Shown: positions 1 to 64,000 of the stretch, one piece after another | Numbering within the stretch: position 1 is the stretch's first letter | How the letters are laid out: each line of letters starts with the position of its first letter | Assembly: GCF_020166345.1 (NCBI RefSeq) | Contig: NZ_JAIUJS010000003.1 | Span: 310,001-374,000, forward strand | Length of the DNA stretch: 64,000 bases | Direction: 5' to 3' | From: Winogradskyella vincentii | GTDB taxonomy: Bacteria > Bacteroidota > Bacteroidia > Flavobacteriales > Flavobacteriaceae | The notes under the pieces: model-generated | The model's input: only the letters and a program-made list of their open reading frames with translations | The model's database searches: none | What the model was told of the DNA's origin: nothing | Program-made: the position numbers and the translations under genes

Positions 1-1
1 T

Positions 2-43
2 GAAACCGCAAAAGGCACTTATAAAGAGCGTATAAAGGAATAA
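2..43 (+). CDS. efp: C-terminal end of a gene cut by the window edge, probably elongation factor P
   Basis: An open frame enters from the left edge and ends at a TAA directly before the ATG of the next gene. The visible peptide is ETAKGTYKERIKE. The end of elongation factor P typically has the form T-x-x-G-x-Y-x-x-R-[IV]-K, and this tail fits. In Flavobacteriaceae efp commonly precedes an LpxD-like gene and sucD, as seen here (established gene order, from memory). Only 13 residues are visible, so the name is an inference from tail plus synteny. EF-P relieves ribosome stalling at polyproline stretches. Confidence 0.55.
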   Translation, partial: ETAKGTYKERIKE

Positions 44-985
44 ATGAAATTTCCTGAAGTATATACCTTAAAACAGATTGCAGATTTAATTTCATGCAAA
101 TTTGTTGGTGAAGAAAACTTCCCAGTTCATGGTATAAATGAAATTCATGTTGTTGAACCAGGTGACATTGTATTTGTTGATCATCCAAAATACTATGATA
201 AGGCACTAGAATCAGCAGCCACCGTTGTTTTAATTAATAAAGAAGTAGAGTGTCCTAAAGGCAAAGCGCTTTTAATATCTGATGATCCATTTAGGGATTT
301 TAACAAACTCACACTTCATTTCAAACCATTTAAGTCTTCAAACGTTGCCGTTGCTACTGATGCTGATATCGGAAAAAGTACAATTGTTCAGCCAAATTGT
401 TTTATTGGTAATAATGTAAAAATTGGTGAAAATTGTGTCATTCATTCGAATGTAAGTATTTACGATGATACCATAATCGGTGATAATGTTACAATACACG
501 CAGGAACTGTTCTAGGCGCATCAGCATTTTATTATAAAAATAGACCTGAGGGGTACGATCAATTGATTTCTGGTGGTCGCGTTATTATTGAAGATAATGT
601 AGACATTGGGGCATTATGTACCATAGATAGAGGAGTCACAGGAGATACAACTATTGGTGAAGGTTCAAAATTAGATAACCAAATTCAAATTGGTCATGAC
701 ACAGTAATTGGGAAAAAGTGTTTAATAGCTTCGCAAACTGGTATTGCTGGTTGTGTGGTTGTAGAAGACAATGTTACGATTTGGGGACAAGTAGGTATTA
801 AAAGTGATGTTACAATTTCAAAAGGAACGGTAATATTTGCGCAAGCTGGTATAAATAAAACAACCGTTGAAGGTGTAACATATTTTGGATCACCTGCAAA
901 AGATGCACGTTCATTCTTTAAGGAAATGGCCTATGTTAAAAAGATTCCTGAGATATTAGAATTCATCAAAAAAAATACTAATTGA
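44..985 (+). CDS. LpxD-like UDP-3-O-acylglucosamine N-acyltransferase
   Basis: The 313-residue protein has an N-terminal domain of about 100 residues like the uridine-binding domain of LpxD. It is followed by a left-handed beta-helix of hexapeptide repeats (for example [19 protein letters not shown]) from about residue 105 to 275. LNDxxxIxH-type core sequence [14 protein letters not shown] carries the expected catalytic His at residue 218. LpxD transfers a 3-hydroxyacyl chain to UDP-acylglucosamine in lipid A synthesis on the inner face of the cytoplasmic membrane. Flavobacteria usually carry a canonical lpxD next to lpxC/fabZ and lpxA plus this second LpxD-like gene beside efp and sucD, so the exact acceptor is uncertain and no symbol is given. 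The start codon abuts the upstream stop, which implies co-transcription. Confidence 0.82.
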
Positions 986-1013
986 TTCCCTTTACATTTA
1001 TGTTAAGAAGAAT

Positions 1014-1021
1014 TATTTTTG
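1014..1021 (+). promoter_or_regulatory. Probable -7 element of the sucD promoter
   Basis: TATTTTTG matches the Bacteroidota consensus TAnnTTTG and is followed by GC, as is common in this group. It lies 36 bases before the sucD start. No TTG is correctly spaced upstream, so only the -7 box is supported. Confidence 0.5.
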
Positions 1022-1056
1022 CACTCTAAATAAATAAACCATAAAAAATTATCTAA

Positions 1057-1926
1057 ATGAGCGTATTAGTCAATAAAGATTCAAAAATTATTGTTCAAGG
1101 ATTTACTGGAAGCGAAGGTACATTCCATGCTGGTCAAATGATTGAGTATGGTACAAATGTAGTTGGAGGTGTTACACCAGGCAAAGGAGGTCAAACTCAT
1201 TTAGATAGACCTGTGTTTAATACAGTTTCTGAAGCGGTTGAAAAAGTAGGAGCAGATACAACAATAATTTTCGTACCACCAGCGTTTGCTGCAGATGCTA
1301 TTATGGAAGCTGCAGATGCAGGTATAAAAGTAATTATAACAATTACAGAGGGAATTCCTGTTGCTGATATGATTAAAGCTGCAGATTATATAAAAGATAA
1401 AGGTAGTCGCTTAGTAGGCCCTAATTGTCCTGGAGTAATCACACCAGGAGAAGCTAAGGTTGGTATTATGCCTGGGTTTGTATTTAAAAAAGGTAAAGTG
1501 GGTATTGTATCTAAATCTGGTACATTAACATATGAGGCTGCAGACCAGGTTGTAAAGCAAGGATTAGGAATTACCACTGCTATTGGTATAGGAGGGGATC
1601 CAATTATTGGAACAACTACTAAAGAAGCTGTAGAGTTATTAATTAACGATCCGGAAACTAAAGCGGTTGTAATGATTGGAGAAATTGGCGGTCAGTTAGA
1701 GGCAGATGCTGCTAATTGGTATAAAGAAAGTGGAAGCAAAAAACCAGTTGTAGGTTTCATTGCTGGAGAAACTGCACCTGCAGGAAGAACTATGGGTCAT
1801 GCTGGTGCCATTGTAGGAGGTAGTGATGATACAGCTCAAGCTAAAAAGAAAATTATGAGAGCCTGTGGCATTCACGTAGTTGATTCGCCTGCTGAAATTG
1901 GTAAAAAAGTAGCTGAAGTTCTTTAA
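1057..1926 (+). CDS. sucD: Succinyl-CoA synthetase (ADP-forming) alpha subunit
   Basis: The 289-residue product has the normal length for SucD. The N-terminal Rossmann CoA-binding domain contains [13 protein letters not shown]. The phospho-histidine loop reads [11 protein letters not shown], with the active His at residue 248, equivalent to His246 of the E. coli enzyme. The enzyme converts succinyl-CoA to succinate with formation of ATP or GTP in the TCA cycle, as a heterotetramer with SucC. No sucC is next to it in this window, which is usual for Flavobacteriaceae. A -7 box upstream and a strong terminator downstream suggest it can be transcribed alone. Confidence 0.97.
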
Positions 1927-1949
1927 AATTCAGTGATTTATAAAAGTTA

Positions 1950-1980
1950 AAAACCTTACAAAATCTTGTGAGGTTTTTTT
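1950..1980 (+). terminator. Rho-independent terminator after sucD
   Basis: A 10-base-pair stem (AACCTTACAA with TTGTGAGGTT, one T-G pair) with a 4-base loop is followed by a run of T. It lies about 25 bases after the sucD stop. Confidence 0.85.
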
Positions 1981-2003
1981 ATGTCGCCGTAATTTGTAAT
2001 TAT

Positions 2004-2011
2004 TATATTTG
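2004..2011 (+). promoter_or_regulatory. Probable -7 element of the fabG promoter
   Basis: TATATTTG matches TAnnTTTG exactly and lies 46 bases before the fabG ATG, after the sucD terminator. A correctly spaced TTG is not seen. Confidence 0.5.
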
Positions 2012-2057
2012 AGAGAAGTAATTAATAGATTATAAACTAACTAATCATAAAACTAAT

Positions 2058-2804
2058 ATGAAACTATTAGAAGGAAAAACCGCTATCATAACTGGTGCAA
2101 GTAGAGGAATTGGTAAAGGTATTGCTGAAGTATTTGCAGATCATGGTGCAAATGTGGCTTTCACGTATAGCTCATCTGTAGAAGCTGCAAATGCTCTTGA
2201 AAAAGATTTAAATGATAGAGGTATCAAAGCCAAAGGTTATCAAAGTAATGCAGCTAGTTTTGATGAAGCACAAAAATTAGCTGAAGATGTGTTGGCTGAA
2301 TTTGGATCTATTGATATACTGGTAAATAATGCTGGTATTACAAAAGACAATTTATTAATGCGAATGGGTGAGGAGGATTTCGACAAGGTAATTGAGGTAA
2401 ACCTCAAATCTGTTTTTAATATGACAAAGGCTGTACAACGGACTATGTTAAAGCAGCGAAAAGGATCAATCATAAATATGAGTTCTGTTGTAGGAGTGAA
2501 AGGTAATGCTGGTCAGACAAATTATGCAGCTTCTAAGGCTGGTATTATTGGTTTTTCTAAGTCGGTTGCATTAGAGCTTGGTTCTAGGAATATTAGAAGT
2601 AATGTTATAGCTCCAGGGTTTATAGAAACTGAAATGACAGCTAAACTCGATGAAGAAACAGTTAAAGGTTGGCGTGCAGCAATACCATTAAAAAGAGGTG
2701 GAACACCAGAGGATATTGCAAACGCATGTGTTTATCTAGCCAGTGATCTAAGTTCTTATGTTACAGGTCAAACTTTAAATGTTGATGGCGGTATGCTAAC
2801 TTAA
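2058..2804 (+). CDS. fabG: 3-oxoacyl-[acyl-carrier-protein] reductase
   Basis: The 248 residues form a classical short-chain dehydrogenase. The NADPH-binding TGASRGIGKG is near residue 13, NNAG near residue 90, and the catalytic Tyr156 and Lys160 sit in NYAASKAG. The length and the ending VTGQTLNVDGGM are typical of FabG, which reduces 3-oxoacyl-ACP in each fatty acid elongation cycle in the cytoplasm. Other SDRs share the fold, but overall sequence character and length favour FabG. It follows a terminator and has its own -7 box, and it may be read together with the membrane protein that starts 37 bases downstream. Confidence 0.9.
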   Translation: MKLLEGKTAIITGASRGIGKGIAEVFADHGANVAFTYSSSVEAANALEKDLNDRGIKAKGYQSNAASFDEAQKLAEDVLAEFGSIDILVNNAGITKDNLLMRMGEEDFDKVIEVNLKSVFNMTKAVQRTMLKQRKGSIINMSSVVGVKGNAGQTNYAASKAGIIGFSKSVALELGSRNIRSNVIAPGFIETEMTAKLDEETVKGWRAAIPLKRGGTPEDIANACVYLASDLSSYVTGQTLNVDGGMLT

Positions 2805-2841
2805 TATAAAGCATGTAGTCTATTTATATGACTACACAATT

Positions 2842-4875
2842 ATGCAGACAGAAACGATTATATATATCATTATTGCTGGTATAGCAGCGCTTTCATTAGC
2901 GCTGTTTCAGTATATATATAAATCGAAAATCAAAGGATTCCTAAGATATGTATTGTTTAGTTTAAGAGCATTGGCAATATTTGGAATTTTACTTTTACTG
3001 ATAAACCCAAAGTTTGAATCTGCTACATATTTTAATGAAAAACCAACATTGGTCATTGCTTTAGATAATTCTGAATCTATTAAATATTTAGAGCAAGATT
3101 CTGTGGCTTTAGAAGTCATTGGAAGGATTTTGGAAAACCCAAAAATTCAGCGACGGTTTAATGTAGATCAATATAGCTTTGGAAAAAACATAAAAGTTTT
3201 TGATAGCATTTCATTTTCTGAGCGCCAATCTAATGCTTCGGGAGCTTTAAAACAACTACAAGAGGTTTATAAAAATAAAACAGCACCCATTGTATTTATT
3301 TCTGATGGCAACCAAACTCTAGGCTCAGATTATAGTTATGTAGCTAATACATTCAATCAGCCTGTTTATCCTTTGATTTTGGGAGACTCAACGGTTTATT
3401 CAGATTTAAGAATTAAGCAACTTAACGTAAATAGGTATACATTTTTAAAGAATCGTTTTCCAGTAGAAATTATTTTAAGTTATACAGGTGAGGAATATGT
3501 AAATTCCGAACTAAAGATTTGGAGAGGCAATTCAGTTGTATTTAGAAAGCAACTTCAATTTGATAATATTAAGACTTCTGAAATAGTTAATACAACCTTG
3601 CTTGCCAATAGTGTAGGGATTAAAACATTTAGAGTTGAAATTGTTCCGTTGAACCAAGAAAAAAACAAGATTAATAATTATAAAAATTTTGCTGTTGAGG
3701 TCATTGACCAGAAGACAAATATTGCCATAGTATACGATCAATTGCATCCGGATTTAGGTGTGCTTAAAAAGGCAATAGAAAGTAATGAACAGAGAAGTGT
3801 AAGTATTTTAAAACCTAATGAATATTTAAACCAAATTAATGATTTTCAATTAGTTATTTTATATCAGCCAAATAATAACTTTAATATGATTCTTAATCAA
3901 ATAAAGCGCCAGAATTTAAATACATTTATAATTACTGGATCTGGTACTGATTATGAGTTTATTAATAACACGCATTTAAAAGTATTATGGGAAATATCAA
4001 ATCAAACTGAAGATTTTCAACCAGAATTAAATAGAAATTTCAACACATTTATAATTGATAATATAACATTTGAGGATTACCCACCATTAAAATCGGAATT
4101 TGGTGGATTTAATTTCTTGGTTCCTGCAGATGTGATTTTGTATAAGACAGTAAATGGTATAAATACTGGTGATGCCATGTTGGCCACCTATGCCTTTGAT
4201 AATATGAAACATGCCGTTTTAGTTGGCGAAGGTATTTGGCGCTGGAGAGCTCAAACATATTTAGACACGGAAAGCTTTACGGATTTTGACAATTTTATTG
4301 GTAAACTGATTCAATACTTAAGTTCCAACAAAAAACGTAAAAGGTTAAACGTTGATTATAAATCATTTTATAATGGAAACGATGATGTTATTATTTCAGC
4401 TCAGTATTTCAACGAAAATTATGAATTTGATACCAAAGCCTCATTGAATATTCAATTAAAGAACAATGATACTTCTGAAACGAGGGAAATACCACTTTTA
4501 TTAGATGGATCAAACTACACTGTAGACTTAAGTGCTATTGATGCAGGAGAGTATGATTTTAGAATATCTCATAGTGCTGAAGCAATATCGTTTTCAGGTC
4601 AGTTTAGAATATTAGACTATAATGTTGAGCAGCAGTTTCTAAATGCAGATATCAGTAAATTAAATTTACTTGCTGAGAATACAGATGGTAAGGCTTATTA
4701 CCCTTCAGAATCAGCCTTATTTATAGATGAATTATTAACAGATAATAGATATTCAACTATTCAAAAAAGCACTAAAAATATCGTACCTTTGATAGATTGG
4801 AAATATCTGCTTGGTATTATAGCAATATGCTTATTTGTCGAGTGGTTTTTAAGAAAATATAACGGTTTAATTTAA
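2842..4875 (+). CDS. Membrane-anchored von Willebrand A-type domain protein
   Basis: The protein has 677 residues. Two hydrophobic helices lie at about residues 5-25 and 35-58 and one near the C-terminus (WKYLLGIIAICLFVEWFLRK), leaving a large segment between them on the outer side of the membrane. After the second helix the sequence has ALDNSESIKYL, a MIDAS-like D-x-S-x-S, and later VFISDGNQT, the usual later vWA motif, so a vWA fold at about residues 65-185 is supported. Beta-rich segments follow. The topology resembles BatA-like and glutamine-amidotransferase-like membrane proteins of Bacteroidota. The substrate is unknown. It is 12 bases from the next gene, so the two are probably co-transcribed. 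Confidence 0.7.
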   Translation: MQTETIIYIIIAGIAALSLALFQYIYKSKIKGFLRYVLFSLRALAIFGILLLLINPKFESATYFNEKPTLVIALDNSESIKYLEQDSVALEVIGRILENPKIQRRFNVDQYSFGKNIKVFDSISFSERQSNASGALKQLQEVYKNKTAPIVFISDGNQTLGSDYSYVANTFNQPVYPLILGDSTVYSDLRIKQLNVNRYTFLKNRFPVEIILSYTGEEYVNSELKIWRGNSVVFRKQLQFDNIKTSEIVNTTLLANSVGIKTFRVEIVPLNQEKNKINNYKNFAVEVIDQKTNIAIVYDQLHPDLGVLKKAIESNEQRSVSILKPNEYLNQINDFQLVILYQPNNNFNMILNQIKRQNLNTFIITGSGTDYEFINNTHLKVLWEISNQTEDFQPELNRNFNTFIIDNITFEDYPPLKSEFGGFNFLVPADVILYKTVNGINTGDAMLATYAFDNMKHAVLVGEGIWRWRAQTYLDTESFTDFDNFIGKLIQYLSSNKKRKRLNVDYKSFYNGNDDVIISAQYFNENYEFDTKASLNIQLKNNDTSETREIPLLLDGSNYTVDLSAIDAGEYDFRISHSAEAISFSGQFRILDYNVEQQFLNADISKLNLLAENTDGKAYYPSESALFIDELLTDNRYSTIQKSTKNIVPLIDWKYLLGIIAICLFVEWFLRKYNGLI

Positions 4876-4887
4876 ATATAATTTGAA

Positions 4888-5703
4888 ATGGAAAAATTAC
4901 CAAAAATCGGATTACCGATTTTAATAGGAATAATTATTTTAGTAATTGTTGTAGCTAAATCAGCTGTGACTATTGATTCTGGTGAAGCAGGCGTATTATT
5001 TAAAACCTTTGGAGAAGGAGTTGTAGTGGATGAACCACCAATGGGAGAAGGTTTTCATATTGTGGCACCTTGGAATAAAGTATATATTTACGAAGTACGT
5101 CAGCAAGAGTTGTTCGAAAAAATGAAAGTATTATCATCAAATGGATTGGAAATTCAAATTGATGCTTCTGCTTGGTATGAACCTGTTTACAACGAGTTAG
5201 GGAATTTGCACCAGTCTATTGGACAAGGTTATTTGCAACGCGTTATTCAACCTGCAATTCGTAGTGCAGCTAGGAGTGTTATTGGGCGTTATACACCAGA
5301 CGATTTGTATTCAACTAAACGTGATGCAATTCAAGTTGAAATTTTTCAAGAAACTAAGAAAATACTTGATAAACAATATGTTCAATTAAATGAAGTGTTA
5401 GTAAGGGATGTAACTTTACCTCCAACAATCAAAGAAGCGATTGAACGTAAATTAAAGCAAGAACAAGAATCTTTAGAATATGAATTTAGATTAGTAACTG
5501 CAGAAAAAGAAGCTGAAAAACAAATTATTGAAGCAGAAGGAAAAGCTCAAGCAAATAAAATCCTAAGTGCTTCTTTGACTGACAAAATACTCCAGGATAA
5601 AGGAATTGAAGCCACGATAAAGCTTTCAGAATCGCCTAATAGTAAAGTGATTGTTATTGGTTCTGGTGATAGCGGAATGCCAATTATACTAGGTAATCAA
5701 TAA
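4888..5703 (+). CDS. SPFH/prohibitin-family membrane protein
   Basis: The 271-residue protein begins with a single hydrophobic segment (about residues 7-24). An SPFH/Band 7 domain follows, with IDSGEAGVLFKTFGEG and VRDVTLPPTIKEAIERKLKQEQE, then an Ala/Glu-rich coiled coil (EKEAEKQIIEAEGKAQANKIL) typical of prohibitins and HflC/HflK. Family members form ring-shaped scaffolds at membranes and often control membrane proteases such as FtsH. The precise role here is not known. It lies just after the vWA-type membrane protein. The histidine leader region starts about 20 bases after the stop, with its own promoter. Confidence 0.88.
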   Translation: MEKLPKIGLPILIGIIILVIVVAKSAVTIDSGEAGVLFKTFGEGVVVDEPPMGEGFHIVAPWNKVYIYEVRQQELFEKMKVLSSNGLEIQIDASAWYEPVYNELGNLHQSIGQGYLQRVIQPAIRSAARSVIGRYTPDDLYSTKRDAIQVEIFQETKKILDKQYVQLNEVLVRDVTLPPTIKEAIERKLKQEQESLEYEFRLVTAEKEAEKQIIEAEGKAQANKILSASLTDKILQDKGIEATIKLSESPNSKVIVIGSGDSGMPIILGNQ

Positions 5704-5720
5704 AAATTTTTGTTAAACAC

Positions 5721-5752
5721 TTGGAATTGTAAAATTATTTTCACAAACTTTG
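5721..5752 (+). promoter_or_regulatory. Probable promoter of the histidine operon
   Basis: TTG at 5721-5723 is separated by 21 bases from AAACTTTG at 5745-5752, one mismatch from the Bacteroidota -7 consensus TAnnTTTG. Initiation about 7 bases downstream would give a short leader just before the leader-peptide ATG at 5770. The -7 box is imperfect, so the call is moderate. Confidence 0.5.
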
Positions 5753-5769
5753 TTTCAACAAATTAAGTA

Positions 5770-5823
5770 ATGAATAACAATCAATTACATCATCATTTTC
5801 ATAGTAACGCTCAAGCGTGGTGA
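5770..5823 (+). CDS. Histidine operon leader peptide (17 codons)
   Basis: The small frame reads MNNNQLHHHFHSNAQAW. Four of five consecutive codons (5788-5802) are CAT for histidine, which is far above chance. It sits directly upstream of an intrinsic terminator and of hisG. In classical attenuation, ribosome pausing at His codons when charged tRNA-His is scarce prevents terminator formation. The last codons (5810-5820) double as the 5' arm of an antiterminator. The peptide itself is unlikely to have a function. Confidence 0.85.
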   Translation: MNNNQLHHHFHSNAQAW

Positions 5824-5887
5824 GGATGTATTGATTAATTTCAAAATATATATTAAAACCCGTTTGAGAACATCAAATGGGTTTTTT
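5810..5887 (+). promoter_or_regulatory. Histidine attenuator: antiterminator and terminator
   Basis: Terminator: AACCCGTTTGA (5857-5867) pairs with TCAAATGGGTT (5873-5883), loop GAACA, followed by T residues, giving 11 pairs with one G-T. Antiterminator: CTCAAGCG plus GG (5810-5820, one bulged T) pairs with CCCGTTTGAG (5859-5868), 10 pairs that consume the 5' arm of the terminator. The structures are mutually exclusive. A ribosome that reaches the leader stop at 5821-5823 covers 5810-5820, so the terminator forms. One stalled at the first His codons leaves it free, so transcription continues into hisG. Confidence 0.85.
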
Positions 5888-5928
5888 ATTTAAAGCTTAT
5901 GGTGTTTTCAAACTAACCAAAACTTAAA

Positions 5929-6786
5929 ATGAATAAATTAAAAATTGCGGTACAAAAGTCCGGAAGATTAAACGAAGATTCTTTAAGAATATTAAAACAA
6001 ATTGGGATTTCCATAGATAATGGCAAGGATCAGTTAAAAGCCTCTGCTCGAAACTTCCCTTTAGAGGTCTTTTACCTTAGAAATGGAGATATTCCTCAAT
6101 ATCTTAAGGATGGCGTCGTAGATGCCGCTATTATCGGAGAGAATGTATTAATAGAAAAAGGAAAGGATATAACAATTGTTGAAAAACTTGGATTTTCAAA
6201 GTGTCGAGTATCCATTGCTGTTCCAAAATCTTCTAATGCTAAAAACTTAAAAGATCTAGAAGGAAAAAGAATTGCAACATCCTATCCAAATACGGTTAAT
6301 CAGATCTTAGAAAAAGATGGTGTCAAAGCAAACTTGCATATCATCAACGGTTCTGTTGAAATCGCCCCAAATATTGGATTGGCGGATGGAATTTGTGACA
6401 TTGTTTCTAGCGGAAGCACTTTATTTAAAAACGGATTAAAGGAGATTGAGGTCCTTTTAAAATCTGAAGCTGTATTAGCAACCTCTCCGAAAATTTCTGA
6501 AGAGAATCAAGCGATAATTGATAAAATACAGTTTCGACTAAAATCGGTTTTAAGAGGAAGAGAAAATAAATACGTCTTATTAAATGCACCAAACGATAAA
6601 CTTGATAGGATTATAAATATTTTACCTGGTATGAATAGTCCAACGATTTTGCCATTGGCAAAAGAAGGATGGAGTTCTTTGCACTCAGTAATCAATAAGA
6701 ATGATTTCTGGAATGTAATTGATGAACTTAAAGCAAATGGTGCTGAAGGTATTCTTGTATGTCCAATAGAAAATATGGTATTGTAG
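5929..6786 (+). CDS. hisG: ATP phosphoribosyltransferase, long form
   Basis: The 285-residue protein catalyses the first step of histidine synthesis, joining ATP and PRPP to give phosphoribosyl-ATP. It starts KIAVQKSGRL and contains DGICDIVSSGSTLFKNGL, the PRPP-binding region (about residues 150-170). The length shows the long form, with a C-terminal ACT-like domain of about 75 residues (from about 210) that binds histidine for feedback inhibition. Long-form HisG works as a hexamer without HisZ. The gene follows the attenuator and heads an eight-gene operon, so it is controlled both by attenuation and by product inhibition. Confidence 0.97.
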   Translation: MNKLKIAVQKSGRLNEDSLRILKQIGISIDNGKDQLKASARNFPLEVFYLRNGDIPQYLKDGVVDAAIIGENVLIEKGKDITIVEKLGFSKCRVSIAVPKSSNAKNLKDLEGKRIATSYPNTVNQILEKDGVKANLHIINGSVEIAPNIGLADGICDIVSSGSTLFKNGLKEIEVLLKSEAVLATSPKISEENQAIIDKIQFRLKSVLRGRENKYVLLNAPNDKLDRIINILPGMNSPTILPLAKEGWSSLHSVINKNDFWNVIDELKANGAEGILVCPIENMVL

Positions 6787-6787
6787 T

Positions 6788-8074
6788 ATGAAGCTGATCG
6801 AAAATCTAAAGCGAAGTGAATGGTCCCAGGTATTGAGGCGCCCTACAAAATCTGTCGACGATATTGAGAATATAGTTAATGACGTTTTTTCAGCTGTTAA
6901 AGCTAATGGTGATAACGCAATTAAGTCTTATACTGCTAAGTTTGACAACGTCGAGCTAGACGATATTGAAGTTACTAAAACTGAAATAGAAGAAGCATCA
7001 GAGCGTGTTACCAAAGAATTGAAGAAAGCCATAAAGCTTGCCAAAAAGAATATAAAACAGTTTCACAAAGCACAGCAAACGGATAAGGTGTTTCTCAAAA
7101 CAATGAGAGGTGTAAAATGCTGGCAAGAGAAAAGACCTATTCAGAAAGTTGGTCTTTACATACCAGGTGGCACTGCACCATTATTTTCAACAGTATTAAT
7201 GCTGGCTATTCCTGCAAATATTGCTGGTTGTAGCGACATTGTTTTGTGCTCACCACCTAATAGTGAAGGTAAGATAGCCGATGAAATATTATACACCGCT
7301 AAACTATGTGGTGTCACTAAAGTTATAAAGGTTGGTGGTATTCAGGCCATTGCAGGTCTTACCTTTGGTACAGAATCTATTCCTCAGGTTTATAAAATAT
7401 TTGGCCCAGGAAACCAATATGTAACAGTTGCAAAACAAATTGCTACCAAATATGGTGTAGCTATAGATATGCCTGCAGGACCTAGTGAGTTACTAGTAAT
7501 GGCAGATGAATCAGCTAATCCTGCTTATGTGGCTTCAGACTTGCTAAGTCAGGCGGAACATGGTTCAGACAGTCAGGTGATTTTAGTTACTACTTCAAAA
7601 AAGTTTGCCGAAAAGGTTAATTCTGAAGTTGAGTCTCAACTTGAAGTTTTGCCAAGAAAAGAAATGGCTACTGATGCCATAAATAATTCGAAATCAATTG
7701 TTGTTAAAGATTTCAAGACAGCATTAGATTTAATAGATGAATATGGGCCAGAGCATTTTATTGTTGCGACAAATGATGATGACTACTTTGTTGAGAACAT
7801 CGGAAATGCAGGTTCAGTTTTTATTGGTAATTATACACCAGAAAGTGCTGGAGATTATGCTTCTGGGACAAATCATACTTTACCGACAAATGGGTTTTCT
7901 AAGGCATATTCAGGAGTAAATCTAGACAGTTTCCAAAAGAGTATGACCTTTCAGAAAATTTCCCAAAAGGGAATTAAAAATATCGGTCCAGCTATAGAGT
8001 TAATGGCTGAAGCAGAAGGATTACAGGCACACAAAAATGCTGTGACCTTGCGTTTAAAAGATTTAGAATCATGA
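6788..8074 (+). CDS. hisD: Histidinol dehydrogenase
   Basis: The 428 residues match the family length. Signature sequences include QKVGLYIPGGTAPLFSTVLMLAIPA, the glycine-rich KVGGIQAIAGLTFGTESIPQVYKIFGPGN region (quoted in parts: KVGGIQAIAGL and KIFGPGNQYV), and SQAEHGSDSQ with zinc and catalytic residues. It oxidises L-histidinol to L-histidine in two NAD-dependent steps, the last reactions of the pathway. It begins two bases after the hisG stop and overlaps hisC by four bases (ATGA), which indicates translational coupling. Confidence 0.97.
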   Translation: MKLIENLKRSEWSQVLRRPTKSVDDIENIVNDVFSAVKANGDNAIKSYTAKFDNVELDDIEVTKTEIEEASERVTKELKKAIKLAKKNIKQFHKAQQTDKVFLKTMRGVKCWQEKRPIQKVGLYIPGGTAPLFSTVLMLAIPANIAGCSDIVLCSPPNSEGKIADEILYTAKLCGVTKVIKVGGIQAIAGLTFGTESIPQVYKIFGPGNQYVTVAKQIATKYGVAIDMPAGPSELLVMADESANPAYVASDLLSQAEHGSDSQVILVTTSKKFAEKVNSEVESQLEVLPRKEMATDAINNSKSIVVKDFKTALDLIDEYGPEHFIVATNDDDYFVENIGNAGSVFIGNYTPESAGDYASGTNHTLPTNGFSKAYSGVNLDSFQKSMTFQKISQKGIKNIGPAIELMAEAEGLQAHKNAVTLRLKDLES

Positions 8075-9105
8075 AAATAGAAAATCTTTTACGAGAAAAT
8101 ATTAAGACTATTAAAGCCTATTCTTCTGCGAGGGATGAATATAAAAATGCTTCTGCAGATATGGTCTTTATTGATGCCAACGAGAATCCGTTTAAGACCA
8201 ATGTAAATCGTTATCCAGACCCTCAACAGACGAAAGTGAAGCAACGATTAGCTGAAATCAAAGGCGTTTCCACAACTCAAATCCTTTTAGGTAATGGTAG
8301 TGACGAAGTTCTGGATCTTATTTTTAGAGCGTTTTGCGAACCTAATTATGATAATGTTATCACTTTACCACCAACTTATGGAATGTATAAAGTGTTGGCT
8401 GATTTAAATGCTGTTGACATCATTTCGGTAGAATTAGATAATGATTTTGAACCAAAAGTTGATGAAATCCTTGCTGTTCAGAATAACAATTCTAAGTTAT
8501 TATTCTTGTGTTCACCAAACAATCCAACAGCAAATAGCTTTAATTCTAAAAAGGTAGAACAGTTAATAAGAGAATTCAACGGTATTGTAGTTATTGATGA
8601 AGCCTATATCGATTTTTCATCCCAAGAGAGTTGGCTTGGTAGACTGAATGAATTTCCAAATCTTATAGTAACCCAGACCTTGTCAAAAGCCTATGGTTTA
8701 GCCGGAATCAGGCTAGGAATTTGCTATGCTTCAGGATTTATTATTTCTGTTCTTAATAAGATAAAACCACCTTATAATGTGAATCAGCTAACGCAAGACA
8801 AAGCACTTGAACGTTTAAATGAAATTAAGGAAGTAGAGGACCAGATAGCTTCAATTTTAAAGGAACGTGATTTACTCATTTCTGAATTAAACAGTATTTC
8901 AATCATAAAGACGATTTATCCATCAGATGCCAATTTTGTGTTAGCAAAAGTAGATGAAGCAGACCTTCGCTATAAACAATTGATTGATAAAGGCATTGTA
9001 GTAAGAAATAGAACTACACAACCTTTGTGCAAAAATTGCTTGCGATTTACTGTAGGAACACCAAATGAGAATAAGACGTTAATTAAAATATTAAATGAAC
9101 TATAA
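8071..9105 (+). CDS. hisC: Histidinol-phosphate aminotransferase
   Basis: This 344-residue PLP-dependent fold-type I aminotransferase has PNNPTAN near residue 150, VIDEAYIDF near 180 and the Schiff-base lysine at residue 206 in TLSKAYGLAGIRLG. It converts imidazole acetol phosphate to histidinol phosphate with glutamate as amino donor. The start overlaps the hisD stop in ATGA. A 100-bp palindromic repeat begins at the base after its stop and separates it from hisB. Confidence 0.96.
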   Translation: MKIENLLRENIKTIKAYSSARDEYKNASADMVFIDANENPFKTNVNRYPDPQQTKVKQRLAEIKGVSTTQILLGNGSDEVLDLIFRAFCEPNYDNVITLPPTYGMYKVLADLNAVDIISVELDNDFEPKVDEILAVQNNNSKLLFLCSPNNPTANSFNSKKVEQLIREFNGIVVIDEAYIDFSSQESWLGRLNEFPNLIVTQTLSKAYGLAGIRLGICYASGFIISVLNKIKPPYNVNQLTQDKALERLNEIKEVEDQIASILKERDLLISELNSISIIKTIYPSDANFVLAKVDEADLRYKQLIDKGIVVRNRTTQPLCKNCLRFTVGTPNENKTLIKILNEL

Positions 9106-9205
9106 ACGTCACATCGAGTGAATCTGAGGGACGAGGATTTGTATCGAGATGCTTAATAGTTCTCGATACAATTCCGATAAAAATCGGAATCACTCGAACT
9201 GACGT
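9106..9205. repeat. 100-bp nested palindromic intergenic element inside the his operon
   Basis: The element fills 9106-9205, starting at the base after the hisC stop. The outer arms 9106-9121 and 9190-9205 are inverted repeats matching at 14 of 16 positions (ACGTCACATCGAGTGA against TCACTCGAACTGACGT). Inside are a perfect 10-bp stem (TGTATCGAGA 9140-9149 with TCTCGATACA 9161-9170) and a perfect 8-bp stem with AAAA loop (ATTCCGAT 9171-9178 with ATCGGAAT 9183-9190). It has no coding capacity. The architecture looks like a non-autonomous palindromic repeat (REP or MITE class). Similar TCTCGATAC/ATCGGAAT sequences recur in flavobacterial genomes, from memory. Confidence 0.85.
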
Positions 9206-9217
9206 AAAACATAAATC

Positions 9218-10354
9218 ATGAAACAACCAGTATTATTTATAGATAGAGACGGCACCTTAATAAGAGAACCAGCGGACGAACAAATAGATTCATTTGAGAA
9301 ACTGGAGTTTTATCCAAAAGTATTTCAATACTTAAGTAAGATTGCGGAGGAATTGAATTTTGAAATTATAATGATTACAAATCAAGATGGTCTTGGTACA
9401 GAAGTGTATCCAGAAGATACGTTTTGGCCAGTTCATAATTTTGTTATCAAAACGTTTGAACAAGAAGGAGTAGTATTCAAAGAACAGTTTATTGATAGAA
9501 CATTTGCTAAGGATAATGCACCGACGCGCAAACCAAATACAGGTTTATTGACCAAATATTTTTCAGATGATTATGATTTGGCCAATTCATATGTTATAGG
9601 TGATCGATTAACTGACATAGAATTAGCAAAAAACTTGGGAGCAAGAGGAATTTTTATTAATGATAATACGAATCTAGGGACAGATGAAGTAACGGTTAGT
9701 GATAATGAATTGCAACAATACATAGCTATAGAAACTAATGACTGGGAAGCTATTTATAAATTCTTGAAGACCACTGAACGTGTTGGTTCTATTGAGCGTA
9801 ATACTAATGAGACCAAAATTAAGATTGACCTAAACTTAGACGGAACAGGAAAAAGTAGCATTAACACAGGTATTGCATTTTTCGACCATATGCTAGATCA
9901 GATTGCTCGTCATGGTCAAATTGATTTAAATATTAAAGTAGATGGCGATTTAGAAGTTGACGAACACCACACTATAGAAGATACGGCGATTGCTTTAGGA
10001 GAAGTATTTGCTTCAACTTTAGGGAATAAACTTGGTATTGAGCGTTATGGATTTTGCTTACCAATGGACGATTGTTTAGCTCAGGTAGCTATTGATTTTG
10101 GAGGTAGAAACTGGCTTGTTTGGGATGCGGATTTTAAACGAGAAATGATTGGTAAAATGCCAACAGAAATGTTCTATCACTTTTTTAAATCCTTTACAGA
10201 TGGAGCTAAATGTAACTTAAACGTTAAAGTTGAAGGCACCAATGAGCACCACAAGATTGAAGCGATTTTCAAAGCTTTTGCTAAAGCTATTAAAATGGCG
10301 GTTAAACAAGATGTAAATAAAATGATTTTACCATCAACTAAAGGAATGTTGTAA
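9218..10354 (+). CDS. hisB: Bifunctional histidinol-phosphatase / imidazoleglycerol-phosphate dehydratase
   Basis: The 378-residue protein is a fusion. Residues 1 to about 165 are a HAD-type phosphatase with FIDRDGTLI (nucleophile Asp and acid-base Asp) and [17 protein letters not shown]. Residues from about 190 to the end are imidazoleglycerol-phosphate dehydratase with [12 protein letters not shown] and [14 protein letters not shown], which hold the metal-binding histidines. It carries out the dehydration step and the removal of phosphate from histidinol phosphate. Its stop shares one base with the hisH start. Confidence 0.96.
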
Positions 10355-10935
10355 TGGATCTTAGAATAGTAAATTACGGAGCAGGTAACATAAAAAGTAT
10401 TCAATTTGCATTTCAGCGGTTGGGTTTTAATGCCGTTTTAACATCTGATGCAGACGAAATTTTGAAAGCTGATAAAGTTATATTTCCTGGAGTAGGTGAA
10501 GCTAGTTCTGCTATGAAAATGCTTAAAAAATCTGGTTTAGACGGATTAATTCCTGAGTTAAAGCAACCAGTCTTGGGCATATGCTTAGGCATGCAATTAA
10601 TGTGTAATTATACGGAAGAAGGTGACACTAATGGTCTTGGTATTTTTCACACGGATGTAAAACGTTTTTCAAATAATGTGAAGGTTCCTCAAATGGGCTG
10701 GAATACTGTAAAAAATCTAAAATCTGACTTGTTTAAAAATATAGAGGAAGGTGACTACATGTATTTAGTACATAGCTATTATGCTGAAAATTGTAAAGAA
10801 AGTATCGCTACATCTGATTACGAAATCGAGTATGCATCGGCATTAGAAAATGATAATTTCTTTGGAGTACAATTTCACCCAGAGAAAAGCGGAAAAACTG
10901 GAGAACAACTATTAAAGAATTTTTTAAAACTATAA
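10354..10935 (+). CDS. hisH: Imidazole glycerol phosphate synthase, glutaminase subunit
   Basis: This is a 193-residue class I glutamine amidotransferase. The catalytic Cys lies in LGICLGMQLM and the His-Glu pair in GVQFHPEKSG. VNYGAGNIKS at the N-terminus and PQMGWN in the middle are HisH signatures. It makes ammonia from glutamine and channels it to HisF. The start overlaps the hisB stop by one base (TAATG). A palindromic repeat separates it from hisA. Confidence 0.96.
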   Translation: MDLRIVNYGAGNIKSIQFAFQRLGFNAVLTSDADEILKADKVIFPGVGEASSAMKMLKKSGLDGLIPELKQPVLGICLGMQLMCNYTEEGDTNGLGIFHTDVKRFSNNVKVPQMGWNTVKNLKSDLFKNIEEGDYMYLVHSYYAENCKESIATSDYEIEYASALENDNFFGVQFHPEKSGKTGEQLLKNFLKL

Positions 10936-10990
10936 ACGCCTTTAGCTGTTAGCCATTTGCTAATAGCCTAAAGCCAAAAGCTAAGAGCTA
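10936..10990. repeat. Small palindromic repeat between hisH and hisA
   Basis: The interval begins one base after the hisH stop. TTTAGCTGTTAGC (10941-10953) can pair with GCTAATAGCCTAAA (10959-10972) with one bulge. GCC/AGCT-rich permutations (AAAGCC, AAAAGCT, AAGAGCT) follow up to 10990. It has no coding capacity. The low-complexity AGCC/GCTA pattern resembles short repeats common between flavobacterial genes, from memory. Confidence 0.6.
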
Positions 10991-10996
10991 AAAAAA

Positions 10997-11722
10997 ATGA
11001 GGATAATACCAGCAATAGATATCATTAACGGCCAATGTGTTCGTTTAACTAAGGGCGATTATGATACTAAAAAAGTATATAATGAAGATCCATTGGAAGT
11101 GGCTAAATCATTTGAGGACGTAGGAATTGAATTTTTACATGTCGTTGATTTAGATGGCGCTAAAGCGAGTCATATTGTAAACTACAAGGTCCTAGAATCA
11201 ATAGCTGGCAAAACAAATCTGAAAATAGATTTTGGTGGAGGATTAAAGTCTGATAACGACTTAAGAATTGCTTTTGAATCTGGTGCAAATCAAATAACAG
11301 GTGGAAGTATTGCAGTTAAAAACCCAGAAGTATTTGAGACTTGGATTGCTAATTATGGTTCGGATAAAATTATTCTTGGTGCTGATTGTAATAATGAAAA
11401 AATAGCCATTTCAGGTTGGCAAGAAGAAAGTGATTTAGAGGTTATTCAATTTATAAAGGATTACCAAACTAAAGGTGTGTCTTACGTTATTTGTACAGAT
11501 ATTTCTAAAGATGGAATGCTTGAAGGGCCTTCCTTTGACTTGTACAAAAGAATTTTAAATGATGTAAAAGGTATTAAACTGATCGCTTCAGGAGGTATTT
11601 CAAAATTTAGTGAATTGCCACAATTAGCAGAGATGGGTTGTGAAGGAGTCATTGTTGGTAAAGCCATATATGAGAACAGAATTTCATTGAAAGAATTAGA
11701 ACAATTTATTTTAAATAATTAA
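10997..11722 (+). CDS. hisA: ProFAR (phosphoribosylformimino-AICAR phosphate) isomerase
   Basis: The 241-residue TIM barrel begins [21 protein letters not shown], with the catalytic Asp8 in PAID. It has the second-half catalytic Asp in [14 protein letters not shown] and phosphate-binding loops IDFGGG and ASGGIS. It isomerises ProFAR to PRFAR, the substrate of HisF. The gene lies two bases from hisF, its structural relative. Confidence 0.96.
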
Positions 11723-11724
11723 AC

Positions 11725-12480
11725 ATGCTTACAAAACGAATTGTTCCTTGTTTGGATATTAAAGATGGACGTACTGTGAAGGGTGTCAACTTTGTAGATT
11801 TGCGCGACGCAGGTGATCCTGTGGAATTAGCAAAGCAATATGCTGAATTGGGCGCTGATGAATTGGTGTTTTTAGATATATCTGCTACACAAGAGAGACG
11901 TAGAACAATGCACGATATGGTATTAAAAGTGGCAGAACAGGTTAATATCCCATTTACAGTTGGTGGAGGTATATCCTCTGTTGAAGATGTGGATGACTTA
12001 TTACATTGTGGTGCTGATAAAGTATCTATTAATTCGTCAGCAGTTAAACGTCCAGAACTTATTAATGAGCTTTCTCAGAAGTTTGGAAGTCAATGCGTGG
12101 TTGTAGCCATTGATGCCAAGAAAATAGGTGAGGAGTGGATTGTACATTTGGCAGGAGGTACTATTCCGACAGAAATTAAACTGTTCGAGTGGGCTAAGGA
12201 AGTAGAAGAGCGTGGTGCAGGTGAAATATTATTTACTTCTATGAATCATGATGGGACTAAAGCGGGATTTGCAAATAGAGCCTTAGCTAAATTATCTGAG
12301 CTAGTAAACATACCTATAATAGCATCTGGAGGCGCTGGTGCCATTCAGCACTTTGCAGATACTTTTATAAAGGGCAAGTCTGATGCGGCGTTGGCCGCAA
12401 GCGTTTTTCATTTTGGTGAAATACCAATTATAGAATTAAAAAAAGAACTAAGGAAACAAAATATAGAAGTACGGTTATGA
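11725..12480 (+). CDS. hisF: Imidazole glycerol phosphate synthase, cyclase subunit
   Basis: The 251-residue TIM barrel has [20 protein letters not shown] with the catalytic Asp, FTVGGGISS and IIASGGAGA phosphate loops, and the second catalytic Asp in [12 protein letters not shown]. With ammonia from HisH it converts PRFAR to imidazole glycerol phosphate and AICAR. Its end overlaps the hisIE start by four bases (ATGA). Confidence 0.97.
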
Positions 12481-13076
12481 ACATAGATTTTAATAAAAAT
12501 GGAGATGGTCTAGTACCAGCAATTATTCAAGATGCTAATACCAAAAATGTCTTGATGCTTGGTTATATGAATAATGAGGCTTTAGAAAAAACTAAATCAT
12601 CTGGACTAGTAACATTTTTCAGTCGTTCTAAGAATAGAATTTGGACAAAAGGTGAAGAAAGTGGTAATGTGTTAAAATTGGTTGATATCAAACTTGATTG
12701 TGACAACGATACTCTTTTAGTTTCTGCTAAACCAGAAGGTCCGACCTGTCATAAAGGTTCTGATACTTGCTGGAATGAGGACAATAGTCAAAACTTTGGA
12801 TTTATTTCAAAATTAGAAGATGTCATATCATCTAGAATTGAAAATGCCGATTCTCAAAAATCTTATGTAGCGTCTTTATTTGCAAAAGGCATTAATAAAG
12901 TTGCTCAGAAAGTAGGAGAGGAAGCTGTGGAAGTTGTTATTGAAGCTAAAGACAATAATGACGAGTTATTCCTTGAGGAAAGCGCAGATCTTCTTTTCCA
13001 CTATTTAATGTTATTGCAGGCAAAAGGTTTTAAATTAAAAGATGTTGTAAACGTTTTACAAGGACGTCATAAATAA
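12477..13076 (+). CDS. hisIE: Bifunctional phosphoribosyl-AMP cyclohydrolase / phosphoribosyl-ATP pyrophosphatase
   Basis: The 199-residue fusion has a HisI domain (residues 1 to about 105) with metal-binding Asp and Cys residues in [13 protein letters not shown] and [12 protein letters not shown]. The HisE domain (from about 110) has [22 protein letters not shown], an all-alpha NTP-pyrophosphohydrolase motif. It performs steps two and three of histidine synthesis. It is the last gene of the operon. No terminator hairpin follows, because the stop codon abuts the stop codon of the convergent gene. Confidence 0.96.
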
Positions 13077-13517
13077 TTATCTGGTGTAGACCATTGTTGA
13101 GACAACATTACCTTCATAATCATAGTAGGTCCATTTGCCAATAGGTTGTTTCCAATGTAAATATTGGCCTTTTGATTTAACCTTACCATTTTCATAGTAA
13201 AATGTTACAGGACCTTCAACTTTATTGTCCTTATACGTACCTTCACATACCTTTCTTCCCATAGGATCGAAATCAATCCATTTTCCATTTCCTATACCAT
13301 CTACATATTCTTGCATAGTCATGTAATTACCATTATCATATTTACCATATAACACACCAGTAAAAGGCTTATCTAAGCCTACTTCATAATAAATGGAACC
13401 TAATTTATAGGCTTTTTGGTAGGTGTCTGTCATTGCAACTAACTTTTGTTCTTCAGATTCCTGAGCACATCCAAAACTGAATAATAAAATTGCTGTAAGT
13501 GTGAAAATTGATTTCAT
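13077..13517 (-). CDS. MORN-2-type lipoprotein (YwqK-like)
   Basis: The 146-residue protein has a lipoprotein signal peptide ending in the lipobox FSFGC (Cys17). The rest contains repeats of the form G-x-W-x-x-F/Y-x-x-G (GNGKWIDFDPMGRKVCEGTYK and PIGKWTYYDYEGNVVS). These resemble the MORN_2/YwqK family, whose members are often annotated as antitoxin-like without functional proof. It probably sits on the inner leaflet of the outer membrane. No partner gene is adjacent. Its stop codon touches the hisIE stop codon on the other strand with no intervening base. Function unknown. Confidence 0.75.
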   Translation of the reverse strand: MKSIFTLTAILLFSFGCAQESEEQKLVAMTDTYQKAYKLGSIYYEVGLDKPFTGVLYGKYDNGNYMTMQEYVDGIGNGKWIDFDPMGRKVCEGTYKDNKVEGPVTFYYENGKVKSKGQYLHWKQPIGKWTYYDYEGNVVSTMVYTR

Positions 13518-13571
13518 AAGGTTTGTTTTTATTCATGTACACACAATTTAAGTATTTGGATGAGTTGATAT

Positions 13572-13606
13572 AAAAACTGCCAGTAAAAATGCTTACTGAC
13601 AGTTAT
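13572..13606 (-). terminator. Terminator of the S41-type protease gene
   Basis: AACTGCCAGTAA (13575-13586) pairs with TTACTGACAGTT (13593-13604) with one mismatch and a 6-base loop. On the minus strand the stem is followed by T residues. It lies about 30 bases after the stop of the minus-strand protease gene. Confidence 0.75.
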
Positions 13607-13632
13607 TTTCAAATGAATTTTAGAAAGTTTAA

Positions 13633-14832
13633 TCATTCATTTGAACCTTGTTCTATAACCTTTAAGGTTTGTTCAATCCAGTCCTTATCAAAATCTAGTT
13701 TTATATCTGGTTGAATGCCATATCCTTCGTATTGATAGTATTTATAATGAAAATCCATATCTGTTGGATAAAATGAAAAGTAACCCGATGGCGTTGTAAA
13801 TAAGTTTCCGTAGTTAGATCCGTATGCTAAAGCACCAAAAGTAGTTTGTCCAAGATGTACAACATTGTTTAATTTCTTCAACTTTGCGGTAAATTGTTCG
13901 CCATTACTTATGGTATAGCTATTAGTGAGGACATAAATTTTGGCTTTTGATTTTTTAAGTAATTTTAAAAATGGATCGGAAATCTTATTGGCGCCACCAG
14001 AATTGTTTCTTAAATCAACAATGATGTAAGGTGAGTTAAGCTTATTTTTAATTTTGTTATATAATTTTTTTGATGCTTTTTTGTTATCATCTTTTCTGCT
14101 AAAATTGCCAAAGTACAAATATTGCACGCGGTTATTGATTTGCTTAAACTCCCAATTGCTTGATTTTTCTGTTATAAACTCTTTATTAAAGAAATTTCCC
14201 TCTTTTTTTAAACTCAACAGTCTGCCGTTATCAAACGTAATGTTATTAAGCATCTGTAGTTTCTTGGCTTTTGGCTTGTAATATATTAGGTCATATTTAC
14301 CAAATTTATTCTTTTTACCAACTAAGAAAACCTCTCCTCTTTGCCATATAGAATCATTATCAGACAATACAACACCCTCGATTTGGTTCTTATTTGTTTG
14401 TGTAATTCCAATAGAAATCTCTGTTTTTCCCAAGTTATAAATACCCTCAATAGCGTTTTGCTTTGCTATTCTCAACGAGTCATTTAACATGTTAATTGCT
14501 TCTTCAGAATAATTTCCCAATTTGGTCTCACCATTATCGTTATTAAAATATAGATTAAAATGAAAGTCATTTACGGTAGTAATTAACTGCTGTATCTTTT
14601 TATAGCACTCAATAATTGAGATAGGATTTGTTGTTTCCCCTATTAAATTATTATAGACGTTCTTAAATTCAGTTAAAGCATTTCCCTTTATTTGCTTTTT
14701 GTAGGAAGGCGTTTGCTTTAGTTTTTCAACTATATAATCTAAATCGGCTTTACAGTCACAAGTTTCAATTTGAGCGGTGATTGATTTGATTCCTACTAAA
14801 AATACAACAAGTGCTAAGATTATTTTTTTCAT
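13633..14832 (-). CDS. Secreted S41-family peptidase-like protein
   Basis: The 399-residue protein has a signal peptide (cleavage after about residue 20, ITAQ). The C-terminal catalytic core has IVDLRNNSGGANK (residues 271-283) and TISNGEQF (307-314), where Ser309 is the predicted nucleophile, as in tail-specific and Tricorn-like S41 proteases. No PDZ domain is evident and the N-terminal half is unassigned. C24 and C26 near the mature N-terminus might form a disulfide. The protein probably acts in the periplasm or outside the cell. A promoter at 14867-14899 and a terminator at 13572-13606 suggest a monocistronic unit. Its substrate is unknown. Confidence 0.82.
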   Translation of the reverse strand: MKKIILALVVFLVGIKSITAQIETCDCKADLDYIVEKLKQTPSYKKQIKGNALTEFKNVYNNLIGETTNPISIIECYKKIQQLITTVNDFHFNLYFNNDNGETKLGNYSEEAINMLNDSLRIAKQNAIEGIYNLGKTEISIGITQTNKNQIEGVVLSDNDSIWQRGEVFLVGKKNKFGKYDLIYYKPKAKKLQMLNNITFDNGRLLSLKKEGNFFNKEFITEKSSNWEFKQINNRVQYLYFGNFSRKDDNKKASKKLYNKIKNKLNSPYIIVDLRNNSGGANKISDPFLKLLKKSKAKIYVLTNSYTISNGEQFTAKLKKLNNVVHLGQTTFGALAYGSNYGNLFTTPSGYFSFYPTDMDFHYKYYQYEGYGIQPDIKLDFDKDWIEQTLKVIEQGSNE

Positions 14833-14866
14833 GATTCAATGATTTTTTTGATTAAACTTTCTGAAG

Positions 14867-14899
14867 CAAATCTAATTCTAATAAAATGATCTATATCAA
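14867..14899 (-). promoter_or_regulatory. Promoter of the S41-type protease gene
   Basis: On the minus strand, TTG (14899-14897), 22 bases, then TAGATTTG (14874-14867), a perfect match to TAnnTTTG. The 19 bases TAGATTTGCTTCAGAAAGT (14874-14856) recur exactly at the promoter near 31214-31196. Confidence 0.65.
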
Positions 14900-14928
14900 T
14901 AATAACGTGCGTTTGGGGCGAAATTACC

Positions 14929-15726
14929 TTAGTTTGTGGTAGAATGAATTGAAGCTTTTATATGATTTAAATATGTTTTTGAGATTGGCACTTCAACATT
15001 GTGATTTAGAATTAGAAAATGCTTGCCATTTTCGGTTTTCCATTGTAGAAAATGGAATGGATTTACAAGATGTGAACGGTGTGTTCTTAAAAGTTCTGGG
15101 AATTCATCATCAATAACTGATAGTTTATTTCGGATTAAGGTTTTCTTCAAGTCTTTACCAACAATATATAACACTTCAATGTAATTGTCTGATGATTGTA
15201 TGCTCACAACATCATTTAACTGTAATCTTAGACCTTCATAATTGCCTTCTCCTTTAATTTCTATTTTATGATCCTCTATTTTTTTTTCACGATACTTTCC
15301 AAATGCGAAACGGCTTATTATTATAATTGGTAAAATGGTTATTATTGCTGGAAAATAAATGGTTTTTAGCATGTACCCCAAGGTATAAGGGTTGGGCTCA
15401 TTTGGTACGACAACAAAAAGGTAAAATAGTCTGGCAACTGCCACGGCAACAATACAAAAGCTAATAAGAAATAACAATTCAGATATCAACGTCCATTTTG
15501 TATCGTTTTTAGAATAAAGAAAGGACTGAAAAGGCAAAAAAATAAGATAGCACAACCCACCTAAAAAACCATAACCAGGTAAAAATAAGAGCTTTTCGTT
15601 GGCGCTAAATTGGTTGACGTCTAACGGCTTCGTAAAATAAAGAAAAACAAATATCCAAATAGCTAATAGTAAGCTAATTAGAATATGATGCTTAAATAGT
15701 GGGTCGAAAGGGTAGAGTCGTCTCAA
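14929..15726 (-). CDS. Membrane-bound LytTR-family transcriptional regulator
   Basis: The protein is 265 residues if it starts at the TTG at 15726. No in-frame ATG lies near, and a stop codon occurs six codons upstream. The N-terminal part has four predicted membrane helices (about residues 13-31, 46-68, 82-105, 118-140). The C-terminal part (about 160-265) is a LytTR DNA-binding domain with VSIQSSDNYIEVLY, LRTHRSHLVNP and VPISKTYLNHIK. There is no receiver domain, so the membrane segment probably senses the signal. A -7 box TATTTTTG lies at 15754-15747. It is next to the surface operon and could regulate it (inference). Confidence 0.85.
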   Translation of the reverse strand: MRRLYPFDPLFKHHILISLLLAIWIFVFLYFTKPLDVNQFSANEKLLFLPGYGFLGGLCYLIFLPFQSFLYSKNDTKWTLISELLFLISFCIVAVAVARLFYLFVVVPNEPNPYTLGYMLKTIYFPAIITILPIIIISRFAFGKYREKKIEDHKIEIKGEGNYEGLRLQLNDVVSIQSSDNYIEVLYIVGKDLKKTLIRNKLSVIDDEFPELLRTHRSHLVNPFHFLQWKTENGKHFLILNHNVEVPISKTYLNHIKASIHSTTN

Positions 15727-15746
15727 AAATACGATTATTGCTTATG

Positions 15747-15754
15747 CAAAAATA
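15747..15754 (-). promoter_or_regulatory. Probable -7 element of the LytTR regulator gene
   Basis: TATTTTTG on the minus strand matches TAnnTTTG. It would start transcription about 14 bases before the TTG start at 15726, which supports that unusual start codon. No suitably spaced TTG was found. Confidence 0.45.
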
Positions 15755-15792
15755 CGATTAGTATTTAAAACCCATAATAATAAAATACAAGC

Positions 15793-16791
15793 CTACAATC
15801 TATAATAACTCTGGCTAGTTCCACGAGTACAAGCACAGTTACTAGCACCTTGGAATAAATCCAATCCAATAGTGACCATATGAGTACCAGAATTAAAACC
15901 TGATAAATCATTCATTGTAATCTGGTAACTATATGCAAAATATAATCCATTGTGCATAACACCACCCATTGGACCAATATTTAATGGATCTAAAAATTGA
16001 TCATTCAAAAACCTGTAAGACGCTCCAACCCAGTAGTAGTTGCGGTCTCTATTAAATTTTCTGTATTTAAAATTAATATCTGTAGCAGACCTATTATCAC
16101 TATCAAATAATTGAAAGAATACAGATGGCTCAAATTCGATATCCTTGTTTGTTTTGCTTGTTAGTACTAAACCAGAATAAAGTTGAAAATTCAATAATTG
16201 ATTTGGCTCCACACCTGTAAAGTCATCAATATCTTTTTCAATTAAATTGTTAGCATTTAAACTAACGAAGAAATTTTTCCAACGGTATAAAATACCAGCA
16301 TCAAAATTGTTATTATTTATTGATCTATCATCCGTTATACTTGGGTCTATTATTGGTATTTCATACGTGGTATTAAAATTCTCAATCTCAATTCTAAAAC
16401 TATTTATGTTGTAAGAAATACCAAAGGATAAATACTGTTTTGACTTATAATCTAGGGTAAGATGGTGTGCGTATGATATTTTTAAACCCTTTTGCCTTGT
16501 GTTACCATTCTTATCATTATATGCTGAAACTCCAACACCAGAGCGATTTGCAAATCTAAAATCTGCATAAATAGATTGGTTGTCTGGTGCGTTTTTAATG
16601 CCAACCCATTGTGTCAATCCATTAGCTCTAATTTTCAAATTATCACCTATGCCAGCATAAGTCGGAGATATAACAAAATCATTGTCTGCCAAATATTGTG
16701 TCCAAACAGGTAAATTTAATTCTTGTCCATATCCATAAGATAGTATCAAGAAACATATATAAAGTGCTATTTTTTTCATCTTATTTATCAT
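15793..16791 (-). CDS. PorP/SprF-family outer-membrane protein, partner of the giant adhesin
   Basis: The 332-residue protein has a signal peptide (about residues 1-22, GYGQ) and a PorP/SprF barrel-like body that starts LPVWTQYLADNDFVISPTYAG, the characteristic opening of the family, and alternates short beta strands to the C-terminus. In Flavobacterium johnsoniae, SprF encoded next to SprB is needed for secretion of SprB. Here the gene lies 15 bases after the SprB-like adhesin gene, so the same role is inferred. The C-terminus contains CACTRG, an unusual cysteine pair for this family. It is last in the surface operon. Confidence 0.9.
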   Translation of the reverse strand: MINKMKKIALYICFLILSYGYGQELNLPVWTQYLADNDFVISPTYAGIGDNLKIRANGLTQWVGIKNAPDNQSIYADFRFANRSGVGVSAYNDKNGNTRQKGLKISYAHHLTLDYKSKQYLSFGISYNINSFRIEIENFNTTYEIPIIDPSITDDRSINNNNFDAGILYRWKNFFVSLNANNLIEKDIDDFTGVEPNQLLNFQLYSGLVLTSKTNKDIEFEPSVFFQLFDSDNRSATDINFKYRKFNRDRNYYWVGASYRFLNDQFLDPLNIGPMGGVMHNGLYFAYSYQITMNDLSGFNSGTHMVTIGLDLFQGASNCACTRGTSQSYYRL

Positions 16792-16806
16792 ATAATTTTA
16801 GAGGGC

Positions 16807-19800
16807 TTACCTGTATAGTGTAAAATGTCCAACAAACTCTTTATCGACATTAGGATCATTTGTTTTTACAACAAACCAATAATCGCCTGTTGGTAATTCA
16901 TGTCCGTTATATCTACCATCCCAAACTTCACCTACCTGATAAGTCGCAACCTTTCTACCATATCTATCAAAAATGTCAAAGGTTAGATTTGGATAGTTTT
17001 CAGTACAACCTGGTGACCATGTATCATATTCACCATCTCCATTTGGTGTAAACCAATTTGGAATACATATATCTATAAATTCTAATTCAATTTGCGCTTC
17101 GGCAATACAACCGCTACTGTCAACTACAGTGATAGTATAAATACCAGACTCCGTAATGATGAAAGATGTTTGATCTCCATAATCTTCATCATTCATGTAA
17201 TAGGTATATTCTCCAGATCCACCTGTTGCATTGGCAAGAATTTCATTTATTTCGCCTTCAGATAATTGTAGTTCTACTGGTTCATAACCTTCAATATCAA
17301 ATAATGGTGTAGACTGAATACATCCATTTGTATGCCTTACTTCAATATAATGATCAGGACCAACCGGAACATCTGTAAAAATGTTACTTGCCTGGTAAGG
17401 ACCTCCGTCAAGTGAATAATCAAACTCAGTTAGATCTGTATTTGAATCATCTATTGAAACAGTAACAGTGTTACCTTGGGAATTATCCTGACATACATAT
17501 TCTACAGCTACATCAGGATTTATTATTACTGGTTCTGGGAATGTAATATTCCATTCAGATTCACAACCTTCTGCATCACGCACATATACTATGTGATCTC
17601 CACCTCCTAAACCAGTAAAGTCAAATTGTGTTTGTGTTGCAAGACCTGTAGTATATGGACCATCATAATTATCTAAACTCACACTATATGGTAAGTTGCC
17701 ACCTGATATATCTATGCTAAACTCGCCATCCATATCACCATCACACACCTCTGGAAATAAAGAATCTGGTACGATACTTAGGATTACTTGGTCAGGTTCT
17801 GAAATAGTGAAATTAAATGTTAAGTAACATCCTAATTCATCTTGAACTATCAAATCATAATCACCAGGTGAAAGATTTTCAAATACATTCGTTTCGAAAA
17901 ATTGATTCAATTGTGGTGAAATTGCATATTTAACGATTCCTGTTCCTCCAGTTGCAGTGATTTCCACGGCACCATTTTCAGTACCTGTACATGTTACATC
18001 TGTTATGGCAATTGTAGCGTCAAGAGCTGTTGTAGGTTCAGTAATTGAAATTGGAGACGATGTAACCGAACAATCTTGACTTTCTACAGATACAACATAA
18101 TCACCTGCCACTAAACCAGTAAAGTATCCTGGTAAGTCCTGTGTGGCAGTTATATCATTCCCATTTCCATCTTGTAAGGTATATACGTAATCTCCTAAAC
18201 CACCTTGAGCTGTTGCGGTAATTGATCCATTATTATCTCCAGCACAATTAATTGTAGGATTTGTAGAATCTAAAACAATAGAAAGCTCAGGTAAAGGATC
18301 TATAGTGATTTCATTTGAAATTGATGCAATACAATTATTTGCATCTCTAACATAGTAGTCATAAGTTCCAGGAGTTACAGTGAAAGTTGTAGACGTTGTA
18401 AAACTACCTAGAATAGTACTAAAGTTAGGATTATCACTATATGTGTAAGAACCTGTTCCACCTGTAGCACTTAGCGTAAGAGTGGTGTCAGTATTACAAG
18501 ACTGGGTAGTGTTAACTACTAAATTGGCATTTACAGGTGTTGGTTCTGATATAACAATATCAACCGAGGTTAAAGTACAATTGAATCCATCTTCAATGGT
18601 AACCGAATATGTACCCGCACCTAAGTCAGTAAACACATTTGATGTTTGAGGACCTGAAGAACTTACTGTTGGTGAAATTGTATTTAATGTATATGTATAA
18701 TTACTACCTTGTCCACCAGATACATTATCAATTGTAATGGTTCCATTTTGATCTCCAAAACATGACAAACTATTTGTGCTAGGAGTAAAATCTGCAGAAA
18801 TTGGATTTGGTATATCTAAAACAATATTGGTTGAAGCAATACAATTTTCAGCATCTCTTACATTAATCGTATAGTTACCAGCTGATAACCCTGTAAATGT
18901 ACCATTACTTGAAAACGGAATAGACGCGTCACCTGTTAACTCATATTCATAATCTCCCCAACCGCCTTCTGCAATTGCAACAATTGTTCCTTGGTTATTA
19001 TCGCAAGTAACATTTGATGTTTCCGACGCTGTAACCGTTAAATTATCTATTGGTGAAGGAATTATAATATCTGTCGAAGCATTACAAAATGGAACATAAG
19101 TCTCAGTTATTACAACTGAATATGTACCTCCAGCTAATCCATTAACATTTATTGGATTAGTAGATGTATTTGCGTTTACAGTTCCAAATACTGATGTATT
19201 TGTGCTATCGAAAACTTCATATGTGTACGAACCGTTATAACCATTAACCAGTAAATCAAAACTACCTGAATTATCACCAAAACAAGTTACCAAGTATGGT
19301 GTAGTAATTATAGTAGGAGGTGTTGCTTCTGGAACTGCAATTGTTATGTCTTCAGTACATAAAGTCACTGTGTCTGTAACAGTTATTGTGTAAACTCCAG
19401 CTGGTAATCCTGAATATGTATTACCTGTCAATACTGTTGTCGCAGGATTTGGACTAATACTATAGGCATAACTCCCTGAACCTTGGGATGCACTAATAGT
19501 AATTTCGCCATCATCGTTATTACATGACGGTGTAGCTAAAAGTGAACCGTTAATCTCAATTGGAGCATAAACATCAACACTAACTAAATTGCCACATCCA
19601 TTTGCATCTTGAATTTCAATAGTGTGCGTACCAGAAAATAAATTTGAAATGGTAAACGGGAACGATTGTGTTTGGAAGGCACCACCATCTATACTGATGC
19701 TATATGGCGCTATTCCTGCTGTGTCTAAGTTTACATCTATTTCAAAATTTCCATCAGAAAGCAAACAATTGTCAATTACTGTGGCAGAAATAACTGGTGT

Positions 19801-22800
19801 GTCATCCTGAGGTAAAATTACAACAGGACTAGAAACAATACATCCGTAGGTGTCTAATACATGAACATAATAATTACCTGCATCTCTGTTAAAAGTGCTC
19901 GTCGAAGACCATCCACTATCTGATGCTAAAGGAGCAGTTGCAGTTGTGGTCAATTGATATTCATATGGTGCTGTTCCATTTTCACCAAATGCACTGATTA
20001 TACCTGAGTTTGCATTACAATTTGCATTTTGATCTATGTTAACTGTCAGTTCTAATGGAAAGGCAGATTCTGTGATATTAAAAGGCGCTGTTACTACACC
20101 ACAACCTGCATTGGGTCCGGATGTTTCGCTTATCCAAACATAATAGTTTCCAAAATCCAGTGGTCCTAAATCTGTAACAGTTAAGGATCCGTTTGCATTT
20201 ACTGTTCCACTACCTGATATACCTGTACTAGCTAATGTTAATGAATCAAATATTTCATAGTTTACATCTACGGAAGTTCCGTAAATACTATTTATAGTAA
20301 ATGATACATTACCATCCGCACTCCCTGTACAAGTAATATTGTTTGATCCTACAGCACTTAGCGTAAGAGTTGAACTGGTTGGGATAGGAGCAGTTGCCGG
20401 CTCATAATAACTACAATTTGTTGACTGGTCATAAACAATGAAGGTATAACTTACACCAGGTGTAAGACCTGTAAAAGTTGCTGATTGACTGCCTGGCGCA
20501 TCCTCAGGTATCCAAGAACCTGGTGGGTTAGGGTAAACCGAAATAGGTCCTTGGTAAATACTGAAAAAGAATGGACCGCTACTAACTAAGGAAGTTCCTA
20601 TACTTACTACAGCTTCTCCACCAGTTGCGCAGTTAACTGTTGTATTAATATTAATATCTAAATCTGTAGGAGGAGATGCTACAAGTACATCTTGAACAAG
20701 AATAGAGCACCCATTAGCATCAACTACATTAATTTCATATAAACCAAAATCAACTACATCAAAACTTACAGAAGTTGATCCTGTAGTATTTAATTCTGAG
20801 TTGGCGTAACCGTTAGTTCCAGTAACAAAATAATTGTATGGTGCTGTACCACCTGTTACAGAATCTATAATTACTGAACCTTGAGAGACTCCACCTGGAC
20901 CACAAGTAATATCAACTGTACTATAGTTAACATTTATTGCGTCTGGTTCGCTTATTACAACAGTTTCTGTATCTGTACAAGAATTAGCGTCTGTTAAAGT
21001 AATTGTATATGAACCAGCTGGTAAACTTGATGTCTGGTTTCCGTAATTGGTGGCAGTTGTATCATTATAAATATTTATTGTAAACGGAGGTGTACCAGCT
21101 GAGGTATCAATTGTAATATCTAAGGAACCATTTGATTCACCATTACAAAGAATATCTTGACTTTGTGTTATAAAACTAATTTCTGGTGCTGACAACGGAT
21201 TTATTGTAATGACAGAAGATTCAGCTATACATCCATTTGCATCCGTAATTTCAAATTGATAGGTTCCGTCTGTTGAAGTTGAATAATTGAATGTAGTCCC
21301 TGTACTTCCTAATGGAGCATAAGCACCACCATTAATTGAAACAGCATATGTATAAGGTGCAGGACCAGTAATTGTTCCTGATAATATGGCATCAGGACTA
21401 ATAGTACAGTTAAGATCTTGTGTTAATATTACATTAACAGAAGGAGATGGTATTGGGTCTAATGTATATGACTCAACATATGTACATCCATTTTCATCTC
21501 TTACCTGAAATGTATAGGTTCCTGGAACTAATCCACTAAAGCTATTTGATGTTTGATATGCCGTTGTTGCAGCAGCAGGTGCAATAATTTGGTATTCAAG
21601 AGTTCCCGTCCCTCCAATAGTATTTGTTATAGAAACTGTGCTCGTATTCGTTGGACAAGTAATAGGAGTATTATCAAACTCCATATCAGTTGGTGGGTCA
21701 ATAGGATCTATTACAATTGTATTTGCAACATATGTACAAATATTAGCATCACTGATAGTAATAGTGTAAGTTCCTGGAGTTAAATTATTGAATACGTTAC
21801 TAGATTGAAAATTTGTGCCATCAATACTATAGGTATATGGAGGATTTCCTCCAGTAACACTTGTTACGGTTATAGTTCCATCGCCTGTACAAGAAAACGT
21901 ACTCGTTAACTCTGCAGTCCCTGAAATGGCTGTGTTTTCAATTATTGAAACGCTCTGAGTATTTGTGTTACATATTGCTGTTCCAGATGTGTATTGTATA
22001 ATGACATCATAGTCACCTGCAGTCAAACCAGAAAATACATTCGAATTTACAAATGTAGTTCCTCCATCAATACTATATTGAATGCTATTTCCATTTGGGT
22101 TTGTAACATTTATTGTTATTGTACCGGTATCACCTGTGCCACCACATAAAATATCTGTGGTTGAAATATTGAACACTGGCTCTGGGATTGGATCAACAGT
22201 GATTGTTGTGTCTGCACTACAGTTGTTAGAATCAACAACCGTTATATCGTATGTACCTGCACTACTAACGGTAAATTTAGGTACTGTTTGAAAATCAGTA
22301 GTACTATTTATATAATAAAAGTAAGGCGGTGTTCCTCCAACTGGGTAAATGGTAATCTCACCGTCAGTACAAGATAAAGGTATTGTAATTGCAGCCGTAA
22401 CCGTTAATAATGGTGGATCAGTAATGGTAACATCCTCAGAATAGATACAACCATTTTCAGATTCAACTGTTACCGTATAAGTTCCAGCATTTAAGTTCTC
22501 AAAATTATATGTGTTTTCTGTTATGGGCCCAACACTATTAACCAAAGTTCCACCATTAAAAATAGAGTAGGAGTATTGAGGGTCAATATCATTTGCAGCT
22601 AAAAGTATACTACCCTGTCCGCCATTACATAAAGGCTGAATAACTGTAGCCTCACCAGAGAAATCCCTATCTCTGATTAGTACTTCAGGTACTGAGAAAA
22701 TACATGGGTTTGTAGGAATACCTACTTGTCTTATATAAACAGTATAAGTACCAGGTGTACTTACAGAAAATAAATTACTTGATTGGTAGTTTACACCGTC

Positions 22801-25020
22801 TAAACTGTATTCATATCCATTAGGTACGTCGTTTACAATTATATTACCAGGCGTAGCACAAATAATGTCATTAGATTCTACCGTTGGATTGAGTATATTT
22901 TCATAAACATTAAAGTAAAACTGATTAAAACATCCTCCAGGATAGTTTAATGTAAGTCTGAATTGACCTGATGAATCTGCCAGAAAATCTGGTCCTGTAG
23001 CCACTTGATTCCAAACACATGAACTATCTTCATTAGCGCAATCTGGATCTACAACAGCAGTACAACTAGATTCGTCTAGTTGTTCCCATATGATTGACGT
23101 GGTATTGGCAATATTTGTTTCAATAAATCTCGAATCACCAGCACCACATAAGAAAATATTCGGTAATAATTTACCATCATTAGGACAAGTCACAACTTCA
23201 TCTGCATATGGAATAACAGGGTTTTCAACATCTCCTCCAAATAATTGAACTTCATATTGTTGCTCAATAGATTGACAAGGTGCAATTGCATTATTAAAGG
23301 AATAATAAGTCCCTGAAGCATTAACAGTAATTGTTTGCGTATTTCCAATTACAGGTGTACCAGTTGGACTTGTGGACCATGTGTATGAATCATATCCATT
23401 AGCTGCCGTTAGTTCTACAGAATCACCACATAGTATAACTTCCTCTATAAACTGACAGTCTAAATCTGCCAAGAAATTAGTTGCTTGTGGAGTGAATAAA
23501 CAACCTGTATTGCTGTTTAAACTTGGATCATCTGTGATTTGAAATATCGGGTTAAAAAAGCCATTATATGTTGCATAAGCTTGATTATTGATAATATTAG
23601 AACAAGCATCTGCCAATTCACCACACGAATCAACTACTTGTACTTCAATTCTTATTTCATAAACAGGATCATTCTCTTCTACTAAAGAATTATCAATATT
23701 GAATATTATTTCTCGAGTTGTTGGATTATAACTGGCAACAGTAACTCCAGGTGGTAAAATTAAGTCTGTTGGATAATTAAAGATGATATTGATTGGGAGT
23801 ATATCTCTAATTTGAAAATTAGTTGCATTATCATTACCAGTATTCTGAAAACCAATTACGTAATTCAACGGTGCACCTAAATCCACTAACTGACCTCCAA
23901 TATCATTACCCATATCGTCTTCTACTATTTTTGTAAGAACTATGTTAGGCTCGATGATTTCTACAGCAAAGGCAAAGAAATACGGAAAATAAGTATCACC
24001 GCTTGTCTCTAAAGTAATAACTCCAGATGTGGCATCATTAGCAATTACAGAATTACCTGGATTAGGTACCGTAATTGTACCAGTATCAAATCCTAAAGTA
24101 TTAGCACTATTTGGTACTCTATTTGTTACGGGAGTTGCATCTAAACGTGTAACTGAGCTATTAAAGAAGTTAGTTGCAGGTCTATCAACTGTAGAAAGGT
24201 TAGTCCCGTTGAGTAATAATTGATCTCCTAAAATAGGACTGTCTCCTTCAAGTGTTGCAAAAGCAAAATTTGCTCTAACTGGAGCAGGAGCAGGGACCGT
24301 TCTAAAACCATCCACTGGGATATCTAATGTCGGATTTCCACCAGGAACACTAATGGCACTGAAACCATCAAAACTCGTAATAGATTTACCAGGTAATGTT
24401 GGATCTTCATATACAATAAATAGTGACCAACCAGCTGATTGACCCGTACCGTTAAATGGATTAAATGTTGCAGTTTCTCCAGTTGCAGAAGAGACATTGG
24501 CAACAGTATATGTGCCTAAATCGTTTCCAAATCCAGTAACAATGTCTGTAACGTCTGCAAAACACGCATAAGAAAAACTATCTCCACCATCAACAGTCGT
24601 ACCATTTGCGTCATATATTATTGTTCCTGTAATATCGTTATATCCTCCTTCAGGACCCATGAATTTCACTTCCGTTATTGGTTCACTGCCTGGATTTACA
24701 GCACCCCAATACAAACCTGCATAAATAATTCTATAACAGTTTGGGTTAGGAATTTCTAAGTCTGCACTAGACGAACTGAAAGTAGAAGGATCACCATCAA
24801 TATCGATATATTGCATATCTACATTATGGTTGTATATATTTAAATCATTAAATGGATTATTATCTGGTCCAAGAATATTATTACCAATTAATACAATATC
24901 CCCTTTTAAATCTTGATTAAATCTTGGTGTAAATGGCTCATAATTCTGGGCATATGATTGAAGCCCCATTACCAGAATGGTAATTAGAATTATAATTCTT
25001 GAAAATGTAGGTCTTTTCAT
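16807..25020 (-). CDS. Giant SprB-like repeat adhesin with T9SS type B sorting domain
   Basis: The 2737-residue protein has a signal peptide (about 1-24, SYAQ). Residues to about 360 are a non-repeat beta-rich domain, and a DUF11-like segment (VLTKIVEDDMGNDIGG) follows near 370-480. From about 750 to 2640 there are about 22 SprB-type repeats of 80-95 residues, each ending in a variant of G-T-Y-x-[VI]-x-[VI]-x-D-x-x-x-C. The last 85 residues (WFTPNGDGEYDTW, DRYGRKV, YWFVVKT) are a gliding-motility-associated type B sorting domain. It should be exported by T9SS and displayed on the cell surface, probably for adhesion or gliding. It is flanked by two PorP/SprF genes. Conserved Cys, one or two per repeat, may crosslink domains. 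Confidence 0.93.
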   Translation of the reverse strand: MKRPTFSRIIILITILVMGLQSYAQNYEPFTPRFNQDLKGDIVLIGNNILGPDNNPFNDLNIYNHNVDMQYIDIDGDPSTFSSSSADLEIPNPNCYRIIYAGLYWGAVNPGSEPITEVKFMGPEGGYNDITGTIIYDANGTTVDGGDSFSYACFADVTDIVTGFGNDLGTYTVANVSSATGETATFNPFNGTGQSAGWSLFIVYEDPTLPGKSITSFDGFSAISVPGGNPTLDIPVDGFRTVPAPAPVRANFAFATLEGDSPILGDQLLLNGTNLSTVDRPATNFFNSSVTRLDATPVTNRVPNSANTLGFDTGTITVPNPGNSVIANDATSGVITLETSGDTYFPYFFAFAVEIIEPNIVLTKIVEDDMGNDIGGQLVDLGAPLNYVIGFQNTGNDNATNFQIRDILPINIIFNYPTDLILPPGVTVASYNPTTREIIFNIDNSLVEENDPVYEIRIEVQVVDSCGELADACSNIINNQAYATYNGFFNPIFQITDDPSLNSNTGCLFTPQATNFLADLDCQFIEEVILCGDSVELTAANGYDSYTWSTSPTGTPVIGNTQTITVNASGTYYSFNNAIAPCQSIEQQYEVQLFGGDVENPVIPYADEVVTCPNDGKLLPNIFLCGAGDSRFIETNIANTTSIIWEQLDESSCTAVVDPDCANEDSSCVWNQVATGPDFLADSSGQFRLTLNYPGGCFNQFYFNVYENILNPTVESNDIICATPGNIIVNDVPNGYEYSLDGVNYQSSNLFSVSTPGTYTVYIRQVGIPTNPCIFSVPEVLIRDRDFSGEATVIQPLCNGGQGSILLAANDIDPQYSYSIFNGGTLVNSVGPITENTYNFENLNAGTYTVTVESENGCIYSEDVTITDPPLLTVTAAITIPLSCTDGEITIYPVGGTPPYFYYINSTTDFQTVPKFTVSSAGTYDITVVDSNNCSADTTITVDPIPEPVFNISTTDILCGGTGDTGTITINVTNPNGNSIQYSIDGGTTFVNSNVFSGLTAGDYDVIIQYTSGTAICNTNTQSVSIIENTAISGTAELTSTFSCTGDGTITVTSVTGGNPPYTYSIDGTNFQSSNVFNNLTPGTYTITISDANICTYVANTIVIDPIDPPTDMEFDNTPITCPTNTSTVSITNTIGGTGTLEYQIIAPAAATTAYQTSNSFSGLVPGTYTFQVRDENGCTYVESYTLDPIPSPSVNVILTQDLNCTISPDAILSGTITGPAPYTYAVSINGGAYAPLGSTGTTFNYSTSTDGTYQFEITDANGCIAESSVITINPLSAPEISFITQSQDILCNGESNGSLDITIDTSAGTPPFTINIYNDTTATNYGNQTSSLPAGSYTITLTDANSCTDTETVVISEPDAINVNYSTVDITCGPGGVSQGSVIIDSVTGGTAPYNYFVTGTNGYANSELNTTGSTSVSFDVVDFGLYEINVVDANGCSILVQDVLVASPPTDLDININTTVNCATGGEAVVSIGTSLVSSGPFFFSIYQGPISVYPNPPGSWIPEDAPGSQSATFTGLTPGVSYTFIVYDQSTNCSYYEPATAPIPTSSTLTLSAVGSNNITCTGSADGNVSFTINSIYGTSVDVNYEIFDSLTLASTGISGSGTVNANGSLTVTDLGPLDFGNYYVWISETSGPNAGCGVVTAPFNITESAFPLELTVNIDQNANCNANSGIISAFGENGTAPYEYQLTTTATAPLASDSGWSSTSTFNRDAGNYYVHVLDTYGCIVSSPVVILPQDDTPVISATVIDNCLLSDGNFEIDVNLDTAGIAPYSISIDGGAFQTQSFPFTISNLFSGTHTIEIQDANGCGNLVSVDVYAPIEINGSLLATPSCNNDDGEITISASQGSGSYAYSISPNPATTVLTGNTYSGLPAGVYTITVTDTVTLCTEDITIAVPEATPPTIITTPYLVTCFGDNSGSFDLLVNGYNGSYTYEVFDSTNTSVFGTVNANTSTNPINVNGLAGGTYSVVITETYVPFCNASTDIIIPSPIDNLTVTASETSNVTCDNNQGTIVAIAEGGWGDYEYELTGDASIPFSSNGTFTGLSAGNYTINVRDAENCIASTNIVLDIPNPISADFTPSTNSLSCFGDQNGTITIDNVSGGQGSNYTYTLNTISPTVSSSGPQTSNVFTDLGAGTYSVTIEDGFNCTLTSVDIVISEPTPVNANLVVNTTQSCNTDTTLTLSATGGTGSYTYSDNPNFSTILGSFTTSTTFTVTPGTYDYYVRDANNCIASISNEITIDPLPELSIVLDSTNPTINCAGDNNGSITATAQGGLGDYVYTLQDGNGNDITATQDLPGYFTGLVAGDYVVSVESQDCSVTSSPISITEPTTALDATIAITDVTCTGTENGAVEITATGGTGIVKYAISPQLNQFFETNVFENLSPGDYDLIVQDELGCYLTFNFTISEPDQVILSIVPDSLFPEVCDGDMDGEFSIDISGGNLPYSVSLDNYDGPYTTGLATQTQFDFTGLGGGDHIVYVRDAEGCESEWNITFPEPVIINPDVAVEYVCQDNSQGNTVTVSIDDSNTDLTEFDYSLDGGPYQASNIFTDVPVGPDHYIEVRHTNGCIQSTPLFDIEGYEPVELQLSEGEINEILANATGGSGEYTYYMNDEDYGDQTSFIITESGIYTITVVDSSGCIAEAQIELEFIDICIPNWFTPNGDGEYDTWSPGCTENYPNLTFDIFDRYGRKVATYQVGEVWDGRYNGHELPTGDYWFVVKTNDPNVDKEFVGHFTLYR

Positions 25021-25087
25021 GGCTTTTAAATTTTCACTTTGAAATAGTCATTAGGGCTCAGACTAAATCATAGCATTGCTTAACTAT

Positions 25088-27607
25088 TTAGTTTTCTATT
25101 TTCATGAGGGACATATTTATATTATATGGTCTCGTTCCTTTTTTGTTCAGTGCTTCATTTGCTTCTTGAAGACTATTAAATTTATCAGTATAGATATAAT
25201 ATTTGCTTGTACTCACGTCGTAAAAGAAATCCACATCTTGTCTGCCAGAAGCAATAACCTTAGTAACAAAGTCATTTCTTTTAGTAATATTGCTATGTAC
25301 TGCAAGCACCAAATAGAATCCACTTTCTACGTTATTGATATTCTTAAGTATCTTAATACTATTGCCCTGATTTTCACCAAAATCAAAATCATTTTCAGAG
25401 TATGGTGTATCTGATAAGGACGTGATTGATTTAATTGTCTTTAATGTAGCTCTATCTTGCGCATAACGCTCCTCTTCATTATCATAGGCTGCTCTTACGA
25501 TACGTCTTCTTTTTTCAAATTCTGTTGCTACTCTAATAGTTTCTAATCGCGCTTCCAATTGTTGTTTAGTTTCAAGGGCCTGCAATTGTTCTGCCTCTAA
25601 ACGCTTTATTTTCTTTCTGTAAAACAATAAAACAGTCTCGTTAGTTAACGTATCTCCAATTTTAGTTTGTTCTTCATAAAGTGATTTCAAGTCTTCAATT
25701 TTCTTGTTTTGATCTTCAATTATCCTATCTAAATCAGCTTTTATAGCATTTAGTTTATTATTTTCTACCGTAACACTTTTAAAGGGACGTGGTGCAACTG
25801 TTATTCCTTGTTCGCTTAGGTCATTTTCTTCTTTAAGTGCTTTTAAATCTTCATCTTTAATTTCTATTATAGCGTTATAATCACTTAATAGTTTGTCTTG
25901 CTCTTTTTTAGTTGCTTCAACAATTGAATCCATTCCTAACATGGTCTTACCAAACTCATCTTTAGGATTTGTAATTAATTCTTTTTCGGCTTTTTGTTCT
26001 TCGAGCAACTTGGCTTCAGCTTCGTCCTTAGCTTTTTGTTCCTCTAACAATTTAGCTTGAGCTTCAGCCTCTTCCTTAGCTTTTTGTTCTGCTAAAAGTT
26101 TAGCCTGAGTTTCAGCCTCTTCTTTAGCTTTTTGCTCTGCTAATAGTTTAGCTTGTGCTTCAGCCTCTTCTTTAGCTTTTTGCTCTGCTATCAGTATAGA
26201 TTGTGCCTCAGCTTCTTCCTTTGCTTTTTGTTCTGCTAAAAGTTTAGCCTGAGTTTCAGCCTCTTCTTTAGCCTTTTGTTCTGCTAAAAGTTTGGCCTGA
26301 GCTTCAGCCTCTTCTTTAGCTTTTTGCTCTGCTAATAGTTTAGCCTGAGTTTCAGCTTCTTCCTTAGCCTTTTGTTCTGCTAAACGTTTGGCCTGAGCTT
26401 CAGCCTCTTCTTTAGCTTTTTGCTCTGCTAAAAGTTTAGCCTGAGTTTCAGCCTCTTCTTTAGCTCTTTGCTCTTCTAATAGTTTGGCATCTTGCTCTCC
26501 TTGTACAGAAGTATTTTCCTGATTGATTGTTTCTTCAGAAGATTTTACAATTGCTACTGGTTTTGCAGTAGTGGCTTTCTTTGATGTTGTATTTGTTTTA
26601 CGTCTTCTTGAAGCAGATGCTGTTCTTGAACGACCTCTTCTAGGCTCAGTTGAAATTAGGCCACTTATTTCGTCATCACCACTATAGTAGTAGTTTTTGT
26701 TTTCTTTAAACCTATAAGCTAATGTAATATCATGTGAAGGTCCAAAATTATTAAGATCTCCAACTGTAGTTTCAAAATTATATTCAATTGCAATCTGTGT
26801 CGTGATATTTAAACCTAATCCTGCGGAAGGGCCAAATACTGAATTGTAACCAACTTGTGCCCATATACCTTTTGGTACTGTTACCATAGCAATTCCCGAA
26901 ACTATTGTTTCTTCACTTCTAAATTCTGAACGTACCAAGGCAGAAAACTTTGCATTATCAAAAAATCCACGGCTTTGCATATACCCAGTATACATCGCGT
27001 GAGCTTGTATACCTTGCTCAGGATTGTCCTCAATCATTTCCGAAGTCTGCAAATTGTATGAAACCAAATTGTTCACAGAAACTCCAAAATCAAAAAATTC
27101 TGTACCATAATTAATACCAGGACTTGTTGTAAGAATAAAATTAGATGGTACATTGTTTAATGATGGATCACTAAAGTTTGTAACCACATTAGATGTATTA
27201 ATGCCACTACTATAGGCACCAATGTTCAAACCAAATGTTAGGTTGTTCATTCGGCTAACTCTAGCATTATAAGCAAAGTTTAAAATTCCTCCAAAAGTCG
27301 TTAATACACCAAAATTTTGCTGAAATACGCTCACACCAGCTCCAATATTTTCTCCAAATCTTCCTGAATAACCTGCCATATAGGTTAAAGGTGCATCTTC
27401 AAACTGTACCCATTCTCTCTTGTTATAAAGACTAATGAACTTTGATTGTTCTCTAACAAAACTGAATGTTGGATTAATAATGTACTTGTTAAATGTCAAT
27501 GAATTTCTAACAGGTAGATTTAAGGCAACAACACCATCTTCTTCTTGTGCAATTGTAAATTGAACAGAAAAAAGAATAATAATCAATATGATTGGTGTCA
27601 TTCTCAT
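25088..27607 (-). CDS. PorP/SprF-type outer-membrane protein fused to a repeat coiled coil and SPOR-like end
   Basis: The 839-residue protein has a signal peptide (about 1-20, TIAQ) and a PorP/SprF barrel at about 25-310 (LPVRNSLTFNKYIINPTFSFV, ITLAYRFKENKNYY). A basic Ser/Arg/Thr-rich linker follows. About ten copies of a 16-residue heptad-like unit (KAKEEAEAQAKLLAEQ with A/T variants) lie at about 375-540, and further helical coiled coil runs to about 750. The C-terminal 80 residues (SGFYLVLAVHSN, YYIYTDKFNSLQEANEAL) look like a SPOR domain, a peptidoglycan-binding fold. A barrel tethered to the cell wall through a periplasmic rod is inferred. It starts one base after the upstream stop and precedes the adhesin by 67 bases. 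Confidence 0.85.
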   Translation of the reverse strand: MRMTPIILIIILFSVQFTIAQEEDGVVALNLPVRNSLTFNKYIINPTFSFVREQSKFISLYNKREWVQFEDAPLTYMAGYSGRFGENIGAGVSVFQQNFGVLTTFGGILNFAYNARVSRMNNLTFGLNIGAYSSGINTSNVVTNFSDPSLNNVPSNFILTTSPGINYGTEFFDFGVSVNNLVSYNLQTSEMIEDNPEQGIQAHAMYTGYMQSRGFFDNAKFSALVRSEFRSEETIVSGIAMVTVPKGIWAQVGYNSVFGPSAGLGLNITTQIAIEYNFETTVGDLNNFGPSHDITLAYRFKENKNYYYSGDDEISGLISTEPRRGRSRTASASRRRKTNTTSKKATTAKPVAIVKSSEETINQENTSVQGEQDAKLLEEQRAKEEAETQAKLLAEQKAKEEAEAQAKRLAEQKAKEEAETQAKLLAEQKAKEEAEAQAKLLAEQKAKEEAETQAKLLAEQKAKEEAEAQSILIAEQKAKEEAEAQAKLLAEQKAKEEAETQAKLLAEQKAKEEAEAQAKLLEEQKAKDEAEAKLLEEQKAEKELITNPKDEFGKTMLGMDSIVEATKKEQDKLLSDYNAIIEIKDEDLKALKEENDLSEQGITVAPRPFKSVTVENNKLNAIKADLDRIIEDQNKKIEDLKSLYEEQTKIGDTLTNETVLLFYRKKIKRLEAEQLQALETKQQLEARLETIRVATEFEKRRRIVRAAYDNEEERYAQDRATLKTIKSITSLSDTPYSENDFDFGENQGNSIKILKNINNVESGFYLVLAVHSNITKRNDFVTKVIASGRQDVDFFYDVSTSKYYIYTDKFNSLQEANEALNKKGTRPYNINMSLMKIEN
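25993..26490 (-). repeat. Tandem repeat of about 48 bp encoding the coiled coil
   Basis: About ten head-to-tail units of 48 bp encode 16 residues each (consensus KAKEEAEAQAKLLAEQ). Units alternate between ETQAK and EAQAK variants, which gives a 96-bp higher-order period, and one unit reads EAQSILIAEQ. The last two units are shortened to 14 residues or less. Such arrays change copy number by recombination or slippage. It is within an open coding frame, not a CRISPR. Confidence 0.9.
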
Positions 27608-27608
27608 T

Positions 27609-29072
27609 TTACTTTACTACTGTTATTGAGCCTTTTTTAGTTTCATCATTTTCCGTTGTAATGATGTAGTAGAAAACTTTATTAATGCTAGTTAAATTCA
27701 AGTTTGTTTGTGGCCAATTGTTTTGATAATCAGTTGTTTGAAATACCACAACACCACGATTATCCATTATCATTACATCTGTATTTGTACCACTAACATA
27801 CTTTTGAGGTATTACCCAAGTATCATTAATGCCATCTCCATTAGGGCTAATTACATTAGGTAATTTTTCTACATCTGGAAATGGGTCTAGAGCCTCTTCA
27901 ATTGTAAATTCATAAGCTTTTGAACTGTTGCATCCTGAAGTTTCTGTAATCACAACTTTATAATCACCAAAACTTGAAGCCTCTATGGTATCTGAAGTTT
28001 CACTCGAAATAAGTTGATTCTGAAAGTACCACTGAAATTCTGGTGCCAATGCATCTGTGGTTACTATTACAGTAATAGACTCTCCGTCTTCAATACTGTT
28101 AACTTCGTCTACATTAATTTCACTATTAAATAATTCACTGACTAATTCAATAGTTCCAGAAGCAGAACAATCTCCAAGATCTACTTGTACTGAGAATGAG
28201 CCAGATTCATTAGTTTGCAATTGCTGTTCAGTTGCATCAGGAATTATTTCACCGTTTTTATACCATTGATAGCTAATACCACCAATTGTACTTAATGTTG
28301 TATTTCCTTGTTCAGGACAATATGGATTTCCTAAACTAGAGGCAATCGTAGCATCAGCTTCTCCAGAAGAAGCTTCTGTAATTGTTACTCTGTTGGAAAA
28401 TGAGTTTGAAGTACATGTTCCATAATTGGTTTCAACGAAATAAGTACCTTCTGTACTAACAGATAGAGTAGGGCCTTCAGCTATAAATTCAGATGTAGTA
28501 GGGCTTGTTTCTCTAAACCAATTAAATGTCAATGATGGATAGTTTAATGGAGAATCATTATTACCGTTACCTGGGTTATCTATTGTTAATAAATAACTTC
28601 CACCAGTACAATACGCACCAGTAGAAACTAGATTATTAATGGTAAATGGAGAATCTTGTAATTTAAAATATGCCGCGAAATTTGTTGAACCAGAACTATT
28701 TGAGGCCGGAGCACTACTTTTTACTCTTAATCTATAATTTTCACCAGCCGTAGTTTCTGGCATTGAAAATTCTAGTGTAGCAGGTGATGTCGTAAACTCA
28801 CCTAGTTGTGAAGTATATATAATGGTTGAATCTGAAAAATCACCGTCTGGATCTGACATCTCAATACTGAACTGGTTTGATGATTCTAATGCACTTTCTG
28901 GTGAAAACACAAAGGACAAACTATAGGTATTAAAAGAATCACTTGCACAAGCTTGAGTAAACCCTAAGTTTGGTGTACCTAAAACGACTTGAGCCTTTGC
29001 TTGCTCTTGAAAAGTTGAAATGAGCAAACAAAGACTAAGAATAAATTTATTCAGGTTTGTTGGGGTTAACAT
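27609..29072 (-). CDS. Secreted surface protein with T9SS type B sorting domain
   Basis: The frame extends to a TTG at 29120, but the ATG at 29072 gives a standard signal peptide (LNKFILSLCLLISTFQEQAKAQ in part) and is preferred, so the product is 487 residues. The body has Ig-like and PKD-like beta domains with paired cysteines (VETNYGTCTSNSF, SFSVQVDLGDCSASG, GDYKVVITETSGCNSS). The last 85 residues (LPNVISPNGDGINDTW, MIMDNRGVVVFQT, FYYIITTENDE) are a gliding-motility-associated type B sorting domain, so it is a T9SS cargo. It lies between the beta-helix gene and the SprF-coiled-coil gene in one operon. Role in adhesion is inferred. Confidence 0.85.
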   Translation of the reverse strand: MLTPTNLNKFILSLCLLISTFQEQAKAQVVLGTPNLGFTQACASDSFNTYSLSFVFSPESALESSNQFSIEMSDPDGDFSDSTIIYTSQLGEFTTSPATLEFSMPETTAGENYRLRVKSSAPASNSSGSTNFAAYFKLQDSPFTINNLVSTGAYCTGGSYLLTIDNPGNGNNDSPLNYPSLTFNWFRETSPTTSEFIAEGPTLSVSTEGTYFVETNYGTCTSNSFSNRVTITEASSGEADATIASSLGNPYCPEQGNTTLSTIGGISYQWYKNGEIIPDATEQQLQTNESGSFSVQVDLGDCSASGTIELVSELFNSEINVDEVNSIEDGESITVIVTTDALAPEFQWYFQNQLISSETSDTIEASSFGDYKVVITETSGCNSSKAYEFTIEEALDPFPDVEKLPNVISPNGDGINDTWVIPQKYVSGTNTDVMIMDNRGVVVFQTTDYQNNWPQTNLNLTSINKVFYYIITTENDETKKGSITVVK

Positions 29073-29127
29073 AAGTAGGACTGTAATTTTTTCTATAAGC
29101 AATAGGTTTGTTTGGGGCAATTACTTT

Positions 29128-30453
29128 TTAATCATCATCATCATCATCATCATCAAAGTAATCGTTAGATGCAATAATTCTGTTGATTCTTAATCTAAAA
29201 TCTGGATATTTTTTATGGCTCGCACCGATAAAAGTTTCTGAATCTGGACCTTTTGAATATACGTTGTTAAATGCTCTACTACCGTACCAACTCTCTAAGT
29301 CGTCGTTGTTGGTGTATCCTTTTCTAAAGATATTACCGTTACAGTTGTTAAAATAAGTTCTAACAAACTCAATTTTGCTTAGGTTGGTATCATTCATTTT
29401 AATTTTATCATCTAGTACTACTGCTGGATTAAATCCAGATATAACGCTTCTGTCACTCACAAACGAAGCATCATTGCCAATATAAATTGCTTCTTGTACT
29501 AAACCAACTTCAATATCTGATTCTAAATCGTTAGATACATTTACTAACGTTAAATTCTCTGCGTTTACATTTGTGTATTCTTTTGTTGGATCTGCATCTT
29601 CCTTAAAGTCGTATGAAGAAATATATAGTGCTCTAGAACCATCAGGACTTGACACGTAAGGAGATCTTACAGCCAAAGAATTAACCAAGTTGCATTGAGC
29701 GCCATAATTGAATTTATAGTCGTTTTGATTAGAACGGAATGAAACCATTTTAACCAATATTAAATTACCACCTAATAGATTAAAGGAATTTCCTTCACAA
29801 TAACTTACCATTACATTATACAATGTAGTGTCACTACCAACACCTGCAAGTGTTAATCCGCTTAGATTTCCGTGTTGTTTTGTTCTTTTACCGGCAAATT
29901 CAATTCTTACATATTTTAATATTCCAGAATTACTCTCGGAATCCTCGCCACCATAAACAATATCCATAAAAGAAGAAGGTTTAAGACCGTAGTTTACTGA
30001 AGACTCATTACCATATGCATTTAAGGGAGCATCACCTAAAACAAAAATTCCGCCCCAATCTCCTGGTTTCTTTACACTTCTGTTTGAAGTAAAAATAATT
30101 GGATCTGTTTGCTTTCCTTCTGCTAATATTTTTGAACCTTTACTAATTATAAGAGTACCTTTAGTTTTAAAATCACCTAAGATCACTGTGCCTGGTTCTA
30201 TGCTTAGTGTTGCATTATCAGTTACAAATACATCACCAACTAAAAGATAGGTATTACGTTTTGTTAATTTAGTGTCAATAGTAATCCTACCACTTAATAT
30301 TTGTGTAGGTTCCTCATATTCAATTTTACTTGGTTGAAACTCTGTCCAAGTATCCAGCCAATTATCGTAGCCAATAATTCCTTTTTCTTGTTGAGCAAAA
30401 CAATTGCCAATTAATAGAAAAGCGACAAGCGTAGTAAATGTAATTTTTCTCAT
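29128..30453 (-). CDS. Secreted beta-helix surface protein with poly-aspartate tail
   Basis: The 441-residue protein has a signal peptide (about 1-20, CFAQ). It is rich in short beta rungs such as LLVGDVFVTDNATLSIEPGTVILG, WGGIFVLGDAPLNAYG and LKYVRIEFAGK, the pattern of a right-handed parallel beta-helix. Similar proteins are frequent, and unassigned, in Bacteroidota. The C-terminus is YF followed by eight Asp, encoded by eight GAT codons in a row (ATC on the plus strand, 29131-29154). No T9SS sorting domain is visible, so how it stays with the cell is unclear. It is the first gene of the surface operon and has a good promoter. Confidence 0.75.
   Translation of the reverse strand: MRKITFTTLVAFLLIGNCFAQQEKGIIGYDNWLDTWTEFQPSKIEYEEPTQILSGRITIDTKLTKRNTYLLVGDVFVTDNATLSIEPGTVILGDFKTKGTLIISKGSKILAEGKQTDPIIFTSNRSVKKPGDWGGIFVLGDAPLNAYGNESSVNYGLKPSSFMDIVYGGEDSESNSGILKYVRIEFAGKRTKQHGNLSGLTLAGVGSDTTLYNVMVSYCEGNSFNLLGGNLILVKMVSFRSNQNDYKFNYGAQCNLVNSLAVRSPYVSSPDGSRALYISSYDFKEDADPTKEYTNVNAENLTLVNVSNDLESDIEVGLVQEAIYIGNDASFVSDRSVISGFNPAVVLDDKIKMNDTNLSKIEFVRTYFNNCNGNIFRKGYTNNDDLESWYGSRAFNNVYSKGPDSETFIGASHKKYPDFRLRINRIIASNDYFDDDDDDDD
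29131..29154. repeat. Trinucleotide microsatellite (ATC)8
   Basis: Eight uninterrupted ATC triplets on the plus strand encode the eight terminal Asp residues just before the stop of the beta-helix protein. A triplet repeat can change tail length without shifting the frame. Confidence 0.95.
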
Positions 30454-30502
30454 AGTAGTTCAGTTCAGTTATTAAAATTTGGCGGCTTCTTTAATAATTA
30501 AC

Positions 30503-30533
30503 CAAACTTATGAATAAAGCCTACGAAATACAA
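30503..30533 (-). promoter_or_regulatory. Promoter of the surface-protein operon
   Basis: On the minus strand, TTG (30533-30531), 20 bases, then TAAGTTTG (30510-30503), a perfect TAnnTTTG. Transcription would start about 43 bases before the ATG. Just upstream of the -33 box is ATTTCATCGAT (30549-30539), and a related ATTTCGTAGG begins 20 bases further on. These two half-sites about two helical turns apart could bind an activator. Confidence 0.7.
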
Positions 30534-30653
30534 AAAATATCGATGAAATACACTATATTATATTGTTTTGTTTTCTTTTCTTACATAAAAACAATAAAAC
30601 CATAAAAATGGTTCAAAATTGAGGAATTTTTACAGCTTTTATAGAACGCAAGA

Positions 30654-30686
30654 ATAAAAAAAACCTCGACAATTTTGCCGAGGTTT
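30654..30686 (-). terminator. Terminator of the 30.7-31.2 kb gene
   Basis: AAACCTCG pairs with CGAGGTTT across a 10-base interior. On the minus strand the stem is followed by a run of eight T. It lies about 35 bases after the stop of the small secreted protein gene. Confidence 0.85.
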
Positions 30687-30720
30687 AATTACTAACTAAA
30701 TAAAAATCAAAATAAAAAAA

Positions 30721-31182
30721 CTAATTTGTTTTAAAATCGTCGTATGTATGAAGTGATTTCAAGGTCTCTTCATAGAATAATATTGCTGCAATAAGATCTG
30801 ATGTGTCAGAATAAGGTAGAATTTTCTTTTGAAATTCTATTGTACTTTCAAAATACTCACCAGAAGCTTCAATATTTTCTTCTAATGCCTTCTTATTTTC
30901 TTTCGTTTCTGGAATACCTAATGATTCCATTGTTACGCCAGGTTTTGTAGCAAAGGCTATATTTGGCAAAATATTTACTATTACCTCAATTCTTTCAATA
31001 TATAATACCAATAATTCACCTTTAGGCATATTATCTAAATCAGCTCGACTATGGTATTTTGAGATACTTGTTTTGCCAGCGATAATACTTTGAGATTTCT
31101 TATCTTTTTTCTGAGCAAAACTCATACTTATCATAAGTAAAAAAATAGCACTAAAAAGTGTAATTTTAGTTTTCATGTTCAT
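30721..31182 (-). CDS. Small secreted protein of unknown function
   Basis: The frame opens further at a TTG at 31236, but that TTG is the -33 element of the promoter, so translation must begin at the ATG at 31182 or 31176. The product is then about 153 residues with a signal peptide (KITLFSAIFLLMISMSFAQ). The mature part is helical with no recognised motif and no cysteine. It is a monocistronic unit with a perfect promoter and a strong terminator, which suggests good expression. Confidence 0.7.
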   Translation of the reverse strand: MNMKTKITLFSAIFLLMISMSFAQKKDKKSQSIIAGKTSISKYHSRADLDNMPKGELLVLYIERIEVIVNILPNIAFATKPGVTMESLGIPETKENKKALEENIEASGEYFESTIEFQKKILPYSDTSDLIAAILFYEETLKSLHTYDDFKTN

Positions 31183-31206
31183 GGGTTTGATTTGGACTTT
31201 CTGAAG

Positions 31207-31236
31207 CAAATCTATATAAATATTCCATAAAAACAA
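31207..31236 (-). promoter_or_regulatory. Promoter of the small secreted protein gene
   Basis: On the minus strand, TTG (31236-31234), 19 bases, then TAGATTTG (31214-31207), a textbook Bacteroidota promoter. TAGATTTG and the next 11 bases are identical to the promoter at 14874-14856. Confidence 0.8.
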
Positions 31237-31580
31237 GAAAATTTAACTATATTTTTTAACACTTTAAATGCATATATCTTAGATAAACTGCACTATTGCT
31301 GGATTAAAAGCATATTTAATCGATGAAATACTTTTTGTTTTTGGAGTGATTATTAGTGTCTATTTTTAATATTTTGATGAAAATAATCACTTAAATAATT
31401 GAATAAAGGATTTAAATACAACATTGTATTTTGCCTATTTTAAATGCTAGATTTTGTGCTTTTTAACGATAGAAAATGCTACTTTTTACATTTCAACGTA
31501 AAAATTTGACATTTATATGATTTTTAGGGAGTTATGAAATTAATCAATGAATTTTGGGCTGAACCCCAAATTCGAAGTAA
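31237..31580. other. Gene-free AT-rich interval of 344 bases
   Basis: No frame of useful length is seen. ATCGATGAAATAC at 31319-31331 repeats a 13-base string found at 30539-30551. A hairpin (AATTTTGGG with CCCCAAATT, one mismatch, loop CTGAA, 31550-31572) lies about 9 bases before the next start codon. No clear TAnnTTTG box was found for the plus-strand gene. Confidence 0.5.
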
Positions 31581-32177
31581 ATGAGAAGATTAACCAGCCT
31601 ATTGTGTATTTTCTTTTGTCTTTCAGCAATAAAGCCTGCCTATACTCAAGACATTTCAGACTTATCAGATTATCAAGAGCGTCATCCAATTTATGACTAT
31701 AATGACCTTCAATTAAAAAATACTGATACCATTCCAGACTTTAATTCAAAAGATGATAAACTTAAAGTCACAGGTACCATATACTTAAGTGATGGTGTTA
31801 CGCCTGCAAAGGATGTGATTCTATTTATTGAACAACCTGATGAAAATGGTAATTTTGATTTACGTGAGGATAATGAAAAGCGATATGTACATCATAGAGC
31901 TTGGGTAAAGACAGATGGTGATGGTAAATATACATTCTACACTTTTGTACCAGGTAATGATAGACGCTACAATCAGTTACAACAGATTTTCCCTGTTATA
32001 AAGGAGCCATCTAAAACTGAATATGAAATAGATACGTTTTTATTTGAAGATGATCCATTATTGTCTAAAAGATGTAGAAAAAAAATAACAAAAAAATCGC
32101 ATTTATCTAGAATACTCAACCCTAAGAAGGAAGATGGTATTTTAGTAGCGGAAAGAAATATAATTTTAAACCCTTAA
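31581..32177 (+). CDS. Intradiol-dioxygenase-like secreted protein, probably not catalytic
   Basis: The 198-residue protein has a signal peptide (about 1-22) and an intradiol-dioxygenase-like beta-sandwich: VTGTIYLSDGVTPAKDVILFIEQPDENGNF, then RAWVKTDGDGKYTFYTFVPG, then IKEPSKTEYEIDTFLFEDDPLL. The family binds Fe(III) with two Tyr and a His-x-His pair and cleaves catechols. In related Bacteroidota proteins the segment before IKEP reads H-x-H-P; here it is Gln135-Ile136-Phe137-Pro138, so both His ligands are missing. The protein may have become a binding protein. It stands alone, followed by a terminator shared with a convergent transporter. Confidence 0.7.
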   Translation: MRRLTSLLCIFFCLSAIKPAYTQDISDLSDYQERHPIYDYNDLQLKNTDTIPDFNSKDDKLKVTGTIYLSDGVTPAKDVILFIEQPDENGNFDLREDNEKRYVHHRAWVKTDGDGKYTFYTFVPGNDRRYNQLQQIFPVIKEPSKTEYEIDTFLFEDDPLLSKRCRKKITKKSHLSRILNPKKEDGILVAERNIILNP

Positions 32178-32214
32178 TTCTAAGTCTGCATAAATTAGTG
32201 CCTAAACCATGTTG

Positions 32215-32254
32215 TAAAAAAGTCGTAATTATTAAGTGATTGCGACTTTTTTTC
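32215..32254. terminator. Bidirectional terminator between convergent genes
   Basis: AAAAGTCG(T)AAT pairs with ATT(G)CGACTTTT. The stem is flanked by A on the left and T on the right, so it can work in both directions for the dioxygenase-like gene and the convergent transporter. Confidence 0.8.
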
Positions 32255-32270
32255 TTTATCTATAATACCA

Positions 32271-34463
32271 TTAAGCTAAGATACTTTCATGTCCAGAATC
32301 CTTAACAAATAAGCACGAACTACTTGTTTTAGTAGTCATTTCTTTAATGAACTCAAATTTTAAATTTGGTTCCATTCCAAAAATATTAAGGTCTGCCGAT
32401 GGTGCTACGGTTACAACATCACTGAATTTGCCAATATGGATTTCAGTTAGCGTATTAGGAAGTCTGGCCAGATTAATTAATTTATCGAGAAATTCAGTTG
32501 CTTCTGCTTCATCTTCCTTATTTTCTAATACAGTTATTAGTCGTATTTGAGCGGTCCAATTCATCTTAAGTTTGTATGCAATCAATATCGATAAATCTAG
32601 ATTTCCAATGTCCCAACCTAATTCCCAATTTCCTCTGCGATCACTTACCCACACATTAATCACATTACGTTGTCCTAAAAGGCCGGTTTTATGCAAAGAA
32701 AACAGCAATATGCCTATTTCTAATCGGATAGACTCATTCATTACAGGGCGTAATTCATTCTCATAATCATCATGGTCTTGGAGATTTAAGAATAATATAT
32801 TTGGCCTAAAAAACGCACCTTGTAAGGCTTGGCTTCCATAATTAATCCCATTAGCAAATTCGTTAGTATGAATAACAGTAGAGGAGGAGAAGACTCCTTT
32901 TTGCCTAAATGAGGCAGAAATATCATCTAGTTTTAGGGCAAGAGAGCTATGTTCCGTAAATGGTTCTATACCCAAAAGTTTTATTGAACCTTTTGGTTTG
33001 GCAATATTTCTCAAAAACTCAAATGTTCCTTTTAAACCGTTTACATCTCTAACGGGAACCATTAAATTGGCTTTCCACGCACGCTGTTGCATCTTTTTCA
33101 TACCCCAAGTATGCTTTGCAGCCCACTCAGCAAAGGATACAAATAAGCCAGAACGTACATCCTCAAAAGGAGTTTCTAAATTTTGCCTGGACAAATACCA
33201 ATAAACCGTGAGAACAATCATAATTGAGATTAAGCTTACAGTAGGATTAATAATAAACATGGCAAATATGGAAGAAATTAATCCTAGCCATGGTACCCAG
33301 CGCTTAATTTTAAAAATAGGCCTATAGCTAATTAACCCAAGATTTTGTTCAATAATGACAACAATATTTATCATCGCGTAAGTAATGAGAAAGAAAAGAG
33401 TTACCAATGGAGCAACAGCATTAAGATTACGTAACAATAATGTTAAGAAAATCAGTATTCCTGTTACCAACATGGCATTTCTTGGCTGACCAGTTTTACT
33501 TTGACCTGCTAATAATTTTGAATAGGGTAAAACATTATGCTCGCCCATAGCAAATAAAATTCGCGAAGAACCTACAATAGAAGCTAATGCAGATGAAAAT
33601 GTAGCACCTAAAATACCTGCTATAATTAATGGCCCGAAATATGCTTTTTCAACCATTATATAGTAATCACTAACCAGCTCTTGTTCTGTGGCACTTCTAC
33701 TAATCCAAAAGGCCAATAACATATAAATTACAAAGCTTACTGCAATAGCCCAAAGCGTACCGTTAGGGATACTCTTTTTAGGATCTTTCAATTCACCCGA
33801 CATATTTGCACCAGCCATTATGCCAGTTGCTGCGGGAAAGAATACCGCAAATACCATCCAAAAGGAACTACCACTAAATCCATTTTCCATAGAACCCTTA
33901 AAAGAACCCCAACTTAAAGCGTCGCTGACTGGTAAGGTCATTGAGCCTTCATAAGCCGCAACAACAATTGACACCAAGGATAAAATAATTATTCCCATTA
34001 TTATAAATTGGGTCTTTATTGCAAGATTGGCACTTATATAAGCAATTGTAAAGAGTACGCCAAATACAATTACATCAACTAAAAATGCATTATGATCAGG
34101 AAATATACCCAACCAACCCTCTCTAAAACCAAAAATGTACATGGTTACCGCTAAACCTTGAGACACGTATCTAGGTATTCCAAGACTTCCACCTACTTCA
34201 AGACCTAATGCTTGTGAAACTATTGCATATGCACCACCCGCACCAATCCGAATATTTGTAGTTATAGCAGACATTGATAAAGCTGTACATAGTGTTATTA
34301 AAAATGACATAATAATAATTAGCCATGCACCAAGTAAACCTGCATTACCGACAACCCAACCCAATCGCAGGTACATAATTACGCCAAGAATAGTAAGCAA
34401 TGTTGGTGTAAATACTCCACCAAATGTTCCGAATTTTTTTAAGGCTTTAGGTTGGTTTGCCAT
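32271..34463 (-). CDS. SLC12-type cation-chloride cotransporter-like permease
   Basis: The 730-residue protein begins KKFGTFGGVFTPTLLTILG followed by MYLRLGWVVGNAG, the opening signature of bacterial members of the SLC12 (Na-K-Cl cotransporter) family within the APC superfamily. About 12 membrane helices extend to about residue 430. The remaining 300 residues form a soluble cytoplasmic domain like the SLC12 C-terminal domain. Transport of K, Na or Cl or of amino acids is possible, and the substrate cannot be read from sequence. A paralogue lies at 51192-53378, and the two differ most in the C-terminal domain. Confidence 0.87.
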   Translation of the reverse strand: MANQPKALKKFGTFGGVFTPTLLTILGVIMYLRLGWVVGNAGLLGAWLIIIMSFLITLCTALSMSAITTNIRIGAGGAYAIVSQALGLEVGGSLGIPRYVSQGLAVTMYIFGFREGWLGIFPDHNAFLVDVIVFGVLFTIAYISANLAIKTQFIIMGIIILSLVSIVVAAYEGSMTLPVSDALSWGSFKGSMENGFSGSSFWMVFAVFFPAATGIMAGANMSGELKDPKKSIPNGTLWAIAVSFVIYMLLAFWISRSATEQELVSDYYIMVEKAYFGPLIIAGILGATFSSALASIVGSSRILFAMGEHNVLPYSKLLAGQSKTGQPRNAMLVTGILIFLTLLLRNLNAVAPLVTLFFLITYAMINIVVIIEQNLGLISYRPIFKIKRWVPWLGLISSIFAMFIINPTVSLISIMIVLTVYWYLSRQNLETPFEDVRSGLFVSFAEWAAKHTWGMKKMQQRAWKANLMVPVRDVNGLKGTFEFLRNIAKPKGSIKLLGIEPFTEHSSLALKLDDISASFRQKGVFSSSTVIHTNEFANGINYGSQALQGAFFRPNILFLNLQDHDDYENELRPVMNESIRLEIGILLFSLHKTGLLGQRNVINVWVSDRRGNWELGWDIGNLDLSILIAYKLKMNWTAQIRLITVLENKEDEAEATEFLDKLINLARLPNTLTEIHIGKFSDVVTVAPSADLNIFGMEPNLKFEFIKEMTTKTSSSCLFVKDSGHESILA

Positions 34464-34655
34464 GAAAGATTAAGTTAATAACATCAATGTAATAAATTCT
34501 TGTTTAATATAAATTATCACCTTCAGAATTATTTCAATTGTTATTCAATTATTAGATTCAAAAAAGGAATTTAATTATTTAAATATCAAGTATTTCAATA
34601 TTATTCATCAAACTTTTTGTAAATTTATATAGAACCAAAAAAACCCTCCTATAAA

Positions 34656-35708
34656 ATGAATACTTCGACAGTACAAGCATTTGGAACTGAATCACCAGAA
34701 GCAGATTTAAAACAATTACAAATTCAACGAAGAGATGTAACATCAAATGATGTTGCCATAGATATTCTTTATTGTGGTGTTTGTCATTCAGATTTACATT
34801 TTGCAAGAAATGACTGGGGAATGACACAATATCCAGTTGTTCCAGGACATGAAATTGTAGGGAGAGTTGTAGAGGTTGGTGATGGTGTTTCAAAATATAA
34901 AATTGATGACTTGGTAGCAGTAGGCTGTTTAGTAGATTCTTGTAGAACCTGTGATAATTGTAAAGCTGACTTAGAGCAGTATTGTCCTGAATGGGTTGGT
35001 ACCTATGGTGGTTTTGATAAACATCTACAAACCAATACACATGGAGGGTATTCTCAAAAAATTGTAGTTGACGAAGAATTTGTACTAAGCGTGCCTGATA
35101 ATTTAGACCAAGCCGGAATCGCTCCTGTACTTTGTGCTGGTATAACAACATGGTCACCTTTAAGATACTGGAATGTTGATAAAAATAGTAAGGTAGCAGT
35201 TGTTGGACTAGGTGGCTTAGGGCACATGGCTATTAAGTTAGCACATGCTCTTGGAGCTCATGTCACTTTGTTTTCTAGATCAACCAATAAAATAGATGAT
35301 GCTATGGCATTAGGTGCTGATGATGTAGTTATTTCAACAGATGAAACTCAAATGGAGAAGGTGATGGGTAAATTCGATTTAATTTTAGATACAGTCCCTT
35401 ATGAACATGACTTCAATCCATACATGGCAACTTTAGGCACAAATGGTACTTTGGTGGTGCTTGGATACTTAGGTCCTGTTGAATCTCCATTAGTGACAGT
35501 ACCAATGATTATGGGACGAAAAAATTTGGCAGGTTCTTTAATTGGAGGAATAGCTGAAACTCAGGAATTATTAGATTTCTGTGGCAAGCATAATATCACT
35601 TCTGATGTTGAAGTCATTAACATGCAAGACATTAATACGGCTTATGAAAGAATGCTTAAAAGTGATGTTAAATATCGCTTTGTTATCGATATGAAATCCC
35701 TAAGTTGA
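34656..35708 (+). CDS. Zinc-dependent NAD(P)-alcohol dehydrogenase
   Basis: The 350-residue medium-chain dehydrogenase has the catalytic-zinc motif YCGVCHSDLHF (about residues 38-48) and VPGHEIVGRVVEVG. The structural-zinc cysteines are in CRTCDNCKADLEQYC, and the nucleotide-binding GLGGLGHMAIKLA is near residue 183. It is most like the YahK/cinnamyl-alcohol-dehydrogenase group, broad-range NADPH aldehyde reductases. It acts in the cytoplasm and may detoxify aldehydes. It converges with the esterase gene, leaving a 10-base gap with no terminator. Confidence 0.92.
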   Translation: MNTSTVQAFGTESPEADLKQLQIQRRDVTSNDVAIDILYCGVCHSDLHFARNDWGMTQYPVVPGHEIVGRVVEVGDGVSKYKIDDLVAVGCLVDSCRTCDNCKADLEQYCPEWVGTYGGFDKHLQTNTHGGYSQKIVVDEEFVLSVPDNLDQAGIAPVLCAGITTWSPLRYWNVDKNSKVAVVGLGGLGHMAIKLAHALGAHVTLFSRSTNKIDDAMALGADDVVISTDETQMEKVMGKFDLILDTVPYEHDFNPYMATLGTNGTLVVLGYLGPVESPLVTVPMIMGRKNLAGSLIGGIAETQELLDFCGKHNITSDVEVINMQDINTAYERMLKSDVKYRFVIDMKSLS

Positions 35709-35718
35709 TTTTGTAAAT

Positions 35719-36462
35719 TTAGTTAAGCATTGGTCTTAATGATTCCCAAACCGTATTGGCAACAATTTTATGGCCTTCAACTGTAGGATGTATACCATCT
35801 TGCTGATTTAATTCTTTTATACCACCAACATCCTTTAATATAAATGGAATGAAGGTAACATTATTTTCCTTTGCTAAATCGGCAAAAACAGATCTAAATT
35901 CCGATGTGTAATCTTGTCCCATATTTGGAGGAAGTTCCATACCAGCTAGGATAATTTCGGCATCACTATATTTCTTCTTTACAGTTTCAATAATAGATTG
36001 AAGATTAGATCTTGTTTCTGTCAGAGGAATACCTCTAAGGCCATCATTTGCACCAAGTTCTAATAAAAAGATATCTACATTCTGTCGTAAAACCCAATCA
36101 ATTCTACTCCTTCCACCAGAAGAAGTTTCACCACTCAAACCAGAATTTATTACTGTATAGTTAAGATTTAAAGAATCAATTTTTTGTTGTAAAATAGCAG
36201 GATAAGCATCAGAACTATCATCTAAGCCGTAACCAGCAGTAATGCTATCACCAAAACACAGTATAGTTTTAGTCGTTTCAACCATATTTTCGTTTGAATC
36301 TTTTTCAGTTGTCATCTGGCTTTCAGTTGATTTATCATTGCCTTTGTCACCACCACAACCTAATAAAACCATAACCACTATAAAATAACAAAACTTTAAG
36401 ATTTTAAGTTTTATACTTCCTAGTGAAATCAATTGCAATTGTGTATTTTGGAATGCGAACAT
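35719..36462 (-). CDS. TesA-like SGNH esterase, lipoprotein
   Basis: The 247-residue protein has a lipoprotein signal ending VMVLLGCGG. SGNH-hydrolase blocks are visible: block I FGDSITAGYGL (nucleophile Ser), block II GLSGETSSGG, block III LELGANDGLRG, and block V DGIHPTVEGH with Asp and His. TesA cleaves acyl thioesters and lysophospholipids in the periplasm. The ATG at 36462 gives a long N-terminal region before the signal helix, so a later start is possible. It is divergent from a YbbA/YbbP-like pair, as tesA is in E. coli. Confidence 0.9.
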   Translation of the reverse strand: MFAFQNTQLQLISLGSIKLKILKFCYFIVVMVLLGCGGDKGNDKSTESQMTTEKDSNENMVETTKTILCFGDSITAGYGLDDSSDAYPAILQQKIDSLNLNYTVINSGLSGETSSGGRSRIDWVLRQNVDIFLLELGANDGLRGIPLTETRSNLQSIIETVKKKYSDAEIILAGMELPPNMGQDYTSEFRSVFADLAKENNVTFIPFILKDVGGIKELNQQDGIHPTVEGHKIVANTVWESLRPMLN

Positions 36463-36488
36463 AAGACGTTGTAAAAGTTGTTAAGTCT

Positions 36489-37178
36489 ATGACAAAGATA
36501 TTAAAGATTAACGGTTTGGAGAAGACCTATAAAAGTGGGCAAAAACAGTTAACAGTATTAAAAGATATTTCATTTGATGTTGAAAAAGGCCAAACTTTCT
36601 CAATAGTAGGACCTTCGGGAAGTGGCAAAACCACATTATTAGGATTGTGTGCAGGTTTGGACGAACCAAATTCTGGTACTGTTGAACTTTGTGGGCTTGA
36701 TTTAAAAAATCTCAACGAGGACGAACGGGCTGAACTTCGTAATAAAGAGGTTGGTTTTATTTTTCAGAATTTCCAATTATTACCAACGCTTACAGCACTT
36801 GAAAATGTGAGTATACCGTTAGAACTGCAAGGGGCAAAGGATGCCATCCATAAAAGTAAAGAATTATTGGAAAAAGTAGGGCTTGCAGACAGAATGCATC
36901 ATTATCCATCACAACTTTCTGGTGGAGAACAACAACGTGTTGCTTTAGCCAGAGCCTTTTCCAATACACCAAGTATCTTGTTTGCAGATGAGCCAACAGG
37001 TAATTTAGATGAAGAGACAGGAGAAAAGGTTATACAATTGCTTTTTGATTTAAATAAAGAAGCTGGTACAACACTTGTCATTATTTCACATGACCTAGAT
37101 TTAGCTAATAGAACACAACAAATATTAAGACTTAAAGGAGGTCAAATACTAACCAATCAAAGAACTGAAGTAAATTGA
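36489..37178 (+). CDS. ABC transporter ATP-binding protein, YbbA/LolD group
   Basis: The 229-residue protein has Walker A GPSGSGKTT (about residue 39), Q-loop IFQNFQLLPTLT, signature LSGGEQQRVALARA, Walker B ILFADEPTGNLD and the H-loop His in IISHDLDLA. This is the MacB/LolD/YbbA type that powers FtsX-like permeases. The next gene overlaps its stop by four bases (TTGA) and encodes the permease partner. The start lies 26 bases from the divergent tesA-like gene, so their promoters must overlap. Confidence 0.93.
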   Translation: MTKILKINGLEKTYKSGQKQLTVLKDISFDVEKGQTFSIVGPSGSGKTTLLGLCAGLDEPNSGTVELCGLDLKNLNEDERAELRNKEVGFIFQNFQLLPTLTALENVSIPLELQGAKDAIHKSKELLEKVGLADRMHHYPSQLSGGEQQRVALARAFSNTPSILFADEPTGNLDEETGEKVIQLLFDLNKEAGTTLVIISHDLDLANRTQQILRLKGGQILTNQRTEVN

Positions 37179-39697
37179 AACCAACACTCTCATGGTTATT
37201 TAAAATGGCTTGGCGAGATGCAAAAGCCAGTCGTGTAAGATTGCTTCTGTTTATGTCTTCCATTATTTTAGGTATATCTGCAGTTGTAGCTATTCAGTTA
37301 TTTTCTGAAAATCTAAGAGATAATATTAAAAGGCAATCTAAGAACTTAATGGGTGCCGATTATATTATAGATACTCGACAAGAACCAACAGAGCGTGCTC
37401 AAGAAATTATTGACTCTCTGCAACCTGATGCAATGGAAGTCAATTTTGTTTCAATGATAGCATTCCCTAAAAATGGAGGCACAAAATTGGTGAACGTTAG
37501 AGGTATGGAAGGTGATTTCCCATTTTACGGCACCATGAAAACAGAGCCAAATGACGCTTCTAAAAATTATCAGAACAGAAAAGGAGCTCTAGTTGATGCC
37601 ACCTTGATGCTACAGTATAATGTATTAACAGGTGATTCTATCAAAGTTGGTGAAGTAACATTTCCAATAATTGGTTCATTAAAATCTGTACCGGGAAGTA
37701 ATGCTGTTTCAACTTCTGTTGCTCCACCAGTGATAATACCATATAGTTCAATTGATGATACAGAATTATTACAATTTGGTAGTCGCAAAGAATATCAATT
37801 TTTTTATAAAGCATCAGACACGCTTGATTTAAATACCTTTGAAGATAAAATTGATCCTATGTTGGATTTGGCAAATGCAGATTTAGATACACATACAAGC
37901 ACGAGTCGTCGTTTAGGTAGACGATATGATAATGTTGGCAAGTTTTTGAATTTAGCAGCATTTATAGCATTACTTCTTGGGTGTATTGGAATTGCTAGCT
38001 CAGTACATATTTACATAAAAGAAAAGCTTAAGGCAATTGCCATTTTAAAGTGTTTGGGAGCAAGCAGAAAACAAAGCTTTTTAATTTTTCTAATCCAAAT
38101 TTCTGGCATCGGTGTATTAGGCGGATTAATAGGATCATTTATTGGCGTGGCCTTACAAGGTCTATTTCCTTATATACTTAAATCATTTTTACCATTTGAA
38201 GTAGAAATGTTGGTTACTGCACAACCAATAATCATTGGTATTCTACTCGGATTATTCATGTCAGTATTGTTTGCATTAATACCTTTATTACATACTTGGT
38301 ATGTATCACCTCTAAAGGTACTACGAGTTAGTGAGGAGCCACAACAACCACGGAAGGTGCGCACCTTAGTATATTGCTCAATTTTGCTTTTCTTGTTCTT
38401 GTTTTCATTTTGGTTATTGAAAGATGCATCTTACGCATTAGTATTTGTCATAGGAGCAGTCATAACTTTTATTATTATAGCTATAGTTGCTAATTTCTTC
38501 ATGAAATTGGTTAGACGCTTTTTTCCTAAAACGTGGAGTTTTACAGCGAGACAAGGCTTACTTAATTTGTATAGACCAAATAATCAAACAGTTGTTCTTG
38601 TATTAGCTATAGGATTAGGCACCTTTCTTATAAGTACATTGTATTTTACAAAAGATATTTTACTGTCAAAAACAGAAGTGGGACCTACTGCTGAAAATGC
38701 TAATATTATCATTTTAGATGTACAAAGTCATCAGAGAGAAGCAATGGCATCTCAATTGAACGAAAGTGAAGTACCTATTTTGGATAATATTCCATTAGTA
38801 ACCATGCGTATGCATCAAATAAAGGATAAACTTGTTAATGAGCTAAGGCAAGACACAACAAGACAAGTAAGAGGTTGGATTTTAAATCATGAGTTTAGAA
38901 CAACTTATCGTGATGAACTCATAGCGTCTGAAGTACTTATTGATGGTGAATGGACGGAAGAATTAGAGCCGAATGAACCTATAGTAATATCTATATCAGA
39001 TAATTTGGCAGCTGATGCAAACGTTGAAGTCGGAGATAAAATAGTTTTTAATGTCCAAGGTGTTTTAATGGAAACGACTATTGGAAGCATTAGACAGGTA
39101 GATTGGGGACGCATGCAACTTAATTTTTCAATTGTTTTCCCAAAAGGAGTTCTAGAAGACGCGCCTCAATTTAGTGTATTCACCACAGCCGCAGAGAATG
39201 AACAAGTTTCTGCTAATCTACAGCGCAATTTAGTAGAGAAGTTTCCAAATGTAACTATCATAGACTTAAGACAAGTATTTAATATTGTTGAAGATATTTT
39301 AGACAAAGTTGCATGGGTCATAAATTTCATGGCATTCTTTAGCATCATTACTGGTCTGATAGTTCTAATAGGCTCAGTTAGAACAAGTAAATACCAGCGT
39401 ATTAAGGAAAGTGTTCTTTTACGTACAATAGGTGCCAAAAACCCTCAAATACTAAAAATTTCTGCACTGGAGTATCTGTTTTTAGGAGCATTGGGTAGTT
39501 TAGTTGGTATTTTGCTCGCACTTATCAGTGGGTTATGTCTAGCACTATTTATTTTTCAAGAACCCTTTTCACCATCGGCAATTCCATTCGTAGTATTCTT
39601 GCCTGGAATTACATTAATTGTTTTGATAATTGGTCTAAGTAATATTAGATCAGTATTGAATAGTTCTCCATTGGAAGTACTTAGACGAGAAGTATAA
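37175..39697 (+). CDS. FtsX-like ABC permease, YbbP type
   Basis: The 840-residue protein has the layout of YbbP-type permeases: one N-terminal membrane helix, a large periplasmic domain, three helices, a central pair of helices, a second periplasmic domain, and three helices at the end (about residues 740-835). The last part has the FtsX motif region RTIGAKNPQILKISALEYL. A TTG at 37175 overlaps the stop of the ATPase gene as TTGA and gives the normal N-terminus (KPTLSWLFKMAWRDAKASR). An ATG at 37205 is the alternative. YbbA-YbbP with TesA is conserved in many bacteria, and the substrate is still unknown. Confidence 0.9.
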   Translation: MKPTLSWLFKMAWRDAKASRVRLLLFMSSIILGISAVVAIQLFSENLRDNIKRQSKNLMGADYIIDTRQEPTERAQEIIDSLQPDAMEVNFVSMIAFPKNGGTKLVNVRGMEGDFPFYGTMKTEPNDASKNYQNRKGALVDATLMLQYNVLTGDSIKVGEVTFPIIGSLKSVPGSNAVSTSVAPPVIIPYSSIDDTELLQFGSRKEYQFFYKASDTLDLNTFEDKIDPMLDLANADLDTHTSTSRRLGRRYDNVGKFLNLAAFIALLLGCIGIASSVHIYIKEKLKAIAILKCLGASRKQSFLIFLIQISGIGVLGGLIGSFIGVALQGLFPYILKSFLPFEVEMLVTAQPIIIGILLGLFMSVLFALIPLLHTWYVSPLKVLRVSEEPQQPRKVRTLVYCSILLFLFLFSFWLLKDASYALVFVIGAVITFIIIAIVANFFMKLVRRFFPKTWSFTARQGLLNLYRPNNQTVVLVLAIGLGTFLISTLYFTKDILLSKTEVGPTAENANIIILDVQSHQREAMASQLNESEVPILDNIPLVTMRMHQIKDKLVNELRQDTTRQVRGWILNHEFRTTYRDELIASEVLIDGEWTEELEPNEPIVISISDNLAADANVEVGDKIVFNVQGVLMETTIGSIRQVDWGRMQLNFSIVFPKGVLEDAPQFSVFTTAAENEQVSANLQRNLVEKFPNVTIIDLRQVFNIVEDILDKVAWVINFMAFFSIITGLIVLIGSVRTSKYQRIKESVLLRTIGAKNPQILKISALEYLFLGALGSLVGILLALISGLCLALFIFQEPFSPSAIPFVVFLPGITLIVLIIGLSNIRSVLNSSPLEVLRREV

Positions 39698-39825
39698 GTA
39701 TCAATTTATATACATAGAGCCACTAATTTAGAATTTCCTTCCTCTTTTGTTTTCAAAATATTTGATGTAACTTAAAATGTTTAATTACCAATCTGTAATC
39801 AGATTTTAAATAATATTCATTTACT

Positions 39826-40248
39826 ATGTCAACTCCAGAAGTATTTTCAATTGCCAATTTGTTAGCCATGCCCATGTGGTTACTTATGATTGTTTTACCC
39901 AAATGGAAAATAACACGCATTTTAATAGATTATAAGATTATTCCATTATTGCTTTCTGTTATTTATGCAATCTACATAGTTACATCAATGTTAACTGGAC
40001 CTCCAATGGATTTTGGCAGTTTAGAATCTGTGATGTATTTATTTACATTCGAAAATGCTGTATTAGCAGGTTGGGTACATTACCTAGCATTTGATCTGGT
40101 TGTTGGTATGTGGATGATTGATGAGAATAGAGCATTAAAAATCCACCCTTTAATTATGGCACCTTGTCTCATAGGCACCTTTATGCTTGGACCAATTGGT
40201 TTTGCTCTTTTTATGATTATTAGAGCATTTAAAAAGAAAAATAAATGA
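39826..40248 (+). CDS. ABA4-like membrane protein
   Basis: The 140-residue protein has four membrane helices and contains LAMPMWLLMIVLP near the start, FENAVLAGWVHYLAFDLVVGMWM in the middle and HPLIMAPCLIGTFMLGPIG near the end. These are characteristic of the ABA4-like (DUF4281) family, named for a plant protein needed for neoxanthin synthesis. In bacteria the function is open. A link to carotenoid or photoprotective chemistry is possible, but no carotenoid gene is near. Its stop overlaps the start of the next membrane-protein gene in ATGA. Confidence 0.8.
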   Translation: MSTPEVFSIANLLAMPMWLLMIVLPKWKITRILIDYKIIPLLLSVIYAIYIVTSMLTGPPMDFGSLESVMYLFTFENAVLAGWVHYLAFDLVVGMWMIDENRALKIHPLIMAPCLIGTFMLGPIGFALFMIIRAFKKKNK

Positions 40249-41045
40249 AATATATAAGGTCCATATTCAAAACGGTTAAACAAGAAAGTCCAATTTTGTA
40301 TTATATTGTTTTAATACTTTTTACTGGAGGCTTACTTTGTATACCTGCAATGTTTATTGATAACCGCGAGATAATGGGCATCAATGCATGGGTAAAACCT
40401 TTTAAATTTTTTGTTTCAACAGCTATATACACATTGACTGTAGGCTTTTTAATTACCTTTTATCCTTTTTCTAATTTAAAAAAACATATCATAAGGAATT
40501 TAGTTTCCTGGACGATGCTTTTGGAAATGGTTATTGTAACATATCAAGCTGGAAGAGGAGTGCAATCACATTTCAATTTTTCTTCAGAATTTAATGGAGC
40601 ATTGTTTGGCGTAATGGGAATACTTGTAGCAATCAATGTAGTAGTCATGGTATTTTTTGCATTTGAAACCATTAGACTAAAATTAAAACTGGCAAAAGCC
40701 ATTCAATATGCGATTTTGTTAGGATGGCTTATTACAATTTTTGGTAGCTGGGTTGGAGGGCAAATGATTGCTCAAATGTCACATAATGTGGGTATTCCAG
40801 ATGGAGGAGAAGGCTTGCCATTATTAAATTGGAGTACAATTGCAGGTGATCTAAGAGTTGCTCATTTTTTTGGCTTACATAGTATTCAAATAGTACCATT
40901 GTTTGCATGGATTCTTCATAAAAAGTGGGCAGAAAGGACGAATGTGCATGTTTATATAATTTCCATTTTTGCTTTAGTTTTTGCCTCCTTTATTTTTTAC
41001 ACGTTTTATCAGGCCAGTCAGGGTTTACCATTCATGAGAATGTAG
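40245..41045 (+). CDS. Seven-helix membrane protein of unknown function
   Basis: The 266-residue protein has about seven hydrophobic helices and a hydrophilic N-terminus. Notable conserved-looking features include NAWVKPFKFFVSTAIY, QAGRGVQSHFN, FGSWVGGQMIAQMSHNVG and a His-rich pair in VAHFFGLHSIQIVPLFAW. Histidines in helices suggest metal or heme binding, an inference only. It overlaps the ABA4-like gene by four bases, so the two are translationally coupled and probably work together. Family not recognised. Confidence 0.65.
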   Translation: MKYIRSIFKTVKQESPILYYIVLILFTGGLLCIPAMFIDNREIMGINAWVKPFKFFVSTAIYTLTVGFLITFYPFSNLKKHIIRNLVSWTMLLEMVIVTYQAGRGVQSHFNFSSEFNGALFGVMGILVAINVVVMVFFAFETIRLKLKLAKAIQYAILLGWLITIFGSWVGGQMIAQMSHNVGIPDGGEGLPLLNWSTIAGDLRVAHFFGLHSIQIVPLFAWILHKKWAERTNVHVYIISIFALVFASFIFYTFYQASQGLPFMRM

Positions 41046-41108
41046 TACTGATATTAATCATTGTATAATTTTAAAAAGTCATTAGTTTTCTGTGGTGAAT
41101 TAATTTCT

Positions 41109-41795
41109 ATGTTAAGATCAGTATCAATAATATTTTTAATATTTATGTTAACTCAAGCAGGTGCACAAGACGATTACACAAAACTTCGTGAAGAAATGGT
41201 TACCACTCAACTTCAGGGCAGAGGTATATATGATCTTGAAACTTTAAAAGCCATGCGAAGTGTAAAACGCCATGAATTTGTACCAAGAAGCGCTAGACAT
41301 TTGGCATATACTGATGGTCCTTTATCTATTGGACATGCTCAAACAATTTCTCAACCTTACATTGTCGCTTATATGACACAAGAATTAAAACCAAAATCTC
41401 ATTATAGAGTTTTAGAAATTGGAACAGGTTCTGGATATCAAGCAGCAGTATTAGCGGAAATAGTAGATACGGTTTACACCATAGAAATTGTTGAACCTTT
41501 AGGTATTAAAGCTAAAGAGTGCCTTGATCAGTTAGGTTATAAAAACATTGTTACTAGAATTGGAGATGGTTACCAAGGTTGGCCTGACCAAGCACCATTT
41601 GATGCCATAATAGTGACAGCAGGAATCAAGAACGTCCCACCAGCTCTTTTAGAGCAATTGGCAGAGGGCGGAAGATTGATTATTCCTGTGGGTACTACTT
41701 TTAACATGCGCCTAATGCTTTACACTAAGAAAAATGGGAAAATAAAACATAAAGAACGTTTACCAGTTTCGTTTGTTCCATTTACTAGAGGATAA
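41109..41795 (+). CDS. pcm: Exported protein-L-isoaspartate O-methyltransferase
   Basis: The frame extends to a TTG at 41061, but the ATG at 41109 gives a 228-residue protein that begins with a signal peptide (MLRSVSIIFLIFMLTQAGAQ). The mature part is a PCMT: MVTTQLQGRGI, LSIGHAQTISQPYIVAYMT, and SAM-binding VLEIGTGSGYQAAVLAEI. It methylates isoaspartyl residues, the first step of repair of damaged proteins. The signal peptide places it in the periplasm, although SAM is not expected there, so how it obtains SAM is a puzzle. Confidence 0.88.
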   Translation: MLRSVSIIFLIFMLTQAGAQDDYTKLREEMVTTQLQGRGIYDLETLKAMRSVKRHEFVPRSARHLAYTDGPLSIGHAQTISQPYIVAYMTQELKPKSHYRVLEIGTGSGYQAAVLAEIVDTVYTIEIVEPLGIKAKECLDQLGYKNIVTRIGDGYQGWPDQAPFDAIIVTAGIKNVPPALLEQLAEGGRLIIPVGTTFNMRLMLYTKKNGKIKHKERLPVSFVPFTRG

Positions 41796-41897
41796 TAATT
41801 AAAAGTATTAAAACTCAATATTATAAATGTATTTGTGACTCATAATGCGTTTTGCTTTGTCCTTATAATTCATTAACTTCATGGAAATTGGCAGATT

Positions 41898-42653
41898 ATG
41901 ATAATAATGGTTATTGAGATCAGTGATTTTATGTCTAGAGTAGAGGCATCTCAGTATACCATATTTACTCAAAAGTTTCACTCTAGCGTATCCAAAACAC
42001 TTTCAAAATACAATGGTATTATTATTAAAAATGATAATAACAATTATATCTCTACGTTCTCATCTGTCACTGATGCTGTACAATGTGCTTTAACTGTACA
42101 GTATAAGTTTAAATACGTTACACCAAAACATAAATCCTTTAGCAGAAAGCTAAAAATCGCTTTGGTATATGCAGATAAGTATAATGAAAGAAAGGTTACA
42201 GAATGCATCAGATTATGTGAATTGGTGAAAGATCAAATTGTAATTTCATCTCAAGTCAAAGAGCAATATGAAAGTGCAAATGTGCATGCTGAAATAGATA
42301 AAGCACTTATCCGAACATTAAAACCAAATGAGGAAATTTTCCTATCTCGGTTTATGAATTATATAGAAGCTAATTGGCAAAATAATAATCTCAGCATTGA
42401 TAAAATTACCAAAGCTTTAAAGATAACTTATGCCCAGTTATATTGGCGATTAAATAGATTAACCGGATCTACACCACAACGGTTTATCAAAGATTTTAGG
42501 TTACATAAAGGTATGCTCATGCTTCATAATCACCTAGGTAATATAGGTCAGGTTGCAAAACGAGTCGGATTTAAAAGTACCACTCATTTTTCAGATAGCT
42601 TTTTAAAAACATATGGTATTCGTCCGTCAAAATATGTGCAACAACACGGTTAA
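41898..42653 (+). CDS. AraC-type regulator with a degenerate nucleotide-cyclase-like domain
   Basis: This 251-residue protein has two parts. Residues about 150-251 are an AraC helix-turn-helix pair: KITKALKITYAQLYWRLNRLTG and VAKRVGFKSTTHFSDSFLKTYGIRPSKYV. Residues 1 to about 145 read like a class III adenylyl/guanylyl cyclase homology domain, with VIEISDFMSRVEA, KYNGIIIKNDNNNYISTFSSVTDAVQCALTVQYKF and KIALVYAD. The usual K-x-x-G-D-G becomes K-N-D-N-N-N and the catalytic metal Asp are not evident, so cyclase activity is unlikely. It could sense a nucleotide. It precedes a secreted repeat protein that may be its target. Confidence 0.75.
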   Translation: MIIMVIEISDFMSRVEASQYTIFTQKFHSSVSKTLSKYNGIIIKNDNNNYISTFSSVTDAVQCALTVQYKFKYVTPKHKSFSRKLKIALVYADKYNERKVTECIRLCELVKDQIVISSQVKEQYESANVHAEIDKALIRTLKPNEEIFLSRFMNYIEANWQNNNLSIDKITKALKITYAQLYWRLNRLTGSTPQRFIKDFRLHKGMLMLHNHLGNIGQVAKRVGFKSTTHFSDSFLKTYGIRPSKYVQQHG

Positions 42654-42744
42654 ATAATTTCTTTTCAGAACTTCTCAAGGCTGATTTTTGTCATAAAATT
42701 CCTTAGTTATTAGCACTACTTTTAATTGACTAATAATTTTTAAG

Positions 42745-43344
42745 ATGACAACAATCGTTAATTACCTCAAACAAGCAGTTTTATGTACTATTCTAATGCT
42801 TTTTAGTTTTAGTATTGGTTTGGCACAAGACAATGAAAACAACCACAAACCCGAGACAGATCTTCATCCAGAAATTTTTTGGGACGTAAAGGCTTATAGA
42901 CCTGAAGCCCAATTATTGAAGGTGAAAGGTATTGATAAAAATGGTAAAATGCATGATGTAAAGGCCATACAATATTCAGAAGATACTAGCTTATTAGATG
43001 TAAAATTATTAATGAATGGCCAACGTCTTCCTATTAAACTAATTGATATGAAAGGTGAAGCTTTTCATCCATTGAAAGGAATTGACAAAGATGGAAACCT
43101 CATAGACATTAAAGCAGTAACTGATGATGGAGAAATTCTTGATGTTAAGGGTGTGAGTAAAACAGGAAATGTAATCCACATTAGAGCAGTTGCTGATTAC
43201 GGATTGTTTTATAATATCATTTCCATTGCTCCAAACGGAAAAGTTAATAATGTTAAGGGACTAAAAATGTTAAGTACAAAAATAGAAGGTGTAATAAATG
43301 GTGTTCCAATTTTTGCGCATGTAAAGTCAATGCAACAAGATTAA
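42745..43344 (+). CDS. Secreted protein of 24-residue repeats, unknown function
   Basis: The 199-residue protein has a signal peptide (about 1-26, IGLAQ). The mature part carries five or six imperfect repeats of about 24 residues, of the form [LI]-x-[DV]-[VIL]-K-G-[IV]-x-K-x-G-x-x-[IV]-x-[IV]-[KR]-A-[VI]-x-x-x-G. Examples are KGIDKDGNLIDIKAVTDDGE and KGVSKTGNVIHIRAVADYGL. Each looks like a pair of beta hairpins, so a small solenoid or propeller-like sheet is likely. No cysteines or catalytic motif are seen. It lies 91 bases after the cyclase-like AraC gene. Confidence 0.65.
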   Translation: MTTIVNYLKQAVLCTILMLFSFSIGLAQDNENNHKPETDLHPEIFWDVKAYRPEAQLLKVKGIDKNGKMHDVKAIQYSEDTSLLDVKLLMNGQRLPIKLIDMKGEAFHPLKGIDKDGNLIDIKAVTDDGEILDVKGVSKTGNVIHIRAVADYGLFYNIISIAPNGKVNNVKGLKMLSTKIEGVINGVPIFAHVKSMQQD

Positions 43345-43438
43345 AGATTTATTATCTACTTGATTGATTTTGTGTTTTTTCGTAACTTTATAAAGACCCC
43401 TTATGCACTCTAATTAGGTTTAATTTAAATTGTTTCAT

Positions 43439-44050
43439 ATGACTAATGAAGTATTAATTACAGTAGTTGCGGGCTTAGTCCTAGTCCTATTCGCGTTTAT
43501 TTATCAAAAAAACAGAGGCTTGAGAATTATTGTTGGAAGTATTGGTGCCTTGCTATTGATACATGGTGGATATACCTATGGGACTGTCCAACCAATTCCG
43601 TACATGGAAACTTTTGATACAGGCAATAAATTGATGGTTCAATATCCAGTTGATCGTGTTCAAGTGATTTCACCTGTAGATAAGGATACGGTTAAATGCA
43701 GAATTATTACAATGGGAGTTTATCCAGAAAACCACACTAATGATATCTGGGTGCTATTAAAACCTGCAGATGACAAATATTATCCACAAAGTGATTTTAC
43801 AAACACGTCTTATAAACTTAATGGTGAATGGCAAGTTGTGACAAGATTTGGAGGTGATGCTGGCGAAAAATATGATTTGATTGTTGTAGAAACAGATTCT
43901 ATTGCTTCAAAATTCTTTGGTGATACGATATCAAAATGGAAAGAAGCTGATGATTACGTAGGTCTTCAAGTATCTGAAATACCAGAGACTGCTGTAGAAT
44001 TAGAACGCATATCTGTCACATTACAAGATAATTGTAGAGGAACTCATTAA
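43439..44050 (+). CDS. Membrane-anchored protein of unknown function
   Basis: A TTG at 43430 opens the frame, but ATG at 43439 is preferred and gives 203 residues. Two hydrophobic segments (about residues 6-22 and 28-46) are followed by a soluble region of about 155 residues. Its GxYPExHxxDIWVLLKPADDKYYPQSD-like stretch suggests a small beta-sandwich (Ig-like or carbohydrate-binding). Its function is unknown. A strong terminator follows. Confidence 0.65.
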   Translation: MTNEVLITVVAGLVLVLFAFIYQKNRGLRIIVGSIGALLLIHGGYTYGTVQPIPYMETFDTGNKLMVQYPVDRVQVISPVDKDTVKCRIITMGVYPENHTNDIWVLLKPADDKYYPQSDFTNTSYKLNGEWQVVTRFGGDAGEKYDLIVVETDSIASKFFGDTISKWKEADDYVGLQVSEIPETAVELERISVTLQDNCRGTH

Positions 44051-44071
44051 TAAAGAGTTTTATAACTTACG

Positions 44072-44106
44072 GACCCAACATTAAATAATAGTGTTGGGTT
44101 TTTTTT
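44072..44106 (+). terminator. Terminator after the 43.4-44.0 kb membrane-protein gene
   Basis: ACCCAACA (44073-44080) pairs perfectly with TGTTGGGT (44092-44099) and is followed by eight T. Confidence 0.88.
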
Positions 44107-44176
44107 GTATTATTTAATCTTAAATCGAGGATATAGTCATGTTATTCAAATATTCCTATATTTATAGAACTTGATT

Positions 44177-45622
44177 ATGAAACCTAAATCATTTTTAGTT
44201 CTAATAATAGCCATAAGTATTTTTTCTTGTGAAATTGGGAAAACCAATTCTAAAGGAGATTATACCGTTATAAACCCTATTGTAGCTAATTCTGTAGATC
44301 GTGATTTAGCTGATATTAAAGAAGATGGTGTTCTCAGAGCTTTGGTAGTCTATAGCAGTACTAGCTATTTTTTATACCGAGGGCAAGCAATGGGATTTGA
44401 ATATGAACTACTTAAGCAACTTGCTGATCATCTAAATTTGAAACTAGAAATAGTTGTTTCAAAAAATTTAGACAATGAATTTGAAGTTCTAAATAGAGGC
44501 GATGTAGACTTAATAGCTCATGCTATGACCATCACCAATCAACGAAAATGGGAAGTTGATTTTACGGAATATCTCTACTTAACAAGGCAAGTTCTAGTTC
44601 AAAGAAAACCTTCAAATTATCGTCAGTTATCCTATAAATCCTTACAGAAAAAAGTGGTAAATGACCCTATAGAACTCATTGATGATACGGTTTCTGTGAG
44701 GAAGAACTCAGCGTACTATGAACGGTTAATTAGTTTATCAAATGAAATGGGTGGTAATATCGTAATTGACACATTAGACAGTTCATTGTCTACAGGTGAA
44801 ATAATTAAAATGGTTGTAGAAGGGGATATAAAATATACTATTGCCGATGAAAATCTAGCTAAAATCAATGCGTCTTATAGTCCAATTTTAAAAATTGATA
44901 TTCCAATATCTCTTTCACAACGTATCGCCTGGGTAACACGCAAAAAATCAAAGAATTTTAAAGCAGAAGTTGATAATTGGATACTCTCTCAACGTAACAA
45001 AAGAGATTTCAATATTGTTTACAATAAATATTTTAAAAACAAAAGATCATTCAAACGTAGAACCAAAAGTGATTATTATAGTCTTACCAATAATCAAATT
45101 AGCCGGTACGATGATCTTATTAAAACCCATGCGCAAAAATTAGATTGGGATTGGCGTTTATTGGCATCACAGATATTTCAAGAATCACGATTTGACCCTA
45201 ATGCCAGTTCTTGGGCAGGTGCAGAGGGCTTAATGCAAATTATGCCAACAACAGCTGAAGCTCTAAATATTGACAATCCTTCAAATCCGGAACAGAGTTT
45301 AAGAGGAGGCACTAATTATCTTAAGCAACTGTATGGTCAATTTGAACACATACCTGATAAATTAAATCGAATAAAATTTACAATGGCGTCTTACAATTGT
45401 GGATTAGGTCACGTGCTAGATGCTCAAAGATTAGCTGAAGCTGAAGGCTTAGATCCGATACAATGGGAAGATAGTGTAGAAGATATGCTTTTAGCATTGC
45501 GTTATCCTAAAAACTACAATCGAAGTGAAGTGAAATATGGATATGTACGTGGTTCGGAACCTGTAAATTATATTGCCCAAATTTTTGAGCGTTATAACCA
45601 TTATAAGCAGTTTATTGACTAA
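44177..45622 (+). CDS. MltF-like lytic transglycosylase with solute-binding domain, lipoprotein
   Basis: The frame opens at a TTG at 44171, but the ATG at 44177 is preferred (481 residues). The signal ends in a lipobox (ISIFSCEIG). The N-terminal part (about 45-290) is a type 3 solute-binding domain (DGVLRALVVYSSTSYFLYRGQAMGFEYELLKQLADHL). The C-terminal part (about 310-480) is an SLT/lysozyme-like domain with FQESRFDPNASSWAGAEGLMQ (catalytic Glu in ESRF) and MASYNCGLGHVLDAQRLA. MltF cleaves peptidoglycan glycan strands at the outer membrane, and its binding domain modulates activity by muropeptides. Confidence 0.92.
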   Translation: MKPKSFLVLIIAISIFSCEIGKTNSKGDYTVINPIVANSVDRDLADIKEDGVLRALVVYSSTSYFLYRGQAMGFEYELLKQLADHLNLKLEIVVSKNLDNEFEVLNRGDVDLIAHAMTITNQRKWEVDFTEYLYLTRQVLVQRKPSNYRQLSYKSLQKKVVNDPIELIDDTVSVRKNSAYYERLISLSNEMGGNIVIDTLDSSLSTGEIIKMVVEGDIKYTIADENLAKINASYSPILKIDIPISLSQRIAWVTRKKSKNFKAEVDNWILSQRNKRDFNIVYNKYFKNKRSFKRRTKSDYYSLTNNQISRYDDLIKTHAQKLDWDWRLLASQIFQESRFDPNASSWAGAEGLMQIMPTTAEALNIDNPSNPEQSLRGGTNYLKQLYGQFEHIPDKLNRIKFTMASYNCGLGHVLDAQRLAEAEGLDPIQWEDSVEDMLLALRYPKNYNRSEVKYGYVRGSEPVNYIAQIFERYNHYKQFID

Positions 45623-45640
45623 TCGTTTTTAAGAAAAAAC

Positions 45641-45666
45641 TTGCTAAAAATTATTTTATATTTTTG
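45641..45666 (+). promoter_or_regulatory. Possible promoter for an unassigned small transcript
   Basis: TATTTTTG at 45659-45666 matches TAnnTTTG and is followed by CA. A TTG at 45641-45643 is 15 bases upstream, shorter than the usual 17-23, so the -33 assignment is weak. Confidence 0.4.
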
Positions 45667-45669
45667 CAA

Positions 45670-45775
45670 TGTCAAAATTCAGTAGGGTGTTTTTTGACAA
45701 CCAAGCTAATCTAATAGTGAGGTTATCCCCTTATTAATAACACACTAAGGTACCAGTAATGGTGCTTTTTTTATT
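45670..45775 (+). ncRNA. Candidate small RNA ending in an intrinsic terminator
   Basis: No open frame explains the interval. A stem TGTCAAAA (45670-45677) with TTTTGACA (45692-45699) encloses a 14-base loop. A second, short stem can form between GTTAT and ATAAC. The last is a terminator (AAGGTACC with GGTGCTTT, then T, 45747-45772). A -7 box lies just upstream. Together these suggest a transcript of about 100 nucleotides. It could instead be the 3' UTR and terminator of the transglycosylase gene. Comparison with the Flavo-1 motif and other Bacteroidota RNA families would be informative. Confidence 0.4.
45747..45773 (+). terminator. Terminator before the GH30 gene
   Basis: AAGGTACC (45747-45754) pairs with GGTGCTTT (45761-45768) with two G-T pairs, loop AGTAAT, followed by T residues. 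It ends the candidate RNA or the transglycosylase transcript. Confidence 0.7.
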
Positions 45776-45855
45776 CGTATATCATTCTAATAATCAGTAT
45801 ATTTAAAGCTATAGCAATTCAAGCCAATTACGCTCAACAAAAACTAAATGCATTC

Positions 45856-47337
45856 ATGAAAAAATTATTCTACCTCTCAGTAATAACACTACTTTTCGTT
45901 TCTTGTAATAATAATAATAACAAGATTGAAAAGGCAACTTTTGAGGAAACTGAAACCAATGTAACTAAGAATTTCATAGGTAATAATGCTACCGTTTACC
46001 TAACAGCTCAAAATACAGATAAAAGGTTGACTTTAGACTCAGAGAAGCAATTTACAAAGGCAAATCAACCCTTAGAAACGGAAATAGCTGTTTTTGTAAA
46101 TCCAGAGAAAAAATTCCAGGAGTTTTTAGGAATAGGAGGTGCTATTACAGATGCCGCAGCCGAGGTTTTTTCAAAATTAACTAAAGATAAACAGGAAGAA
46201 TTACTTAATGCCTATTTTTCTGATGAGGGAATAAACTACAATATCATCAGAACCAGTATTCATAGTAGTGATTTTGGTTTAGGAAGCCATACCTATATAA
46301 AAGAAGGGGATAAGGAGCTTAAAACCTTCTCAATAGAGAAGGATAAGGTAAAACGAATTCCTATGATTAAACGTGCGCAAGCACTTATTAAGGATGATTT
46401 GGTGTTTTATGCTAGTCCTTGGAGTCCACCAGCTTTTATGAAAACAAATAACCACATGCTTCAAGGTGGCAAATTGTTACCAGAGTATAATCAAACTTGG
46501 GCAGATTATTTTGTGAAGTTTATTCAAGCGTACGAAGCAGAAGGTATACCAGTTTGGGGAGTTACCATTCAAAATGAGCCTATGGCAGTGCAACGATGGG
46601 AGTCTTGTATCTATACAGCAGAAGAAGAACGAGATTTTCTAAAAAACTATTTAGGCCCAACCTTCGAATCTAATGGCTTTGGCGATAAGAATATTGTAGT
46701 ATGGGATCATAACAGAGACTTAATTTCACATAGAGCGAATACTATTTTTGAGGATCCTGAGGCATTTAAATATGCTTGGGGAATAGGGTTTCATTGGTAT
46801 GAAACATGGACTGGTGGTGATCCAAAATATGATAATCTAAAAAACATTAAAGAATCCTTCCCAACTAAGAATTTACTATTTACCGAAGGTTGCCAGGAAA
46901 AGTTCGATCCTACCCAATACCAACGTTGGTCTAATGCGGAGCGATATGGTAATTCTATGATAAACGATTTTAATAGCGGAACAGTAGGTTGGACCGATTG
47001 GAATATTCTGTTAAATGAAAACGGTGGGCCAAACCATGTTCAGAATTTTTGCTTTGCACCAATACACGCAGATACTCAGAATAATGAACTTATTTATACA
47101 CCAACATATTATTACATAGGTCATTTCTCAAAATTTGTTAAACCAGGTGCAAAACGTATTAGTACAACAGCAAGCAGAAGTACTATAGAGAGCTCATCTT
47201 TTCAAAATCCAGATGGACAAATAGTTACTGTAGTGATGAATAAAGCAGATGAACCAATAGCCTATAAACTATTAGTTGGTGAAAGTGAAATGGTTTTAGA
47301 TATACCAGCTCATGCTATGCAAACTATTTTATACTAA
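45856..47337 (+). CDS. Glycoside hydrolase family 30 lipoprotein, glucosylceramidase/beta-1,6-glucanase type
   Basis: The 493-residue protein has a lipobox (LLFVSC) followed by an Asn run. The catalytic domain has FLGIGGAITDAAAEVF, IRTSIHSSDFG, YASPWSPPAFMKTN, and the acid/base Glu241 in VTIQNEPMA and nucleophile Glu344 in LLFTEGCQ, as in GH30 (clan A TIM barrel plus a beta domain, which ends the protein). GH30 enzymes cleave beta-glucosidic bonds. Fungal or algal beta-1,6-glucan is a plausible substrate, but this is inferred. No SusC/SusD pair is nearby, so it is not part of a classical polysaccharide locus. Confidence 0.92.
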   Translation: MKKLFYLSVITLLFVSCNNNNNKIEKATFEETETNVTKNFIGNNATVYLTAQNTDKRLTLDSEKQFTKANQPLETEIAVFVNPEKKFQEFLGIGGAITDAAAEVFSKLTKDKQEELLNAYFSDEGINYNIIRTSIHSSDFGLGSHTYIKEGDKELKTFSIEKDKVKRIPMIKRAQALIKDDLVFYASPWSPPAFMKTNNHMLQGGKLLPEYNQTWADYFVKFIQAYEAEGIPVWGVTIQNEPMAVQRWESCIYTAEEERDFLKNYLGPTFESNGFGDKNIVVWDHNRDLISHRANTIFEDPEAFKYAWGIGFHWYETWTGGDPKYDNLKNIKESFPTKNLLFTEGCQEKFDPTQYQRWSNAERYGNSMINDFNSGTVGWTDWNILLNENGGPNHVQNFCFAPIHADTQNNELIYTPTYYYIGHFSKFVKPGAKRISTTASRSTIESSSFQNPDGQIVTVVMNKADEPIAYKLLVGESEMVLDIPAHAMQTILY

Positions 47338-47370
47338 TGAATTATTTCTGTTGGTCTTAAATATAATATT

Positions 47371-48126
47371 ATGAATTTAGTAGAGGTCACACCAAAAAAT
47401 GTATTGAGTGAAACGCTATTCTGTATCAAGGATACCAAAAGACAAGGGTTTAAGGATAAAATGGCTTGGTTTAAAAAGCGTTTTAAAGAAGGTTTAAAAA
47501 TTAAAATTCTTAAGGACGAAGAAGATAAAATGATCGGCTTTATTGAATATGGACCAGCAAGTAAAGCTTGGCGACCAATTGATGCCGATAATTACATGTT
47601 CATCCATTGCACATACATATATTCTAAGAAAAACCGTGAAAAGGGTAATGGTACACTTCTAATTGAAGATGCAGAGCAGGAGGCAAGAGCACAAGGCTTG
47701 GATGGAGTATGTGTAATGACTAGCTCAGGTGGTTGGCTAGCTAATAAAACTTTATTTGAAAAGAATGGGTTTAAAGAAATTGCTACTAAGGACCGTTTTG
47801 AACTTTTAGTTAAAACCTGGAATGAAAATGCAGCACCACCTAAGTTTATTGATTGGACCCTACAACAAAAAAAGTACAAAGGATGGCATTTGCTATATGC
47901 AGATCAGTGCCCTTGGAATGAAAAGTCAGTGGCTGCTTTATTAAATGTTGCCATGGATTATGGTATCGATTTAAAAATAACCAAAATAAATACCGTAAAA
48001 CAGGCTAAGAAGGCACCATCAGGCTTTGGAGTATTTAATCTATTGCATAACGGTAGGCTTTTAGACGATCATTATCTCAGTGCTACACGATTTAAAAATA
48101 TTTTAAGGGAAGAACTTAAAAATTGA
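47371..48126 (+). CDS. GNAT acetyltransferase with YoaP-like C-terminal domain
   Basis: The 251-residue protein starts with a GNAT fold (to about residue 150), including the acetyl-CoA loop region REKGNGTLLIEDAEQEA and LFEKNGFKE. The C-terminal part (about 160-251) resembles the YoaP domain, with a single Cys in ADQCPWNEKS and a following thioredoxin-like beta-alpha pattern. YoaP-type proteins are N-acetyltransferases of unknown substrate. It lies 33 bases after the GH30 gene on the same strand, with no sign of a functional link. Confidence 0.82.
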   Translation: MNLVEVTPKNVLSETLFCIKDTKRQGFKDKMAWFKKRFKEGLKIKILKDEEDKMIGFIEYGPASKAWRPIDADNYMFIHCTYIYSKKNREKGNGTLLIEDAEQEARAQGLDGVCVMTSSGGWLANKTLFEKNGFKEIATKDRFELLVKTWNENAAPPKFIDWTLQQKKYKGWHLLYADQCPWNEKSVAALLNVAMDYGIDLKITKINTVKQAKKAPSGFGVFNLLHNGRLLDDHYLSATRFKNILREELKN

Positions 48127-48264
48127 GATTTTAAGAGATATCCCAAGCTTTTACAATAAAATCCAATTCATCCATATTAAATTACAGTTCGGTAATTTGT
48201 TATTTCATTACTGTACCTTCTAGAATATATTTGAAACATCAATCAAGAACAACAGTAAAACATA

Positions 48265-49320
48265 ATGAAAAGTACGTCGAAAAAGACCAGTAAAGGGAAA
48301 CAAATATTCAGAATCATTCTGCTTACCAGTACATTTATTTCCCTATGGTTTGTGCCATGGATTTTAGTAAAGGCCTGGATTCTACCACTACCAGATACGG
48401 TACAAGCACAGGTTGATCAGACCTTAAGCCATGGTTTTGATGGCGTTGTTGTTTATGTAGATGAAGCCGGTAAACCACCAGCGTTCTATGCAGCTGGTTA
48501 TCATAACAAAGAAGAAAACATCCCAGCCAAACCAAACGCTTTCTTCAAAATAGCCAGTATTAGCAAACTTTACGTGGCAGTGGCTATCACCAAATTAGCG
48601 CATAAAAATCAATTGTCATTAGATAAACCGCTCACTCAATATTTTCCAGAACTCGCAGGTAGAATTGAAAACGCAGATGAAATCACCTTAAGAATGATGG
48701 TACAGCACAGAAGTGGTATTCCTAATTTTACAGACAATCCTGACTTCTGGAAAAACCAACCAAACAGCAATATAGATGTGCTTAAATATGCAATTGATTT
48801 ACCTGCAGTGTTTCAGCCAAACGAGGATTATGGTTATTCTAACACCAATTATTTACTGCTTTCAAGAATCATTGAGCAAGTAACAGGAGGTAGTCGTCAA
48901 GACTATTTTGATAAAGAAATTTTAGAACCACTTGGGTTGAAGAATACTTTTGGATCCATTGACGACGTTAATCTAGATGATGTTATGAGTGGTTATTACG
49001 TTGGTATTAACAAGGACTTCAAAAACGAGAATAATGGCATGATGATCACCACTGCAGAAGATGTAGGCATCTTTTTAAGGGCTTTAAACGATGGCTTTTT
49101 ACTCAATGAAAAGGAAATGGAAATCTATACGTCTATTTATGAATTTAATCATGGTGGATTAGCTCCAGGTTACCAATGTTTGGCTGAATATCATAAGGAT
49201 ATTGATGCTGTTGTGATTCAATTTATGAATACCACTGATTTTGAAGGCTACCATTGGAACTTGTTAGAAATAACACATTCTCGAGTTGTTAAAATCTTAC
49301 GTAAAGTTAAGGATCTTTAA
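48265..49320 (+). CDS. Beta-lactamase-family serine hydrolase, membrane-anchored
   Basis: The 351-residue protein begins with a hydrophobic anchor (about residues 13-35). Class C beta-lactamase-like motifs follow: Ser98-x-x-Lys101 in KIASISKLY, Tyr-x-Asn in DYGYSNTNYLL, and HGGLAPGYQ near the end, in place of the usual K-T-G. This family includes esterases, D-aminopeptidases and penicillin-binding proteins. The sequence alone cannot pick one. The catalytic domain should face the periplasm. Confidence 0.88.
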   Translation: MKSTSKKTSKGKQIFRIILLTSTFISLWFVPWILVKAWILPLPDTVQAQVDQTLSHGFDGVVVYVDEAGKPPAFYAAGYHNKEENIPAKPNAFFKIASISKLYVAVAITKLAHKNQLSLDKPLTQYFPELAGRIENADEITLRMMVQHRSGIPNFTDNPDFWKNQPNSNIDVLKYAIDLPAVFQPNEDYGYSNTNYLLLSRIIEQVTGGSRQDYFDKEILEPLGLKNTFGSIDDVNLDDVMSGYYVGINKDFKNENNGMMITTAEDVGIFLRALNDGFLLNEKEMEIYTSIYEFNHGGLAPGYQCLAEYHKDIDAVVIQFMNTTDFEGYHWNLLEITHSRVVKILRKVKDL

Positions 49321-49385
49321 ACCAAAGATTACAGATTGTAACAAGTATGGCGCTATCTCGTCAGTAATGGTATAACCGACCAAAC

Positions 49386-50240
49386 ATGACTGAAAACATC
49401 ACAACTAAAAAACAAACCTGGATAACAATTTTCATATTTCTAGGGTTTGTAATTGCACTTACCTCACCATTTCATTATGCCATAGTAAATTTATATCCAT
49501 CTAGAATCTATGTTGGAGCCATAATGTGGTGCCCTGCAATAGCGACATTTATGACATTAAAAATAAGAGGACGTAAGATTTCATCTTTACATTGGAATTG
49601 GGGAAAATGGAAATATATTCAATGGTGTTACTTAGTTCCTGCCTTATACGGCATAATCACTTATGTATTCATCTGGATTTTTGGATTCGGAAACGTAGCT
49701 AATGAAGACCTAATTACAGAATGGGGAAAAGAATTGGGTTTGTTTGGTATTGGAACTTTAAATCCTACTTCGATAACCATTTTAGCTATTATTTTATTAG
49801 GTACAGTTGAAGTGATAAGAGCTGCTGCAACCACTTTAGGTGAAGAAATAGGATGGAGGGGATTTTTTATCTATGAATTAAGAAAAGTACTTTCCTTTAC
49901 TGGTGTATCTATTTTTAGTGGATTTGTTTGGGCAGCTTGGCATTGGCCACTTCTGGTTTACTATAGTAGTAATGTGTTATTAGAATTTATAACCTTCTTT
50001 ATCGTAATTATTTCTATGTCATTTATTATGACCTACTATACCTTTAAATCTAAGAGTCTGTGGCCAGCAGTAATTTTTCACGCAGTAAGCAATGTGTATA
50101 TTCAAAAAATAATGCCTCCTCTAATAATAAAAGTAGAAGGAACAGAATACTGGCTAGGTGAAAACGGAATTATGTTTGCCATAGTAACATGTGTTTTTGG
50201 ACTATACTTTTGGAGAAAGGCCATAAAGGAGAATTTATAG
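49386..50240 (+). CDS. CPBP-family intramembrane metalloprotease
   Basis: The 284-residue protein has about eight membrane helices. CPBP (Abi) motifs are visible: EEIGWRGFFIYELRK (motif EExxxR, two Glu), WAAWHWPLL (His in motif 2) and IFHAVSNVY (His in motif 3). The eukaryotic relative Rce1 removes the C-terminal tripeptide of prenylated proteins. Bacterial members include bacteriocin self-immunity proteins. No bacteriocin gene is near. The function here is unknown. Confidence 0.88.
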   Translation: MTENITTKKQTWITIFIFLGFVIALTSPFHYAIVNLYPSRIYVGAIMWCPAIATFMTLKIRGRKISSLHWNWGKWKYIQWCYLVPALYGIITYVFIWIFGFGNVANEDLITEWGKELGLFGIGTLNPTSITILAIILLGTVEVIRAAATTLGEEIGWRGFFIYELRKVLSFTGVSIFSGFVWAAWHWPLLVYYSSNVLLEFITFFIVIISMSFIMTYYTFKSKSLWPAVIFHAVSNVYIQKIMPPLIIKVEGTEYWLGENGIMFAIVTCVFGLYFWRKAIKENL

Positions 50241-50274
50241 AAAAAAAATAGCATCAATCAATCAATAAAACAGC

Positions 50275-51006
50275 ATGAAAGTATTAGTAGCGGGAGCAAG
50301 TGGTGCCACAGGAAGCAAATTAGTAGAACAACTTTTAAAGGATAAGCATACCGTAAAAGCCATTGTAAGATCTCCAGAGAAGTTACCAGAATCGTGGAAA
50401 ACCGATCATAGTTTGCAGATTATCAAAGCAAGTCTTTTAGATTTAAGTGATGCAGAAATGAGCACTATTGTTAAAGACTGTGATGCTGTTGCCTCATGTC
50501 TTGGGCATAATATGACGTTTAAAGGTGTGTATGGTAAACCAAGACGCCTTGTTACAGATGCCACGCGACGACTTTGCGATGCTATAATAGCAAATAATAG
50601 CAATACCAAAACAAAGTTTGTTTTAATGAACACTACAGGTAACCGCAATCGTGATTTAAACGAACCCATTTCCTTTGCTCAAAAATGTGTTATTGGGCTG
50701 TTGCGTTTATTACTGCCACCACATGTAGATAATGAAAAAGCGGCAGATTATTTGCGTACTCAAATTGGGCAAGACCATAGTTTTGTGGAATGGGTTGCCG
50801 TAAGACCAGATGGTTTAATTGATGAAGAGCAAGTAACAGCTTATGAAATCCATCAATCACCAACCAGAAGTGCCATATTTAATGCAGGTAAAGTAAGCCG
50901 CATTAATGTTGCTCATTTTATAGCTAGCCTAATCACTGATGAAAGCCAATGGAATAGCTGGAAAGGACAAATGCCAGTGATTTATAGTAAGTCGTATCAA
51001 GATTAA
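50275..51006 (+). CDS. NAD(P)-binding protein, atypical short-chain dehydrogenase type
   Basis: The 243-residue protein begins with a Rossmann motif KVLVAGASGATGSKLVEQLL (G-x-x-G-x-x-G) and shows the pattern of NmrA/atypical SDRs, including VASCLGHNM and WVAVRPDGLIDEE. There is no clear Y-x-x-x-K active site. Members bind NAD(P) as reductases or redox sensors. Substrate unknown. A short hairpin terminator follows, and a convergent transporter gene ends at 51192. Confidence 0.85.
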   Translation: MKVLVAGASGATGSKLVEQLLKDKHTVKAIVRSPEKLPESWKTDHSLQIIKASLLDLSDAEMSTIVKDCDAVASCLGHNMTFKGVYGKPRRLVTDATRRLCDAIIANNSNTKTKFVLMNTTGNRNRDLNEPISFAQKCVIGLLRLLLPPHVDNEKAADYLRTQIGQDHSFVEWVAVRPDGLIDEEQVTAYEIHQSPTRSAIFNAGKVSRINVAHFIASLITDESQWNSWKGQMPVIYSKSYQD

Positions 51007-51114
51007 TTTTTTGATGACAATTTGAACCAATTGTAATTATCAAAGTAAGGCAGAATGTTAGTTGTAATTTATTAAACATCATTTAATTGCAGTTAAATTT
51101 ACTAACCAGGTTAT

Positions 51115-51150
51115 AGTAAATCCTTTGTTCCTATAAGATAGGATTTTTTA
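51115..51150 (+). terminator. Possible terminator after the NAD(P)-binding protein gene
   Basis: AAATCCT (51118-51124) pairs with AGGATTT (51140-51146), followed by T. The loop of 15 bases is large, so the structure is modest. Confidence 0.5.
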
Positions 51151-51159
51151 GCACAAAAA

Positions 51160-51192
51160 ATGAGAGACCTTATAATTAAATTATAGAAGTCT
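51160..51192 (-). terminator. Possible terminator of the second SLC12-type gene
   Basis: On the minus strand an imperfect stem (AGAC and TATAAT arms, with an interior loop) directly overlaps the end of the gene and is followed by T-rich sequence. It has several unpaired positions. Confidence 0.4.
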
Positions 51193-53378
51193 TATTTTGT
51201 ATCTCCTAAATCTAAGTCGAGTTCGTTAAAATTATGTGCGGCTTTAACTAATAGTGTACTTCCTATGGCATCAAATAATTTATTGGTTTTCAGTACAAAT
51301 TCAGCTTGCTTTTCAATATTATAGTCAGGTATACCTACAATAGTCAGATCTGTAGTTTTTGATTCTTCTTCAATAATTTTATAAAAGGTCTTCTGTTCCA
51401 CGGCATTATTAATAATTTTTATAGCGACCAGAACCCTTAAATCTTCAACTAGTTTTGAGATTTTTGATTGAATTACAGACACATCAACATTATTATTATT
51501 TACAAAAAGTACTCTTACACTAGTATTATTCCATTTTGGAGAGGCGATAATGAAACGTGCAATATTTAGCATCATTTCTGCATTTTTACTATCGGTTTCA
51601 CGCCACCAAAAATCCACTGTATTATAATTTCCAAATTTTGTTTTTCTGTCAAAATCCAAATACAATAAATTATAATCGAGATGGAGTAGGGTTTGGGTCA
51701 TATTAGAATACTCTTTAGAATTCTCTAAACCCTTTGGCCAACCCATCATAATGGTATTAGGCTCAACGCCAGAAAATCCGAAGGTTGATGCAATACTTGT
51801 AATTCCACTATAAATATTGCTCACCTTTATTTGTCTTGCAAAAATCCCAAGCTCTTTAAACTTTTCATCTCTTACGATTTGATCAATTTTTTTTAAGGGT
51901 GGCTTGCTGTTATTCTTGTCTAAAATGAGTTTAAAATTAGTCACAATTCCTGTACGACCCGAAACGGTTTTACAGAGTTCTAAAAGATAGGCTTGATGAT
52001 CACTTTCACCACTAAATAAGATGATATTGGGATTCCAATTGGTATTTTCTTCAACTTGTGCATCAATTTTTTTCAGTCCCTTATTAACAACATTTTCCCA
52101 TACACTTTTCCAAACGTCATTAGATTGTAATTTCACTTCTTTACGCTGCAACCCAAAATACATGGCACTAATAACCGCTAAAGCCACCAGCATAGCAATC
52201 ATATCTAACTTAAACATCACAACAAAACAAGCGATAAAACCAATTAGACCAACCCATCGCTTCACCTTAAACGTAGGTTGAAAATCAGGATTAGCCCAAC
52301 TTTCTAAAAAGAATGAAATATTTATAAACCCATAAGCCGTTAAATAAAACATGGAAACGACACGCGCAATTATACCAAGCTCACCAATGAGGATACCGCA
52401 TTCTGCAATAATAAAAGCAAGAAATAGGGCGTTCACAGGTTCATTATTGGCACCTTTTCCTTTACTAAAAAAGGTAGGTGTGACCTTATCAATGGACATG
52501 GCCTGTAAAATTCTAGGACCTCCAAGAATACCGCCAATAGCAGAGGAGAGGGTAGCGCCCCAAATACCAGCAACAACAGCAGGTGCAAAGAGTGCGATTT
52601 TCATTAAGATATTATAATCGGTTCTTAGGACTTCAGAATTAATGGTAAATGCCATAAAAACGGCAAGAATAATATACACTACAAGACCTACACCAATAGC
52701 ATAAAGTGTACCGCTTGGAATCGATTGTTTTGGATCCTTAAGGTCACCACTCATGGCTATACCAGCCGTAAAACCTGTCACTGCCGGAAAAAACACAGCA
52801 AATACTACCTCTAACGGAACGGCATTGTCTGATGGAATTAAATTTATTGTGGTTGGCGCAAATTCTGTTGAACCAAAAAATATGGAAACTATAGACACCA
52901 AAATAGCCGCAAGAATTATAAATTGGGTTTTAAGTGCCACTGAGGTACTTATAAGGGCCAAAACAGTAAGTCCTAAAAGCGCAATAGTCCCTGTTAATCT
53001 AAGATCATTAATTTCAGTACCAAACCCTAGGTATGCATTAAAACTTTCGGCAAAACCTATTAAATATAATGCGATTGAGAATGCGGTACCAACGAATAAG
53101 GCTATACCAATAGAACCACCAATAGGTATGCCCATACTTCTAGAAAGCACATAATATATGCCACCAGCACCAATTTTTTTATCAGTAGCTACAGATGATA
53201 CACTTAATCCTGTTGCCACAGATATAACATGCGCAATAACAATTATAACAATAGCACCAATTAAACCAGCATTACCAACAACCCAGCCCAATCGCATGTA
53301 CATGATAACACCAAGTATAGTTAGAATAGAAGGTGTAAAGACACCAGCAAAGGTTCCGAATTTCTTTTTTTGTGGCAT
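51192..53378 (-). CDS. SLC12-type cation-chloride cotransporter-like permease (second copy)
   Basis: The 728-residue protein starts KKKFGTFAGVFTPSILTILG followed by MYMRLGWVVGNAG. Twelve membrane helices run to about residue 400 and a soluble C-terminal domain of about 330 residues follows. It is a paralogue of the gene at 32271-34463, closely similar in the first helices but different in the C-terminal domain. Here that domain contains ILFSGESDHQAYLLELCKTV and TDLTIVGIPDYN, somewhat like universal-stress or cytoplasmic SLC12 domains. Substrate, probably K and Cl or an amino acid, cannot be told. Confidence 0.86.
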   Translation of the reverse strand: MPQKKKFGTFAGVFTPSILTILGVIMYMRLGWVVGNAGLIGAIVIIVIAHVISVATGLSVSSVATDKKIGAGGIYYVLSRSMGIPIGGSIGIALFVGTAFSIALYLIGFAESFNAYLGFGTEINDLRLTGTIALLGLTVLALISTSVALKTQFIILAAILVSIVSIFFGSTEFAPTTINLIPSDNAVPLEVVFAVFFPAVTGFTAGIAMSGDLKDPKQSIPSGTLYAIGVGLVVYIILAVFMAFTINSEVLRTDYNILMKIALFAPAVVAGIWGATLSSAIGGILGGPRILQAMSIDKVTPTFFSKGKGANNEPVNALFLAFIIAECGILIGELGIIARVVSMFYLTAYGFINISFFLESWANPDFQPTFKVKRWVGLIGFIACFVVMFKLDMIAMLVALAVISAMYFGLQRKEVKLQSNDVWKSVWENVVNKGLKKIDAQVEENTNWNPNIILFSGESDHQAYLLELCKTVSGRTGIVTNFKLILDKNNSKPPLKKIDQIVRDEKFKELGIFARQIKVSNIYSGITSIASTFGFSGVEPNTIMMGWPKGLENSKEYSNMTQTLLHLDYNLLYLDFDRKTKFGNYNTVDFWWRETDSKNAEMMLNIARFIIASPKWNNTSVRVLFVNNNNVDVSVIQSKISKLVEDLRVLVAIKIINNAVEQKTFYKIIEEESKTTDLTIVGIPDYNIEKQAEFVLKTNKLFDAIGSTLLVKAAHNFNELDLDLGDTK

Positions 53379-54018
53379 TTAAGCGATCGTCCTAGTTGAA
53401 GGACATTTAGTGCACCAATATAATTATTCTTTTTATTCTATCAAGGATTTGATCAAGTACAGATTGTTATTCCTTATGGTATTACTAGATTAATTATGTC
53501 GTAAACGTCATCTTTAAAAAAGATTTTTTTTAAAATATTTATAATTATGAGGCAAATTATTACATCTATAATGACCAAATTAAAAAGCATATAGATAGAT
53601 TCTATATAAGTATATATCTATGATTATGTAGAATACCGCTTACAGCGCTATTAGCTTTACTATGTAAATGTTTTATAATTTATATTATGTAAAATAGTAT
53701 TTGTAAAGAATAAACCATGAAACGTCCACTCTGTATCTTCATATCATCATCCACTGGATCATAATATTCAGATAGTATGTAAAATAGTATATGTGTAATT
53801 CTTGACTGTACTTCCCTATAATATAAGTTGATGATTAAGTAACTATAATATTACTATGTGTCGGTAGTATTCGTAAATAAAGGATTACATTATTAGCATC
53901 CCTATATAAAATAGTTTGTATTTCAACGAAAAATTTAAGAATTATGTTAATTATATAAAGCAATAATTATATTTGATTGCCCTCTTTTCCCCTCACAGAC
54001 TAATAAAACTTAACCTAA
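53379..54018. other. Gene-free, very AT-rich interval of 640 bases with short direct repeats
   Basis: No credible coding frame is seen on either strand. TATGTAAAATAGTAT occurs at 53686-53700 and again at 53776-53790, and a related TATATAAAATAGTTT is at 53903-53917. A -7 box TATATTTG (53968-53975) lies about 44 bases before the next plus-strand gene. The purpose of the rest is unknown. It holds the promoters of both divergent genes. Confidence 0.55.
53968..53975 (+). promoter_or_regulatory. Probable -7 element of the VTT-domain protein gene
   Basis: TATATTTG matches TAnnTTTG exactly, 44 bases before the ATG at 54019. A TTG at the right distance was not found. Confidence 0.5.
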
Positions 54019-54639
54019 ATGAAACCTACACGTTCACGATCTAACTCGGATAAAACCCGAATTCAATTACTACATCAATACTATTCTTACACCGGATTTT
54101 ATGAATTTGTCTGGATTGCAATAAAAAATGCCTTCCCATATATTGTTGGTTTTATTGCTGCAGTAGTTACTGCGAATCAATTTATTGATGTAAATGCAAC
54201 TTTAGCACGTGTAACAGAACTTTTACCAGTTTATGGTGTATTAGGTTTCTTCTTTGTTTCAGAAACTATACTTGGTCTTGTACCTCCTGAGATATTTATC
54301 GCCTGGTCTGGTAATATGCCAAGACCATGGATGTATTTAAGTATTTTGGCGTTATTGTCTTATTCTGGTGGATTAATGGCCTATTGGTTAGGTAAATTTA
54401 TGACCTCAATGCCTGCTGTTCATAACTATTTAGAGGTGAAAATGGCAAAACAACTGAGAAATTCTAAAAAATGGGGTGGCATACTAATCGTAATAGGTGC
54501 TTTATTACCAGTTCCATTCGCAGTATCATGCATGACTGCAGGTATCATTAAATACCCTTTTAAAAGCGTTGTGTATTATGGCTCGTTACGCATGGTGCGT
54601 ATATTTGCCTATGGTTTTGTTGTTTTCAGTATGCTTTAA
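54019..54639 (+). CDS. DedA/VTT-domain (SNARE-associated) membrane protein
   Basis: The 206-residue protein has about five membrane segments. It contains the VTT-type stretches VYGVLGFFFVSETILGLVPPEIFIAWSG and GALLPVPFAVSCMTAGIIKYPF, with the conserved Glu and Pro residues and re-entrant loop character. DedA/VTT proteins flip phospholipids or undecaprenyl phosphate and support membrane integrity. The N-terminal 40 residues are basic and hydrophilic. It is convergent with a protease gene, 15 bases apart, with no terminator. Confidence 0.82.
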   Translation: MKPTRSRSNSDKTRIQLLHQYYSYTGFYEFVWIAIKNAFPYIVGFIAAVVTANQFIDVNATLARVTELLPVYGVLGFFFVSETILGLVPPEIFIAWSGNMPRPWMYLSILALLSYSGGLMAYWLGKFMTSMPAVHNYLEVKMAKQLRNSKKWGGILIVIGALLPVPFAVSCMTAGIIKYPFKSVVYYGSLRMVRIFAYGFVVFSML

Positions 54640-54654
54640 ATAGATAATTGGTTA

Positions 54655-56322
54655 TTAGCCTTTATTCATTTTATCAAGTGCTCTTTGTGCACTTTTTGCC
54701 TCAGGACTATCTGGTGCTAATTCAATGACCTTATTGTAGCATGCTTTGGCTTGCTCATAATTCTTCTCATATCTTAAGGCATCACCAAAATTATTCCAGG
54801 ATAAAACAGAATTAGGAAATGCTTGTGTGGTTAATGACATGACAAATACAGCACCTGAGTTACGTTCGCCACCAATCATGTTATAAGCCACTCTGTTAAA
54901 CTGGTCTTCAAAATCCATAAAGGCATAGCGCTCATCTTTTACCATGGCCATAGCATCTTCCTTAACACGTTCCATCTGCCCTGTCATAAATAAATTAGTA
55001 AGATGCTCCATAGGATCTAGCACAAAACCATCAGAATTAAAACTCAGTGTTTTCTCCAAAACTGGGTCTTCATTGGCCACATACTCAGCAAAAGTCATTT
55101 CTACTGGTACATGTGGTACTGTGGCATCTCCATTTTCCCACTGTGGTTTGTCTTGCCACCACGCAAAAGATAAATACACTGGCGTTTTGCTATTTGGTAA
55201 GGTTACCCTTCTATTATCGCCATAAAAGTTTATGTTCTCACCACTTGGCTCACCAATAAAAACCACATTGGTATAGTTGTCCAGCTCATTTATTAGATTT
55301 TGACAGGCCGAAAACGTACGTCTACCAACAATTACAAACAAATGACCTGGTTTATTAATCTTTTCAGACTTTATGATACCAGTGACTATAGGTTTGTTTT
55401 TGTAATTATTACCGCCTCCATTTAAACGTACATCCAAAATAAGTTTCTCAACATCGTTGTTTTCAATAAAATCAAAAACCTTAGCATAAAACGTTGGTAT
55501 ATCCTCTGAAGGATCATCTTGAATCTGGCTATGTCTTATATAAAGTGCCTTTTGTTCTGGTAAATATTCTTGATAATATATCTTATCTAAAGACTTTAGG
55601 TAATTTGGTATAACATCTTGTATTCTAGAGCTTAACCACTCCCCTTCTTGCTTTATATATCCATAATTTGTAGGCATGGCATCTGGTGATACTGAGCTTA
55701 AGGTATGGTCGAAGGGTTTACCATCTTTTTCAACCGTAATAGTTACAGTCTGTGTATAACTTTTGGTGATTCCTTGTGCATGTAATATTTCTGGAATTGC
55801 TAAATAACCTACACCATAAGCCTTATAAAATTGATCGTTCTCAACTGGGAAAACAGGTTTAACACGTTGCAATGCCTCTTCTGTTGCCACACCTTCTACT
55901 GCTATAAGCTTCGCTCCTAGTATATCCTTGTGGTTTTGATGCGTGCCTTCTATATAAACGCCATCTTTAAAGTGGTATAAGTTTATGGGTAGCTTATGAT
56001 ATTTTACGGTTCCACCTCTAAAACCAACTAAAGTATGACCATATTTAAAAAGTGCCACAATTCTGGCTAAGCCTACTAAAACCTCATGGTCTTGCATGTT
56101 TGGTATGGCTTCATGGAGTTTTTCAACTTCAGCATTAAACGTCTCTGAAGAAACTTTTTTAAACAAAAAAGGGTATTTCTCGTTAACCGTATTTTGAAGA
56201 AATCGCAGATCTTCCTGCCATTCTGTAGCAGTCGTGGCATTTTGCGCATTGATTGGCACAACTAATAAGGAAGCTAAAACTAAAAAGATTACATACAATG
56301 GATGATTGATTGGTGGTTTCAT
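54655..56322 (-). CDS. Secreted S41-like protease with C-terminal TPR
   Basis: The 555-residue protein has a signal peptide (about residues 1-26, INAQ). The middle has an S41 peptidase-like core with LILDVRLNGGGNN (about 305-320) and GRRTFSACQNLIN, where the Ser is the likely nucleophile. The last 40-60 residues (SWNNFGDALRYEKNYEQAKACYNKVIELAPDSPEAK) are a tetratricopeptide repeat, an interaction module. It resembles the interphotoreceptor retinoid-binding protein-like S41 branch. Action in the periplasm or outside the cell is likely. The substrate is unknown. Confidence 0.82.
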   Translation of the reverse strand: MKPPINHPLYVIFLVLASLLVVPINAQNATTATEWQEDLRFLQNTVNEKYPFLFKKVSSETFNAEVEKLHEAIPNMQDHEVLVGLARIVALFKYGHTLVGFRGGTVKYHKLPINLYHFKDGVYIEGTHQNHKDILGAKLIAVEGVATEEALQRVKPVFPVENDQFYKAYGVGYLAIPEILHAQGITKSYTQTVTITVEKDGKPFDHTLSSVSPDAMPTNYGYIKQEGEWLSSRIQDVIPNYLKSLDKIYYQEYLPEQKALYIRHSQIQDDPSEDIPTFYAKVFDFIENNDVEKLILDVRLNGGGNNYKNKPIVTGIIKSEKINKPGHLFVIVGRRTFSACQNLINELDNYTNVVFIGEPSGENINFYGDNRRVTLPNSKTPVYLSFAWWQDKPQWENGDATVPHVPVEMTFAEYVANEDPVLEKTLSFNSDGFVLDPMEHLTNLFMTGQMERVKEDAMAMVKDERYAFMDFEDQFNRVAYNMIGGERNSGAVFVMSLTTQAFPNSVLSWNNFGDALRYEKNYEQAKACYNKVIELAPDSPEAKSAQRALDKMNKG

Positions 56323-56713
56323 AAGATTGATTTTTTGATTGATTGATGTTTTACAAATAGAATATAAGAAATATAGGGCATTTCTTAACCTATTTATTTT
56401 AATAAATAGACAAGCTAATCTTCAATTTGTTACAGTTTTAAATAATTTATGATGACATTTTTAAATGTCTTCGATATAATTATAGTTGGCTATTAATCAA
56501 AGTTATTAGTTATTTAGTTAGATGGTTAACCCTAGAATTGGACGATATATTTCTAGGGTTTTTCATTTAAGGTTCATAAGTTATTAACAATCATTACTTT
56601 ATGTTATATAAACTGATCAAAATCATTTCAGATATCACACTTCTTTATTTACTTGGCGCCAACTAATCAGTATGATTAGAAATCAATTATTCATTAACTA
56701 ATAACATATAAGC
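56323..56713. other. Divergent intergenic region of 391 bases with an orphan terminator
   Basis: No sizeable coding frame is present. The most striking element is a plus-strand hairpin with a T tail at 56528-56563, although no gene lies upstream on that strand. A 15-codon frame (56449-56496, MMTFLNVFDIIIVGY) precedes it, but nothing in it signals a function. Confidence 0.5.
56526..56565 (+). terminator. Orphan terminator upstream of the NTF2-like gene
   Basis: AACCCTAGAA (56528-56537) pairs perfectly with TTCTAGGGTT (56551-56560), followed by TTTTC. No gene on the plus strand ends before it, so it may attenuate the NTF2-like gene or end a small RNA. Confidence 0.7.
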
Positions 56714-57094
56714 ATGGTAACAATCATTAATAAAAAATTTGTTGAAGAATATTGGGAAGCCATCAGTGGAAAAGCTAAAACACCGGAGCTGAGCAATATT
56801 TACGTAAGTGATCCTGAACTTTTAGGGCATATAGCTTTTTTTGAAGCTGCATTCCCTAAGTACGAGCTTTTTGCAGATGATTACATATGTGAAGATGATA
56901 AAGTAGTTGTTAGAGCACGATTTAAAGGTGTTCACAAAGGAGAATTAATGGGTATCCCTCCTACCAATAAAACGGTTGAGTTTCCTTTTACAATTATCTA
57001 TCAAATCACAGATGAAAAAATCAGCAAGAGTTGGTTATTCGCAGACATGATGGAAATTAAGAATCAAATTAGAATTAATCCTAGCCTTAATTAG
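56714..57094 (+). CDS. NTF2/SnoaL-like protein
   Basis: The 126-residue protein has the pattern of the NTF2-like fold used by SnoaL ester cyclases. This includes VEEYWEAISGKAKT, ADDYICEDDKVVVRARFKGVHKGELMGIPPTNKTVEFPFTIIYQI (quoted by parts: VVVRARFKGVHKGE and MGIPPTNKTVEF) and KISKSWLFADM. Such proteins act on polyketides or bind small molecules, and many are unassigned. It is flanked by look-alike hairpins. Substrate unknown. Confidence 0.8.
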   Translation: MVTIINKKFVEEYWEAISGKAKTPELSNIYVSDPELLGHIAFFEAAFPKYELFADDYICEDDKVVVRARFKGVHKGELMGIPPTNKTVEFPFTIIYQITDEKISKSWLFADMMEIKNQIRINPSLN

Positions 57095-57129
57095 TTGGCT
57101 TTAGTTTCCTGTAAACTAATTCTGCGAAA

Positions 57130-57168
57130 ATAAAACCCTAGGCGTTAGTATTGAGCCTAGGGTTTTTC
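57130..57168. terminator. Bidirectional terminator between the NTF2-like gene and the VPS10-type gene
   Basis: AAAACCCTAGGC (57132-57143) pairs perfectly with GCCTAGGGTTTT (57155-57166). A residues on the left and T on the right allow both convergent genes to end here. It shares AACCCTAG and CTAGGGTTTTTC with the hairpin at 56528-56563. Confidence 0.88.
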
Positions 57169-57205
57169 TATTGCTGCATCCCTTTATAGAGATGCATTAA
57201 TTCTA

Positions 57206-60200
57206 CTAGTTTTTAATGAGACCTTGGCCTTCAATCCATGGCGCTCCAGCTTCTTTTAAACGCTTCTCAATATTAGGAAGTGTTGTCTCAGACACAGTTT
57301 TTAATTTTGTTTTTACCTCATTAAGTTGCTTTTTAACACGCTCTAATAAGGCTTTGTGTGTTCCTGTTGGACCATATGTATTACCCAAGGCACGTCCAAT
57401 TCCACCACCATCATTTGCTGTTGGATTAGATTTTTCGCCTATTTGACCTTTAACCGCATCTCCACTCAATGTTTTTTGAATCGCTAGCAATTGTAGTCTA
57501 GCATCATTAATATCACGTAACAAGGCATCATTAGGTGCTGTAGTTTTATTCGCAGCGCGTTTCATAGCACCTACTTTTTGCATCTGTTGGTTCATTAGCA
57601 TATTTGTTGCCGTGAGATCTTGTTGAAATGTGAATACAGAATTTCTAAAATCGTTCATCTCATCGTATGATTTTCTTGGTAACGCTCCATCATACATTGG
57701 CACCACATTAAATGTTTGTGGCCCTTGCAAAGTAGTTGTTACACCATCTACACGTTTCACTAATGTTGCAGTATAAGTTCCTGGCGTAACCATAATATTA
57801 CCAGTACCAATACCATCACCTTTTTGTGATAAACGCTCTCCTCGCTTATTAGGATAATTGAGTTTCCAATTCACACGATTGAACCCTTTTTTATTGGTTC
57901 CTTTTATTGTGTTTACTATGTTTCCATTAGAATCCTTAATTATAAAGAGAACCAAAGGACCATCTTGGTTAATTTCTTTTTCTAATGCTTCCCATCCAGG
58001 GAAATCCGTATTGGTTTTTTCTCGTTTTTTACGTTCGTCCTTAAGCGATTTAACGGAATCAGCCATATAGTACGTAAATCGTGCTCCAAAAGGTGCATTT
58101 GGTGCCTTATACTCTGCATCACCTTGACTACCTACTCTACTCGCTTCTCTATACCAATATGCATCCTTAGTAGGAAACAATGTTGCTTCTTGAGATAACA
58201 TAGATGGATTAAAATTTCGTAACGGTGTAATATCATCTAGAATAAAGAACCCTCTACCAAATGATGCCGCAACCAAATCATTTTCACGTCTTTGAATGGT
58301 AATATCTCTAAAAGAAATAGTAGGTACTCCTCCACTTAATTTCACCCAATTATCACCACCATTATACGTGAAATAAACACCGTACTCAGTTGCTGCAAAC
58401 ATGAGATTCTTATCCACATGATCTTGTACCAATCGCCAAACTAATAATCGTTCTGGTAAATCACCATTTATAATTTTCCAGTTTTTACCCTTATCTGTAC
58501 TTTTTAAGATGTAAGGTTTGTAATCGCCGTATTTATGATTGTCTACAGCAGCATAAACCACATTAGCATCAAATAAATCAGCACGAACATCATTAACAAA
58601 CGGAACGTGGCCTAATCCTTTAATTGAACTTAAATTGAATTTTCTCCAAGTAGTTCCGCCATCTTCTGTTGTTTGAATAATACCATCATCAGTACCTGCA
58701 TAAATAAGCCCTTCTTGTTTTGGTGATTCAGCTAAAGAAGTAATGGTATTATAGTTGGACATTGCACCTACATCCCATGCATTATCCCAACTTTGTTGTT
58801 TTCCATAATATGGAATGGTCATACGCTCTTGATTCAAAGTCAGGTCAGTTGAAATTGGAGTCCAATCATCTCCTCTATTATCTGAACGCCAAACACGCTG
58901 TGAAGCAAAATATAAACGCGTAGGATCGTGTGGACTCACTAAAATTGGTGCATCCCAATTGAATCTTTCAAAAGGATCTCCTTCCCTAGCCTGAGGCTGA
59001 ATGAAGACGGTTTCCTTTGTAGTTTGGTCAATTCGCCAAAGTGCGCCTTGTTGAAACTCACCATATGTTATATTTGGATTTCCTGGCTCTATAGCGGATT
59101 GATGGCCGTCTGCACCCAATGTTTTCCACCAATCAGAATTGGTAATACCATCAGAATAGGTAGTCTGTGAAGGTCCACCATGCGAGCCATTGTCTTGGGT
59201 ACCACCATATATTTTATAGAATGGTTCTGAATCATCTACTGCTAATTTAAAATACTGGGTTATTGGTAAATTTCTAATATATTTCCAGCTTTTTGTTAAA
59301 TCGAAACTCTCATACAAACCACCATCAGTTCCAAACAATACATAGTTAGGATCTGATGCTTTGAATGCCATGGCATGACTATCAACATGCTTATTCTTTT
59401 CATTCATTGTGTAGAACGTTTTACCGTGATCATCAGAAATTTGCACGTAGTTGTTCATTAAAAACAATTTACCTTCATGATGTGGAGAGGCATATAATTC
59501 TTGATAGTAGTGTGGACCTGTACCACCAGAGACTGCATCAGATTGTTTCTTCCACGATGCACCTCTGTTTGTTGACATAAACACACCACCTTCTCTTCGA
59601 TTTAACTCAATAGCAGCATAAATAACATCTGGATTAAAAGGTGAAATAGCTAACCCTATTTTACCGAGATTAGAACTAGGTATTCCCTTTGTTAATTTAG
59701 TCCATGTATCACCACCATCTGTACTTTTATAAATACCTGATCCTGGTCCTCCGCCTAAGTAACCAGCAACAGTACGATGACGTTGCCAAGTAGCAGAATA
59801 AAGCACATCTGGATTGCGTGGATCAATGACCATATCAGTGGCACCAACCCATTTATCATCACCTAAAGTTCTTTTCCAAGATTTACCACCATCAACTGAT
59901 TTATAGACTCCTCTTTCACCACCTGAAGTCCATAAAGGGCCTTGGGAAACGACCCAAATTACATTTGAGTCTTCTGGGTGAACAACAATCTTTGAGATAT
60001 GTTCTGAAGCTTTTAAACCCATGTTCTTCCATGAAGCACCATCATCATGACTCACATAAACACCATCTCCAAAAGCCACATGTCGACCACCAACATTTTC
60101 ACCGGTACCAACCCAAATAGTATGAGGATTGCTTGGGTCAATTGTTATTGCACCAATGGAATAGGACGCTTGTTTGTCAAAAATTGGTTTCCAAGTTGTA

Positions 60201-60430
60201 CCTGAGTTTGTCGTCTTCCAAACACCACCAGATCCTACGGCTATGTACCAAACATTTTCATTATCTGGATGCATAGCAATATCAGCAATCCTACCAGAAG
60301 TGAATGCTGGTCCAATATTTCGCATTTTAAGACCACTGAAGGTTTTACTATCAATATCCTGAGCTTGTGCAGGAAAAGTAATTATGAGCAAAAACACCCA
60401 TAACATACCCCATTTCAAAATTGATTTCAT
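57206..60430 (-). CDS. Secreted VPS10/sortilin-type beta-propeller glycosyl hydrolase-like protein
   Basis: The 1074-residue protein has a signal peptide (about 1-23, PAQAQ). About ten Asp-box/BNR motifs (S-x-D-x-G-x-[ST]-W, for example SVDGGKSW, STDGGDTW, SDNRGDDW, TEDGGTTW, STDKGKNW) spread over residues 80-720, giving a propeller like VPS10/sortilin or exo-sialidase-like enzymes. The C-terminal third (FIIKDSNGNIVNTIKG, GTYTATLVK) is an FlgD-like Ig domain followed by helices. No T9SS sorting domain is seen. It is a paralogue of the partial gene at 63288-64000. It lies 36 bases after an S9 peptidase gene on the same strand, probably in one operon. Confidence 0.85.
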   Translation of the reverse strand: MKSILKWGMLWVFLLIITFPAQAQDIDSKTFSGLKMRNIGPAFTSGRIADIAMHPDNENVWYIAVGSGGVWKTTNSGTTWKPIFDKQASYSIGAITIDPSNPHTIWVGTGENVGGRHVAFGDGVYVSHDDGASWKNMGLKASEHISKIVVHPEDSNVIWVVSQGPLWTSGGERGVYKSVDGGKSWKRTLGDDKWVGATDMVIDPRNPDVLYSATWQRHRTVAGYLGGGPGSGIYKSTDGGDTWTKLTKGIPSSNLGKIGLAISPFNPDVIYAAIELNRREGGVFMSTNRGASWKKQSDAVSGGTGPHYYQELYASPHHEGKLFLMNNYVQISDDHGKTFYTMNEKNKHVDSHAMAFKASDPNYVLFGTDGGLYESFDLTKSWKYIRNLPITQYFKLAVDDSEPFYKIYGGTQDNGSHGGPSQTTYSDGITNSDWWKTLGADGHQSAIEPGNPNITYGEFQQGALWRIDQTTKETVFIQPQAREGDPFERFNWDAPILVSPHDPTRLYFASQRVWRSDNRGDDWTPISTDLTLNQERMTIPYYGKQQSWDNAWDVGAMSNYNTITSLAESPKQEGLIYAGTDDGIIQTTEDGGTTWRKFNLSSIKGLGHVPFVNDVRADLFDANVVYAAVDNHKYGDYKPYILKSTDKGKNWKIINGDLPERLLVWRLVQDHVDKNLMFAATEYGVYFTYNGGDNWVKLSGGVPTISFRDITIQRRENDLVAASFGRGFFILDDITPLRNFNPSMLSQEATLFPTKDAYWYREASRVGSQGDAEYKAPNAPFGARFTYYMADSVKSLKDERKKREKTNTDFPGWEALEKEINQDGPLVLFIIKDSNGNIVNTIKGTNKKGFNRVNWKLNYPNKRGERLSQKGDGIGTGNIMVTPGTYTATLVKRVDGVTTTLQGPQTFNVVPMYDGALPRKSYDEMNDFRNSVFTFQQDLTATNMLMNQQMQKVGAMKRAANKTTAPNDALLRDINDARLQLLAIQKTLSGDAVKGQIGEKSNPTANDGGGIGRALGNTYGPTGTHKALLERVKKQLNEVKTKLKTVSETTLPNIEKRLKEAGAPWIEGQGLIKN

Positions 60431-60466
60431 TTGTTTTATGTTTTGTGGTTGATTTTATTTAGTTTT

Positions 60467-63274
60467 TCAGTCTTTGTCACTTTCTACATAATCATAACCT
60501 TGATTAATGCCTTTTTCAAGGGCAGGCACACCACGATCCATCCAAACAGGTTTAGGTTCTCCTTTTAAATAATGATCAAAAAACTGCGCCATTCTTATAT
60601 TGAAATCCACACGATTTTGCATTTTTAGTGGCCAGTGAGGCTCGTCGTTATAATTCAAGAACCATGAAGGTTTTCCAAGACGTCTTAGACTCACAAAAAA
60701 CTCAATTCCTTGATACCAAGGCACGTGACCATCAGCATCATTATGCATTATTAATAGTGGTGTATTAATTTTATCGATATTGAAAATCGGAGAATTTTCA
60801 ATATAGCGTTGCGGATATTCCCAAGGTGTACCTCCTATTCTACTTTGTGTATGTTCGTATTGGAATTGACGGCTTAGACCTGTCCACCAACGAATACCAC
60901 CATAAGCACTAATCATGTTTGGAACAGGAGCACCAGATTCAGCAGCTTTAAAAATATCTGTTTTGGTAACCAGGTATGCGATTTGATATCCTCCCCAACT
61001 ATGACCTTGAACTCCAATATTATCCTTGTCTATAAAGCCCTTTTCAATTAACATGGTAACTCCTGGAATAACACAGTTAAAAGCACTTTCTCCAGGGTAA
61101 CCATCGCGATAATATACATCTGGATTAAAAATTACATAACCTCTACTTGCATAGAACGGATAGTTTATAGTACTACGACCATAGCTTGGTGCACGATGAC
61201 GATACAATCCATCAGAGCTTTTCTCATAGAAATTAACGATTAATGGGTATTTCTTATTAGGATCGAAATTTTCAGGTTTAATCAACATACCTCTTAAAGA
61301 TTTACCATCTAAAGAGGTCCACTCTACCATTTCTGAAGTTCCCCAGTTATAATCATCTTGCTGTGGATTGGCATCTGTTACTTGCTTTGGTGATTTAAAT
61401 GAAAGATCAGTACTCCAAAAATTAGGAAAATCTGTGAAAGACTGTCTAGTGAACACAAGTCGATTCTTTTTATCGTTTTGTGCCATTGTAAATTGACCAT
61501 AAGAATATGGTCCTTCTACTAATTGTTTCAGTGACTTTCGTTTTGGATTATAACTAGCCGTTCCGCCATATTTATTGCCTTCATTGAATGTGCTTAACAT
61601 CCAATTTTTACTATCAGAAATTGATTTTTCTTCATTATCTAACTTTACATAACGGTAACGAACCTTAGATGCTCTACCATTAGTTAAATTTTCTGATTTT
61701 CCAGTATCAGGATCAAACGACCAAATATCAAAACGATCATAAATCAGGAATTTAGCGTCATTCTCGGTCCACCCTGCATAACCGTAGCTGTATGGGTCAT
61801 CTGGATAATCGTGTAATTCGTTATAAAATTGACGTCCCTTCGTTAATGCAGTATACTTTAAAGTGTTAAGGTTATAAGTATACCAAGTGCTATCCTTTCG
61901 ACTATAGCCATAAAGATAGTTTCCTTTTGGACTTATTGAACTTCCTCCATAAACCTTCTTAGCCATATCAGTACGTTCGCCAGTACTTAGATCTATGCGT
62001 TGCATATCCATTGGACGTTGAGCTGTCCATTGACTCTGCAATAAATAAGGCGTTTGGTTACCTAAAACTGCATATCTACTATTTCCTTCATCACTGTATC
62101 TTGCTAAGTCATATTCTGTATCGGCAACCGGGATCATCTTATTGCTGGTAAAATCGTATAAACTCATATACGCTTTTTTCTTATCGTCTTTTACATCTAA
62201 TTCTTGAACAGTATATAATCTAGGTTCATCATAAGTCCAAACTTCTACGTTAACGATTTCCTCATCAAGTAAGGTTGTGTCTTGAACAATTGGAGTTGTT
62301 CGTAAACCAAAGAATAAGCGGTTTTCATTTTTTGAAAATCTTAATTGTTCATCACTAGAAACCAACATATTTGCGCCATTTCCTTCAGAATCTGCTATTA
62401 ATTTAGCAGTAGTATCTCCTTGATTCCAAGCATAGAGTTTTGGCATTTTTATTAAGCTTTTAGTTGAATCCGCATCTACCACAAATCCAACGCGTCTACC
62501 TGATTCTGATATACCCAACTGAGGATATTTAGTTTTATGGTGACTGGACATTAGCAAGGTCTTAGAGGCTTTATCTACATCATAATGATATACACCACCT
62601 CCAAGGCTATCTACTGTACCTGAAGTTGCATAAACCAGATGATGGCCTTCCTTAGCCATAGCATAGCGATGTACGTATTTAAGAGTGTCTTCAACACCTG
62701 TTTCTAGGTTTCTTATTACCAGATGAAAACCATTGTCTTTAGAGACCTTTTTTAATTTCTTTTTAACTTTAGTGGTATCTTTCTCTTTTGATTTTGAAGT
62801 ATCTTTTTTGGCAGGTTTTGGTGCTTCTAACATATAAGCAACTATTCCCGACCATTTTTCTGGCATTTTATAAGATTTAACATTCGGAATCTTCTGCAGT
62901 GATTTACTATTTAAATTATAAATCAGTAAAGAATCCTTTGGTAAATCTTTCTTTTTCACCTTTTTCCGCTTCATTTCTCTAATACTATCCTTTAAGGCAT
63001 TGACTGCAAACACTACATGTTTAGAATCATATGAAAATGCGCCACCTTTACTGCGTTCATAGGTCATTATTTTTCTGCCATCCATATCTTGTACATGAAG
63101 TGTTTGGTCTTTTTCCTCTGGTCCAAGATTATAAAGCATATAATCACCTGAATTTGAAACTTCAACATTTCTAATACGGTTCCATAAGGCCTTATCTTCA
63201 TGTTGCATTACTTTTTTCTGCGCTGTTGTATTTATCGTAAAGAATAACAGCCCTAAAATCATTAAAATTCTCAT
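60467..63274 (-). CDS. Secreted S9-family peptidase (prolyl oligopeptidase/dipeptidyl peptidase type)
   Basis: The frame opens 21 codons upstream inside the previous gene, but the ATG at 63274 gives a proper signal peptide (MRILMILGLLFFTINTTAQ) and 935 residues. The N-terminal two thirds are a beta-propeller. The C-terminal alpha/beta-hydrolase domain has the nucleophile Ser759 in GVQGHSWGGYQ, the Asp in HNDADGHVPW and the His in DEPHWPLK, a complete S9 triad. It cuts small peptides, often after Pro, in the periplasm or outside. It is between two VPS10-type paralogues. Confidence 0.92.
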   Translation of the reverse strand: MRILMILGLLFFTINTTAQKKVMQHEDKALWNRIRNVEVSNSGDYMLYNLGPEEKDQTLHVQDMDGRKIMTYERSKGGAFSYDSKHVVFAVNALKDSIREMKRKKVKKKDLPKDSLLIYNLNSKSLQKIPNVKSYKMPEKWSGIVAYMLEAPKPAKKDTSKSKEKDTTKVKKKLKKVSKDNGFHLVIRNLETGVEDTLKYVHRYAMAKEGHHLVYATSGTVDSLGGGVYHYDVDKASKTLLMSSHHKTKYPQLGISESGRRVGFVVDADSTKSLIKMPKLYAWNQGDTTAKLIADSEGNGANMLVSSDEQLRFSKNENRLFFGLRTTPIVQDTTLLDEEIVNVEVWTYDEPRLYTVQELDVKDDKKKAYMSLYDFTSNKMIPVADTEYDLARYSDEGNSRYAVLGNQTPYLLQSQWTAQRPMDMQRIDLSTGERTDMAKKVYGGSSISPKGNYLYGYSRKDSTWYTYNLNTLKYTALTKGRQFYNELHDYPDDPYSYGYAGWTENDAKFLIYDRFDIWSFDPDTGKSENLTNGRASKVRYRYVKLDNEEKSISDSKNWMLSTFNEGNKYGGTASYNPKRKSLKQLVEGPYSYGQFTMAQNDKKNRLVFTRQSFTDFPNFWSTDLSFKSPKQVTDANPQQDDYNWGTSEMVEWTSLDGKSLRGMLIKPENFDPNKKYPLIVNFYEKSSDGLYRHRAPSYGRSTINYPFYASRGYVIFNPDVYYRDGYPGESAFNCVIPGVTMLIEKGFIDKDNIGVQGHSWGGYQIAYLVTKTDIFKAAESGAPVPNMISAYGGIRWWTGLSRQFQYEHTQSRIGGTPWEYPQRYIENSPIFNIDKINTPLLIMHNDADGHVPWYQGIEFFVSLRRLGKPSWFLNYNDEPHWPLKMQNRVDFNIRMAQFFDHYLKGEPKPVWMDRGVPALEKGINQGYDYVESDKD

Positions 63275-63287
63275 ATAATTTTTCAGT

Positions 63288-64000
63288 TTAATTTTTGTTT
63301 TCGTAACCACGTCCTGGTGTGTAAGGTGCACCAGCATCTATTAGTTTTTGTTCTAAGTTCTTAAGATCTACATTAAATATTCGTTCCATTTTAGACTTTA
63401 TAACACTCACCTGGTCTTTCGCAATTTCATAACTATTACGGTGGGTTTTAGTTGGAGTTGCTGTTGAATACTTTTGCTCGTAACCAATAGATCCTAGCCT
63501 ACTTGCTGGAGATGGTGGTTGGTCAATATCTAATCTACGTTTAACAGGATCACCATACATTGAAATCTGAACATCATCTAACTCATCTTCAAGAGCTTTA
63601 ACACTTGACGCTAAGTTACCAAGAGGTTGTTCAGCACGTTTAATTGCTGCTTTTATGTATCTCAATTTATTTCTAGATTCAGACATTAGATTCTGTGCAA
63701 TACCAAAATCAGCTTGTAGTTTCGCTAAGGCTTTTTGGAAAGCCACTTTTTCAACTCTGTTTTCTGCTTGCATTTCAACATTGTCAAGCGCTTTTACTTC
63801 AAAACTAACTGGGCCAGTTAGTGATGTTAATTCACCACCTTTGAGCATACCCATTTCTACAGTATATGTACCTGGTGCTACTAAAGTACCTTCATCTCTT
63901 CCTCCAAATGGATTGTAAAACCTAGGCTTATTGAGATTTATTGGATTTTGAAGCGTGTATCTTAAATTCCAATGAAAACGTTGAATACCTTTCTTAGCGG
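63288..64000 (-). CDS. C-terminal part of a second VPS10/sortilin-type protein, cut by the window edge
   Basis: The frame is open to the right edge. Its visible N-terminal side reads KKGIQRFHWNLRY and GGRDEGTLVAPGTYTVEM, so the gene is longer than the 188 residues after the first internal ATG. It matches the C-terminal region of the gene at 57206-60430 (KKGFNRVNWKLNY, TPGTYTATLV, ending GAPWIEGQG against GAPYTPGRG). The visible part is thus the Ig-like segment and helical end of a propeller protein. The stop is 13 bases before the S9 peptidase start, so the two are co-transcribed. Confidence 0.85.
   Translation of the reverse strand, partial: AKKGIQRFHWNLRYTLQNPINLNKPRFYNPFGGRDEGTLVAPGTYTVEMGMLKGGELTSLTGPVSFEVKALDNVEMQAENRVEKVAFQKALAKLQADFGIAQNLMSESRNKLRYIKAAIKRAEQPLGNLASSVKALEDELDDVQISMYGDPVKRRLDIDQPPSPASRLGSIGYEQKYSTATPTKTHRNSYEIAKDQVSVIKSKMERIFNVDLKNLEQKLIDAGAPYTPGRGYENKN

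Follow-up and report, generated by a model that had tools for sequence, protein, structure and literature searches.

Leader-peptide attenuation of his operons is textbook knowledge for enterobacteria, and the his leader of Escherichia coli is wired as a chain in which the stems A:B, C:D and E:F are set against B:C and D:E. A comparative study by Vitreschak and colleagues in 2004 reportedly also touched on Bacteroidetes. Novel his attenuators have been predicted in the Bacillus cereus group, Eubacteriales and Erysipelotrichales (PMC9413887, 2022); like the locus described here, these combine leader peptides of 3-5 consecutive His codons with a terminator and an antiterminator, but they belong to Firmicutes, and Bacteroidota are unmentioned in that paper. 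In the same family as the present locus, and at the same gene, a structured 5' element of hisG was reported in 2021 for Flavobacterium psychrophilum, with conservation in other genera and clues for leader-peptide attenuation; the main text of that report describes neither the wiring, nor the class-wide spread, nor the downstream strand G presented below (PMC9723704). In Sinorhizobium meliloti, the terminated leader RNA rnTrpL is described as acting in trans on trpDC mRNA by base pairing (PMC7298713).

The locus lies on the forward strand of a 64,000-nt stretch of DNA from the marine bacterium Winogradskyella vincentii (the window), ahead of a complete his operon in the order hisG-D-C-B-H-A-F-IE: hisG (5929..6786; TIGR00070, TIGR03455) is the first gene of the regulated operon, followed by hisD, hisC, a bifunctional hisB, hisH, hisA, hisF and hisIE (6788..13076; NCBIfam matches). 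The region upstream of hisG is very probably a ribosome-controlled leader-peptide transcription attenuator for histidine synthesis, as the initial annotation had proposed; in an alignment of this region across Flavobacteriaceae, the His codons and both stems of that proposal are conserved, and compensatory changes are present. Like the his attenuator of E. coli and Salmonella (hisL; RF00514), the element has a short His-rich leader peptide and an antiterminator opposed to a T-tailed terminator upstream of hisG; it differs in having no Shine-Dalgarno sequence, and the E. coli attenuator has no strand G. The His-rich frame of 17 codons noticed initially is indeed present at 5770..5823 (MNNNQLHHHFHSNAQAW), with His codons at 5788-5796 and 5800-5802, and is predicted to be translated. 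An ATG ORF of 8-40 codons with three consecutive His codons turned up in only 9 of 20,000 random sequences, each 300 nt long and matched in composition, CATCATCATTTTCAT has a single occurrence within the window, and the leader region folds far more strongly than shuffled sequence (z -6.5). HHH runs also occur in four further short ORFs of the window, at 57376, 59704 and 60031 on the plus strand and at position 32066 of the reverse complement (among them MKHHHHDSHKHHLQKPHVDHQHFHRYQPK), which are probably out of frame within genes.

A probable Bacteroidetes-type promoter precedes the leader at 5721..5752 on the plus strand, consisting of TTG at 5721-5723 and the -7 element AAACTTTG at 5745-5752; the consensus TAnnTTTG is taken from PMC9723704. 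The motif places the transcription start plausibly near 5757, and a TTTG lies between -34 and -13 relative to the leader ATG in 89 of 109 relatives (9% in shuffles). The initial annotation regarded both the short 5' end and the missing Shine-Dalgarno sequence as unusual; neither is so by the account given in PMC9723704, according to which Flavobacteriaceae have a median 5' UTR of 24 nt and normally initiate without a Shine-Dalgarno sequence.

HisG is present in 356 of 397 sampled Flavobacteriaceae genomes, and the upstream region of hisG was read in 110 of these, nearly all of different genera or species. Every one of the 110 carries the leader (including L017, in which the hisG start was re-placed), as do 80 of 80 named hisG relatives; judged by HisG, the nearest of these belong to Winogradskyella (W. 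tangerina, 94%); the peptide usually has the form M-x-F-I-Q-x-H-H-H-H-F-H-x-x-x-Q-A-x. The spread of such leaders in Flavobacteriaceae, which had been left open, is thus wide, and part of this is already published to the extent covered by PMC9723704. A covariance model built from the family finds matches in other families of Bacteroidia with E-values of 1e-13 to 1e-17, all upstream of hisG; matches above E ~1e-5 and one match on contig 22 of the same W. vincentii genome resemble bare terminators and were left out of the count. Of 158 genomes sampled evenly across the class, 69 have hisG, and among the 66 upstream regions read, a short His-rich ORF precedes hisG in 60 (4.6% in dinucleotide shuffles) and an HHH run occurs in 46 (0.4% in dinucleotide shuffles); many of these leaders have terminator arms unrelated to those of Flavobacteriaceae. 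In other classes of the phylum, His leaders exist in some families and are absent from others.

In one family of the class (f39; L282-L285), His-rich ORFs end 67-82 nt upstream of hisG and are followed by no T-tailed hairpin; control here may be at the level of translation. In a family of another class of the same phylum (f84; L321-L323, L326), long His-rich ORFs such as MNLYISHPIHHGVRHAHQGHHHIHVH lie upstream of hisG, and no terminator was seen. Leaders for other amino acids were observed in the W. vincentii genome itself: a Trp leader, MKTIITHTWWWNFSNSTSVN, together with a T-tailed hairpin, AAGGCTTGTCATTCACGACAGGCCTTTTTTT, lies upstream of trpE (L342; contig G000:C11, ~104775-104955); the prephenate dehydratase gene pheA is preceded by a Phe/Tyr leader, MNTFKTYYSWFYFFFSKRNEA, and a hairpin, AAGTCTCGATTTGGTCGAGACTTTTTT (L341; contig G000:C1, ~5050-5248); and a short ORF ending in VYFISTIITLRGNL upstream of thrA (L346) is a possible, weak candidate for a Thr/Ile leader.

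Codon choice within the leader is constrained. The Ala of the QA tail is coded by GCG in 106 of 107 leaders, as opposed to 9% in the genes of the window, and whichever residue precedes the His run, its codon has A as the third base (Ser TCA in 18 of 18, Thr ACA in 23 of 24); the QA tail is therefore conserved mainly as RNA rather than as peptide. These constraints bear on the alternative that the hairpin simply terminates transcription of the upstream gene (4888-5703), the His-rich ORF being a product of chance. The hairpin does lie downstream of this co-directional gene, whose stop is at 5703, but the His leader is conserved along with it in every family genome and in 60 of the 66 class regions, the sequences of arms B and E are constrained as well as Ala codon use, and a promoter motif separates the gene from the leader; we consider this alternative extremely improbable.

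Alignment of the Flavobacteriaceae leaders supports the pairings of six arms that would make up the attenuator. The intrinsic terminator claimed initially is found between the leader and the first structural gene at 5855..5885, with arm E at 5855-5867, the loop at 5868-5872, arm F at 5873-5885 and the T tract next; its hairpin of 13 pairs and a loop of 5 is paired in 99.2% of cells of the alignment, and E:F shows compensatory change on 12 branches of the hisG tree (0 for permuted partners). Arm B (5809..5820), the 5' strand of the antiterminator, lies in the last leader codons and pairs with E. The proposed antiterminator of 5810-5820 with 5859-5868 stands, as 8 contiguous pairs of CTCAAGCG (5810-5817) with CGTTTGAG (5861-5868), one bulged U, and two pairs of GG with CC. 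B:E is paired in 95.1% of cells within the family and almost invariant, and no compensatory branch was found for it on the family hisG tree; its support consequently comes from conservation and from changes across other families, where an alignment built on a model without B:E pairs contains double changes in 5 of 9 pairs versus 1.3 in shuffles (CAAGCG/CGTTTG becomes CAGGCG/CGTCTG and once CAGGCA/TGTCTG). In one natural variant (L042, genome G012), the Gln codon CAA is replaced by TAA, and the leader stops three codons early within arm B; the strand still pairs despite this change, U with G.

Three arms are additional to those of the initial annotation: A (5776..5790, codons 3-7), C (5826..5839), which may pair with A when no ribosome is present or with D when a ribosome is stalled, and D (5841..5849). 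Stem A:C is paired in 84.6% of cells versus 30-50% when slid, with 8 compensatory branches of the hisG tree versus 1.67 for permuted partners (0 of 2000 permutations). Hairpin C:D, nested within the antiterminator, is paired in 91.2% of cells (25-58% when slid), and its support is weaker because it has no compensatory branch on the hisG tree. RNAalifold run on alignment A1 missed the switch and picked a weak alternative stem (columns 29-34 with 56-61), for which reason the stems were evaluated individually by name. The terminator, the antiterminator and the ribosome-free stem A:C are supported in these comparisons by compensatory changes and silent-site constraint. The wiring is unlike that of E. 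coli his: A:C encloses B, and B:E encloses C:D. No protector stem of the E. coli type, pairing directly with the antiterminator strand, was found; the covarying stem that resembles a protector, A:C, encloses B instead.

By analogy with E. coli, ribosome stalling on the leader would decide termination as follows. When His-tRNA is scarce, the ribosome would halt on the His codons and cover arm A, leaving arm B free; C would pair with D and B with E, the terminator would be absent, and the his operon would be transcribed. When His-tRNA is plentiful, the ribosome would reach the stop codon and mask B, allowing E:F to form and transcription to end at ~5886. If no ribosome is present, A:C would form, enclosing B, and termination would be favoured. 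Models of ribosome masking, which assume a 29-nt footprint and a nascent RNA ending past arm E, predict B:E with a probability of 0.97-0.98 when His codons occupy the A site, 0.21 at codon 13 and 0 from codon 14 through the stop. The initial claim that a ribosome finishing the leader masks the antiterminator arm is thus upheld in silico, and the antiterminator is predicted to be mutually exclusive with the terminator. For nascent RNA without a ribosome, the family means are 0.29 for B:E and 0.43 for A:C; the window's own RNA differs, with 0.95 for B:E over 0.03 for A:C, so that without a ribosome its modelled state is less clear-cut than the family average. In the 46 leaders of the class that have a terminator, the modelled sequestration of its arm reaches 0.56 at the His stall versus 0.24 at the stop, compared with 0.41 versus 0.35 for shuffled spacers; the E. 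coli his leader, as a control, behaves alike (0.59 versus 0.29). The window's own shuffle tests of ribosome-dependent sequestration are weak (p 0.06 and 0.11). The equilibrium fold of the full RNA always prefers the terminator, and the switch must therefore be kinetic, decided by the order of folding during transcription.

A terminator/antiterminator pair does not by itself specify the sensor, which could be a protein- or metabolite-binding RNA governing termination, the peptide being incidental. We regard this as very improbable: what persists as a sensor-like feature between families whose arms are unrelated is the run of His codons, no Rfam riboswitch matches, and the sequestration of E varies in silico with the position of the ribosome. 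An Rfam search returned no family at the gathering score, and none up to E 10 on 5600-6000, His_leader RF00514 included. The match to enterobacterial his attenuation asserted by the initial annotation accordingly holds for the mode of working of the leader-peptide attenuator, and fails for the wiring and for the Rfam His_leader family.

The element does not end at 5887 as had been annotated. Between the T tract and hisG lies a conserved strand overlooked there, G (GGTGTTTTCAAAC, 5901..5913, plus strand), which ends 15 nt before hisG and is complementary at 13 of 13 positions to 5862..5874, that is, to the whole loop together with the upper half of arm E on its 5' side and the first two bases of F on its 3' side. 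G is 13/13 complementary in 55 of 108 family genomes and scores at least 10 in 80 of 108, the mean for shuffled spacers being 6.3; a clear G is missing from about a quarter of the family genomes. The loop varies between clades and is tracked by G, as in the loop/G pairs GAGACAATC/GATTGTTTC, GAGTAAATC/GATTTACTC, GAGCAATTC/GAATTGCTC and GAGTCATTC/GAATGGCTT. When only the invariant half of G is used to locate it, loop positions are paired with the G of their own genome in 85% of cells versus 66% (sd 1.9) with the G of other genomes, and compensatory change between loop and G occurs on 10 branches of the hisG tree, whereas permuted partners give 0.4 (a maximum of 2 in 500). G recurs in other families of Bacteroidia, 13-16 nt upstream of the hisG start, with pairs up to GCTTGGCTTTCAA/TTGAAGGCCGGGC, and in L207 it pairs 13/13 with arm E. 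A search for G in E. coli and in about 30 leaders whose arms are unrelated gave one isolated match (L270, p 0.02); G therefore goes with the present architecture. Inserts place G 35-68 nt from the hisG start in some genomes, and in several Flavobacteriaceae (L028, L125, L128, L134, L144, L165) a repeated hairpin, roughly AAAAGATTCCCGCTTTCTCGGGATTTA, is inserted downstream of G, ahead of the hisG start. Two candidate functions were rejected: a protein operator, since the sequence of G changes along with the loop, and a second terminator, since no T tract follows G. A literature search of openly accessible main texts found no description of G.

Being transcribed only in read-through RNA, G cannot decide termination. 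Our best guess is that G constitutes a second layer of control on the read-through mRNA, one that affects either how hisG is translated or how stable the mRNA is, and that works in cis or by way of the leader RNA once released. In cis, G could capture the upper part of E and the loop in read-through mRNA; the resulting hairpin or pseudoknot, with its end 13-16 nt upstream of the hisG start, would tune the translation of hisG or the stability of the mRNA. We rate this reading at slightly less than an even chance: it agrees with the near-constant spacing between G and the hisG start, seen in most genomes as well as in other families, with the loop-G covariation, and with mean energies that make E:G in cis (-12.1 kcal/mol) almost isoenergetic with E:F (-14.0 kcal/mol), but G is displaced by inserts in some genomes, and the start codon itself stays uncovered. 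In the predicted E:G conformer, the region -25..-13 of hisG becomes paired and the start codon region slightly more open; E:G of the window is predicted to be competitive, at 0.28 without a ribosome and 0.96 with a ribosome on the His codons.

In trans, the exposed terminator loop of the terminated leader RNA would kiss G on his mRNA and, when histidine is plentiful, lower the expression of hisG. The terminator loop and the upper stem are exactly the part that G covers, as in antisense kissing pairs, and the intermolecular E/G duplex equals E:F in energy (-14.0 kcal/mol). The complementary and covarying strand G would in this reading be the target of a trans-acting attenuator RNA. The account of rnTrpL in PMC7298713 supplies a precedent and a possible model for G, namely a leader RNA that, once terminated, acts by base pairing with an mRNA; the target there is another operon (trpDC), whereas here the complement sits in the mRNA of the same operon, before hisG. 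The same strands are open to pairing in cis, and we judge the action in trans unlikely. Taken as a whole, the his attenuator of Bacteroidia can tentatively be described as a two-layer switch, a description that we hold to be nearly as likely right as wrong: B, F and G would compete for the 5' arm and loop of the terminator, and from its fixed position 13-16 nt upstream of the hisG start G would add post-transcriptional control of the read-through mRNA in cis or in trans.

The basic finding, leader-peptide attenuation of his, is known; the wiring and strand G go beyond it. The alignment of the attenuator can serve for an Rfam-type family. Ribosome-controlled attenuation appears as the usual arrangement before hisG across Bacteroidia, a class that initiates translation without Shine-Dalgarno sequences, and if G works, the terminator loop of this attenuator would have a further reader in its own mRNA.
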